Shown here: in pieces, positions 1 through 64,000 of the stretch
How the letters are laid out: every line of letters begins with the position of its first letter
How positions within the stretch are numbered: position 1 is the first letter of the stretch
DNA from: Apostichopus japonicus
Taxonomy: Eukaryota; Echinodermata; Holothuroidea; Aspidochirotida; Stichopodidae
NCBI RefSeq assembly: GCF_037975245.1
Contig: NC_092571.1
Location: 12,717,917-12,781,916 of the forward strand
DNA: 64,000 nucleotides
Reading direction: 5' to 3'
Position numbers and translations under genes: made by a program
Notes under the pieces: generated by a model
The model's database searches: none
What the model was told of the DNA's origin: nothing
What the model saw: the letters and a program-made list of their open reading frames with translations, nothing else

Positions 1-1108
1 TTGCAGAAGGACACCCTCTATCACATCCATGAAAAGTGGCCTAGTTTTTAGACTAACGTTTCAGCACGGTGGAATGCACACTCTGTAAAAGTAATATGCA
101 AATGGACATATTTAAAAATAAAATAAAAAAACGGAGAGGTGGGAAAAAGCAAAGCCTTTAGGCAATTCCACGGTGGAAGTCTTTTAAGACGTCTGATATT
201 TTGTTCAAGTTAATGTTCAGATAATGGTCTACCCCAAGTCTGATGAAGTATGTGAACATCTGCATTTCAATGCCAGTTACACCTCGCAGCTAGCTGTACT
301 TAAAAGGGGCAAATATATAAAGAAAACCCTTATAATGCAGATGCTGGAATTTCAAATTAGCACTTATATGTGAATAATCCTCTGAGAATCAGCTCCGACT
401 TTTGGAGTGCCTAGTATTAAAAAAGGTTACAACCGAGTCACGCAAAATCAGCTCGACTGGCGCAGAACTCTCAAACTCTGCACGAGTTAGAGGAAAATCT
501 GATTAGGATTTCATGCGAGTGTCGTTAAAACGTAAATTTATGTTGCATTATAAAACAGATATGATTTCTTAACGATGATTAAATGATTTTGAATCTGAAA
601 GTCCCATTGGAGTCCTTATTCGTACTGGTATTCCAGCCTGTACGCTAAAGGCTGGTACTCCGTCCTCAGTGAATTGTACTCCATAACTCGAGGCAGTTTT
701 GGATATTTTGTCACATGTGGGGGTTATAGATAATTAAAGGAGATACTAGTGTAGAATTAACGATCCAACTCGTTATCAGAGCTCTGTGCTTGTACTCATG
801 CCACGTACCATACTTGTACCCATGAACTCATAGTGTGGTACTCAAATCAGTTGGGTTCTAGTTTACAAGTTACTGCATTCTTGTTATACTTACTCCCGGA
901 GGTTTATATTTTTTCTAATAAATGAAGGAAAGATTTCGTCGTGGCAATTATTAAGGTATTGAAATAATTATTTCAAAAAGTTTCGACATTTTTTTTAAAT
1001 GTCCACTGTAATGGAACGAATACCATTTCAAATTTTTGATGCAATTTTTGCCACTTCAAATTGTTTTACCACATGTTATGATTCCTTACATCAGATTTTT
1101 AATATTAG
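1..1108. other. Upstream intron of the PLC-eta gene, nothing recognised
   Basis: Expected to be intron of the PLC-eta gene because the exon at 1109 continues from an earlier one. Both strands were read for X-box motifs (the conserved catalytic His and Asn regions) and none were seen. The stretch is AT-rich with no obvious repeat. Confidence 0.5.
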
Positions 1109-1185
1109 AGAAACTGGTTATCCAAGATTGGGATTTGAAGAGACTCCCATCGCCAGAGGCTCTGAAGGGCAAAATTTTGATAAAG
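1109..1185 (+). CDS. PLCH: PLC-eta exon: end of X box
   Basis: Encodes EKLVIQDWDLKR then LPSPEALKGKILIK, the strongly conserved end of the PLC X domain. The donor after AAG at 1185 is gtatt. The acceptor is taken as the AG at 1107-1108 (previous exon phase 1); the AG at 1109-1110 would give a 75-bp exon in phase 0 and cannot be excluded. The next upstream exon was not found in 1-1100 and should be outside the window. Confidence 0.85.
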
Positions 1186-4100
1186 GTATTAAAGTCTGGT
1201 TTATTTACATTCATTACAAATATTAGTTTGGAGAAAAACTTTTAAGATTCTCTCAAACAGATTAACTTGAAAGCGGCCTGAGTCACTCAAGCAGGTAATT
1301 ATTAGCACCCAAAGTCTAAATCACATCGGCATCTCATGTCTAACGTAAGAAATGCCCATTAAATGAGTTCCTTGTTGATGTATAATGTAGTAATTCACAC
1401 ACAGTAAGGTCTTTATGATTTATGGTATCACCTTCCAGCATATACTTGCAGAGCTATAGTCCTGGCCTTTATCTTGTGACATGCTGGAACACATGGAATG
1501 AAACCAAGGAAAGAATAATCATGTACATGGTACTTGAGTTGTGAACACAATAATCATGTACGTGGCACTAGAGTTTATATGTACGCACAATGTTTGCTGG
1601 ACTAGAGTTATAAACACATGCACAATAATCATAATTGTGGAACTAGAGTTATGAACACAAAAATAATCATGCATGTGGTTCTTGAGTTATGAACACACAA
1701 TAATCATGTATGTGGTACTAGAGTTATGAACACACAATAATCATGTACATGGTACTAGAGTTATGAACACACAATAATCATGTATGTGGTACTTGAGTTA
1801 TGAACACACAATAATGATGTATGTGGTACTTGAGTTATGAACACACAATAATTATGTACATGGCACTAGAGTTATGAACACAATAATCATGTACATGGAA
1901 CTTGAGTTATGAACACACAATCATGTACATGGTACTAGAGTTTATATGAACACACAGTGTATGTTGTACTTGAATTATGAACACACAATAATGATGTACG
2001 TGGTACTTGAATTATGAACACACAATAATGATGTATGTGGTACTTGAGTTATGAACACACAATAATTATGTACATGGCACTAGAGTTATGAACACAATAA
2101 TCATGTACATGGAACTTGAGTTATGAACACACAATCATGTACATGGTACTAGAGTTTATATGAACACACAATGTATGTTGTACTTGAATTATGAACACAA
2201 TAATCATGTACGTGGTACTTGAGTTATGAACACACAATAATCATGTACATGGTACTTGAGTTATGAACATACAATAATCATGTACGTGGTACCAGAGTTA
2301 TGAACACACAATCATGTATGTGGTACTTGAGCTATGAACACAATCATCATTTATGTCAGGTACTCGAGTTGTGAACACAATAATCATGTACGTGGTATTC
2401 AACAAAACTTAAGAGCAGTATAAACATAGAATGTATCACGTCACTAGCTTAAATGTACAGCACATTATAAATATGCTATATATTGTGTATCTTTGACAGA
2501 CACATGTTGCTATTGTTATGTGTTTTTAAAATTAAAATTATGTATACATTACCTCATTACATAGTATACATGTACAACAATGTTATTAACATACATATTT
2601 GTGTGTCTCTGACAGATACACTGAGGCCAATGCTAAGTAAAGAGCCATATTTATAGTCAGGTATGAAACAAATAGAAGCCGGAATTAAAGGGTGTGAAAA
2701 CTCGCGCAAAAACAAACGTCTAATGCCGGTAATCTGACCTAGTTTCAAATGAGGTGTAACAGAAGTGTTAGACACCACCAACGATCCCAGAAAATATGCA
2801 CACAGCTTGCTACCGTCGGTAATTAGACACTAGTGTACAGTCAGTACATACAGCTGCGGTCAATACTCACAGCACAGTGTATAAACGATACAGCGATGGA
2901 CATCTCAGGTCCAGCTAAAGATAACAAGGTATCACGTTCCATTACTGTCTGCATTTTGTAGCGACACAAATAAAACGTCACTTGCAAGCAACAGAAAGTT
3001 AACTTTTTCAGATTGCCGCACGCGGTTTGGGGCAAGTCTTCAATGCCTTTAAGCACAATGACATAGTTAATCGTTTTTTTGATTTCTAATTCTTTTCTTA
3101 TCTTCCAGACGCAAAAGTTACCTTTAGATCACGACAACGAATTAGAGGGTGGAGAAGTCAGTGAGGAGGATAGCGCAGATGAACTTGAAGAGGACTTTAA
3201 GGTCAGTTTATAAGTCAATTAATTTCTTTAAAACCTCATTAGGCATTCAATCTTGACGCATTATAAAAAAAAAAAGGAAGAAAAAGTTGAGATTCTATTG
3301 CGTAGTAAATATAAATCACAAAATCATGACAATGTTCATTTCTGACAAGAACTTTGGCCCCATTTTGGGAATATTATATTTATATATATATTTTTGGAAT
3401 ATAAAATTCAGAGAATTTATGTGGCCTTTGGTGACCTCAAAACATTAATCTGACGTCCATAACTCAGTACGTTAGGCAGACTAGCCTATGCTGGACAACA
3501 CTACTGTATGCCTGGTGCTGCAATAACCTATGGCATTACATAATATCTGCTTCTCTGTATCTCAAGTAACATTTTCAGTAGCGAGTGCGAGCCTTCCGAT
3601 GGACAAATTCAACAAACATCATCTAGTGATTAGCTCTTCACCACTCTACTGCAGGGTACATCTATGAGTGTAATTCTCTGTGTTGCATACACAATGCTCT
3701 TTAAAGCAGTATTATGGCCGATGCATTTGCCGTGCATCGAGCTCGATTAGACCAATATTTTGAACCGACCCTGTGGTGATAAGCAGGGGACAGCTTAGTT
3801 ATCATCTGCGGTACAATTGATCTTCACATCCTCTTAGTCTTAGGTATGAATAAGAACAATATGTCAATAAACAATATTAAAGTGAAAAACATAAGTAAAG
3901 CAAAACATTTTGCTGTTAGTGTGGATCTATGATATATCACACTTGTTTGCTTCAAGTCCACTTCTGGAACCAAAAGTGTAAAAATTTCAATCACCCCATT
4001 AGGATGCAAATTTCACTGCGATGCTTTAAGAATTTGCTCCTCTTTAATCAGTGTTAAAACAATCGATTCTCCACACTAACGAAGCTTGTCACGATTATTA

Positions 4101-7100
4101 CATGGTTACTTAGTCATCATTATGTCACAATTTATCGCTATAAAAACTCAGCTGGAAGGAAACCTCCGTACGTATTCCATCCTTAGTCTCTAGTTTTCAT
4201 TTCATTTGCTTGTTTCTAGTTGGAGAAGAGCGGTGCTTCCAAATTTGAAAACCTGGTAGTCGCCCAGTGGGCATTAAAGAAGAAATCGCCGATCAAACCA
4301 ACCCATGCCGCATGGCAAAGAATTGCTGTCAAGGTAATAAATAACACCACTTTACTTTTCATAATATTTTTTGGGAAGTTTCTATTTTGAAATAAGCTTC
4401 TTTTTTCTTAAAAGTGTTTATTTTCTCCATTTTACTGGCTACTACAAATCGATAGCTCTCGCAGTCTCTGTCCTTAACTTCTTTCTTTCTTTTCCTGTAT
4501 TTATTGAGAGGAATCAACTAAAATAGGGTCCCCATTTCCAAGAAACTAAAAATGGCATAAATTATTCTGGAATGGATTAAACAGTACCGCGAGTTAATAA
4601 TATGGAAATTGCTATAAATGGCTCGACGTTAGATTATAAGTTACGATGGATTGCCCTCCTGCATCAGATCAAATATAAACTTGTGAATTATTAAACATGA
4701 TTTTAAAGCCATTATTTATCCTATATACTTACTCATTCCATAGAAATCATACTTTCAAAGCGAGTGAGCCAGGTTCAAGCCAATCAATCACATCTTAGTT
4801 TTTATGAGCGGGGCTCTTTGGAACAAAACATTTAAGTTAAAAGTCACCTCTTTAATGACTCATGTTGGTAATTTTGCATCGTAAATGGAATAATTGATCA
4901 GAAAAAACGGAAAAAAACGAAAAAGATTACAGTGCTATTCCTGCCATCGGGATATTAACTTTCACATTGAAATGAGTAGTAATACCAATATGGTATTTTT
5001 TTTATTTTTTTAAGTTTTTAATTTTTTTTTACGTCTAACCAGCAGCTAAGGTATAACATATACTGCTCTTAAGAAATCAATTGCATGAAATATTTATAGT
5101 AAATGTCCTTTTTAGTTATGAAATTTAGCACATGCACATTGCACTTTTTCCCAATCAAGTTGAGCACCGCACTCAAATATTGTTTTCTCAACGATTATAT
5201 GTATATATCATGGTTTTTCTTCTTCTTCTCTGGTTATGGCGTTAAAAGCAGTCAACAGACATCTCAAAAGAGCAAATGTGACTTATTAACAGGATCCATT
5301 AAAATATTTTCAGTCCACATAGTTTCATCCCTGTGGACATTTGTGTTGAGTATAAATATCTAAGCACATTATATTGGTTATATTACTACATGTCTCTCTG
5401 CAAAATGTGTAATACATTCTTTGCTTTTTTTTATTGTAAAAAGCACGATATGTTAGTTTTTTTCTTTTATACATCTTCGTCATTCACTTCTCCTCTACGT
5501 CTGGTTGCCGTGGTTTTTTGCTATAGGCAAGGGAAAGTTCTAAGCGTCACAGGAGATCTTCGTCGGGGCTTTCCGGGACACTCCGTAAGCTCAAGGCCAG
5601 TAGGGTACGTAGTAACGTCACACACAAAATATCCCTGATTGTGGTGGTTAAAAGAGCCATGTTCCTGCATTCAACCGCCCCCCTCCCCCATACCCTCTTC
5701 CACTCTTGTTTGCATGTCATGACTTCTCACCCCCATGCGCATCACTCGTTGGTGGACAGCTTGCTTTCTTTGCCATTTTCTCACTTTTCGCTATTATCTC
5801 AAGGGCTTGTATGTTAGTTGGAAGCCATATCTCCTTTCAACAGGTCAATCGAGTTAAATCCTATTACTTTCTATACAAATAGCATATTGCCGGTGTCTTT
5901 TTAGGTTACTTTCAAAAATCTTTCTGTGTGGTGAAGGGAAGTACAAAAAGAAAAACTCCCATGTGTTAGTATTTAATGCTCTCAACGTTCACCAGCTTAG
6001 GAATTTACAGTGTGTGTTAAAAGACAATGATGGCTCGTCAGAGCTTCCTTAACCCCTCACGCATATAAATAGTATGGGGCAAGGAATGAAAAATGATCTG
6101 GTTTAATTCATAAAATTATATTTGGAATTTGGGGTCATTTTTGGTATAACAATCATCATTTTGGCAGACAAGTGGACATTCCAAATTTCCAGTTTTTATG
6201 CTAATTATGTATGCAAATTTGGCCGTCAGTTTTGGCCTTTATAGAGATGGTTTCCACAAAACAATGCAATCATTATTTTGTAAATGTATACAGCTTGGTT
6301 ATTGAATCCACTTGCAAAGATCTTTTCAATTAAAACTATTGAGTCATATTTTCCCAAATTTGTCAGTCATTTTTCTTTGCCAAAAAATATTGTTATTGAC
6401 AATAATTACAAGAACATTATTTTCCTGTTGGGCACTGTCATGAGCAGAATCAATAAACTCACATTACTTGAGAAAAGAGCAATTTGCTCATTCCTTGAAA
6501 ATACAAGAGATGAAACCTTGCACGTTTGACAACATTTCATCGCCAAAAAAAAGTCTCCCTCTTAAAATGCACCCTATTTCCATCAAACGAGAAGGGTAAA
6601 AAAAAAAAAGTAAGTTAAAAGTCACATTTGTATTGGCTGGCAAATATGTGAATAGAATATTTAGCTGTAGCTGCAAGGAATAAGAGCAAAAGGGTTCCTT
6701 TCCTTTAATAAAGTAAAAATATATGGATTTAAAATAAAGAAAGAGACCGTGTTAAAGTTGAATGATTTGAATATTTTGTTTGAATATTAATGAGTGGCTA
6801 TGATATGAATATTCAACAAGTCTACATACACATCAGCCAGTTGGGACAATTTCCTAATGCGAATACCTCTCTAAACTCTACTCCAATATCATGCCCTCAA
6901 AGCACTGGTATTGACAGTACAAACAGTTCCTAACCTTTCTCTGATAGAAGCATAATATTCATACTGCTCATACTGACAATACGAGTGCTCTGAAGCATTA
7001 CATGACACTGCAGTATAGTAAAAATTGTCTCAACTGGGTGTATACATAGTCATGCATACTCTCATACTTATAGACATTTTGCTTTTCTCATTGAACCTGT

Positions 7101-10100
7101 ATACTACTCAGGACCATGTCATCCAGTTTGGACAATTGTCTATGATGTCAGTACCAATTCTATTCTGACCTCTCATATCACACTTCAAAGCACTAGTACT
7201 GACAATATGAACAGTTCATATAACCTTTTAATAGAAAAAGGATATTCATACTGCTCATACTGCCAGTACAAGCTTGTGCTTTGAAGCCTTGTGATGTGAA
7301 AGAGTAGTTCATTGTCCCAACTGAGTGATGAATACCTCATGCATATGCATATATACTATCATAATAATTACCATAACGGGTGATGGAATGTTACATCATG
7401 TGTACCAAAGTATTTAATCAGGTAACTGTATTTAATCAGGTAAATGTAAAAGAATTTCCTACAGCGGGCCTTTAATAATCAGAAAGTTTTAATTTGGCTA
7501 ATATGGAATTTATACGTTAAAGTTGTTGTGCAAGAAGACATGACATATAATCACCATGGCAAATTGTGAAAATTCATTATTCAAACTGCAGGTTTAAAAG
7601 AATGTTTGTTGTATTTCCAGTGTTGGTTATCAGTTCACTTTGATCAAAGCTGTAATGCAATGTAACAACGCGGGGTTAAGGCCAAGCATATACACAATAC
7701 CATTTCATTTTGGGATTTCGTGGGATTTCTATATATTTAATACAAAACCCATGAGTTCCATATATTATTACAAACTCTTCTGGCCAACGGTAAGTGAGTT
7801 GATCTCTATCTATGCTTTGTAGATTAAATATGCAAAAGTGTAGCCTAGCAGCTCTCAATAACTCCTTCTCGCCCTTTGTTGTAGAAGTCCTTAGAATCTG
7901 AGATAATAGAATTTTTGCATTTTCAGTGACTTGAAATCATTAGCAAGAATTTATTTCAAACGTTTTCAAGAATGATTTCATTTTCACGAATCAAATACCA
8001 ACCCGTCCACTGAGGTTTTATTGACTAAGAGCCGCATCTGCTAATAGTGACGACTGCTCTGCTAAAAAAAATTTGTCAGGAATGGATGCCATAGGTAAAT
8101 TTTTTCCTAAATTCTGTTTCTTTGTTAGCAAACCCATGTTACTGTTGTTACGTTGACTGCGAAAGCATGCCCTGCCGTTTGGAGTGACTTTTAATGATAA
8201 AATGTGAAGGGTGCCAGCAGGTGGGGGGTGGGGTGGGGTGCTATTGGGGGAGGGGGGTTGTTAGCAGAGCTGTGCAAGGTAGTGGTGGACATAGGTGAAT
8301 GGGTTTTGGTAAGCTGACAAGTGTTCAAAATATGTTCAAAATGAGTTGTTTTTAGTAATATTCGTGTTGTTAGTGTACGAGAGTAGTAACCAAGTAGGTT
8401 GCAATGAGCAGCAAAACTATAAAACTAAAAAATCAAGTAGATTAGTGTTAGGAAAATTAGTTGCAGCAAAAGTGACATGTGAAGCAAAACTTATGTGTTG
8501 TTGGCTGTGACTTTTTCTTATCCTATTTATTGCAGAATAATAATATTTTGTTGTGAACTTGAAAACACTGTTTTGATTAAATCATACTTTGTAAAGACAG
8601 AGCTACCATAATTGGAACATTAACTCGAGATTGGCATTCGAACATGAATATTCATTCTGTACTGTTCATTAAGATTTAGTGGCCTGGGGGGAGAGGGGAG
8701 AGGGGGGGAAGGGGATGGTACCTTCATGAATTAATGGATAACCCGTGCCATAGTATTTCCGCATCCTGTTTTGGGTAATGACTATAATCATTGCAATAGT
8801 TTCTGGCAAAAACGAAAAGAAAGAAGAGGATGCATACACATTTAGGTAAATAATGTTTTTTTACACCTGAGGAGAGGAACTCATTGCCTTATAAAATACA
8901 TCCTCCACCATCAATTTTGACCCCACAATTGGAATGCATTTGGCTAATATTCCATTGTCATTATAAGCTTGTTGATGGTATAGTTATTAGTAAGTATATT
9001 TTTAATCTGTTTGTTTCTCATGTTGTGATTGTTTTTATCTCAATTTTTTCTCAAATTTTCTAAATTTGCATATCAAATTATGGACTGGAATTGTTAATAT
9101 ACCAGATTTGTATTAAATTAACTATGAGCGCGGCTAAATAACAGCTTTCTGCACCTTGTTGGGCAAGAACAATATTTCATAATATTCATACGGCTCATTT
9201 AACTGTTCTTCATGCTGCTTATGGTAAAATCCATTGGTTAATATAATAATTAGATCTAAAGATATGGTGAGGCTAACTTTCATTCATGATTTTATATGTT
9301 CCCTTTTGATTGTTTTCCATTTTATTTTATTTTATTATTATTATTGTTCTTGTTGTTCACCAAGTCACCATCGATACATTTTTGGGTGGGGGAGGAGAGG
9401 GGTGTGGGGGATGTTAACATGTTTTCCCATGTGACTGTTTTCCCATGCAACTGTTCTTGCCCATCTGACTTTTCAAATTTGCAACTGTATGTCCATATGT
9501 CGTAGTATTAAATTCCATGTGACAGTCTTTTTCCACATGAGTGTAAGTTTGCCAATTTGTAAACATGTTTTCCAGCCATGCAACATGTTTTCCCGCCATT
9601 CAAATGTTATACCTCTGTGATTGTTTTCCAAAATACTGTTTTGTGAATCAGTTTTCCCAATGGTGACTGTTTTCAGTCGATACTGTTTGCCCGACGACGA
9701 TACTGCTGAATTCCCTCAGGACCTACTATTCATTGTGCAGTTTTCTCATGTTTACTGTTTTTCCAAACTGTGACTATTCCTTGTGTAACTGTTTACATGT
9801 GGCTATTTACCATGTAACTGTTTACCATGGGGCTGTTTCCACAATGACGTTTTCCCACATTACTCTTTGCCCACTTGGTGATATTCTGTTAATGTCTGTT
9901 TCGCCACATGCCTTTTTGCTTTTAGTGGTCAATTGGACATTTCTCTCGTTCCGGCCCACACTTTAACAACTCCCACAGTTGTTCCTCTAGGACTATACCT
10001 GCTATTATGAGAAGTTTTGTCCTACATGATCCGTTTAAATACTCTAGGGTTATTGATTGAAAGAATTTTGAAGATACTACACCTATTAGCATTTTAAAGC

Positions 10101-13100
10101 GATGGCCATTATTAGGCAACCATCCATTGATCTGCACAATTATCAAAACTTTTGTTATTTCTGAACTGCACGATTTAGGCTGTAAAATATGTCAACATTC
10201 ATGCTCTCGATGTTGACTAATATTAATATTATATATAAATATATTATATTATTATTATAATATTATATTATATTAATATTAAGACGGTAAACACTCCAAT
10301 AATTCATCTATAATGGATGAACATTCGGTAATGTGCAACCTGTTGTATACATGCAATTTCCAAGAGTGTCTGACAACTATAAAAATCACGTCACACTTCA
10401 AAGTTGTTTTATAGCATAACCCGTAGAAAACAATTTTGCTATCACCAACTAGGTGCCCATGACTTGCGTGAGATGCTTGCTAAATTTAATGTTCAAAAGT
10501 TGAAGGTTTACAGTCTTGTTGGAGGCTACTTTACAACTTAACTCCTGGTCAATTGGTAGCTTGTCACACCCAAGCACAAGTGTGCACAGCTCAAACAATC
10601 TCTCCTGGGGCAGTGCTACAGTGCACCACATCTACCTGTCCCCCGGGGGACTTCCCATAGGGTGCAGACACAAACTGGCGCACGCAAGTATATTTACAAG
10701 TCACCTCGCTAGTCCCCATTTATACACCTGGGTGAAGAGAGGCAATGGAGATAAAGTGCCTTGCCCAAGGACACAACGTAATGATCTAGCCGAGACTCGA
10801 ACCTGCAAGCTTTAGATCACAAGTCCACTGCTTTTAACCACTTGACCAAAAAGCTCTCATTTGCCTCTTAGTGACCTGAAAATTACTCAATACATTTCAA
10901 AGATAGTATATGGAAGCTTGACTTTCTATAAAGCACTGTAGAGGATTTTAATATCTTATTTTACTTTTAAAAGATTATCACAATAAATGAAATGGAGAGG
11001 TATGGGCACCATCAGGTGTGTATTGGGGAGGGAGGGGGGGTGGGGTGAGGTGAGGGGTGAGGGGAAGGCAGGGGGTAAATCAAAGTAAACCAAGAGAAAG
11101 CTATCTGGTTAAATCTTGACGGATCCCTGGTTAATTGGTTGGTTTGTTTGATTGTAACCAGTTAACCGTTTACTTCTTTTGAAATGGTATTTAACCTGTT
11201 AAATGTGGTTGCAAAGGGATTGTGGGGGTGGAGGCCGGGGGTTTGTAGGGGGAGGGTGGGGATGTTGATATACTTTGTAACCACACGTTAGACGTCGCAG
11301 GTAACTTGTTGACGATTTTTAAACATCAGCTATGACAATTCTATCAAACAAACAGGATTATTATTTGAGGGATGGTGATTTATTAAGAAGATGATCGTTG
11401 GTTATAATATATGATGTTAAATAACATTTTGATGAGGAGAGATGAAAGTGTTATAGGAATATGTTTGGCATATACTGCTTGATCTTACATTCAGATATCT
11501 GGACCTGTGCAGTGCTTGGAATTGACTTTTGTCCTTTAAAAGTTTAGAAATAATTCTTACAATTTTTGATTATAACCGTCAGTAACCGATGACATATGAG
11601 GCCAATCATATGATGACATTTTATTTCTCCTGTCATTGGATGGCATTCCTCCAAAGGGATTTCCCCCAGTGGGTATTTACGATTAGGAGTTCAAAAAAAT
11701 TTAATAAAAAAAAAAAGATAAATTCATTTTCTAAGCTCACTGCATGATAATAACAACTGTACCACATGAGTTGTAGCTTGTAATATCCGTTTATCAAATC
11801 GCTCTAAAGTTGTTGACATTCAAACGACTTTGATGTCACAAACAAAACAAACATGTTTTACATTTGGCCTCGGTAATTATGAGTCCCCACAAACACGCAA
11901 TTTCTTAATTATTCTGTCTACCATGCTAGAAAATTGAATGCTCGCGTGTTAAGTTTTGGGGAGGGGTTTACAGCAGCAAGGAATTAGAATCAAATATAAT
12001 ATCTGAGACCCTGCCAAGATGTCCCAATTTAAAGACCAAAACAATAGTGTATGGAGTGGACTGCACTGTTGTCTCCTCTTTGAACTAATTTTGTCCTTTC
12101 TTGGGGGATGTGAATTATTTACTAGTTTAAGTCAAATGGATCTGTCATTGAGAAATAGTTTTGATGATAATTTTTATTTTTTTAAACTTTAATGATAATT
12201 TTTATAATAAGAAAATGAAAATTGTTTCACCACTATTCATCTTTAATTGCATGTGCATTTTTTTTTTGTCTGCTCTGTATTTACTGATAACATATGACAC
12301 TAAATCTGTAATTTTCAACATTTGAAAATGTTTCATTTTTTTTAGTTTGAAATTTCCATTGAAAGGGAAGTGAAATCTTTCCAGTGTTAAAACGAAACAT
12401 TTTCAGCTTTAAACCATAACACTTTCTGTTGTTCAACATACAGTATGTTGCCATGTGACAATTAGGAAAATAAATTTAACCATGGATGTGCAAGTTGTAC
12501 AGTTACAGCTCCATGGTGTAGCATGTAGACCTGCCGATCGAGAATGAAGGAACAAAAATGAAGGAACAGTAAAATTGTAAAAAAAAATGAAAATGCTGAA
12601 GTATTATGTATGACTTTGAAATATTAGTTTTTAAGAAAGCTTACAAAAATCAAATAAAATTATCATTTCATCCTTATCCTACAATGTCAGAGAAACTACA
12701 CGGTTTTTCCTCTTTTTGTTCTCCTTTGTTCGTTTGGCTTAAAGCTATTTTAGAAAGTGTTAACTTTGTGGATTTTTTGGAACACGCGATTATTTAGCTA
12801 TTTACTACATCCTAGTTACCATTAAGTTAAAATACCATTCCAGCTACATTTTTCTTCTCCAAACATACCCTGTAATTTTTTACTTGACTATCATATGTCA
12901 ATGCTAAATTATTGTCATATTTAGCAAATTCAATCTTTACTCCTTTACTCCATCAAATTTGATCCATTTTTTGCCATGCAGTGAATTTAAGGTAAAAGAT
13001 AGTTGACAGCTTATTTCTTTACATTCAGAGTATTTCAATCTGCATGTGTTCTTCCCATTTGCTGTTACAACTTTTCTACCATGTTCTTGTGCATCTTGCT

Positions 13101-16100
13101 GACATTGGCTATAATTGTCACATGACAATCATTCCCATTGAAATTAAATTCATACCTCATGAAGTGATTGTTTTGCTCATCTGACTCTTCTCTTTGTTAC
13201 CATATGCTGTATTTTTGGTTTTGATGATAATCATAACCAATGCATTCATAAAGGCGTATGTGTGTGCGAGTGCGTTTGTGACGCCCAGCTTGTAAACATG
13301 ATATAGAAAGGAAGGTCAGACCAATTCATATTTACTGTGTAGAAGTACCACTTTAAATACAAGAAGTCTATTGTTTTGGTCGAGGTCAAAGGTCATTTGG
13401 GGTCACCCGGGGTCAAATTGTGAAAACCTTGTAAACACGATATCTCAAGAAGGGAAGGTCGGACTAACTTCATACTTAGTGTGGAGATGTACCACATTGA
13501 GTACAAGAAGTCTATTGTTTTGGTGGAGGTCAAAGGTCATTTGGGGTCACCAGGGGTCAAATTGTGAAATCCTTGTAAACACGATATCTCAATATTGGGA
13601 GTTTGGGCAGACCTTTAATTTAGTGTGTAGAAGTACCACATTGAGTACAAGAAGCCTTTTGTTTTTTGTAGAGTTGGTCATTTGGGTTCATCAGTGGTCA
13701 AATCTTGAAACCCTTGTAAACATGTACACCCTCACTATACGTTACATCAGATTCATAAAGAAAACTGCTCATGTTACATCATCGAAACCACAATGCATTT
13801 TTGCATTCTGGTGAATTCATTAAAATTTTCATTCATTTAAGTATTGAAAACAAAACAATTATGAAATCCATAGGAAAGGTTAAATCCTAGAATCTTGAAA
13901 GAGGTGGGTAGCATGATGGATGGGTGGTTGTTTTTTTTTGGGGGGGGGGGAGGGGTTGGGATGGCTTCTAGGGTCTATTGAAAATTTGCTATCATTAAAA
14001 TGAGTAATTATTCAATACTGAAAAACTTGGTGTCAGCGGTGGGATGTTATGTATGGCTTTATTAAATGAAAGAGTACTGGGTGCTTAAAGTGGATATAAA
14101 CCTCATAGACCAGGACATGTAATTCCTAATGGTATTTGTACAAAACAAATAGTGATTAAACATACACTGGTGCCAGCAGTGGGATGTTATGCATTACTTC
14201 AGTAAATGAAAGAGTACTGTGTGCTTAAAGTGGATGTAAATCTCATGGACAAAGGACATGTTATTCCTATGGTATTTGTAAAAAACAAATGAGTGATATA
14301 CATACACTGGTGTCAGCAGTGGGTATGGATGACTTCATTAAATGAAAGAGTACTGTGTGCTTAAAGTGGATATTAATCTTATGGACAAGAACATGTAATT
14401 CCTAATGGTATTTGTACAAAACAAATGAGTGATAAACATACCTTGGTGTCAGCAGTGGGATGTCATGTATTACTTCAGTAAATGAAATAGTATTGGGTGC
14501 TCAAATAGGGATAAATCTCTACTTTTAGAGGATTTAATTAAATTTTAAAGTTAATGATCACGACACAACAGAAATGGGTTACAAGATTATTTTGTTTTCT
14601 TTTGGAACGACGTACAAAGTGGGGTGAGGGGGGGGGAGGAGAGTTTTGTTGGTTGTGACCCTGTGTTCATCTGTGGAGTTAAGAAAGGATAATTACACAT
14701 GAATTGTCTTTTGATCTGAGAACCAACATACCCAATTAGCCTCAGTAACATTGTTCAAACAGGTACTCGTGTTTCTCTTGTGATTTCAGTAAATTCATTA
14801 AAGATAACTCATTTCTAATAGTTGCTTAACGTTCTCATCCCAGCAGAGAAAGTCTCGTTCGGAATCTTCCGAGTCCGAGAGTGCCGAAGACGGCAATCTT
14901 GAACTCTGCGTAGGAAAGAGGAGCAGTCTACGGCGCAACTCTTCCGCTCCGCCTCAACCCTGGAAGAAGAAGTCTATTATTTTGTCCAAGCAGCTGTCAG
15001 ATTTGGTCAAGTACACAAGATCGGTAGCCTTCTCTGGCTTTCCTGCTGATAGTAAGATTTCTTCAGCTTTAGTTTTTATATTGCTTTTTGGTATTTTTTT
15101 TTGTTCAATTTATTGCAATTTTTCATTTTTATTTTTTTATTTTGTTTCATTTTATTCTTTTATTTTTTTGAAATTTTTATTTTTCAGTTTTCAATTTTTC
15201 ATTTTATTGCAATTTTTCTATAATAATTTACAGCCATTTGTATTCATTTTGGTATTCCCCCCACCCCTCCCTCCTTTGGCAATTTTTAAGCTAAGGAACT
15301 CTACAACAGTGTGATTTATTTGTAATCTCAATTTAAACAAACCCTACTCTGTTGTCTGGATTGTTTGCATGTTTGTAATATATTTTAAAAGAAAAGAAGA
15401 AGTTTGGAAAGAAAAAGTCACATCAATTATAATGTGATAATGTGTCAGTTATAATGGGAATGCTTAGCCGGGTATCAATGAAGGCCAAAAAATCCCAGAT
15501 AGTTGCAAGTTCCCTCTTTATAAAAGAACAACTGTACTTCAATTGAACCTCGTTATTATTACTGGAATGAGTTTTGGATGGTAGCTGACCAAAAAGTCCT
15601 CTTTGCCAGTAGATAATATATAATATATGTAATATATATATATATATTCCTAAAAGAATGTGTCATAATAATGTCCCATAAGCTCACAATGGGTCATACA
15701 TTATGTTTCTTATAGCTTACCAAATGTTCTCAACCTTTCAAATCCACTTCACCCCCACCCCCACCCCAAATCCCCTTACGAGCACTTTTCACTTTTGTGG
15801 ATTTTTGGAGAGTGCAGACCTTTGAGAAAGATCAATATACTGTTATTTTTGGTGACTTTTTAGCATTTGTTTTAGCATGCTACAATTAACCATGGTGAAA
15901 AGACATTTATTTCAACGTTCTGTTTCAGTGCCCTGCTGGGAACTGCCATCGCTGGGTGAGATGAGGGCCAGTAATCTCGTAGCCACCAGATCGAGAGAAT
16001 TTGTCAACTTCACAGCCAGAAATCTGTGCCGAGTCTATCCATCGGCCTACCGTATAGATTCCAGTAACTATAGCCCTCAGCCGATGTGGAATTGCGGCTG

Positions 16101-19100
16101 TCAGTTAGGTAAGTTGCTCCATAAATTTGTCATCTTTTTCATCCTTTGGATGCCCTCCAGCATTTTGGTGACCCAAAGCGATGCAAAGAGATAGTAAGTC
16201 TTACGGAACAACTCGAGGCACAATTTTAATGTTGATCTGTCATGGTTTGGGGGAGGTGGGGGGGGGGAAGAGAAAATTTGAGTAATTTGGAAATGTTTGC
16301 ATAGTGTTGGTTTTAAAAATATTTCACTACTGAAATATAATAAACCTTCTGAAATCTCCTGACTAAAGCTAAAATCGATTACATTTACACCAAAGTGTTA
16401 CAGTTACACCAAAGCCTAATGTTAACTTCAAAAACCACTATTATTTTCAATATTCGACCATTTAAGATTTGTGTTTTCACTTGAAACAAACAAGAGAGCA
16501 ACCAGTTAACATAATCCAGCATCCTTTTGTGTTCTTTACAAATTGTTAATAATTGTTATTTTTTAGCCATAAAATGCTATTTTGCTGTAACTGTGTTGCT
16601 TCCAAGGAGCTGATCTAATGGTCTTGTGAATTAGACTTTGTAGTCCAGTCATTTTGATTGATGGACCTCTAATATAAGAATGGTCATTTCTCAAAAATTG
16701 TAATTATGGTATAGCAATAGAGCCTGGAGGCTAGCAGTGGTATTTAGAGGACTGCAACTGGGGTGGGCACAAAATTTCTCTGGCAGACCGCAGAAAACAC
16801 GTTTGGATACCGACTATACTCCTGTGACCAAAATTGACACATTATATTATATAGAAAATTAATAAAGTTCTACGAAAGCATAGTCCATATGTTACAAGAT
16901 CCAAAATCAGAACAGGGGAATTTTAATCTACCTTCTGTGCCATTTCTAGAATTATCATCAGCTATATATGATAAATTGATCAGATTTTAAGGATAATTTT
17001 TCTTTTCTTCGTATAGACATAATTAACACATAGGAAACTGTTTCACCATTTTGTAATTTTCAAATTCCAACCCTAAATATCACTTAACTGTTTTTGTTTT
17101 TTTGAAGTATGCTTTTGTTTTCAGTATTCAAAATTTTGTTTATAGAAATGTAACACTCTTTGCTATTAAAATATTAATGTTTCCAGTACATGGAACATCT
17201 TATGTAGAGCTGGCTAGATCAATTTTGAAAGTGCAAGGATAACATTCTTGGTTCCAGCTGAATGGTAATTTTTTAATTAAGGAGGATGTGAGTCTACTTT
17301 GACCTCCCGGTTTTTATTGTTTTTCTTTCTTCTCTGAGGAACATGCTGGCTAATTATACTACCTTTGGGGCTGCAATAATTACTTAAATTTCTACAACCT
17401 GGTATAGGCCTACATATGAGAGATTGCAGAGTGGCTTGCATGTTTGCTCTAATACCAAATGTAATTTTCCCGTCATATCACCTCATTTCTATTCGCACAT
17501 CTAATTTCTAATATTGTCCTTTTATTTTTTGGGGGTGATGGGGTTTGGGTGGTGGGGTGGGGATTGGGGTTGGGGAGGGTGTTAAGTGTAATGTCTTTGG
17601 TTGGGGTGTCCGCAAATAGGGCGAGGGGCCCGGGTTCGAATCCCGGTGGAGGCTGGAAGTTTTTTCACTGTTCTGGATTTTTCAACTCACAACGATTTCA
17701 ATTACATATATCATTGAGATCGTAATGAGTTGGAAAATCCAGAACAGTGAAAAAACTTCCAGCCTCCACTGAGATTCGAACCCGGGCCTCCCGCATTTTA
17801 TGCGGACACCCCAACCACCAGGCCATGGACGCTGATTGTTTGTCCAGAGGTTCGAAAGGCAGCTCGTGTTCACTTTCAGTTTTCCATTTTGCAATTGCCT
17901 ATTAAATAAGGTTTTGTTAAATACATCCACACATTGTCCTAATTTATGTTCAATACTAGGGCCTAAAAAAAGTGTAAATTTTTATAGAAGAGAATATTAG
18001 AATGGAACTGATGTCTTAATATATTATTATTATAATTTGTTTTTTTGCTCTACAGTTGCCCTAAACTACCAAACAGAAGGTCGAGTTATGCAGTTAGCAA
18101 GAGCTAAGTTCATGTCCAACGGAAATTGTGGCTACGTCCTCAAACCTCAGGTTATGCGCGAAGGTGAGGTTACAAAATTGACTTATTTTGAGCAGGCTTT
18201 CTTACTGATTTCTCTCCCTCGTGTTTGAACGTGTTTCTCCAATTGTGAGATCTTTAATCACACGTAACTGATGACCACATTTCTACACTTTCTTCTTCAA
18301 CAGAGACGTGTGCATTTGAACCTAATTTATGCGATCCACTGACCAATCAGAAGAAGTTATTAACAATAAGAATCATCAGCGGACAACAGCTTCCAAAACC
18401 TCCTCAGAGCTTACTTGGGGAGAGGGGTGAGGTAAGTAAAAGCTAGGGCATACCCAGTTTTTACGAAGTATATTTAAACAAAATTCATACAAGATGTGTT
18501 TTTTAAAACCTTGTCTGCGGGAGGAATTTTGCAGGCCTTTTTGACAATGGTTGCCATAATTCATCTTAAGAGAGGAGAATGGTATGGTGCCTTGGAAGGG
18601 GCAGGTCTTATTAATGATGGTTGCCATCTTTCATCTGAAGAAGGGAGCCTCACAGTATGGGGCCTCGGGAGGGGTGTAAATTGAGGGATTCCCTTCCGTG
18701 TTTTGAGAACAATTTGATTTGATGATATGACTCAGTGCAAGAGGCTGGAGTGGACTTGTGGATCAAGTTGTTTGGTTTTCATGTCCAGGGCTTCTGCTCT
18801 ATCTTGGCTAGTGACTTTTACTTTTAAAGAATCACTGAAATGGCAGCAGACTTGAAGTTAATATGCAGTATGCCTTGAAGATCAGAACAGTGAGAGGACT
18901 AGTACTAACTAGTCTTGTTCAAGACCCTGGCATTCTGCTGTTACTTTGCCTGTCACAATTAATATCAGTGCGCTCTCACATCCTCTTTCCAACATCTGTC
19001 AAAACCAGGTTCGTTTAAAGGCCGATTCTCCTGAAAAGCAGATTTGTGGAAAGGCGCCCTCAGTTTGTGTCATAATTCGACGATATTGAATATGGAACGA

Positions 19101-22100
19101 ACGTTTTGACAAAGACTAAGTACTAACTGACAATTGGGCATTTCTGAGCTCAAGTTGGAGCAGATTAAGGCCGGTCATCACCATCGAGAATTACAAATTT
19201 ATTGGAAGTTTACAGGTCCAGATGACAGTCACACATACAAGATCTGGATGTATGGTTATTTTATTATTATGATTTTAAAATCATTTTGTGATAAAAAGAG
19301 GTTTGCCAGTCCGACTAAATGGGGAAATTTATTTTTTCTTCATTTCCACCATTATTTTACAGATTATTGATCCATATGTTGAGGTTGAAGTGATTGGCCT
19401 TCCAATTGACTGTATCAAAGCAGTGACAAAAACAGTTCAAGATAACGGTAGGAAAATAATCCCTCTCATCTCGCTCTCCAGTAAAAAAATCTCTAGATTT
19501 CTATTAAAAAATCTGTAGATTTCTAGTAAAAAAATCTCTAGATTTCAGTGCATTTGTATCTTTTGCATCAATCAAAGTTATTTAAATTCGGCTATAAAAA
19601 TCAAGTTCTGTTTCTGATGTAAATTAGCCCTCTGGTCAGTGTGGATAGGGTTTCCACAATGCCCAGTACATCAGAGTCAGTGATGAGGGGGAGGGGGAGG
19701 TGGAGGTGGGGGAGGGGGAGGGGGACGAGGAGAGGTAGTAGAGTTGCTCGTCAACATCAGGGTGAATAATTCTGTAAAGCCTGTTCCCTCGTTTGTAGCC
19801 ATTTGCAGAATCATAACGTGAACTCAGAACTTGCTCTTCATTCTATATCAAATTTAATTTATTTTTATGGGAATGGAAAAAGGGGTATGAGGGATTGAAG
19901 AAAGATATGAGGGAGAGGGGGAGGGGGGGGGAAGGGTTTGGTATGATATTGTTTGCACTTTTCAACAATGTTGCTTATTTATGTTACAATTGTACACCTG
20001 ATCAGGGCTATACTGCCCTACTGGTTTATCAGCTCAGAACCAGGGTCCGAGGTCTCCAGGTGTACATGCCGAAGGCCCGATCTCATCCTGGTCGCCCGAT
20101 GTGCCAATTCTATAATTATTATTAACGTATTATTATTTACAAGGTCCCAATAAAAGTCAATTGGTTCACTTGACCACCCAGTACCAAGTTATGTCATGAT
20201 TCACCCCACCCCCCACCACCCACCCCCGTGCATCTGATCCCCTAGCTGTCCTCCTCATTTGCACCCTGTCTGCTCGCTGGCTACGATAATGAATCGTTCG
20301 ACTCCTGTAGGCCCTAGAATTTCTAAACTTTGTCCAAATAATGTGTAAAATAATTTTTCATTAATACTCAAGATGAAAAATGAGGAACTTTATTTTCACT
20401 TTTTTTCACTTTTTTTCGGGGGCAGGTTTCAACCCAAATTGGAACCAGACAGTCTTCTGTACGTTGCATATGCCAGAAATTGCTCTGATCAGATTTGCTG
20501 TTTGGGACGAGGATCCAATCGGCAGAGACTATATCGGTCAGGCAACGTTCTCAGTCCGGAGTTTATTGCCAGGTAAGGTCAAGTTGCAAGTGTGTACCCG
20601 TTTGAGCCTTAAGGGGAGGCGGGGTGTTTTGGGAGGGGGGGGGGGGTTGATTTGAAAGCCGAAAACATAAAATGCCTAAAATTGCAGTTGCTGACGCCAA
20701 GTCCCATAAGAGTACCTTCCCCTTGGAAATATTATTTTTTTTTTTTTTTTTAATTTAGACATCAAACAGTGCAGTGTAGGCCATATTTAGACCGCACACT
20801 TTTTTGAAAGGGGAAGTGTACACCCCTATGAAACCCTCTCCCCTACCTGTGTCCACACATAATATAAAGGGTTTGCAATTAGGTTCACACAAAAAAAAAA
20901 ACTGAATGTGTATGTACAGAATTTTGATCTTGCAGCGATGAATTTCCGTCTCACTGAGGTCAAACTGAGGGGGTGTGGTGGGGTGCTTGGAGTTGGGGGG
21001 GGCAGAGTGATCTTGTAGTCCACTACTACCAATCAGATTTATCTTTTGCTTTGCATGACATATTTGTTCAATTAAATTTCTCTTTTTTTACCCATTAAGG
21101 CTACCGACACATTCATCTTGAAGGCTTGGACCATGCGACTCTTTACATTCACGTCATGATAGAAGATTTTGATGAGAAGGTATAAGTTATGAGCAAGTTT
21201 CTGTGATTTGAATAATCATGTACAAATCAGTGTAGCTCTTTATGTAAAAATATGAACACTTCTTAGACGAACTGTTTAGAAAAATGATTTTTTTCTTTTT
21301 CTTTCTTGACCCATCTGGATTAGCATTTAAATATCATAGACCCATTAATATCTATATGCTGTGAAATAAGTTTTGTGTGAGTCAATTGGCTCCCTTCAAG
21401 TTTCATTGTGTCTATACATGTGTCTAAACAACAACTGCAGAAAATAAAAGAAATATGTGAGCTACTGTATGATGAGATAAGCACAACTTCACAGGTCTGA
21501 CCGGGATGGGATATATGGGTTGGGGTAGGGGAGCATGCCCTCCAAAAAAAGGAGATTTTCAACATCAAAAATAAAGACCTACTGACTGTCATATAATTAT
21601 GTCTACCCCCAATAGATTAAGTTCTGCAAATGATGGAAACCACAGAATTATGGGAATCTGACCCTGGCCAAGGGTTCTTTGCCAGGCCCCTGGACCCCAG
21701 GCCTTAGAAAGAGGGGTTCCATGATATTTGTCCCTGTTGCTGGACCTGACTCCGGTTGCCCTGCAACCACATTTCGTTGTGTATGCTTTAAAATCAATTG
21801 TTTGGTCTTCGATATCTCGTACAGACTTTGCACAGGTTAACTCGAGCCCGAAGCAGTAACAAGCACGACTATGCCAGGACCAAATCCGTGGACCTTGACA
21901 TCCCAGTGATGGGGTACGCCGGAGGCAAGTTGTCACCGAGGCGAGGGGGGAACAAGATACCCTTGACCCAGAGGTTTAACATCATGCGTAGACACACCGC
22001 TGCATCCATATTCATGGTGGGCGATTCATCGTCATCTTCCTCGGCCAGTCCGACCAAAACGCAGAACTCGACGACGACGGCCGCCGAGGAAGACACGATC

Positions 22101-25100
22101 CACAAGAACAACAAAGGAGAAGGTGAGAGCAACACTGAACACTTATTTATCTTGAAATATCAAACCCAAATGCACTCAATCGTAAAATTTCGGATACAGT
22201 TGAAATTGGCAACTTTAATATTCTGACTTACTTCCTAGCTGCCAACAAAAAAAATAAATCTCCGATGAAATGTCATGGGAAATATTGCCCATACTTTGTT
22301 AAAAAAAAAAAGAAGAATATAAAGGGAAGAAAAACAAGGCTCAACTGTCAAATGATGTAAGATTTTGACCTGACAGCATATTGTTTTCAAAGACCTTTCT
22401 GTGGGTCATAATCACACCCCAACCCTTAATGATAAACATCACTGAGTGAAAAACCTTGGAATGCCACACAAGTTGGGAGACCATTAGCAAAATATAACTT
22501 TATTAAACAATAAAGGAAAAATCAAGAAACTTTGAACATCTATAATTCAATTTCAACTGTATCCAGATGCAGGAAATTTTTACATTGCAAAAAAAGAACA
22601 TTAAAAAAAAAATATATTGCTAGAGAATTTACATTTATTAGGTACATCAATCTCCAGCAGAGCCCCTTAAGTCACATACAGTTTGATTCATGTTAAAATC
22701 GTATTTTGAGGAATACATGCAAATTTTTTTTTAAATATGAGTTTGAACATGAGGGCATGATCATAGATTTTTCAGTTTCATCCTTGTACCATATTCAGGG
22801 GCATAACTAGACATTTGTTTTTAGGGGACCCCAATGGTTTTCAAGAGCAGGCAGAAACTATTTTCTTAAAATAGGTGGAGGGGGGGGGGGAGGAAGGCAA
22901 GCAAACATATGTGGGGACGGGGAGAGGGAAAATTCAATTATCCTTTTTAACTTCAAATGACGTTTTTGTTTTATATATATTTTTTTCTTTTAACTTGCTT
23001 CTTTATTGGCAAAAGGCTCAAAATGCCATTGAGAGAGGTAAGTTTATTATCTACCTGTGTACTGCTGTTACTTCTTCTCTGGTGTTCAATAAACCTCTCG
23101 ACTGTACTTGTCTTGTTCTGTATTGATGTCATCCCTTCTGTTATCTTCTGACATGGCATCTGGATCGTTTTTAAAAACATTCCAGAAAAAGTATTAAAAC
23201 AGATCAAATATGGATCATACATCTAAACCCCCTCCCCGACCTTTCCCATTTGTGAACCTGTATCCATTGTGTGGAATGTTCCTTTGTACATACCTTCTCC
23301 TCAGCTAGTTGGGCATCTTTGCTTTATAAGGAGTTTTCCATGCATGGGATGTTGCTTTTCTAAAAGTTGATCCTGTTAGTTGATAATGTAACTGTACCTT
23401 GGTCTCTTTGATGTGGCGGCTGTTATGTATTTTCCAAGCTTCCATAGCATTTGTTATAATAGCCTCCATTTTATATGTAGTAACGTTGTTATTATCCACG
23501 TAGTTGCCTCTGGTAAGTTTCAGATACTTTTGAGGAAATATTAAGAAAGGGAAAGAAGCAATAAAGTATCCATTCCTAAAACAATGGTTATATTTCTTAT
23601 TACTTCCAGCTCCCAAATTTTCACAACAAAAATTATATTAAGTTTCTTTTGCAGTGTTCTTTTTGACATTATTGGGTTGTTGCTTGTTTTAGAAATCAAT
23701 CATGTGTATATACACATGGAATGTGAAAGGAAATCAGACCTAAGTTGTGATTTAAATGTATGTAGAAAATATGTAATCGTGAACACACCTTGACTGCTGG
23801 ATATGTTTGTATTCAAAATTAATTTAAATCTCATAAAAGTTCTTCAACTTCTTCAAAATGCACCCTTTCTCTCCACTATTCTGCGTACAGGTGCACCCAA
23901 TACTCTTTATACAGGGGCACTCGGGTATTAAATTTTAGTTGAGTAGCACATATAAAAAAGATGAGTCCTTCTCAAATGCATTCTATGGTCCAGTTTTCTA
24001 TCACCCCCTAAATGGGTCACTTGCCTGCGCAAATGGTTTTAGCATAGAGTAATGACTAATCAAGCACACAGCCTTTATTTTTTCATAGTGGCTGCCTTTA
24101 ATGAAACAAAATCAAGCAGTGGTAATATTCTAAAACTATAAGTGGAAGAAAATGTGATCTAGTCATCTGAAATTAACCATTTATTTTGTTGTTGTTATCA
24201 TTCCTTCCGACAGAGTTGCAAAGCGATGCCACCCCAGTTGCTCTCGATGCCATTACTACGATGTTGGAGATAGCTGAAATAGATATCGATATCGCCATGG
24301 ATGGTAGCACCAAGATACCCCTAAAGGCCCTCTCGAAGGTGTTTTCTCTAAACATTCCAGTTTCGTCGATTATCACTGGAGTCCGCGAGAAGAAACTCAG
24401 TCTCGACTGTGGGAGGCCCCTCTGCATGGACGCGGTGGAGGGAAACATTGCCAGTAACCGGGATAGCGTCGTCATGACGACTCTAGAGGAGAACGACGAG
24501 ACTCTGGAAGAGTTCTCGTTTCTATGGCAACAGGAGAGCGACTCTCTGCAGGAGTTGGTAGCACCGAACCGGGTGCACCACCCCGAGCACGCGTTCGTCG
24601 GTCTGGAGAACATTGCGGAACACAAGTCGATCGCTGGCTCCGCCGACGACCTCTCTTCATCGACAGACTCCTCCGATGAAGAGGATGGATACCTTCCCGG
24701 TCCATTCACCCTGGGATTGAGGTCCAAGGTCAACGGATGCCTCGAGGAGAGCGAAGACAGCGATTACGATATTGAAAGCGACAGCACAAATTCGGGTACT
24801 CTAAAAAGGCGAAAGACTTCGCAGGACAAAAAGAAATTAGAACAGACAAAAGTGAGTGGACATGTGATCAAAAGAGTTAAAGACAAAGAGCAGCCTTTCG
24901 AAACCAAGGTGGACATCTTTGCGGGCGATAGAAGCCGACTGTCCATGGCTATGGAAGAGCTCGGGGCCGATCTCCTCGGTATCATCGGTGACATTAACCC
25001 GAGGGCCAGCAGCATGGAACCTGTCCATGAGAAGGGATGCCACTGTGACTTCTGCCTCGTAGAGAGTTGCGGGTGCAGCGACGGCCAGTCGATATCAAAC

Positions 25101-25916
25101 TTTAACCGAGTCGACGGCGAGAGCAAAGATTTGAAAAGAGTCGGCGATGGCAGAGCAGAGATTTTCTCCGACGAAAATAGAAACTGGAGCAAAATTTACG
25201 AGAGCAAAGAAACGGTGATAGGTGGTGATGCCTCCGAGGATAAGTCGGACGGAATGGTCATCGGCGGTAGTACGGATACGTTGCAGAGCGAAGACGACAA
25301 ACCAAACCCCAGCGATGTTCATTTTTTGACCGAGAGCGGGGCACTCGAAGAGCCCGAACAATACGATCTTCCAGAACCCCAGACGAATACGGAAGATGTG
25401 GCCAGTATGCAAATGGAAGAAGAGGCAGAAGATGTCGAGTTTGACAGGCGTAAGGAAATTTCGGAAAAATACGGCGTGACTCTCCGACAGAGATCGAGGA
25501 CTAAGAAGGCGTCGATATTTACCATGAGATTTAAGTCGAGGGACGGATTAGACTCCCGTACCCTATCCGGGAATCTGGACGGGTTCGGTTCCGACGGCCG
25601 TTCAAATGATTTACGGGATTCGCTCAACGGTTCGCTGCATCATTCGCAGACTTCGTTGGGTAGAGAGGTGAAGAGAATGTCCTCTTTGGAGGCAGGGGGT
25701 CGCAGGGGTAAAGGTGACTCCAAGTACGGCACCCTCAGGCGTTGGAAGAGGTTCACGACCGGGGCATTCCTTTCTAAGTCGATGCCAGACATAACTGCCA
25801 GGGCGAGTAGCAAAGATTGGGTAGAATCAGAACACGACAAGGAGTTTGAGAACGGTGGTGTGGCAGCTAGTCATCAGGAGAAAAAGTCAAAAGTCTTCTT
25901 CTTTTGGAAAATTTGA
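1109..25916 (+). CDS. PLCH: Phospholipase C-eta-like, 5'-partial, 13 coding exons
   Basis: Phosphoinositide-specific phospholipase C cleaves PIP2 to IP3 and diacylglycerol at membranes. The exons are 1109-1185, 3109-3201, 4220-4333, 5527-5604, 14844-15051, 15929-16108, 18056-18163, 18304-18431, 19363-19447, 20426-20572, 21100-21179, 21825-22122 and 24214-25916. All are bounded by AG/GT and phases match at every junction, giving 1098 codons to TGA at 25914-25916. Visible parts are the X-box end (LPSPEALKGKILIK), an acidic linker (EGGEVSEEDSADE), the Y box (LSDLVKYT, RVYPSAYRIDSSNY, GNCGYVLKP), a C2 domain (IDPYVEVEVIGLP, DEDPIGRDYIG) and a long unique tail. The linker and C2 motifs favour the eta class over delta or beta. 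PH, EF-hands and the catalytic X core are upstream of position 1. Family assignment is firm; the tail does not resemble anything I recognise. Confidence 0.92.
1500..2400 (+). repeat. 37-bp minisatellite with 214-bp higher-order period
   Basis: About two dozen copies of a 37-bp unit (aataatcatgta-yrtggtac-tagagttatg-aacacac). A block starting at 1847 recurs at 2061 with the same variants (ggcactagag, then ggaacttgag, then a shortened acacaatcatg unit), so the array has a 214-bp higher-order repeat. It lies in the first intron visible in the PLC-eta gene. Confidence 0.95.
2689..3048 (-). mobile_element. TTAA-flanked MITE, copy 1
   Basis: A 360-bp element with terminal inverted repeats AGGGTGTGAAAACTCG and (reverse complement of the right end) AGGCATTGAAGACTTG, flanked by TTAA at 2685-2688 and 3049-3052. 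A homologous copy lies in the opposite orientation at 36107-36446. TTAA target duplications are characteristic of the piggyBac superfamily; no transposase is encoded. Confidence 0.85.
3109..3201 (+). CDS. PLCH: PLC-eta exon: acidic start of X-Y linker
   Basis: 31 codons, phase 0 on both sides, acceptor ttccag and donor gtcagt. The peptide TQKLPLDHDNELEGG leads into a run of Glu/Asp (GEVSEEDSADELEEDFK). The X-Y linker of PLCs is autoinhibitory, and a negatively charged stretch here is typical. The EEGEVSxEDSADE pattern is what I associate with the eta class. Confidence 0.9.
4220..4333 (+). CDS. PLCH: PLC-eta exon: X-Y linker
   Basis: 38 codons, phase 0/0, acceptor tttctag and donor gtaata. 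It encodes a lysine-rich linker piece beginning LEKSGASKFENLVVAQWALK. Linker sequence is poorly conserved, so the support is splice sites, frame and position rather than homology. It could be alternatively included because skipping keeps frame. Confidence 0.7.
5527..5604 (+). CDS. PLCH: PLC-eta exon: basic linker segment
   Basis: 26 codons, phase 0/0, donor gtacgt. The peptide starts ARESSKRHRRSSSGLSG, an Arg/Ser-rich stretch with several potential basophilic kinase sites. Its acceptor (tataggc context) is weak, so the exon is less certain than its neighbours. The 9.2-kb intron that follows (5605-14843) holds the fold-back pair, a SINE-like repeat and several tandem repeats listed separately. 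Confidence 0.65.
6838..7036. mobile_element. Fold-back MITE, copy 1
   Basis: The ends are CAGTTGGGACAATTT and AAATTGTCTCAACTG. The interior is also self-complementary (aaagcactggtattgacagta against tactgacaatacgagtgctc), so the whole 199 bp can fold as an imperfect hairpin. A second copy follows at 7124. No coding capacity; target duplication not resolved. Confidence 0.7.
7124..7323. mobile_element. Fold-back MITE, copy 2
   Basis: 200 bp, same family and orientation as 6838-7036, with ends CAGTTTGGACAAT and ATTGTCCCAACTG and the same internal complementary arms (caaagcactagtactgaca / tgccagtacaagcttgtgcttt). It is separated from copy 1 by 87 bp. Confidence 0.7.
9415..9915 (+). repeat. Degenerate short tandem repeat (gactgttttcccatgt-like)
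   Basis: Many variants of a roughly 20-bp motif built on ctgttttcccatgtga recur with irregular spacing, especially 9415-9460, 9590-9680 and 9735-9870. It looks like an old minisatellite. It falls in the large PLC-eta intron. Confidence 0.6.
10440..10857 (-). mobile_element. tRNA-related SINE, minus strand
   Basis: Read on the minus strand, the first 60 bases from 10857 resemble a tRNA head: an A-box-like GGTCAAGTGGTTAAAAGCA and a B-box-like GGTTCGAGTCTC. A body follows containing GTGTCCTTGGGCAAGGCACT and CACCCAGGTGTATAAATGG, a combination typical of widespread invertebrate SINEs. The 3' boundary near 10440 is approximate. Confidence 0.7.
13313..13715 (+). repeat. 144-bp tandem repeat, about three copies, with DR1 motif
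   Basis: Three units spaced exactly 144 bp (aagaagtcta at 13361, 13505; aagaagcctt at 13649). Each early unit contains AGGTCAAAGGTCA (13383-13395 and 13527-13539), a perfect DR1 nuclear-receptor half-site pair. As 144 is a multiple of three, an open frame runs through the array, but it is not a gene. Confidence 0.9.
14029..14530 (+). repeat. About 140-bp tandem repeat, nearly four copies
   Basis: The motif ggtgtcagcagtggg begins units at 14029, 14169, 14309 and 14445, each followed by taaatgaaagagtactg and tggtatttgtacaaaacaa. It ends just before the exon at 14844. No coding potential. Confidence 0.9.
14844..15051 (+). CDS. PLCH: PLC-eta exon: Ser-rich linker and start of Y box
   Basis: 69 codons plus one base, ending in phase 1. 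It opens with a Ser/Glu cluster (SRSESSESESAEDG) followed by RRNSSAP, a plausible PKA or 14-3-3-type site. It ends in LSKQLSDLVKYTRSV, the conserved entry to the Y domain. The acceptor at 14843 or the tandem AG three bases on (14846) would change only one Gln, a possible NAGNAG-type choice. Confidence 0.88.
15929..16108 (+). CDS. PLCH: PLC-eta exon: Y box core
   Basis: Phase 1 in and phase 1 out, acceptor tttcag and donor gtaagt. It encodes the Y-domain core with RVYPSAYRIDSSNY and NPQP-like YSPQPMWNCGCQL. The Arg/Tyr and Ser/Asn positions here contribute to the TIM-barrel and PIP2 pocket in PLCs of known structure. Confidence 0.93.
16592..16770 (+). repeat. Interspersed repeat shared with 33.1 kb, copy 1
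   Basis: The segment around ttagactttgtagtccagtc-attttgattgatgg and the following tggtcatttctcaaa matches 33121-33290 (ttagactcaatagtccagtc). Same orientation on the plus strand, but different genes and opposite transcription. Ends and class unknown. Confidence 0.65.
17599..17816. mobile_element. Inverted pair of tRNA-related SINE segments
   Basis: An almost perfect 218-bp palindrome: arm ggttggggtgtccgcaaa at 17599 is mirrored by tgcggacaccccaacc ending at 17816. The centre near 17707 is ttacatatatcattg. Each arm contains cccgggttcgaa, a B-box-like sequence. The minus-strand arm, extended to about 17830, also has an A-box-like TGGCCTGGTGGTTGGGG. It is probably two head-to-head SINE copies or an inverted duplication. 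Confidence 0.75.
18056..18163 (+). CDS. PLCH: PLC-eta exon: end of Y box
   Basis: 108 bp, phase 1/1. It encodes VALNYQTEGRVMQLARAKF and GNCGYVLKPQVM, the closing strands of the catalytic barrel. The preceding intron (16109-18055) contains an interspersed repeat at about 16.6 kb and the inverted SINE-like pair at 17.6-17.8 kb. Confidence 0.94.
18304..18431 (+). CDS. PLCH: PLC-eta exon: Y-C2 junction and first C2 strands
   Basis: Phase 1 to 0, acceptor cttcaacag and donor gtaagt. It encodes KKLLTIRIISGQQLPKPPQS, the usual opening strand of the PLC C2 domain, then GERGE. The intron after it (18432-19362) shows no recognised element. Confidence 0.93.
19363..19447 (+). CDS. PLCH: PLC-eta exon: C2 domain
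   Basis: 85 bp, phase 0 to 1. It encodes IIDPYVEVEVIGLPIDC and the DN of the next loop. The Asp of DPYVEVE sits where C2 domains bind calcium. The next intron carries a G-rich purine tract at about 19.68-19.74 kb. Confidence 0.93.
19680..19735 (+). repeat. G-rich purine tract
   Basis: Runs of gggggaggggga with more than four GGG blocks, able in principle to form a G-quadruplex on the coding strand of the PLC-eta intron. Similar shorter tracts occur at about 8.22, 8.69, 11.03, 13.94, 14.62, 16.26, 17.53, 19.92, 20.63 and 22.88 kb. Confidence 0.8.
20426..20572 (+). CDS. PLCH: PLC-eta exon: C2 domain
   Basis: Phase 1/1. It encodes GFNPNWNQTV, then HMPEIALIRFAVWDEDPIGR and DYIGQ. The DEDPIGRDYIG loop supplies further acidic C2 ligands. 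It matches the PLC-delta/eta C2 pattern closely. Confidence 0.95.
21100..21179 (+). CDS. PLCH: PLC-eta exon: end of C2
   Basis: 80 bp, phase 1 to 0. It encodes GYRHIHLEGLDHATLYIHV, the last C2 strand, and then leaves the conserved catalytic module. Everything downstream is the variable tail. Confidence 0.93.
21825..22122 (+). CDS. PLCH: PLC-eta exon: proximal tail
   Basis: 99 codons plus one base, phase 0 to 1. The peptide is basic at first (LHRLTRARSSNKHDYARTK), then has a Ser/Thr run before an acidic end. The acceptor is tacag at 21824; a second AG in cacag at 21834-21835 would break frame. The following intron (22123-24213) is AT-rich with no recognised element. Confidence 0.85.
24214..25916 (+). 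CDS. PLCH: PLC-eta terminal exon: long acidic tail
   Basis: One 1.7-kb uninterrupted exon of 566 complete codons plus stop, markedly richer in GC than the introns around it. The protein is acidic, Ser-rich and largely disordered-looking. It contains a Cys cluster (CHCDFCLVESCGCS, C807-C819 of the visible protein) and ends in basic/aromatic VFFFWKI. The first ~80 residues (ATPVALDAITTMLEIAEID onward) look more ordered. Long divergent tails are normal for PLC-eta. I do not recognise any domain in it. Confidence 0.88.
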
Positions 25917-28900
25917 ATTCTAAGAGGCAGAGAATTCTAAGGGGCATCTTCCATCGCTTACGAGTAACCAAAAGAATCTGTGAGATTTTGTCGCCAGTAA
26001 ATATTGATTTGTTCCATCTTATTATTTGTGTACGGTACACCTTTGTCAGAGCTTATCAGCAATAATCAGGAAAACAGTTTGGCACCAAAATGCTGGAATG
26101 GCTCTCCAAAATTCAAGTGTTTTATCAGACGGAGAAAGTTTAGAATCCATCCCGATCGTGTGGTTAGGATACATTTGGAAAAGTAAACCGAAGCATCATT
26201 CATCACCTTCTGGTGTGGTAGAGATGAGTTATGCTGCCCTAATATGGACGCATGACGATTGAAACAAGATTTAGAGCAGTGGTTTTGAGTTGATATTTAA
26301 GAATGGTTTGATGCTATTCATTACAAAATTACCATAACAAGTTAGGTCATTAGCTGGATTAGTAAAATTTCATGACAAAATATGGAGGATTTTGGTGGTT
26401 TACGGAAGATTCCCAAATGTATCACATTTTGATGAGAAATTTGCAAAAGATAATAAAAGACCATACAAGGGTATCATTGACATTGGTCGTTAACCCTAAT
26501 ATTGACAAACTTTTAATAGACAACTTACTTTGGTATAAGCTTTACCTTTGTGACGAAAAACAATTATCATTTGCAAATTTCATAAAAGAAATATTGCTGG
26601 CATACTTTGCCTCCAAAAGTATTGTCAAGAGTTGCCTTTGCTTCATAGAATGTGACAGCTAGTGTTACCTTTCAAAGATGTTCCGTTGGCCAACGATATG
26701 AGAATTTACAGTATAGACTAAACTATTCCATAGTTCTGCTCTATGAAGTTGATTATCTTTACGTCTTGTACGTAAAGCATGTTTGGAAGCATCCACCTTT
26801 TTGCTCCATCCCAATGAACACAGTTGACAGTATTCGAGGTAGTAAGGGAATAATATAGTATTTGCATCACAAAATGGTGTAATTGCTATACGAGTCTTAA
26901 CGATGTACAGCAGTTGTTTTAACACAGGAACCATAGTATGAATATATAAGACACAATTGAAAGCCTCCAAAATGGCTTCACCAAATTTGAACACTAGAAC
27001 TTAGTCTGCAGTATTGATAAACAACTTTCATAATCTTTGTGTTTGATTTCTGTTCACAATGTGATCATACAACTTGAAATATTAATCAAAATGCAACTTT
27101 TTTTTGGGGGGGGAGGGGGTATTTTTGTTAGTGCCCAATGTCTTCTTCATTGGATAAATGATTACAACTCAGATGTCATGCTTAAATGCATTGCTAGTTT
27201 TGCCAGAAATTTGTGACATTTAGTCCCGACTCGCTTCATACGTCATAATTTATGCAATGAGAAATGCTAAGAAGAAAGGTTATGATGAAAACATCAAATT
27301 TCTCAGATTTTAACACCGCTGGTTCAGCCCAGGATTGGTACTCTAATATTTTAATAACCATAATATAATTTTGCATCATCCTTTTTAACCAGATCCTGTT
27401 AATATTTTTGTTACAATTTTGCAATTAAAGAAAGGTCATCAGGATATTGTATGGGTAATGGCAAATTTAACAAGGAAAGGGGTGTGGGAAGGTAGTATGT
27501 TTTAACACTGCCTAGACATTGTGTTATCATACACACTGTAGAAATGTTAAGTATGAAGACTTGACCAATGACTGCCATAAGTAAGACGTAAGGACTGTAG
27601 CCGAGGGACACCAGTTTTAAAATGAAATGGGCTCGATACACTGTCCTTTTTTTCATTGCAATTTCTTTGTGAGAATTTGTTAGAAACTGGGATACAAAGT
27701 TATGTTCTGTTCAAAACCTGTCTAGGTTTGAAACCCTATCATGTTATAATTCAGTATAAACTAATTGTGTGAGTTATTCGATAGTATGACACAGAGGTTT
27801 CGTGTGTCCACCACAACTCGGTACCTTTTACTAATTTTAATTACAGGCGTGATATCCTTTGCCCATATATATTTAAAGATTTCACTGCCGTTACTGTTAT
27901 CGTGTATTTATTTCTTACATAATATGTCTGTATGAATAAGAATTATTTTCTATTAGACCTCCAGTATTTTGTGCTATAGTTTACTGCAACTGTATTCACC
28001 CGCTTTCCAAACATAGCGGAATTTCATTTGAGTTTTTAACAACAGATTATTGTGGTGGGGGGGGGGTTTGGGGGGAGGGTATAGATGGATGCAGGCATGT
28101 TCTCGGGGTAGAACGCCACCTTCACTCACATATTAGGGAGTCAATATATATTCTGTTTGTCCTGCTTCCAACTATTCGCTATAGACTAATCCATATTTTG
28201 TCAACTTAAAAAAAAATAAAGGGATTTAAGGCTGTATTGTGCATTCTGTTATCAAGACACACAGATGCATAGCATAAGAGCTTGACTCGTCTTTTTCACC
28301 TTAGACAGGTTCCAAAAAAATCTCAACATGATAATTAAGACAACATACTTCTTTTCCAAAGGAATTAGCCATTTTGCAAGAAATGAGCCAATTTTGTTTG
28401 TAAACTAGCCAGTCGACACCCTTTTTTCTTTTGTAAACCAAACGAGTTGTTACACACTACGTACGGTACTTGACCATTTCATTTAGCAGAGAATCAAGGA
28501 TGTCTTTGGTATAAATAGCGTTACGGACACCTGACCAATGAATTTTGTTCCATGTTTATACCTTTTTCTGGTTCTATCGATTGTAAGGAACCTGTCAAGA
28601 CTGAAAAAGAGGACGATCTTTAGGGTTTGTTGTCACTTTTGTGCGTCTTTGTGATAGAATGCATAAATACAGCTTTAGATTAAACCCAACCACAATGACC
28701 TAAAACAGGTCTATTTTCATACTAATCCTAAATTTCTCAGGTTTTTTAGTTTGCATCACCAAAAAAGTAGCAGATTCTGAATTTTCCTTATCAAGATCAT
28801 CACAAGTTTTAATCAACTTCTCAATACATCGGTGGCTTACAAAAGGAGGATGCAAAGAAAAAGGTCAAAGAATTTTTCAAGAAACCATAATCACCCTTAG

Positions 28901-30351
28901 ACATAAAAACAGTTGGTTTGTTTTTGTTATAAATATTATCAAATAACATGGAGAATGCTAACACCCTCCTGCAACCTTAATTATGTTAAATATGCAACAG
29001 ACATTATGAATATTCAGTTAAAAACTAACCATGCATACCTTACCTCAAACAGAAACACGCATTGTATATGCACAGTTGGGGGAGACAGCATTCTCTGTGT
29101 TCTATTTCTATGGTTTTTGTATAATTGTACATAAGATCTTATTATGCAAGTGTAAATTTCATTTAGATATTTATAATCGAGAGTAACTTACAAACGTCGT
29201 CAGTTTTCCACAATGTGCAACACCTTTTCTCTTTGTTTCATGAATATTCATAACATAACACTTTTATGGATGTTTGCAATATACTGTCATTATATTTGAA
29301 ATTATATGTAATAACTCTCCCTTGAAACATGCGGAGAATTGTTTTTTTTTTTTTTTGCTTCAAACTATTTTCTCTTCGGCCTTCTGCTTGAGAAAACGAA
29401 AGAGATTAAGGACTGTCCAATTAAAATGTCTCGATCCACTAACGCAAAATGCTTTGAGAGTGGGAGAGAACTGCATGAGGATATTCCAACATCCATTGGA
29501 TATTTCATTGGATCATCCAACATCATCAGACCATTATTGTGAATTTGGTAACCTACCTTGATGCCTTAATGCCATTAAATATATGACAGTTATAACTACA
29601 AAACAAAGATTTGTTTCCTAAACGTAGTACACTGGATGCCTTTGCTTCTCCAAAATTTCACCAAAATTTAGAAGATTAAAGTTAACACTACAGAGGGAAG
29701 GGGCGGGGAGGGGGGCGATACTATTAATACTAAGTTTGAACGTGAGAGAAGATCATTTGATTTTCTACTATTATAAACTTATTGTAAATTGTAGCACTGA
29801 TGGCAATGTTGGCTAGTATTAGTAGTAACTAGTTCATCCGCAACCAAACCATTTCGTTAGTTACTTTTTTCTGACAAAATGTTGCCAGATTCAAAATTTA
29901 ACATTTCCCAGATAATTTCATGTGTGAAATGACCGGACAACTCGAAGAATCGTCACTTAATTGGATTCTTTTTTACCACAGGGCAGAAATTTTTTTTATT
30001 TGGAGTTGAAAGGAAGATCCCACTACTGCTGATATATTTGTCTGTTCCTTTGATACTACCTAGACCTACCAGCAACTGTAACAACATAGCAAACCTTCCA
30101 GTGGATGATCAGAAAGTGTTTAAATATTCAAAATCAAAAAATTCAAAATCAGAATAATAAATGACACTAATATCCAGTGTTTCCCATTCCCATTTAAATC
30201 ACTGAAGATATCACAATAAAGATGTAGGTTTTTTTTTCTTTTCTCTATTCACCAATCCTAGTAAACTGTCTTCTTCTTCTTCTTCAAGTTTGCAAACGCC
30301 TCTTGATTATGTACAAATCTGTCTGTCTGTCTTTCTGTCTGTAAGTAACAG
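25917..30351. other. Convergent intergenic region and 3' UTRs
   Basis: Lies between the PLC-eta stop (25914-25916, plus) and the prohibitin-2 stop (30352-30354, minus), so it holds both 3' UTRs. AATAAA hexamers on the plus strand include 26452-26457 and one near 28215; neither can be chosen without transcript data. There are G-runs at about 27.11, 28.05 and 29.70 kb. No credible open frame was seen. Confidence 0.6.
29995..30000 (-). terminator. Candidate poly(A) signal for prohibitin-2
   Basis: On the minus strand this reads AATAAA about 350 bp past the prohibitin-2 stop codon. It is the first canonical hexamer I noticed at a plausible distance; cleavage site unproven. Confidence 0.35.
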
Positions 30352-30453
30352 TTAGTTATTCCGGCTCTGGGCTGTGTTACTGTAATCCGAGTCGGCTATG
30401 TTCAGCATTAAGCTTCCCGCGTTCAGGTAAATACGGTTCTGGGACTGGGCGAT
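30352..30453 (-). CDS. PHB2: PHB2 exon 8: C-terminus
   Basis: 33 codons and TAA, phase 0, acceptor cgacag. It encodes [20 protein letters not shown] followed by a divergent polar end. A (TTC)n and a (TCTG)n microsatellite begin right after the stop (about 30270-30345 on the plus strand). Confidence 0.94.
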   Translation of the reverse strand: MAQSQNRIYLNAGSLMLNIADSDYSNTAQSRNN

Positions 30454-33400
30454 CTGTCGAGCAAAAACATTGATTTAACATCCAATGCATTGGATAGCCT
30501 CTTTGTACAAAGCCCGACTGGATCGTGATTTCACAAAGCAAGTGGGGTGTGTATTCAACCAGCTTTCATACGTCAGTTTGGACTTCTTTATAGTTCGGGA
30601 GGCATTCTACCCAGCTATGGATGGTAAACTCACTGAGATTTAGACGGCTAGTGCCCGACCCCACAACAACTTCCCGGATGCTGCATTTCACTGGTGCTAA
30701 TACCATTTGCCTTTACCTACCCTAGCACTGATCTATAACATCTCCACCATTACAAATATATAAACTCTCAAGTTTGAAAATTGCTTCACAAATTGATGTG
30801 CCATTTCTGGTAAAAATTGCATTTAATCTTGCATTTAATCAGTGAGTTAACTACTCATGTAGATGGCACCCCCTTTCCATCCTTCTATCGTCGTTGTCAA
30901 TTGAATTTCAGTATTATGGCACAATATTTCAATGCAATGACCCTCCCACTGTTATCAATTGAACTGAATAAACTAGTGCATCTCACCCTGGCCCTCACCC
31001 TCCCATCATCAACTGAATTTAGTAACCAAGTATGGCCCTCCAATTATCATCAATTAAATAAACATTGAAATAAACATTGAACAAAATAAACATTGAAATA
31101 CATGGCACACTGCACCCCCCCCCCCCATCTTAATCCATTCAATAACCAAATGAATGGCATCCTGGCCCTCCAATTTTTATCAATTGGATGAAATGACCAT
31201 GTACATGGCACCCTGCTTCCAACCCCCACCCCCCCCTTCAATGGAAAATTAAATAACCAACTACATGGCACCCCTGGCCCTCCAATTATTATGAATTAAA
31301 TGAAATAGTAACTAAATAAATGGCACCCTGCCTCCACCCATCCCTCCCCCCACCCCCGCCCAGTATCATCAATGGACTTTAATAGCCAACTTAGTCATCC
31401 TTTTATGATTCCCAACCAATTTGTCAAAAAGATAAATTTCTCGTCAGCCCTCGCCTTATCAAGTCATCTTACGAAGATAAAGTAGGGTTCTATCTCCACC
31501 TCTTCTCACTGAACAGACTTGGCTAAACTAACTTAGAAGGACATCACCATTGAAATTACTTTCCTATCCTTACTATCCTTATTAGTTTAAAGACATACAA
31601 AATACGTACCGTCCTGGCAATGTTTTGTGACGCCCTGATCTTCCTCAGCTTCAGGTAACCGGGATTCTTCGTGATAGCTTCACCGAGGTAAGAAAATGAT
31701 GTCAAGGCAAATTTGACGACAGACGACATGTAACGGTGACTGTGGTGTACATCATGTACGTAAGTGCTGGTATTGTAACCAAACAGTCATATTACACTCG
31801 CATTAAACATCTATTATACACTTAGACATTTTTTGTTCATGCTCCTGTTATTACTCACAGTACGATGCATTTCTTGGTACAACATATACAGTAGGCAGGT
31901 AAAATGCTCTGAAATATTAATTAACACTGTAATGGGATAGTAAGAGTTTAAAGAATGGAAACCTACAAAGCAAAACTTTCTGAAGAAGTTATTTTTAAAC
32001 CTCTAGGCTTCTAATCCAACACCTCGGTACACAGATGCCTCAGATTACTAAAGATGGTTATCAGTCAACAGTGTCACTATGACCAGACAACCTTCACACA
32101 CCACCCTTTACCTCCCCTCTTCCTCCCTCAACTCCCACCCCCATGCCTAATGTACCCAACTGTACCACCGCTAGGACGGTGCTTGCTGGACTTCACGCAA
32201 GTTTCATCCACAAGGTGGGGGGGTGTTTTACTGTCAATCCGGCCTTACAATGTATGTCCACCGAATGCCAAGGGTTCTCCAACTCTCGAGCGGGTAACGC
32301 TCAGAGAGAGAGAGAGAACCCTGGGCAGGACATCCATCAAGATTACAGACTGAACCCGCGGTGAATGATTTCAGGACAGACACCGCTGCCTGATGGGAAT
32401 TATGGTCGGTTGTCCTTCACGATCAAGAGACACAGGGTTGTCAAGCTTTCGATAATCATCACAGGCAATAAAAAATACTAAGATAGGTGTAGTACCGAGG
32501 AGGGGCAGGTTAATAGAAGCAATTCTGACTTTCTCAATCGATCTGGTTGCGAGGGAATTACTGATCTTTTTTTTTTTTGCTCTGGGTACCTTTTAAACCA
32601 TTAAAGCAGTGGGATTGTGTATATATGTAATATATTGCCAAATCCAATGACCAAGAAGTAAAAAAGAGCAATTTACATGTGTACAAAATGTACTGCAAAG
32701 CTGGTTTCACAAGTTCCAGTAACTTCCCCACAATATAAATATTATATCATAAGTTACCTTCTTCACTGAACTGTTTTGACTAACTAATAAAACACTGGAT
32801 CTACAAATGAATCAATCCATAACAGATGAGTATAGGCCTAGACTTGTTACATGTTACTACCCTCACTAAGCTGTTTAGACTAACTAACTAACTTACTTAT
32901 AAACACCAAGTCTACATCTAGGCCTTGATGGTAATGTTAATCCATTTTGTTTTTAATAAATTCTAACAACTTGACACAGACACGTTCTTTTAACTCCATA
33001 TATACAAGAGAGCACCCTTGCATTACATTCAACACCATCTTCCCACGACAAAATTTGTAACATATCGTTAAACGTGTCATTTGGGGTCATGCAAGTCTTC
33101 ATGTTTTCATGCAGTTTTAGTGTTGCAGCTGAGGAACTGACCTTATTGTCTGTGCATTAGACTCAATAGTCCAGTCATTTTAGTTGATGAACCTCACTCC
33201 GTTCAAAAGGGTCATTTCTCAAAGTTATAAAAGAGTTTATAGAAATACCAGCCAGGCTGCTAACAGTGGTTTTTACTGGTCTTACAGACATATCAAACTT
33301 ACAGTCATCCTTACAGGGTGAGACAGAAGAGGAACAATACATTGCTTGAACAGCACAAACATGCAAGGGCGGGAAAGTCTCAAAGTAAAGCAGCACATTG

Positions 33401-36400
33401 AATGAGATTTTTCAAACAGTTACAAAACTGAACTCGTACAAACCTGTTCGAGGTAACAAAACATTATCTAGTCAGTTTGTTCCCTGAGAAATCTTCCATT
33501 TTAAAATTTGCCTTACAAACTCTTCAAAATTTGCCTATTAAACATGCTAATTAACCGCACAAGGCTGAGAAAAGGATATCATGTAAGCTGCCTCTGCCTC
33601 TCCTTCGGCCTGGACGATCTTCTGCTGTCTTTGTTGCACGGCTTTCTCCACTAAGAACTGCGCCCTCTGTGCCTCTTGCTGAGCGACCTGCTTGGCTTCC
33701 ACAGCGGCGGTGTATTCCTTACCTAGACAATGTCGGAAGGGAAAAACGAGAGGGGGATAAGGAGGGGTAGATAGATGTACAGATGGTGGCAAGGAGATGT
33801 AACATAACTGGCAAAACATCATAACGATGTAGACAAAATGGTGCTTAACAGGCTTGGGGTAATCGTTATCAGTAATCGTAATCGATTACAATCGATTACA
33901 TTTTTTGAAGTAATCGTAATCGTAATCGATTACTTTTGTGAAAATTACAAATAATCGTAATCGTAATCGATTACAAGGGCAAAGTAATCGTAATCATATT
34001 ACATTTATGATTACAGTGAAATTTGAATGAGAAGGGCAAAATTAGTAGAAATTGATTAAAACTAAATCTTACTTTTGGCTTTTAGTGTGACCAAAGAAGT
34101 GTTCCTGCTTCTAGAATTCTCTAGCACAATAAACTTATACTAAGAAGTACTGGGGATTTGATCGCCATATTCAAGGATTTTTTATCACCTGAATTATTCT
34201 GTTCAATGCTGCCTCTCAACGTTCACAATCCTTTTGCATACACAACTGGTTGACATTAGTTGACATGGTGTGCTGATTATAGAAAATTATTTTATTAGTT
34301 CTATATTAAACACTTAACAAACAATAACAGTCAGGCTGACAAAATACACCCTTTAAATTAGTATTAAATTTAAGTAAGTAAATTTGATAAATAATTCCAT
34401 TTGCCATGTTCAGTGGGCCACAAGGCTCAGGTGTTTGTTATAGCATACTGTAATGGCAGTAATGCTTGTACAGAAATACTGCAAAACGCATCGGCAGCTA
34501 GCATAAAAATTCTTGTGAAAACATCACGGACGGGACATTTCAATGTTCATTAGTAAAATGTTAATTGTACTCATCTCATGTTGTGGGGAAAAAAGTTATT
34601 CAGAAATTTGCCTACATTCCATTGTCCAATAACCCATCCAACTTTGCACCATTTACACCTCTTTAATTAATGTAATTAACCTTGTTGCTGAAAAATCACT
34701 GCAAATTAAGTATTTTGGTGGATCAGAATTTGCTTTACCAGAGTTGACCACTTTTTGATGACAATAATTTACTTTTACTTTGGCCTTCCATGTCCCATGT
34801 ACTGTGGAATGCCCCATTTCAAAGCTGTTTAGTTTTATTTCGGTGTTATAATGTAAAAGAGTTTTAGTTTTGCTGCTATGCAGAAATTATTAGTTTACAA
34901 AATATGGTGTTGCATGAAAATCTTCATTTGTTTTACTTAAGTATTTGTCTGTTTACTCTTTGTCTGTTAAATTGTATTTTTTACTGGACTTATGGGTTAC
35001 ACATCTTAAACGTGTTAAGGCATAAATGTGTAATGCCTGGTAGGAATTGTAGATATACTTCCACAATTTTGTCCGTATATACTGTAAATGCCCTTCCTTT
35101 GCCCTACTTCATTGCCCTATTTCCTGGCAGAGAGGTATATTAAACAGATATGCAGAGGATTGTGCAACTAACCACAATGTAATCGTGATTGTAATCACGA
35201 TTACATTACAATGTAATCGTAATCGATTACTTCAACTTTAGGCTGTAATCGTAATCATACATTCTCAAGTAATCGTAATCGTAATCGATTACATTCAGAT
35301 GTAATCGCCCCAAGCCTGGTGCTTAATAATATTGCAGTAGAACGTCATCTTTTTTATTTTACATACGACAACAGCGTGCCTTCTGCTAGGTAATTCAACT
35401 CCATTTTTGTAACACAGTGAAAGGCTAAAGTGGCAACTACTGTACTCTTGGCATCAAAATTCATGAGGTTTCTTGGACCTTAAAATTCCATTTAAGAACA
35501 CTGTCTTCGATCAGAGCACTCTTTCATGTGGTCTAATGCTTCCCCTTCTGAAGGTAAAGAAATCCCAGAAAGTCAGTGAGTATGGGGGGGGGGAACAGGA
35601 GGAGGGTATAACCCCCAATGGCTGTAACTTGAACTTGAACTTGTATTTGAACTTGTGTAATACACAGACTTCTATGCCTGCTTAAAGTCTTCCATTCTAC
35701 GACCTAATTATGTTGTACCCCCAAATATAAACAAGCTGACACATGAATAAATATATGTGACTCTGTCTGGAGGTTTTACATGAATGTTTACATCCTCCAA
35801 GTAAGACTGTGACATCATTTCTCCAGTCAGAGTGCACAGCTGTATCATCAACTCACCAAAACTAAGCTCGGTGATGGAGACGTCGTCCAGGATGATGCCA
35901 AAGTCGTTAGCTCTTTCTGTTAATTGCTTGCGGATGAGAACACTGACCTTAAGAAACGAGAAAAGAGGAGGAAAGTATGACAGTGATGCCCATTAGGGAT
36001 ACACTACGCACTCTACATGGAAATATGAATATTCAGTAGCAAAGTCTGTTCTCCACCCTCTTGGTAATGACAAAGGAAGGTCTGATTGAAGAAACTACAG
36101 TATTAAAGGCATTGAAGACTCGCCCAAAATAGTGAACTTTCTGTTGCTTGCAAGGGAAGATTTTCTCTTGTCGCTACAAAATGCAGACAGTAATGAAACG
36201 TGATACCTTGTTATCTTTAGCTGGAACTGAGATGTTCATCGCTGTATGGTTTGTACACTGTGCTGTGGGTATTGACCGCAGCTGTAAGTACTCACTGTAC
36301 ACTAGTGTCTAATTACTGACGGTAGCAAGCTGTGTGTGTATTTTCTGGGATCGATGGTGGTGTCTAACACTTCTGATACGCCTCATTCGACACTAGGTCA

Positions 36401-39400
36401 GATTACCGACATTAGACATATCTTTTTGCGCGAGTCTTCACACCCTTTAATGTTCAAGATTATCAATGCAGCATTCAAGATATGAAGTGAAAAAAACCCA
36501 ACTTCCCAATGCGGGATTCAAGATATGAAGTGAACCCCCCCCCCCAAACTTCCCAATGCGGGATTCAAGATCGGAGAGAACAACCCCAAAATACCAAACG
36601 TGGAATCCAATATGGGAAGTAAGTGAACCCTAGATTCTTTGTAAATCAACTGGGCATACAGTACCTGTTGCCTCTGTGTGATAAGTTGTGAAGCATTAAA
36701 CTTGGCGACTACCCCCTTTAGAACCTGAAAAGGAACAAGAAAATAAAGAGCCTGATTTAGTTATGAAGCAACATTAAAATTATTCCTCAAGAGGTGTGAG
36801 TTACATTTACAAACTTGGCTGAAATCGTACGGATTGAAAAAAAAAAAAAAAAAATTTATTTTAAAAACTACCCTACAGATGGGGTTTCTCCAACTGGTGT
36901 GATGTCTTTACGCTACTGGTCTTTAGCTATTGTCATGTATGGTCACAAAACTCTAAACACAGGGTTAAAGGTCAGTGACCCATCATATAATACACCATAC
37001 TATATCCCGACAATATATATTCCTGTTCCTCGGTAAAACACTTTGTTCCTTGTAGCTTTATCGCCACTTTACAAATGACAAGTTTATCTCATAAGACACT
37101 CTTGTTGGTTCACCAAAACTAATGATAACTGAATCTATTTCAAAAGGTAGAAAAAACACCAATCGGTTTAACAAATAGGATGAATATAGATAGACATGTT
37201 ATGCGTGATTGTAAGTTGCGATGCAAAATATCAAGTTATGACTGCATTTTCTAAACAGAAGGCTGGCCGAAGATTCAGATTTTGAGTCACATTGACGGGC
37301 GTCGGGTGATATTAGCAGAAGGGCCTTCACCGGCACCCCAACCATGACTAAATATTTTACCTGCTTTAAAAGTGATGCAGCAAATCATCATCACATATAA
37401 GAGATTTTGGATGAAAAAAAACAAGTGAACTGAGACTCTTACCTCATTGCATATAGAGGGCAGCACTCTGTCATCATAATCTTGTCCCAGCTGACGACAG
37501 ATCTGCGGCAGTTGATCGGCAATGGGCCTGAACAAGACTCGGAGGCTGATGTTGACCATTTGTAAATCTGTGCAGTGGGAAAGATTTAAATAGTTACTTA
37601 CGGCGCACCACAAGACATTGTAATAAGAACTATAACGGTACTGTGTAACATTCTGTACAGAGTCAAAAATGACTTTGATGCAGCGGTGTGTGTTTATGAT
37701 TTCCGTTGACATGCCAAAAGCTTGTTCAGTAGCAATTGGGGAGCTCTGATCAATTTAAATTTAAAACTAACTAACTTACTATAAACACCAAGTCTACAGG
37801 ACATCAAAAACAAGTCCACATCTAAGCCTTGGTGTTCCACACAATAAAGCTGATCTGCATCTTGAGATAAAATCACGATTGTGTGATATTTATTCATCCC
37901 TGTTGAGCAGAAATTTTTAGAGCTTCTACTGCTTTTTCTTTCTGACATGGTATGAGCTGAGTTTCACCTATAATTGCCTAATACTTATTGATCAATATCA
38001 GAGGCCTTCAAACTGTCTAACGACAATTACCATGGAATCGTCACGGATAATCGTCACGTTGTACAGCAGTACTTGCAAACAAATCTGTGTGCAAATGGAT
38101 TACAAAGAACCTTGGCACAAAACCAACTACTGAACGACTGATCCGCTCTCAACCCCAGTCCCCTTGCATCGGGACTGTGAGTGTGTGATCATCGTCAGGG
38201 TGTGCATCACCATTCCCCTTAAAAGAGAACAGATACTACACATGATTTACACATGATACTGCATGAATTACCGAATTGCAGAGAGCATTTCCATGTCAAC
38301 AGGTTGAGAACACCAAACATGTGACTGAGCATGGACCTTTTCTGTCAAATCATCACAAAAATTTTACCTTTGCTACCGGTTGGTGAAGAGATTCGTCTGG
38401 GTTTGGCACGGATGTCATATATAATCGGATATTGGAACCATGGTATCCTGAAGTGTAGGCCTTCCCTGTAGATGGTGTTCTGTAGACCCCCTATACGACT
38501 GAAAATGATTGCTCGCTGACCACCTTGCACTGGAAAAGAAAGCATGAGAAATACACTTTTGTCAAAATTCATGAAACCAAACCAAGCAGTGTTTAGGAAG
38601 TTCTTCATCATTCAGATTCCACTTTGGAATTCACTATTTAAACAGACTTAATTAGTAAACGATACTATTTAGATAATTTCTTTTCCAACAATGAAGGCTT
38701 TTAAGGGTTTTTTAGCAGTTGGTTAGGCATCATCTGGACTATGCTGTGCAGCCATGGAACCCATATTTTGCTAATGATGAGGAAGTACATATGCCGGGCC
38801 CTATAGCAGGGGTGGGCAACTTTTTTGAATGATTGGGCCAGACATAAGTGAAAAATTGACTGGACCAGACCTAACCAACGACCTGCTGTTGATTTCAAAC
38901 CTTTGTTTCTGAGGACTTTCAAGCAATAGGTGTATGTATTCACAAAAAACATAATTTCATTACAGTACAGTTGATATTTAACTGGGCATAGCTGTCGAAT
39001 ACCCCTCGTTATTGAAACTTTACCAAAATAGGTGCTACGGGCTATGAGGTTAAAGTTAGGGTTAGGGATAGGGTTAGGGAACTTCTGACTTCGTAGCCAA
39101 TAAATACTTCAACCTCCATTCCAACACTTCTGACTTCGTAGCCCGTTGGGTTTACTTAAAAACAAGGTTAGGGATTAGGGTTAGGGGGTTAGGAAACTTC
39201 TGACTTCGTAGCCTGTTGGTTCGTTGCCACTAAATACTTCACAACCCCCATTTCACAACCTCTGACCTCATAGCCCATTGGTTCGTGGCTACTAAATACT
39301 TCAACTCCCAATCCACCACTTCTGACTATGCAGCCAGTTGGGTGTCGCCCCAGATCCCCATGAATGTCACCCCACATCTTCCTGCTTTACTTTTCTTTAC

Positions 39401-42129
39401 AGAATGACTGCATAGTCCGTTTGTCGGCAACATAAACCAAAACGGACCACATACCCCGTTGGATATCGCCTGTTTTACACTTCATTGTACATTAGAAAAA
39501 AGGAAAAAAACATTTTTAAGTCCAATAACTTTAACAATTCTATAATAGCGCCATCTACTCAAGCACATTATAAGACTGCGTTGGCCGTTGTTCGTCTCTG
39601 TCAAAACCACAATATCGGATCCAGCGGGGTATTCTGCAGCTACTCCTTAAACTGATGGGGATAATAGGCCTACCTGACCGCATCATTGGTGCCAATAAAT
39701 TCTAAGCAGCTCAACCCTTTTTAATTACGGTCGCCATGGTCGCATTGGCGACCACAATTCTCGGCTGGCGATGAGAATTTCTGGAAAAATTAATGCTAGT
39801 CGCCAGACCTATAATACTGTGGCGATCAGTTTTTGCAACAGAAAATTTCACCATGACGAATTAAAATTGTCACGAAACTGTTCAAAATTTTAAAATGACA
39901 AGTTAGAGTAGCAATATTATGTGATAAAATGAAAAGAGATTTAATCCGTCTTACAATCTTTAAAAAGTTTAACTTACAAAACTGTCGATATTATGAAACA
40001 AACTACGTTCGGCAAAGCCCCGTTTCAAGACTGCCTAACAATGAACAGCGTGCACTATACGTACATCAGTTTACAACTGCAGTGTTTAACCTTGGTAGGC
40101 TACATGTGCATCAAATTTTACCAGGTACCTTGTCAAGCAAGTTGCAACCCCCTGTCTAACACCTGTTTGTTAACATTTTTGGCACGTTTCCAAAGAACTT
40201 TTCATGGAGTAAACTATTTTGGCTCCACTCTAGAATTAATTAGGTCAGTCAGTAAAGGATCGGTAAAGTTATGCGAAATATTATCTTACACGTTTAAGAA
40301 AAGTAGGTAAATATACCCGTAACATGAAGGTAAGTAAAACACACCTCAAGCCAACCGACTCCTCCGCATGAACAAAACAATCTTTTCCCCATGATACACG
40401 AGGCACAGTCTATACCATACAGACATAGCACGATATCATGGCCCCGATAGCTACGGTATGGTCATATTTATAAAAGTAAACCTTGCAATTCCATATTTTA
40501 GGCCACTTAACTAAATGCTAAATATTGTTTCCATGTCCTTGTAGAGAACGTCAACTTCGCAAAATACAATTTATAGTTGTGTTTTTGTTGTTACGTGAGA
40601 TCCGTAACCTACGAAGTGGTTAGGCTATTTACTATACACTTAACTGTGGTAGGATAAAAATTTTTCCTTTTTTGGTGGAAATTCTAGAAATACTTTCTTT
40701 TTCCCCCGCTTGACACCAGATGTGGTCTTATGGTTAATTCATAAATGGGTGTACTAGAGCCTTGTTTACATGACATTTTTTGCATTTAGCACGATATGCC
40801 AGTTTCGCGTGAATTTTTCGAAAGTATTTTGCTCGATCTTTCGTAAAATTTGAAAGGTGTACCAACTTACTTTTCCTACACAATTGGTAATTTCTTTACT
40901 GATTTTCAGAGTTTTGTTCTCTATACAGTGAATGTTGTAAAGGACGGGTTTTAACAAAGTTCAAAAGTCAGTAAATGAAGTTGATAAACTTGATTTCTTT
41001 TCAACTTTCTTAACCATGGAATGCTAAAATAACATTTACACATAAAACGGAGAAAGGATAATTGCATTTTTTTCCCACATTAATTTCAAATTTCTTTCAC
41101 AAGAAGTCATCGTCATTTGTTCAATCCTAAAAAAATATCGTCTTGAAAAAAAATTATCGCGATAATAATAATTTTCGATACATCTCCCAACCCTATTATC
41201 CTATACGTCTTTATACGACTCTGTGCGTGTACACATGTACAGTCTAGTGCTACTCGATGTTGGGCCTAGGCCTACTGTTTTTTGTACTAATATTTAGCAT
41301 ATCAAAGTGGCAATCACATTTTCATTCTGGGCGACCAGAATTTGGGAAAAATAAAGATCTAGTCGCCACAGGATTTTCCTCCTGGCGACCTCATTCACTG
41401 AGGAATTAAAAAGGGTTGAAGCAGCTTGCTCGTTTTTTTGTGATGATGTAATATAGATTGATCTTTTCTTTTCTTGAGACATCTCATGGACCGCCAAACA
41501 ATCACTGGCGGGCCGTATAGGTTGCCCACCCCCAGCTCTTTAGGGTCCTAGATGGGGATAATAGGCCTACCTGACAGCATCATTGGTGCCAATAAATTCT
41601 AAGCAGCTTGCTCGTTTTTTTGTGATGATATAATATAGATTACTTTTTTTCATTTCTTGAGACATCTCACGGACAGCCAAACAATCACTGGCGGGCCATA
41701 TAGGTTGCCCACCCCAGCTCTTTAGGGTCCTAGAACAATAGAAGGCTTGATCATTGATGGTGACTGGACTCTGGAGTGTCCCTACTGATCCCTTGTGTTT
41801 TGAACTAAACTATACTTATAACCCAACGTGTAACATTTCGCTTCGTTAACCCAAGTAAAGCCTTTACCTTTATGACCTAGGCTAGCCGATGCCTATATAA
41901 GTTTAAAGTTAACCTAGGCCTAAGTTAGGCTAGCCCAACTTAGGCCTAGCCTATAATGCCATGGCAAAAGTTATGCACCGACTGAACCTAGATGAAGCCT
42001 ACCTGTGTAAAGAGACTCTTTAACACCATACGCAAGTGCTCCAGCACCTATAAGGAGTCTTATTCCTGTGGATAAGCCAGCTGGTCCCTTTCCCATTCGC
42101 CCCAAAAGATCTCTTGCTTGTTGAGCCAT
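30352..42129 (-). CDS. PHB2: Prohibitin-2, complete, 8 exons
   Basis: Prohibitin-2 forms ring complexes with prohibitin-1 in the mitochondrial inner membrane and stabilises membrane proteins and cristae. Exons in reading order are 42003-42129, 38368-38529, 37443-37567, 36665-36724, 35857-35947, 33580-33722, 31610-31687 and 30352-30453. They total 888 bp, 295 residues, close to the roughly 299 of vertebrates. Visible parts are an N-terminal hydrophobic anchor ([12 protein letters not shown], residues 26-37), the SPFH domain ([20 protein letters not shown]), a coiled coil ([19 protein letters not shown]) and a C-terminal [18 protein letters not shown]. Seven introns; six are GT-AG and one is AT-AC. 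The start ATG (42127-42129) has A at -3 and G at +4. The introns are enlarged by at least four mobile elements. Confidence 0.97.
30930..31390 (+). repeat. Degenerate repeat with C-runs in PHB2 intron 7
   Basis: The motifs tacatggcaccctg, ggccctccaattattatcaatt and aataacca recur several times at about 60-bp spacing, interrupted by C8-C12 runs. It appears to be an old tandem array. Confidence 0.6.
31610..31687 (-). CDS. PHB2: PHB2 exon 7, starts after AT-AC intron
   Basis: 78 bp, 26 codons, phase 0/0: [20 protein letters not shown] then QNIART, donor gtacgt. The exon is preceded by TTTTCTTAC with no AG nearby, so the intron must end in AC. Confidence 0.94.
31688..33579 (-). other. PHB2: U12-type AT-AC intron of PHB2
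   Basis: On the minus strand the intron begins ATATCCTTTT (33579 down to 33570), a full match to the U12 donor consensus, and ends TTTTCTTAC at 31688. A branch-site match TGCCTTGAC lies at 31701-31709 (consensus TTCCTTRAY, one clear mismatch). Its adenine at 31702 is 14 nt from the acceptor end, the spacing expected for U12 introns. Splicing here restores AEAAYM-LGEAI, in register with prohibitin-2. Confidence 0.88.
33121..33290 (+). repeat. Interspersed repeat shared with 16.6 kb, copy 2
   Basis: Homologous to 16592-16770 through tagtccagtcatttt, gggtcatttctcaaag and gctaacagtggtttt. It lies inside the AT-AC intron of prohibitin-2. Confidence 0.65.
33580..33722 (-). CDS. PHB2: PHB2 exon 6: coiled coil, ends at AT-AC intron
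   Basis: 143 bp, phase 1 to 0. It encodes [20 protein letters not shown] and [15 protein letters not shown]. No GT donor exists at the family exon end; the exon instead stops at ATG followed by ATATCCTTTT. The Tyr before Met is Lys in the homologues I recall. Confidence 0.93.
33849..35318. mobile_element. hAT-like element with TAATCG subterminal repeats
   Basis: 1470 bp. The 11-bp terminal inverted repeat CAGGCTTGGGG / CCCCAAGCCTG is flanked by a perfect 8-bp target duplication GTGCTTAA (33841-33848 and 35319-35326). Both ends carry many copies of gtaatcgtaatcgattac, a self-complementary subterminal repeat. No transposase frame; non-autonomous. It lies in PHB2 intron 5. Confidence 0.93.
35857..35947 (-). 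CDS. PHB2: PHB2 exon 5: SPFH domain to helix
   Basis: 91 bp, phase 0 to 1. It encodes [20 protein letters not shown] and [10 protein letters not shown], conserved across prohibitins. The intron that follows carries a complete hAT-like element (33849-35318). Confidence 0.96.
36107..36446 (+). mobile_element. TTAA-flanked MITE, copy 2
   Basis: A 340-bp copy of the element at 2689-3048, inverted relative to it. Its ends are AGGCATTGAAGACTCG and CGAGTCTTCACACCCT, between TTAA at 36103-36106 and 36447-36450. It sits in a prohibitin-2 intron. Long stretches align between copies, with scattered substitutions and small indels. Confidence 0.87.
36455..36610 (+). repeat. Short tandem repeat (ttcaagatatgaagtgaa)
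   Basis: Three to four imperfect copies of caatgcgggattcaagata followed by tgaagtgaa and C- or A-rich filler, immediately downstream of the second TTAA MITE. Confidence 0.6.
36665..36724 (-). CDS. PHB2: PHB2 exon 4: SPFH domain
   Basis: A 60-bp exon of exactly 20 codons, [20 protein letters not shown], phase 0/0. This short exon is too small to notice as an open frame and was placed from homology and splice sites (ttttcag / gtactg). Confidence 0.96.
37443..37567 (-). CDS. PHB2: PHB2 exon 3: SPFH domain
   Basis: 125 bp, phase 1 to 0, donor gtaaga. It encodes [20 protein letters not shown] and [15 protein letters not shown]. The conserved Y-[DE]-[DE]-RVLPSI motif is intact. Confidence 0.97.
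38368..38529 (-). CDS. PHB2: PHB2 exon 2: start of SPFH domain
   Basis: 162 bp, phase 1/1. It encodes [17 protein letters not shown], then [19 protein letters not shown] and [10 protein letters not shown], the best conserved block of prohibitin-2. Intron 1 upstream of it is 3.5 kb and consists largely of nested hAT-like elements. Confidence 0.97.
39050..39420 (+). repeat. Repeat with interstitial TTAGGG motifs
   Basis: gttagggttagggatagggt at about 39055-39080 and a second cluster at about 39169-39195, embedded in repeats of aacttctgacttcgtagcc. Too short and imperfect for a telomere; part of the outer hAT-like element. Confidence 0.65.
39712..41418. mobile_element. Inner hAT-like element nested in the outer one
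   Basis: 1707 bp. The 15-bp inverted repeat CAACCCTTTTTAATT / AATTAAAAAGGGTTG is flanked by a perfect 8-bp duplication AAGCAGCT (39704-39711 and 41419-41426). GTCGCC motifs repeat near both ends. The neighbouring copy of the host sequence (41551-41735) has a single AAGCAGCT and no insert, that is, the empty site. No transposase recognised. Confidence 0.92.
41551..41735 (+). repeat. Tandem duplicate of outer-element right arm (empty site)
   Basis: Reproduces 39654-39711 joined directly to 41427-41550: gatggggataataggcc through aaattctaagcagcttgctc to gttgcccaccccag and ctctttagggtccta. It lacks the inner element. It shows the duplication came before, or excluded, the inner insertion. Confidence 0.88.
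42003..42129 (-). CDS. PHB2: PHB2 exon 1: start and membrane anchor
   Basis: 42 codons plus one base, from ATG to donor gtaggc. It encodes [15 protein letters not shown] and the hydrophobic [18 protein letters not shown] anchor that targets the protein to the inner membrane. Start choice is supported by alignment with the family N-terminus. Confidence 0.95.
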
Positions 42130-42900
42130 TTTACGAAGTACTACTGTTAGTGGTAGCCTATCCTGTATTCAGAGTGCATTGATTCACACAAGGACACACG
42201 TGCACTGTATTTCGCTTTGCAGAGTAAAGGTCTATACACAGTAGTACGATATATACAGTATGTGGATATATGTAATCGTTTAAGACAGTTGCATCATAGC
42301 TGTGGAACGCCGTTTGCAAAGCAAGTCAATTGAACAGGCCAGACAGATACCGTACATTTTTTAGAATGGAATGTTATACGGACACAAAATGTTGATGCCT
42401 GTCATTGTTCGATAATTGATAATATTAATATTACATATTTATATATATTTATCTGCTCAGGGGACTTAAAGTAATGTGGGGTTTGCTCTGAAATACTGAA
42501 AAAGCGTCATTTACACTGTACTGCCACGGAAAGTTCATGCTAACAAATTGATCCTCGTGACAAAGGTAGTTACTATCGTAACCGTAATTTTTGTCAAATG
42601 TTTAATTTTTGGCAAGTCTGATGTTTATTTCGAATTAAAATTTCGCTTAAGTTACTCAATTTAGCAATATATAGTTAATTAGTTTTGAAACTATAGCTTG
42701 TTTGGGATTTTTGCGGATATGGTGCAGCGTTTATAACTTCATACTGCCGAGGAAAGAGCTCCTGGGGGTCAATGAATTTTCATAGCTGAGGAACATTGGA
42801 TTGTTTGTGCAGGTGGATGTTGCCGTATCGCAAACTGCAAAAACATAAACCAATTGATATGTTTCAATTTGAAATATTTCTTTTGCCGATGTACAAGGAC

Positions 42901-43682
42901 CAAGGGCGGCGGAAGCACTTTTAATCTGGGGGGCACCAACGTCGAAGGGCACTTTGCAGAAATTCGATTGGACTGATGCAGCCTGATATTAAGCACCCTT
43001 CATAACTCTTATTGAATTATCTCATTTGCGTATACACATCACTCCATCAACGCCCCCCCCCCCCCCCCTCAAGGAAACAATGCATACTAGCACTGCAATA
43101 TCTAATGTGCAAATTGGGAAACAAGGAACAAGTTTTCTTTCGAGACAAAATGAGGTGAAATCATTATAAAGTCCAAGTCCCTGCACACGCGATCGATACA
43201 TGCATGAAAGCAAATGAAATATGTCAAAATACGAAAGGATGGGGTAGGGTTATGTGTTTTTGAATGGTTAAACTGATATTATTATGATCATTATTATTGT
43301 AATGACTTTCCCAATAATTATAACCAATATGGAAGGGTAATAACACGGCACATGATTGTATGTTATTGGCATGCGATGTAATAACCTTTGCATGCCTATA
43401 TGATATGCGCATTAACATGTTAAACGCGCGCGGCGCGCGAAAAATTTGGGTAATATTTTTCGGGCAAGTCGTTACAGCCCCCCAAATCAAATTGCGCTCC
43501 TATGCCTATGGTAGTAAACATTTAAAACTTCCCGAAATATTTCATTCGACGTGGGTTTCGCTTTGTAAACTCTTGTTTTATTTAGAAATTTTTATGTAGA
43601 AAAAGGGCACATTTTTAACCTGAGGAAAAGTGGGGGGCACGTGCCCCCTGTGCCCCCCCCCCCCCCGGTTCCGCCGCCCTTG
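42901..43682. mobile_element. hAT-like MITE with GC-rich ends
   Basis: 782 bp. Inverted ends CAAGGGCGGCGGAA / TTCCGCCGCCCTTG with perfect 8-bp duplication ACAAGGAC (42893-42900 and 43683-43690). The interior has long C-runs, a palindromic cacgtgccccc block and a CG-alternating cgcgcgcggcgcgcg near 43.43 kb. Non-coding. Confidence 0.92.
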
Positions 43683-44999
43683 ACAAGGACCATTGAGTAA
43701 TAGATTAAGGCATTGTACTGATGAGTATTGTCCGTTAGTATTGTACTGAGGTTAATGTAGTCACGGTAGTCGAACTATTTACTGAAACCCAGTATACTCC
43801 TGGTTTATGCGAAGTCTCGTCATGTGATTATAGTTATGATAGGATTTTCGTCAGTAATATAATATAATATGAATCCATAGAGCAGAATATATCCTGGTCT
43901 ATGTGTGAATCGAATCACTGAACCGAATGGAAGGCACGCTAGAGCGGTGCATCCCAGCCAACACGTGTTAACGTGGTTGTCCGACCAAACATGCTGAAGA
44001 GTTGAGAAACCTGAACAGAATTTGATGGTTAAATAGTACGTTTCGAGTGATAACGAGCAGTATATAGAATATCTTATGATTGGTGAGTGTAAATGCTGAT
44101 TTTGTATGTGTAAACATGACAATGAGATATAGTTAGAATTAAATAACATTCCCAAAACACCGTGATATGATCTGAATATCATTTATTAACGTTACTCTTA
44201 CAGTTGCGTATTACAATCTGTACTGATTTCGTGTAAGGGGACGAATTTTAGCGTTAACTGTTATTACGTGAAGAGATTTCATTACTTTATAATTCTGTCG
44301 CATTGTATTTATTCTCGGTTGCAAAAGATAGTCGGTGATAAGTGTAAACTATGATTCTATGTATAATATTAATAATATTATTTTTTATGGTGTGTTAGGA
44401 GAGTCATGAGACATGTTAAATGGAGTAATGTTCATTGAATGGCCACCATGTACGGTGTTGTTCAAAGAGAACAACTTATTTTGTTGCGATGCATATACCG
44501 ACCACATGGTCCCATGTCTTTTAATCAGCAGTTATTTTTAGGATGGTTAAACGACCACAAATGTGGGAGAAACCCGCAAGGGCTTATGGATTACAACTAA
44601 CAGGGTGGCTTCCAATTTAACATTTTAACTCAAAATTTGAAATCTTTTCAACTAAGAAAGTCATTTCAGATACATGTGATAACAGTAGATTGCTCTAGGG
44701 TGAAAAACCCATCTTACTATGTGTCACCGAGACGACGCTCAATGATGCTGAACAAGTAGTTGGAGGTGAAAAGTATAAAGTAAAAATATCAAAACATTAA
44801 TATACAAACATTGGTGATACAAACACATGAATTTGCACAAATCAATAATAACATAGGCTAATACAGAATTATATTTCCCCTTATAAAAAATGTACAAAAG
44901 GAAGAAGTATAACAAAATAACATTTGGTAACATGAAATAAAATATAGAGTAGGACTTACGACAATTACATTCTTCATAATTATAACACTCAACTTACAA

Positions 45000-45193
45000 T
45001 CGTTACCGGGCGAAACCAACTGCACGACAAACTGCGGTATACAGGGGCTTACAGGGGTTTACTGCGGCTTTTTGGGGTTTACGACGGCTTTCTGGGGTTA
45101 ACGGCGGCTTTCAGGTATCGCACCCGATGCCTCCTGATTTCTAAGCCTCATTGCCTCAATGCCACAGCCTTTATCCACTCAGCCACTGTATTA
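45000..45193 (-). mobile_element. Possible SINE with tRNA-Ser/Leu-like head and 20-bp repeats
   Basis: On the minus strand from 45193 the sequence GTGGCTGAGTGGATAAAGGC resembles a Ser/Leu tRNA A-box region and GGGTGCGATACC a degenerate B box. Next come three 20-bp units, seen on the plus strand at 45054-45113 as ggggttta-ctgcggcttttt variants. Too divergent for a functional tRNA. Confidence 0.45.
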
Positions 45194-45661
45194 GCCACAT
45201 AATGTATGGATTATGTGACTAGTACTAACTGTAGAGTTATGATGGAGTAGTTGGATTAAATAGTGATGATTAGTGTTTTCCAGTTTGATAGTATGAATGA
45301 CATATATAGGCTACTGTTCATACATGAATGTTATACTGTTATGTGGAACCACATATATGGCTATTATGTTGACCAGTAATGTATGGAAAGGTTCTTTCCT
45401 GCCAATTGCAGGTTTATTGGTATTAGTAAATTATTTATATTTGTTTGGTATAGGTTCTCAGTGTTTCATCACACTTAATTGGTACTATATCTAGGCCGCT
45501 GTCATCCCAGGTACAGGATCCGCTGCTGAAATGGTCTCGTTAATTTGGTAAGTATATGGCGATTATGTATCATATGTGGTTGAGAATTGAGAACCCAAAT
45601 AAGCCTAGACTAGAAATTACCTGAGAAATTGGACAAAGAGTACATAAATTTGGTTTCCATG

Positions 45662-45943
45662 CAGGCGCGTAGCCAAGGGGGGGGGGGGGGCGAATGGGGC
45701 AGCATATTTTTAAAAATTTGTTTTAATGTTTTTATGATATCGCTAGTATTTTGAAAAGAGAAAATGCTACGATGCAACTTACAAGGCCTGGGAAGTGCCA
45801 TTTCCAGCGATCTGGGAGGCATTTACAGCCAAATTTTTCTTGTACGCTTCGCCTCAACCATGGTGGCGCTCCGCTTAGATAGTTTTGCAATGCCGAATCT
45901 GCAGTTTCGCCCCTCCCTTGGCAAATTCCTGGCTACGCGCCTG
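45662..45943. mobile_element. hAT-like MITE, 282 bp
   Basis: Inverted ends CAGGCGCGTAGCC / GGCTACGCGCCTG with perfect 8-bp duplication TTTCCATG (45654-45661 and 45944-45951). Includes a G13 run near the left end. Non-coding. Confidence 0.93.
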
Positions 45944-48685
45944 TTTCCATGAAGTCATTCTTAACCTGTAACTATATATTACCGTATAAACTATATGTTA
46001 GATTCATTAACATGTTTATTGTACCGGTGTTTGAGGTAGTGTTTCCTTAATGATAAGTTAAGCTCAAGGTTATTATTGTCTTGTCATTTGGAACATAGGT
46101 AAATAGTCCAAAGTGTGTCCCATGATAATGTGTTATAGCAAATGGTCTTTGGTGATCACATGACAAATTTCCTTTCATTCTACATGCAATTGGTTGATGG
46201 GTTTTTTCGTCTTTAATGATGCGGAGGGGCACATGGACCAGTAACAAAAATGCCAACAACATATATAAACATCAGTTCTTTTATTGACGTTCTTCCTACA
46301 AGAATGGAATGTTAAAACTAGAAGAACAGCTCCTGCTATGGAGAACATAAAAATGTAGAAATAGTAAATGTCAAATAGAGAATGATAGCACTAATTCCTA
46401 TACACATAATAAAGGCAACCTCTGGATAGATATATTACTTATATGCGTTTTGTTAATCTATATAAACTTCATCTTTAAGAGAGATTAATGACTTTTCTCA
46501 AACTACAATGCTATATACAATACCCGTGGAATACCATTGACGTATTCTGATCGAACACTGAATTATGTAACAGATAACAGAAACTTGTATGTTTCCCTGT
46601 AATTATACCTAACACTCTAACACATGAATGTCATTAATATGCAAATATCAATATGGAAATAATTTACATCTTTTTCATAAACACAAATTAAATCAGTTTG
46701 TCGACATAAAGGACTTTCATCTACAAAAAATATCCACTTTATACTCAGTAAACTTCAATTAAGTCAAAGCTAAATTAAACAAAGTCTTACCACCTCATGT
46801 ACATCTTCCAATCACATAAATTTGTATGAAATGTGATATTCTAATACAGTATATATCATAGCGTAGTGTGCCCTTAAGTGCATGACGCCACAAAACATGC
46901 TACTTTCTTGTGGCTCTCAGAAACTGGCTAACATCTTGTCTGGTGTGTTTCTTTGAATCCTGTGTCGATATATCACATTAATGACCATAAATATATATGG
47001 TAAATGTACGCAACTAAATATGATGACCTAATATCGTCAATATTACTCTCATGTGTCAATGGAAGGAATAACTACAAGAAGTATATAATATGTATATTTA
47101 AATGATCAAAATCTGGGCAAACTTTGGCAACCAAACCAACAATTGGTCTTGCTAAGACAATTGCTATGACCCACAGAACATTGTTTTCTGCTTTATTTTT
47201 GCAGATGTTACTAATATTTACATGAATCTTTTGTTACCTTATATGGTACCTTAATAACTTGGCTGCCAATGTTATACAGAAGTGTAAGTAGCTGTTTCAT
47301 AAGGTAAATAAAAATAGTACTGAATAAAAATCGTCCAGGATAAATACTGTTTAGCTTTACATTTAGTTAAGGCACTTTCAACAATAAAAGCATGATAATT
47401 GATTGTATTGTCTCAGCAGTAGTAGTTTCATCCGACTCCCTGTCAGTGGTAGATATTGCACAAATAACATAATATATCTTGCTTCAATTTTTGAGCTTAT
47501 AGTAACTTTGGCATTCAATTTGAAAAGTTGATTTAAAGATATGTTGTTGCCGCAGCACTGCCTTACTCCATATTGCCGACGAATCTTTCCTGGCATTAAA
47601 GCAGATGTCTTCCTTTGTTTATTTTTCTGCTCATTTACTAACTAGTTGCATTAAAAACTTCCTCTGATGACTTTTCTTGTTAAAGATGTTTGTTTATAAT
47701 GAAATGGATTGCCTAGGGTTGTTTTTAAGTCTCAACTTCATTGACGACCAAATTAGAAAACCAGATACATGAAGTGATTTACTCCAATGATATATCTTGA
47801 TCATTTGAAGTAGGCTTAAAACTATCATTACATATCAACACCCCAGTTTTCTTTACATATTGCATTAATAAATGACCAGTTCAAATGGCTGAAATAATGG
47901 ACCATAAATCTCAGAATGTGAACAACACATGTAAATAGACACTACCAACCAACATCATAAAATTCAACAGTTAATGACTTGAACCACAAATAGTGAACAC
48001 ATTGAACATACTTAACTAAAAAAGAGTCATAGAGTTAACACTCACAGGGGTTATAGTTTACAGCAGTTACGATTATATGACAACATATATGTTCTAGTTT
48101 CCTGACATCAATATGTAGATGCAAGTGAGTATATTTAAACTAAGGTATTTTAATACTGTATATATTTGTTCTATAATCATCTATGCTGTTGCTGAATTTT
48201 GAAGACAACATGCAAAGTAACACAGTTCTAACAAGGTGCTGGCAAGATTCATCCTTGTAAAGATGGGCTGAGTAGACCTTGGGGCACAAACACCATTTCT
48301 TAGAGACATTGAACTATAAACAACTGAAATACAGCTAGTTAATATCATACAATTAATGCAGGCTACTTTTGACTGAACATGACAAAACTGTTTACTGTTT
48401 CTAAGTACAATACTAAAGTGGCTTCTTGCATTTGTTCAACAATTTTGCCAAGCCTATAATTGTTACTTGAAATTACCAATTAAGTGAGCAACAACTCACA
48501 TGTATGCTTGTACTGTCAAAAAAGTCAACTTGAACTTATATTGCTTGAAATGGGTCTTAAGAAGTTAACATAATGAATTACTTGTTATTGGATTTCATAC
48601 CATTTCAGTATAGGGAAACATTGAAAAAATGACCAAAATGAACTCAAAAAGTTGGTTTAGGCAGTTAAGCGCATTTGTCATGAAA

Positions 48686-48931
48686 TTATATCTTCACATT
48701 GTCATACACATATTCTTGCAGATCTTTTCTGTCAGCTTCTTCCAAGGCCTTTCCTAGTACCGTGTATGTTGCACCACTGCCATATTTTTGCATCCACTTA
48801 GTTAACATCTTATAACATCTTTGCTTAGAGCTATCCTTGTTATCGTTCTTTATTGTCTTCAGTATTGAATCTGTTAGACGTAGTTTTCTGCCAACCTCCT
48901 GCCAGTTGTCTGTCAATTCTTGAGCTAGGTA
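48686..48931 (-). CDS. ZU5-Death gene exon: Death domain and stop
   Basis: 81 codons and TAA. It starts YLAQELTDNWQEVGRKLRLT, with WMQKYGSGATYTVLGKAL and RKDLQEYV following: six-helix Death-fold spacing with the conserved W, the K-W-x-x-[KR]-x-G-x-x-AT and A-L-x-x-x-x-R-x-D-L positions. It is the last exon; 3' UTR lies below 48686. Confidence 0.94.
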   Translation of the reverse strand, partial: YLAQELTDNWQEVGRKLRLTDSILKTIKNDNKDSSKQRCYKMLTKWMQKYGSGATYTVLGKALEEADRKDLQEYVYDNVKI

Positions 48932-51900
48932 CTGAAAAAAAGGGTATCACATTGCACAAATCACATACTGTACCTTTGCTGCTCAAAAAATGCCTTTGTA
49001 AGGTTGTTATGTTCCATAACTTCTTTGATTATCTCTTTTCATTCTATTTTATTACAGGAAAATTGAACAATTCAAAGCCATCATGAAAGGAGAGATTTTG
49101 ATATGTGATTCATCAAAAAGTATGTATATAATTAAACAAAATGCTACACAAATTATGGCAATAGATAAATTAGAGGGGGCTATGGTATCGGATAGACAGA
49201 TAATAATGTGTGGTAATTGAATTTGAAGAACCATTGCCACATAATAGGGGACACCGTTCAAGTATGACAGTACAAAACAGCATACGGCAGTTTTATGTGA
49301 TTTATTGACTGATTTATATGAGTGATATTGAGTGTTTTATTGCATGATATTCTATCAATGCCAAATCTGAATACAAATTAAACATCTTTCTCAGCAATTG
49401 GCAACTTAAGTCTGTTAGGTTATGTTCAGACAAATCCTTTTAGTCAAAAGAACTTTAAAATTGATGCACATTGCATGAATTGGTATTGATTTCTCAGGTT
49501 TCATACAGTCAGTCAGTTTCAAGTCCAGCAAATCAAATATAGTTTCTGGCCAAAGGACATCTATTCAATTGGAACAAATCTCTAACTTAATGTGAGGGGG
49601 TCATGCAAGTATCCATCAATGTTGACGAAAAAAGTCTATATGTGACGTTTGGTGCATGATAGTATACCATTGTAGTTCATGATACGTAACAGAGCAAAAC
49701 TATTACCTGCAAGACGTCAATACATTCAGGACATGTTGAGGATACAGTATAATCCAATGGGGGTCCACTTGTTTTTTGGGGCTCTCCTCTTGAGATGCTG
49801 AGATGTGCAGAACATAAGTCGCTTGGTACCTATTTTTGAAATGATGATGAATTTTACATCTAGTGAATCATTTTCGAAACACAAAGAGAACACCATTTTC
49901 TAAATGTTCAAAGTTAGGCCATGCAATATTCATTATTCCAAGAAACGATAGGTGGTAAGCATCATATTATATAAAAGAAAAACTTATTGTGTGGTATATG
50001 AGATATGCAATGGGATAACAGAGATTTTTACAAAAGTAGGAGCTATACTAATATCCAAGCAAAGGGTGTAAAATTTAAGTAACTGTTCATGAATTGAAAT
50101 AAACTTTAAAGGAACTCAAATGTGAAAATGGGCAACTCTACCGTCGTTGTTTTAGCACTGCAACTTGTCTCTGTAGTTTCTTCAGCAGCTGGTGGACGCT
50201 TATTGTTGGCAATCTTCACGTCACTATTTGAGCTACTGACAAACTTAGAACTTGAAAGGTGCCATTTCTAATTAAAAATGATAAGTGTAAACAGTTTTAG
50301 GTGTTGTGACTATTGTATGCACTTTCATAAGACATCTCTAATGATACATGTCATATAGTGGCTTAGAGACATAAACTTATACCTTCCATGAGGTAAATGT
50401 AGTATTTAAAAAGGTAAACCACTTAAGGATGACAATCATGCAGCGTTCATGTGTTAAGTTTGCCATTAATGGTGCCAAGTTTAAGCATCCTAAAATTGCT
50501 GGAAGTGTTCAGAAATAAACTTTCCTGGAGGTTGTGCTCCCCCACATTATCTCCAAACAAATAAGGAGTATCCCATTAAATCAGTAATGTTATTAGTGAA
50601 AAAAAGTTTGCGTCCCAGGGACGCAGCCCCCCGAAAAGCTTGCGTACCTTAAAAAAAAGCTTGCGTCTGGATCGAAATCCAATCACATTCATCTTATGCC
50701 CTACTGTTACTAATACTAGTGTAGTATCACTGCCTATACTTCGTGAATGTTATACACAATATATGGCAAAAATGCTCAGTGCTTTAGCTTCACTGTTTTC
50801 AGGGGCAGCCCAGCCCGCCCCTCCTTTCGACATCCCTGCCGTTTCAACCCATTTTTACCCCCAGTCCCCCCTCCTTCATCCGCCTTCTACTTCCCTAGGC
50901 CAACTCTGTAGTAGCTCTGTGCTTTGACCTTGCAGCGATTCCAACAACCAACTCTTCAAAAATCCCAGTACATACAGTGTGCATATCTTTCGCTAAATTC
51001 CACACAGTTCACTGTAATGTACATGCCGGTTCGAGCTTCATTTTCAACTACACATGCGCAAATCCTTAAAATCTGATCCAACATCCAACATTATCCTGGG
51101 CTCTTTGCAAGCAATCATCTATACGAAAATTACAGTAGGTCTATTTGAATAGCTTTTTACGCAATATAGATTTGAAAAAAATCAGTTCAATGTTCGAAAG
51201 TACAGAAGTTTACACGCGAATGTTGCGCCAAAAATAACATTTACTGAAGCACGTGGTTAATTGGACTGCAACAAATTTTGGCAACAGAAACTACTGATGG
51301 TAAGAACGCACATTTTACATTAGCAACTATTAATACAGAGAGAAGAAACATACTGTGAGCTGAAATATCCTGTTCAGGATCAGGGATGTTACCTTCCCAC
51401 AAAATTCATAGATTGTCTCCACATATTGAACATTTTCTGATCAAAACAATGATTCAAATATTACGTGATAGTCTCAAAAACAATGCATGTGCCTCTTCAT
51501 TGTCAAAAGGTATACGTACTGTATGTGACAAGGCCTAACGTTATGATATTGGAGTGCATACACATCATAGCATGTACCGAAATCTTCACTATCTCTACAT
51601 GTAATTGTTGTTAAAGCAGCATTTCGCGTTGGGTCGCTTTTTTCCACCTTTTTAACATGTGCATCGATTTTTTTACATGTATCAATCATAAAACAGCAAA
51701 CTAAGATACCATCCAAGTTTCATCCTGCCAAGAGCGTTAATTAGCGAGTAATTAACGATTTATATCGATAACGAGTAAAAGTGTCCTCGACAAAGTTTTC
51801 ATATCTCCAAATCCACTAGTTTGAATTCCACCAATCAGTGAATAGTATGTTTATTCATGAGCATTTTGCGTTTGGTCGCCGTTTTCTACTTTTTTGACAT

Positions 51901-54900
51901 GTCCATCGAGTTTTTTACATACATCAAATCACAAAACAGCAAATTTAGATATTTGCCAAGTTTTTCCCTGCCAAAAACGTTAATTAGCGAGTATTCCACA
52001 TACAAAATTGAATCGCATTCAGTTCCCAAACCAACTAGTTTGAATTCAACCAATCAGAGATGCAGGTTTAGTTATGAGCCGTTGCTAAAAATAGATTCAA
52101 GACTTTGCGTTGGTACAACTCCCTGGTACGACTGCCATATAGACTGTACACAAATCAAGCGTGGTGTTATATTACGTATCTGTCAATGACGTTCGTAGTG
52201 TTTAAATATTCATATTATGGGCGAGGTTTATTGGGTTCCCAACGGAAAATATCTTGGAGAACAACACAGTTGAAAGTTGCAATTTTTTCGACTTTTATGC
52301 CACCATTTGAAGTAAAATATAAATAGATTAGCTAGTTATGTATGTCGTTATGGCATAGTGGAGTCAGTGAGGTTGAGAAATATCATAGTCAAGGACGCAA
52401 AATGCTGCTTTAAACAACATACCCCGTATTCATTGAGCACTACAGATGCAAGAATTTTCAGACAATGGATGAGGACTATTAACCAATCAAATCACAGGAA
52501 TTTTGGAAAAGCATCATTGTCTATTTTTAGCATGAAAATCTCCGTAGAGGGGTGTTGTTAACCCTTTACCTTGCGGTTGATAGTGATGATATATTTATTT
52601 TCCAACAAATTCAATGATCTGTAGGAGTAGGAGAACCATTGGTTCTTGTAAGATGTGGTTTTTTGAAATGAAATAATGAAAGATGTTCATTCAAAAATGT
52701 GTTTTGTTATGTTTTCCGTTGACCTAGTTGTGAGTGTGTATACTTGGGGTTTGTTTCTCAAGAAAAAGTTTGAGTCCACCCGACGAAAGCAATTTGAAGA
52801 GTTTGCGTCCCTGGCCAAACATTGAGTCACGGACGCAGAATCCTGCGTTCGTAACAATGCTGTAAATGAAATGAGGGTAGTAGTAAAAATTGACCATGCA
52901 TTACCATTATTTCTAGCATATTCTGGGAGAAGTAGATTTTATACTAATGACCTTTGAACTTAATTAACCACAAACAATTGGTATACCTTTTGACAGCAGG
53001 CAATTAACAATTAATGTCCCCCCCCCCCTTTTAGTACAAAACTCCTTGTGCAACTAATAAGACTCGTTAACTGAATAGGTTTGACTTATACTAATGCTGG
53101 TACTGTTCTCTTCAATGTTTAACCACATTGGCAAGTATGGTACTGCAACTAATGAATAACACAGCCACATTGTTAATGAACTTTTTATCAACGTCTTACC
53201 TGAAGGGGAAATATTAAGTCTACAAGGTCTGTTCCTTGCCCAGCTTTGAAGTAACATGTACAGTCAGTTATTTCCAAGTTCCCTTGCCATTTTAATACAA
53301 ATGTGGACAAACATTTATTGGAAGTAGCAACCCTCTGGAAAGCTATTTGCTGAGGAAAAAAAAGAAGGAAGATCCTTCATATCAAAAGGCTAATTAGCTA
53401 GAAAAGTGCTACAGTTGCTGCAGTAGCTAATGTAAAACAAACTTGAAATAACAAAGGGCTTTCAAAATGTCTTCGTGGGAGTTCCTATGTGATGACACTA
53501 TTGTATATCAGGAAGTTTGAAGATATATAAGGTTCTTTGATGACAAGAACAAACAGAAAGTTCATGAATGGATGTTCAAATGGCAGTTACTTGTTGTTGG
53601 AAGGGAAATGAAACATCTTACAATGAGTATATATCCTACAGCCTATAAACTTAAGGCACTAAAGTTCTTGCACTCTTGAAAGGAAACCCATCCCTTCAAA
53701 CATAAAATTGTAAAAATTAAAGGTTTGACCTGCTACTGATACTTAGCTTTCATTAAAATGACATCAGTCTCCACATCATAGGACCAATCTACCAATTACA
53801 ATAATGATGAAGTTATGGTGTGAGAAAATATTTACAAGGTATTTCATTTTGATGGCTGTAACATTTTTCTCAAATGAAAATGCAAACTGCAAACAAGAAG
53901 GCTTCTGAAGTATATTTGGAAACACTTTTGTCAATAGTTCCCTTCTTGGGATATCATATGCATGCTTATAACAATATTTCCATGTTTTAATAATGGGCAG
54001 AGATGTTTAAAAGTTTCACCACCTGAGCTCCCACTTGACTTTAACTAAGGAACATGATTCTCTAAACACTTGTTACAGAGTACACATATGACAAACCATT
54101 GTGTTGACCAAACATTTTTATGTGCCCTATTGAATATTATGTATTAAGCATTATGAAGCAAATGATGTACAGTAACTGAAGTAGAAGAGCATTTATCTTG
54201 TTCCCTCCTGGGACCCACTCACCACAATCCCCCCCCCCCAAAAAAAATAAAACAACAAGAGATGCACCAAATGACAGCTGATACCATCATGCAAACTGCA
54301 TTATAAAATAAGACATTGCAAGACTTGAGTTTGATCATCTCTTTTTAAATAGCCAAGTACTATTAATGCTGATGTAAGCTAACTGCCATCACTTTCACAC
54401 ACTGTTGACTGCTACTTAAAAATGTATGTAGGCTGTACACATACTATTGTGGTCTGATGCTCTAAGATGTCAAACTAAGTTTCAGTTATATAAGCAAAGG
54501 CTTACACAAATTAAGCCCACATGTGAAGAAACATGACTGATCATCCATCAACCACTATATTCATGCTGTGATTGATCGAAACATACTTCAGCTGCATTAC
54601 AATACTGTATTTTACAATTGTTCTGCTTTGGATCACAAAATGAGAATGGCAATGGAATACACTAGGGAAATATACAAGTGTACAAAGACCCATCATATAT
54701 TTCTCTCATAATCTAGAAAGTTCCTTCTTTTTCAGACTTGGGTACCAATGGGTACCAACTAAATAATTAAATGGGTACCAATTAAATGGGTACCAATTAA
54801 AAAAAACTAACCAGAAAGCCAACAGGCTTTAAGTGATTCCTTGCCAAGTTTATATGAGGACATTTAATGTAAACCGCACACTAGGTTCTTGTACTTCATA

Positions 54901-57900
54901 AGGTGGAATCACATAACAAGTATGAAGTGCATCCATGTGTTACTTCCGGAGTGATTAATATGCTTTTCAGATTTTCACACTAGGGTTAAATGTACTCAAT
55001 AAGGTGGATCTACAAATATAATCAATACTACATTCATTCAAGCTTTACTGTTGGAGTTATCCTGGTCACAAAGTTTTCCAACTTTACCCTCTGTTGACCT
55101 TCATAGTAAACAATATGGTCTTGTACTCAATAAGTTGGATCCACAGACCACATACCAATTATTAAGTTCAACTAAGCTTTAGTTTGACAATTATCATGTA
55201 AACTAGGTTTTCAGACGTTTAACTATGTTGACCTTTGGCCGAGCTCCACCAATTTCAATCTGGCTATATTCACTACTATGGAACTACACACCATGTGGTA
55301 ACTTCATCCAAGCTTCACTTTGTGAGTTGTGTCTACAAGGTTTTCATACTTTGTCATCTCTGTTGATCTCATGTGACCTTACACCTCTACCAATTATTAC
55401 CAGGTTCTTGCACCAACTTCAATGGATCTACAAACCTGTATGAACTTCATTCAGGCTTTCCATTGTGTGGTATTGTGTTTGACAAGTTTTCCAGATTTTA
55501 ACCTATCTTGACCTTTGAGCTCCACAGATTTCAATTGGGCTCTTGTATTTACCATGAGAGACCTAAATACCAATTATTCGCTACAACCCAGCTTCAGTTT
55601 GTGATTTATCGTGTTTACAAGGTTTCAGACTTTGACTCCACCAATTTTAATAAAGTTCTTAAACTTAACCATGAGGGATCTGAATAACAAAATTACTTGA
55701 ACTTCATCCAAGCATTGTTTTGTGAGTTATCTTGCTTACAAGGTTTTCAGACTGTTTGCAGACATGTTGACCAGAAATGACCTTTTACAAATTTCAATAG
55801 GGTTCTTGTACTGAAAAAGGTGCATCTACATTCCATATATGAAGTTCATGTACCTATGTACAGTACCTACAAGCCAAGGTGTCACATACACCTAGCAATA
55901 ACAGTAACTACTTTGGGCAAGGAATCAAAAACTGAAAATCCACAGGTGATCGCTATTAATAACATTTTTAAGCTTTATACTACAAGGCATGTGGCATTAC
56001 TTAATAATACAAGTGTTCATAATCACTTTTGGATCAACTTACCTTTGGGTTTTCTGCTCCAGGATAGTATGTCCAAATAGATGGTAAATCTTTATCAAAC
56101 AAAATTGTCAATGGTAACTCTCCTTTCTTGTAAAATGCTATCCTAAGGTGATGCAAGACATCTTCCTTTTTCTATAGGGCAAAGCAGTAACAAAATCATT
56201 TATGTCTAGGTTAAGCAAGATAATTTGAGCAAACTATTGAAGATGTAGTAAACATCCTACTTCTTGACAACCTGGTACGTCCAAGTAAAAGTCAACATCC
56301 ACGTATCGCTTCACTGTTAGGGGAATACAAATGTCTGGCAGCACCACAATATTATGCTCTTGGCTTCTACTGTTGTCACCATCTAGGAATTTCTCCCAGC
56401 AAAAGTTCTGAAGCCAATCACACAATACAATTTTTGCAATGGATCAATCTACCTTTGGGTTTTCTTCTTTAGAGAGCATGTCCAAATGGATGGGACATCT
56501 ATATCAAACAAAATTGTCAGTTGTAACTCTCCTTTCTTGTAAAATACTGCATGTTGTTCATGCAAGTTATATATTTCAATTGACAATCAGTAGGACACAA
56601 TAAGTAACACAATCATTGATGTAGGGGTTAAGCAAGATGATATGAACAACCTATTGAAGAAGATTTAGCAAACATCCCACCTCTTGACAACTTGGTAATT
56701 CCGAGCAAAAGCCGACATCCACATATGCATAACTGTTAGAGAAAGGCCCACGTCTGGCAGCAAACAATATAATGAACTTGGCATCTATTATTTCCTCACC
56801 AACTATCACTTTCTTCCAGCAAAAACGCTGAAGCCATATCAAGCAAAAGCTTTTATGCAATTCACATGAAGCAAATAGATCCTCTTCCCAAAGTGGTTGG
56901 TTTCCTCAAAGAACCAAATGAAAATTGAAAGAGATGATTTTGAAATTTAAAAGGATTATTCATTACCAATCAATGGCACCATCAATACCAGAGAATCTTA
57001 AGGGTTTGTTGTCAATAAACGAAAGTGTTATTGTTTTGTTCATTGCCTGATGTTATACTACAACCAGTTTGCCTACACCTTCTTTATCAAATGTTTCTTC
57101 ATAGGCATTTCAAATTAATTATTGCACAGTAGATGTGCATTTAATGGAATCCTTTGTGTGTTTGAACATGGTTTCAGCCATAGTTGTTGCTGTGATATAC
57201 CTGTAAAGCTGTTTGTGGGGGGTTATGTTACCTCTGACAATTTGCACTATGATGTCAATAGTCAAACAGACACTAAAAACCATACCCAGGCACATATCAA
57301 GTCTAAAATCCATTCCTCTTATGGTCAGTGAGTTGTTTGCTAAATATTTTTTGGCACAAATCTGGCCAAGCTTGACCTTGACCTCCTACGATCATGTGAG
57401 CCTTGGCATTTTAGATTATGTACTTAACAAGTATAATACTTGACATCCTACTTTTGTCTGAAGCATTGTACAGTAGACATGTAGTCTGTATTAACCTATT
57501 TGTGTTTGAAGTTTTGGGACATATCTTATTTTGGTATATGTGTAATGGCCACAATGCTGGTTTTGGTTAGTTGACCTTTCACCTATGACATCATTAATCA
57601 TGCAGATACAACAACCCATGCCTAGGCACATACCCACTAAGTTTGAAGTCCATTGGTTTATGATAAAGAAGTAGTTTGCAGAAATCTGTTCTGTTAGATT
57701 GGTTATGGGTGGGATGTTGTGTGGGATGGGATGGGTGCAATGCGGAGTTGAGGTGGGGTGTGGATGAGTTAATGCTCAATTCCCCCCATAGGTAACATAA
57801 CTATACGTTCAATACTAATCCTAAAGTTATTCACACTCCCCTCCTTATTCCATTTTATTTATTCCAGTCCTCTTGACCAACTTCTAGTAACTTAATGGGA

Positions 57901-60900
57901 TTGTGCCTCTTTTTCCTGATTGTCATCTCCTTGTGTCACTCTCAGATAATGCACTTTCATAGAGTTCTGATCGTCCAAATGATTCAAACATTGCACATTA
58001 TTAAAATAGACAAATATCACAGGGTGGGTAACTTCTTTTACAATGGCAGTAAAATGCTGAAATTTGAGGATGGGAGACCACTATTGGACTTTCTAGCATA
58101 TTTGGAGCAATACTGTTGACCTCTCTTGTGTAGTATACTGTAGCTAAGCTTTATGGCTGGCAAATTTAGGCTTGTCTTGTGTTTCACATTAATATGAATA
58201 TAAATGTAATACATTAATATAAATGATATCTTTTCGTTTGAACCAATTTTTACATTTATTTATTTATGGTGTTATGTCTACTGTCTTCTTACATCAGCAT
58301 ACAAATAGATTCCAATGGCCCAACTGTTTGAGTGACACATACGATTTCACTGAAAAACTTTAAAAGAATATTCTAATTTAGATTCTACAATTTATTTATA
58401 CTTACCTTTCTCATGATGACTGGTGTATATCTTTGCTTTCCATTCACAGCCTAACTTGAGAACCAAACAGTGAGGCAATGTCAGCTTTGCCGGTTTCAGT
58501 AGGGCAAGGTTACTAGGGAGGAGCTCTACCACAACTGATGCGTTACTACCAAATGACTCAGCTAAATCATCATGGTAATCATCTGAAACAATTCTCATTT
58601 TAATCAATTGTTCCTCCTCCAGAGCACCAGGAGGTATTTCTAGGCTGACACCAGTATCTTGTATCTCTATTAATCCACCTTCTGTTGTGATCACCACTTC
58701 TTCTTCCATACAACTTTTATCTTGTAGGCTGCATGCTGAATTCTTACTCAAGCCTTTGAGAAAGAATGTAATGATAATTAAGGGTTCTCAGCTACATGTA
58801 AAGGAGTAGCAGTCACTTCTTCGAGAAGATCTTTAATAACTCAGATCACATTTTGTTAACAAAGAAATTGCTTTATTCAATTTGAAACTAAATGGGATAT
58901 CATGGGTATGTATGGCTGTTGGCAAAGAAACACAATTCTTTCTTCTTGGGAAGTAGGTAGCAATCGTTAGTTAAGTATACATACTTCCGACACAATGTTG
59001 TTTACAAAAGCTTGCACAATACTTGTTACATAAAAGCTCCACACCTGGTAAGTCAGGACAAATAATTTCAGATGTTTATGTATGATTTAAGCACATTTCT
59101 TATCGCATCAAACCAACTAATTGTGAAGTTCTGACATTTTTCCCTACCAAAAATGGTTCAATTTGCCTTAAGCTATGGCCTTGTCAGTTGAGGACAAACT
59201 GCACACAGCCTGGATTGTGACATTTTCCTAGGCTGAGTACCTGTGCTGTAAAAGTATGCTATGCTTGATAACTAATTGTTTGTTTTGTAAAGAAAGAAGC
59301 AGACTGAACAATGATTCTTACATGCATAGTTGTCTAGCCACCTCTGCTATGAGTGTAGGATAGGCGTAGAGTAAGTAAGTTTTGTAAGAAAAGTAAAAGA
59401 ATACCTCAATATTTGAAACATTGCCTGTGACAGTAGTGGAACATACTAGCACTAGCATGACAGTGGTTTTGATCAAGAAAAAATGTAATTAAGCTAAAAT
59501 GCAACCTGCTGCTATAAAAGGGAACACAAACCTAACCATCATCATTGGTGTGTACCACAAAGATCTTTGTAAAGAATCCCCCCCCCCACCCCCATCCCCA
59601 AACAGCTAAAATAATTTTGTGAACATTGTGATGTAATAGTGCCATATACTAGGATCTGATATCTTTTTACATTCTCTTTTGTTTTTCTTTTAATTTTCGT
59701 AGGTGAAAAGTAAAACAATTTTGACCCTGAAACCAATGCCATCATTTGGTCAGCAGCTTTAATATTTTATATTCAGCATCTTCACTATAATAGAAAATGA
59801 TCATTGCAAAAATTAAGAAAAACATAAGTACTGAAAAACATGAGGCTTAATGATGGGATTATTTAGACTTGATCAAGTCTTCAGCCTACATGTGAAGAAA
59901 TATTTAATCCGTGATACCACCCAAACGGAATACATTTTGATATGAGCTGTTTAGGGAATTTGTGCATGAAATCTTATACATCAATAATGATGTTTGGGTT
60001 TGTGCCTAGAATGACTATACCTGTTGGAACTGGTACATTTAAAGTCTCCTTTTCTTCACATGATGATCTTTCCTCCTTGAAAGCCACTGGTGCAACCTGT
60101 TAATTAAGGAGAACACCGCAACTATGTTGAATTAGCTGCAAACATAATTTTGCATAAAAAAATGTAATAGTGGAAAAATTGATCACATTTTGCATCCTGA
60201 CATTTCTTATAGGATTTTCTGACATATTTTTATATCGGTATACCTACCAATACCAGTCTCCCAATAAAGCCTGGATCCGCAACTGTAATCACATTACCAT
60301 ACATTTATTCATACAAGATATCAAAGAGTAAATGGTCTGAACTAACACACTGTACTGGCTGGGAAGAATTTCCTTTAAAAATGTGCCATGTTGCAGAGGC
60401 CTTCACAATAATCTGGCTAGGACAAAGTGAATCTGTGATTTACGTCACTGTCAGGCTTTTAATGTTTAACGGATCCAGTTAATCTGTCAATCATATAAAA
60501 GCAAACCTTCCAATTATGTAGTGTTGCTGTGTATTTAATGGTATTTACAGCAAGTGCAAGTGCTGCAGATTGTCTGAAGCCTCACCTATTTCTTTTCAAC
60601 AGTTAAAAAATTCATGGTTGAACTTTAATAAAAGAGATTTAGTGTTAAGAATGTGAAAATAATTTGTGTGCTTTCACAAAATCTAGTAGCCATATCTTTT
60701 AAAATGTTTTGCTATAGTCAAGTATAAGTCTAACTGGTTGGTAATGGGCCATTTTACTTCTCATGTTAACTGTAATACCTTAATCATACCATTCTTACTA
60801 GTTTTCTTTCAGTCACGGTTTCTCTTTTCTGCACTGGTTTTTTGATATTATGATAAGATCCACCTGTCTTGGACTTAAACCTTCTGAAAGCCTCATCTTG

Positions 60901-63483
60901 AGTTTTTCTGAAGCCTGCTGAGAGTTGTCTGAGATCCTCTAATAGCTGATTATCAATAAAGATGAATGTAGAGAGTCTGATTACATGAAAACAGAAAATT
61001 GGTAGTTGATTAATTCAACAAATCACAATATCACATTAGCTTTCACTAGTTGCAAATAAACCCTTTTTTTTTTCTTTATCAAATCAAGTGTATTATATTC
61101 CAAAAGTTACCAAGTGAGGACCTCTCACAACTTAGCACTTTTGTGCTACCATACCTAGAGTGTACAGGAAACATTTAACACTAAGCACCTTCTATGACCA
61201 GCAGGGCAATTATATGGGTGGTCTTTTGGTTGTCTCAACAGTGATAAGAAAACTCACTGACATTACTGCCAATAGGAATACAAAAATACAGAGTCACTGG
61301 TGGAGCCAAGTTGGTAGTTTCTCTCTTGATCAATTTCTAACCCCCCCCCCGAGACAATAAGACGGCCCCCTGGAAAGTTACCAACCAGTCATCCTGCCGT
61401 GAGTTTGTAAGAGTAGGTGAAAAGGCACGATGATGGTCCTGCATGGAGGTGGGAGGTGGTTGAGACAAGTATCATCATTTATAAATACCCCAACCAGTAT
61501 TAGTTTTGGGGTATTTCCTTCATTCCTCTCCTCCCTGTTTCCTACACATATGCACAGGGTGGTACTGCTGCTGTGAAGAGAGGCCCAACACCGCACATAA
61601 AAGCTGCTTCTGATGCAAGTGTGCCAGTATTAGGTAATAGAACTGTAAGACAACAAATGTAGATGGGGTCTCCCAGGAGGTTGCACTAAAGATTTCCTCT
61701 ATGTTGACCCCAGTGAAAAGAGCTCTTGACGAAGCCTTGCTTCTGATATCATGGGCTCTATCCTCCTCTGGGAGCGAATGAGGTTGGATCAGGTTGACTA
61801 ACAACCTATGGAAGACCCCATGTAAGGAAACCTGAATAGGATGAAAAGTTTGGTAAACTTCCATGATGCGCTTGTCTTATTCAGGAACCACAGAAGGGTC
61901 CTCAAGCAAGGAGAAGTAAGGGACCTTCTAGATGAAGATGTCTGTGTAAACAGTCCAAGAACATTCTGGTTCTTTACAGTAAGGAAATCTGGGTGTGGCA
62001 CCAGCAATCTCTATGTGAGTCAATTTGAATGTGCAACTTTTGGTGAGATGGCATGAAGGCTGTCCCATCGTATAGCTGCAATGAATGAAAAGAGTCTGAT
62101 GTGTAAGGGACTCAACGGATGACTCTGCCATTGGTTTATACAGAGACTTTGCTAGGTCATGTATGACGTTGTCCCCAAGAGCGTGGGAGCTTTAGTTTGT
62201 GTGTGGGAGCCTTGGTTTGTTGGGTCTAATATTTGCCATGCCTGCTAAAAGAGGGGAGTATCTACGATCAATCCCACTGTGGACCCATCTGAGAAACCTT
62301 GAGATTGTAGACCTGTAGTGACTTTCACAGAAGGGAGACATCAAGATGTCTGCTACTTGTGGTATAGCATTTGTGCTTGAATCAACCTGTAGCATCACTG
62401 GAACAATTTTGTGTAATCTGCAACCGTAAATTTGAATTGTCCCTGGTCACTTGACTGCTGCGGCTATACTGACAGCATCTCTAGAATGACCCTGTGCTCT
62501 GCATGAAGACTGTATTTTCAAGTAGCTTGGTTTAGTGATTGGATACTGTGAACCTCTCTCAGCCTTGAAGTAGCAGATATGATAAATCTGGGAGGATCTG
62601 AGGGATGTCTGTCAGGTCAACGAGCAGTGGACACCACAGCCTCCTAGACCACAAAAGGGCATTGAGAAGGAGCCTCATTTTTGTCATCTTTAGGATTACC
62701 TTGTGAGTTACACATAATGGCAATGCATCCATCCCATCCAAGTTGATTTGCAGAGCGTGTTGCCCAGGATAGAGGATGGAACATCCTGGAACAGGAACCT
62801 GGGAGCTTGGTGTTTACTGGGAGGCATATAAGCCTATGTTAGGTCTGCCACACCTTCTGAAATGGTGCTGGCATTTCATTTTCGTTAGCGACCACTCACT
62901 TTGGATAGGGTGTCCCCTGGACAGGGAATCTGCCAAGAAACTCTGCTACTACCAACCAAACTCCAACCAGACTAAGGACCACATCATCTAGAGAGATAAG
63001 CTCCAAATCATAGTCAGCCAAGGCTACTGCCTAAGTAGTATAACCTGAAAGGAACCTCTGAAGTATTGCAAAACTGCTTTTCAAGCATTTGCATTTGCTT
63101 TCCAAATATTGGTAAAAGAGAGTTATCTGAACAAAGTTGTAATAACTTGTTTAGCTTTATAAAATATTGTTACCAAAGATTTCATAAATGTTTACTTATT
63201 GACCTATAACTGATTGTTGCTGTGTCATTTTCACATCTTAAATGTAGTACTTCACAATCAGGTATAGTCTGAACAATATGTTACTTACTATTTTTCTGTT
63301 AGCTACAGCTTCTCTGTTCTGCATAGCCCTCCCTTGAAAGCCCATTGGCTTATTGGAATAGTCCAGTTGATAAGGAAAAGATCCACTTGTCTCGAACCTT
63401 CGGATAACATCATCCTCTTGTTGCCTTAACCTTTCTAATTCCTTAATCAGCTCTTCCAACTCCTTATGTATGATCATACAGAG
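48686..63483 (-). CDS. ZU5-UPA-Death domain protein (UNC5C-like architecture), possibly 5'-partial, 10 exons
   Basis: Exons in reading order are 63289-63483, 60799-60945, 60021-60096, 58406-58753, 56681-56904, 56043-56171, 53200-53349, 50142-50267, 49707-49829 and 48686-48931. Phases agree throughout, giving 587 codons to TAA at 48686-48688. Order: two related coiled-coil exons (1-114), an acidic linker, ZU5 (about 154-285), UPA (about 290-425), a Ser/Thr linker and a Death domain (507-587). No transmembrane, Ig or thrombospondin part is visible, so it resembles the cytoplasmic UNC5C-like proteins rather than netrin receptors. Such proteins signal to NF-kB/JNK or apoptosis through Death-domain contacts. 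Unlike PIDD it has a single ZU5 and no leucine-rich repeats in view. Specific function is inferred. Confidence 0.85.
49707..49829 (-). CDS. ZU5-Death gene exon: linker before Death domain
   Basis: 41 codons, phase 0/0: VPSDLCSAHLSISRGEPQKT, then a CPEC pair and IDVLQ. Acceptor aaatag, donor gtaata. Confidence 0.75.
50142..50267 (-). CDS. ZU5-Death gene exon: linker
   Basis: 42 codons, phase 0/0: KWHLSSSKFVSSSNSDVKIA, then a Pro/Thr-rich end (PPAAEETTETS). Splice sites are aattag and gtagag. It has no homology I recognise; it is held in the model by phase and position. Confidence 0.65.
51615..52409. mobile_element. TTAA-flanked element, 795 bp
   Basis: Ends AGCAGCATTTCGCGT and (reverse complement of right end) AGCAGCATTTTGCGT between TTAA at 51611-51614 and 52410-52413. 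Its left end is repeated internally at about 51863 (attttgcgtttggtcgcc, then aaaacgttaattagcgag). No transposase. piggyBac-type target. Confidence 0.82.
53200..53349 (-). CDS. ZU5-Death gene exon: end of UPA
   Basis: 50 codons, phase 0/0: QIAFQRVATSNKCLSTFVLK then WQGNLEITDCTCYFKAGQGT and DLIFPLQ. The pattern (F-x-R-V, L-x-C, W/K-Q) follows the UNC5-type UPA domain. Confidence 0.85.
54830..55860 (-). repeat. Degenerate about 140-bp tandem repeat, GTCA-rich
   Basis: Seven to eight diverged units marked by ggttcttgtact-aataaggtggatctaca (about 54.99, 55.12, 55.26, 55.40, 55.54, 55.65, 55.80 kb) and tatcgtgtttacaaggtttt. The latter is the reverse complement of a core of the 13.3-kb repeat (aaaccttgtaaacacgata), so both arrays belong to one family. 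Confidence 0.8.
56043..56171 (-). CDS. ZU5-Death gene exon: UPA
   Basis: 43 codons, phase 0/0, acceptor ctatag and donor gtaagt. It encodes KKEDVLHHLRIAFYKKGELP and LTILFDKDLPSIWTYYPGAE. This is the intact partner of the decayed copy 410 bp away. Confidence 0.87.
56261..56407 (-). pseudogene. Truncated duplicate exon, possibly optional
   Basis: 49 codons, NFCWEKFLDGDNSRSQEHNI to YLDVPGCQE, homologous to the 3' two thirds of 56681-56904. The tandem duplication broke it inside the exon. Its conserved LQ codons (cttcag) now could serve as an acceptor, with donor gtagga, so a phase-0 cassette is possible. Default model skips it. Confidence 0.7.
56453..56560 (-). pseudogene. Decayed duplicate of UPA exon
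   Basis: Homologous to 56043-56171 (FYKKGELQLTILFDIDVPSI against FYKKGELPLTILFDKDLPSI). A 1-bp deletion near its 3' end shifts the frame, and no acceptor AG remains at its 5' side. The donor-like gtagat persists. Probably not spliced. Confidence 0.85.
56681..56904 (-). CDS. ZU5-Death gene exon: end of ZU5 and start of UPA
   Basis: 224 bp, phase 1 to 0, acceptor ctttgag and donor gtggga. It begins GNQPLWEEDLFASCELHK and continues IWLQRFCWKKVIVG to ELPSCQE. Only this full-length version joins the ZU5 exon in phase; the shorter copy at 56261-56407 lacks the first third. Confidence 0.85.
57114..57800. repeat. Dimer of about 345-bp repeat
   Basis: 57114-57452 and 57465-57800 share gcacagtagatgtg / gtacagtagacatg, catacccaggcacatatcaa / catgcctaggcacatacc and aaatccatt / aagtccatt in the same order. 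Intronic, non-coding. Confidence 0.65.
58406..58753 (-). CDS. ZU5-Death gene exon: ZU5 domain
   Basis: 348 bp, phase 1/1. Motifs are TTEGGLIEIQDTGVSLEIPP, GAL, the PSNLALLKPAKLTLPHC core and GCEWKAKIYTSHHEKG. The G-G-x-[IL]-x-[IL]-xx-TGVSLxIPPGAL pattern is diagnostic of ZU5. Confidence 0.93.
60021..60096 (-). CDS. ZU5-Death gene exon: acidic linker
   Basis: 76 bp, phase 0 to 1: VAPVAFKEERSSCEEKETLN then VPVPT. Supported by splice sites (ttaacag / gtatag) and by phase agreement with the ZU5 exon, not by homology. Confidence 0.7.
60799..60945 (-). CDS. ZU5-Death gene exon: coiled coil, copy B
   Basis: 49 codons, phase 0/0, acceptor ataatcag and donor gtaaga. LLEDLRQLSAGFRKTQDEAF, RRFKSKTGGSY and KRETVTERKL align with copy A (RRFETSGSF, NREAVANRKI). 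The two exons appear to be an old internal duplication. Confidence 0.78.
61380..63020 (-). mobile_element. Decayed DIRS-like (tyrosine recombinase) retrotransposon
   Basis: Minus-strand fragments in the order of a DIRS-type polyprotein: an RNase H piece near 62.9 kb (PNIGLYASQ), a connector at about 62.68 kb (LLLNALLWSRRLWCPLLVDL), a recombinase N-part at about 62.3 kb (VADILMSPFCESHYRSTISR) and a recombinase C-part at 61.65-61.8 kb with HDIRSKASS (H-x-x-R box) and STFVVLQFYY (tyrosine region). Frameshifts and stops break the frames. It sits in an intron of the ZU5-Death gene. Confidence 0.78.
63289..63483 (-). CDS. ZU5-Death gene exon: coiled coil, copy A
   Basis: 65 codons, phase 0/0 if the acceptor is tatatttag. 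It starts LCMIIHKELEELIKELERLR, a strong coiled-coil pattern, and ends NREAVANRKI before gtaagt. An in-frame TAG sits at the acceptor. So the exon is either internal or translation starts at ATG 63475-63477, which has a poor context (T at -3). Homology to the exon at 60799-60945, with equivalent boundaries, favours an internal exon. Confidence 0.7.
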
Positions 63484-64000
63484 CTAAATATACAGCATAA
63501 AATGTGGACAAGAATTTGATAAATGTTACAACTTGAATTGTTTTGAACTTAATTTATATGAAATAATCTGAAACATGCAGATGCAAATGATCTCTGTGAA
63601 CTCCTGCTTGATTGCAAGCCGGTTTTAAGATAGCAGAAGTTGTAAATTGTATATGCTGATTATTGACAGTATGCTATTCTTAATGATGTGACTGTTTCCA
63701 CAAATTGAACATGCTCAATTAAGTCTCTGATATTCATGATCATTTAACCTTAGTGACAAATGATCATAAGTAAACAATTCAATATTGCACAGCTGCTTAT
63801 GATAACATTTAGTATATACTCTACTTGACAACTTTGAAACTTCAATAATGCATTTCTTTACAGTAATCAGTCATTCAATTACTGTTTTTATCTGATAACT
63901 GAATTATGCAACTTTTTACAAAATTACTAGACTTAAGTCTGCTTTCATGCAGATGTCATTTAAACAATTCATTCTCTGTGTCTCATTCATATAACAATCA
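63484..64000. other. AT-rich sequence upstream of coiled-coil exon A
   Basis: Either intron or 5' flank of the ZU5-Death gene. I saw no further exon, promoter motif or repeat. Confidence 0.4.

Follow-up and report, generated by a model that had tools for sequence, protein, structure and literature searches.

A probable U12-type AT-AC intron in the prohibitin-2 gene of the sea cucumber Apostichopus japonicus

Introduction

A stretch of 64,000 nucleotides of the Apostichopus japonicus genome, hereafter the window, carries a prohibitin-2 (PHB2) gene in which one intron begins with AT and ends with AC. Is this intron of the minor-spliceosome (U12) type, and is it the counterpart of the minor intron known from PHB2 of other animals? 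A first-pass annotation had placed an AT-AC minor-spliceosome intron at 31688-33579, naming a U12 intron in Drosophila Phb2 and suggesting a link between minor splicing and mitochondrial prohibitin.

The statement on Drosophila was correct. CG15081/PHB2 is among the 19 fly U12 introns of Lin et al. (2010; PMC2831892, Table 2), where it is AT-AC and the third of five introns; its human counterpart is also U12, and the 16 human counterparts of fly U12 introns share the subtype. The link to prohibitin is likewise already in print for the fly: in U6atac mutants no gene with a U12 intron was reduced more strongly than PHB2, and this reduction was proposed as the primary cause of downstream effects (Pessa et al., 2010; PMC2952598). 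In further work, snRNA inhibition is reported to lead to alternative splicing around the PHB2 minor intron (PMC8034651), this intron to be retained in fly 65K mutants (PMC11304329), and Phb2 protein to be lower in fly miso mutants (PMC12084885); a study of mouse stem cells (PMC3695530) has made use of PHB2 as a U12 gene. Fly strains whose minor spliceosome is disrupted still splice the PHB2 intron in part (PMC7644725), and minor-spliceosome dependence therefore need not be absolute. Relatively high numbers of minor introns are noted for molluscs and the brachiopod Lingula (PMC10639083). Among the titles and abstract beginnings found by searching a partial coverage of the literature, none concerned PHB2 U12 introns in another invertebrate phylum.

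Results

The PHB2 gene and its seven introns

PHB2 is complete on the minus strand of the window (coding region 30352..42129), with eight coding exons (exons 1-4, 42129-42003, 38529-38368, 37567-37443 and 36724-36665; exons 5-8, 35947-35857, 33722-33580, 31687-31610 and 30453-30352) that join into a single open frame of 888 nt and 295 aa. The product carries a Band_7/SPFH domain and matches Prohibitin-2 of PDB 8rrh over residues 1-289 (E 4.2e-138). Introns 1-5 and 7 are GT-AG, as the annotation had stated for six of the seven, and intron 6 is AT-AC. Searching the 671.6-Mb genome with the protein gave 11 matches, seven in PHB2 exons (covering seven of the eight, exon 4 being absent among the matches listed) and four in the paralogue PHB1 on contig 23; no further PHB2 copy was present among the matches listed, such as an intronless one that would record the junction. 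On the plus strand, a 576-aa open frame at 24186-25916 matched nothing in Pfam up to E 0.001 and probably represents an exon of an adjacent gene.

Splice signals of intron 6

Intron 6 (31688..33579, minus strand, exactly where it had been placed) is 1892 nt long and interrupts the frame in phase 0 after residue 236. It is flanked by GCTTACATG and CTCGGTGAAGCT and separates exon 6 (33580..33722, minus strand), which ends at 33580, from exon 7 (31610..31687, minus strand), which starts at 31687. The joined exons align without a gap to 8rrh Prohibitin-2 across the junction, with AAYM-LGEA here and AAKM-LGEA there.

U12-type introns have the 5' splice site consensus RTATCCTTT and a branch consensus close to TTCCTTRAC about 10-20 nt from the intron end. 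Measured against these consensus sequences, the candidate U12-type donor ATATCCTTTT (33570..33579, minus strand) has 0/9 mismatches and is thus complete, as claimed for it, compared with 3 to 6 mismatches in the other six PHB2 introns. The putative branch site TGCCTTGAC (31701..31709, minus strand) differs from the consensus at 1/9 positions, as against 3 to 5 in the other six; its A at 31702 lies 14 nt before the intron end, in agreement with the near-consensus branch site described earlier, and the single departure counts against a U12 reading. The intron closes with the 3' splice site TTTTCTTAC (31688..31696, minus strand). Intron 6 alone among the seven fits the U12 pattern.

Part of intron 6, at about 32920-33301 (intron positions 279-660), belongs to a dispersed repeat. 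The genome holds at least 40 further matches to it, 70-77% identical, with 40 of 961 candidates scored.

Motif frequency and motif placement

Neither U12 motif is enriched as such in the window (100 shuffles each), which counts against the U12 reading: RTATCCTTT occurs three times versus a shuffle mean of 1.89, a count reached in 27/100 shuffles, and CCTTRAC-N6-16-YAC occurs three times versus a mean of 4.51, reached in 79/100. The persuasive evidence is the placement of the signals at both exon edges set by homology, not their frequency. The exact donor is found at 3 of 127,982 positions. Of 14,506 AC/AG dinucleotides, 44 are preceded by a branch motif with at most one mismatch; the chance of both signals falling on the two homology-defined edges is about 7e-8 if they are independent and before allowing for the choice of edge.

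Minor-spliceosome components and snRNA pairing

Each of the U11, U12, U4atac and U6atac snRNAs that the annotation had wanted confirmed has at least one genome match at full model length and above the Rfam cut-off, these counts being lower bounds from scoring only the best 40-49 candidates. Matches to the CCDC84/CENATAC family lie at three places in the genome, one of which runs across a TAA that is perhaps an exon edge, and the PDCD7 model and the U11-48K zinc finger have one match each. In 14 control genomes these searches gave no match apart from the U11-48K zinc finger, which matched in one (Sulfolobus). A-type (AT-AN) minor introns are reported to need CENATAC/CCDC84 in human cells (PMC8280824); the likeness to the present case lies in the AT-AC termini and in the family match in this genome.

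In fixed registers, the U11 start of this genome can form six Watson-Crick pairs and one wobble with the donor of intron 6, U6atac can form nine contiguous pairs with the same donor, and U12 can form eight pairs and one wobble round a bulged A of the branch site, with one internal mismatch. Ranking windows along the PHB2 gene by free energy in any register was also tried and dropped as a means of picking out the U11 and U12 sites. Of 12,019 windows, 2046 pair equally well or better for U11, 907 for U12 and 34 for U6atac, figures that count against the reading. Since this ranking did not make the sites of U11 and U12 stand out, the analysis relied on fixed registers and on where the motifs lie.

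The paralogue PHB1

A U12 intron common to both prohibitin genes was considered and rejected. The matching stretch of PHB1 is read in a single open piece, and RTATCCTTT is absent from the 14,201 bases of the PHB1 coding strand that were examined. The intron is therefore present in PHB2 and not in PHB1, and either PHB2 acquired it once the two genes had separated or PHB1 has lost it. Stray animal PHB2 loci for a comparison of intron position were also looked for, and no relative was found in the viral contigs or prokaryote genomes scanned.

Discussion

Intron 6 of this PHB2 gene is very probably of the U12 type, AT-AC subtype, and most likely the orthologue of the U12 intron of fly and human PHB2. 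The U12 reading is supported by the splice sites, the reading frame, the protein homology, and matches to all four snRNAs of the minor spliceosome and to models of three of its proteins. From these data we infer that the intron is spliced, that its splicing depends on the minor spliceosome, and that it goes back to an intron present in the ancestor that fly and human share. Drosophila CG15081/l(2)03709 (Phb2) and human PHB2 have a U12 intron in the same gene with the same AT-AC termini (PMC2831892). The fly intron is the third of five (PMC2831892) and the present one the sixth of seven, and the likeness established here is one of gene and subtype.

Could the major spliceosome join the two exons through nearby GT-AG or GC-AG sites, the U12-like motifs being coincidental? 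We scanned 34 donors in 33670-33381 against 11 acceptors in 31840-31621, scoring splice sites with position weights. As 56 of the resulting 374 pairs are in frame and free of stops, the earlier statement that no in-frame join is open to conventional splicing was too strong and is not literally true. Even so, the best sum is -0.31 (-2.26 for the best GT-AG pair), far below the 6.15 to 15.14 of the six GT-AG introns of PHB2. The best GT-AG pair (33560 with 31678) does keep the frame and replaces LGEA by ISFSQPS, and none of the best 25 of the 56 in-frame products retains the AAYM-LGEA join that matches 8rrh. Together with the very small chance of coincidental placement calculated above (if independent, before edge choice), this makes a normal PHB2 mRNA by conventional splicing unlikely, and the explanation as a whole highly improbable. 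Excision of the AT-AC intron itself by the major spliceosome, as in sodium-channel introns, has a precedent in that such introns exist and have G at +5 (PMC2831892). The donor of intron 6 has C at that position, carries the whole U12 consensus and is accompanied by a U12-like branch site, and we regard this explanation as scarcely credible.

It is also conceivable that intron 6 is a genuine U12 intron gained independently of that of fly and human. The comparison with fly and human covered gene and subtype, which leaves some room for a separate gain. Against it, both species have an intron of the same AT-AC subtype in the same gene, and new U12 introns look rare, since for only one of the 19 U12 introns of the fly is a conversion from U2 to U12 type reported (PMC2831892). 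We accordingly consider an independent gain very doubtful, and a shared origin with the fly and human introns the better account.

On the U12 reading, U11 and then U6atac would pair with ATATCCTTTT, U12 would pair round the bulged branch A of TGCCTTGAC, and the minor spliceosome would join ...AAYM to LGEA... in phase 0. Retention of intron 6 would let ten intron codons be translated before a stop, and PHB2 output should therefore depend on minor splicing. Because PHB2 of both fly and human is documented to carry an intron of this kind, the present one is an ordinary and well-preserved instance of a minor intron that was already known. It adds one more animal genome that would keep the PHB2 AT-AC minor intron alongside its snRNAs, it agrees with the published suggestion of prohibitin as a main victim of failing minor splicing in the fly (PMC2952598), and it leaves existing views unchanged.

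A more far-reaching idea is that selection holds the AT-AC intron in PHB2 across bilaterians, with slow minor splicing metering prohibitin, and that a strong major-type donor at the very start of exon 6 (AG/GTAAGG) competes with it, the balance of the two spliceosomes setting how much mRNA lacks exons 6 and 7; we think this improbable. At 33717-33724 (minus strand), TCTAG/GTAAGG spans the start of exon 6, GTAAGG opening the exon right after the AG of intron 5. This would be a strong major-type donor, as at recursive splice sites, and its use would skip exon 6.

The codon just before the intron had also been called notable. It encodes Tyr (TAC, residue 235, 33583-33585, minus strand), where 8rrh Prohibitin-2 has Lys; a role for it in the splicing signal was considered, and neither anything in its favour nor any evidence linking this Tyr to splicing was found. 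The exon letters CTTAC at this codon are the same as the final CTTAC of intron 6, a repetition that is probably due to chance.
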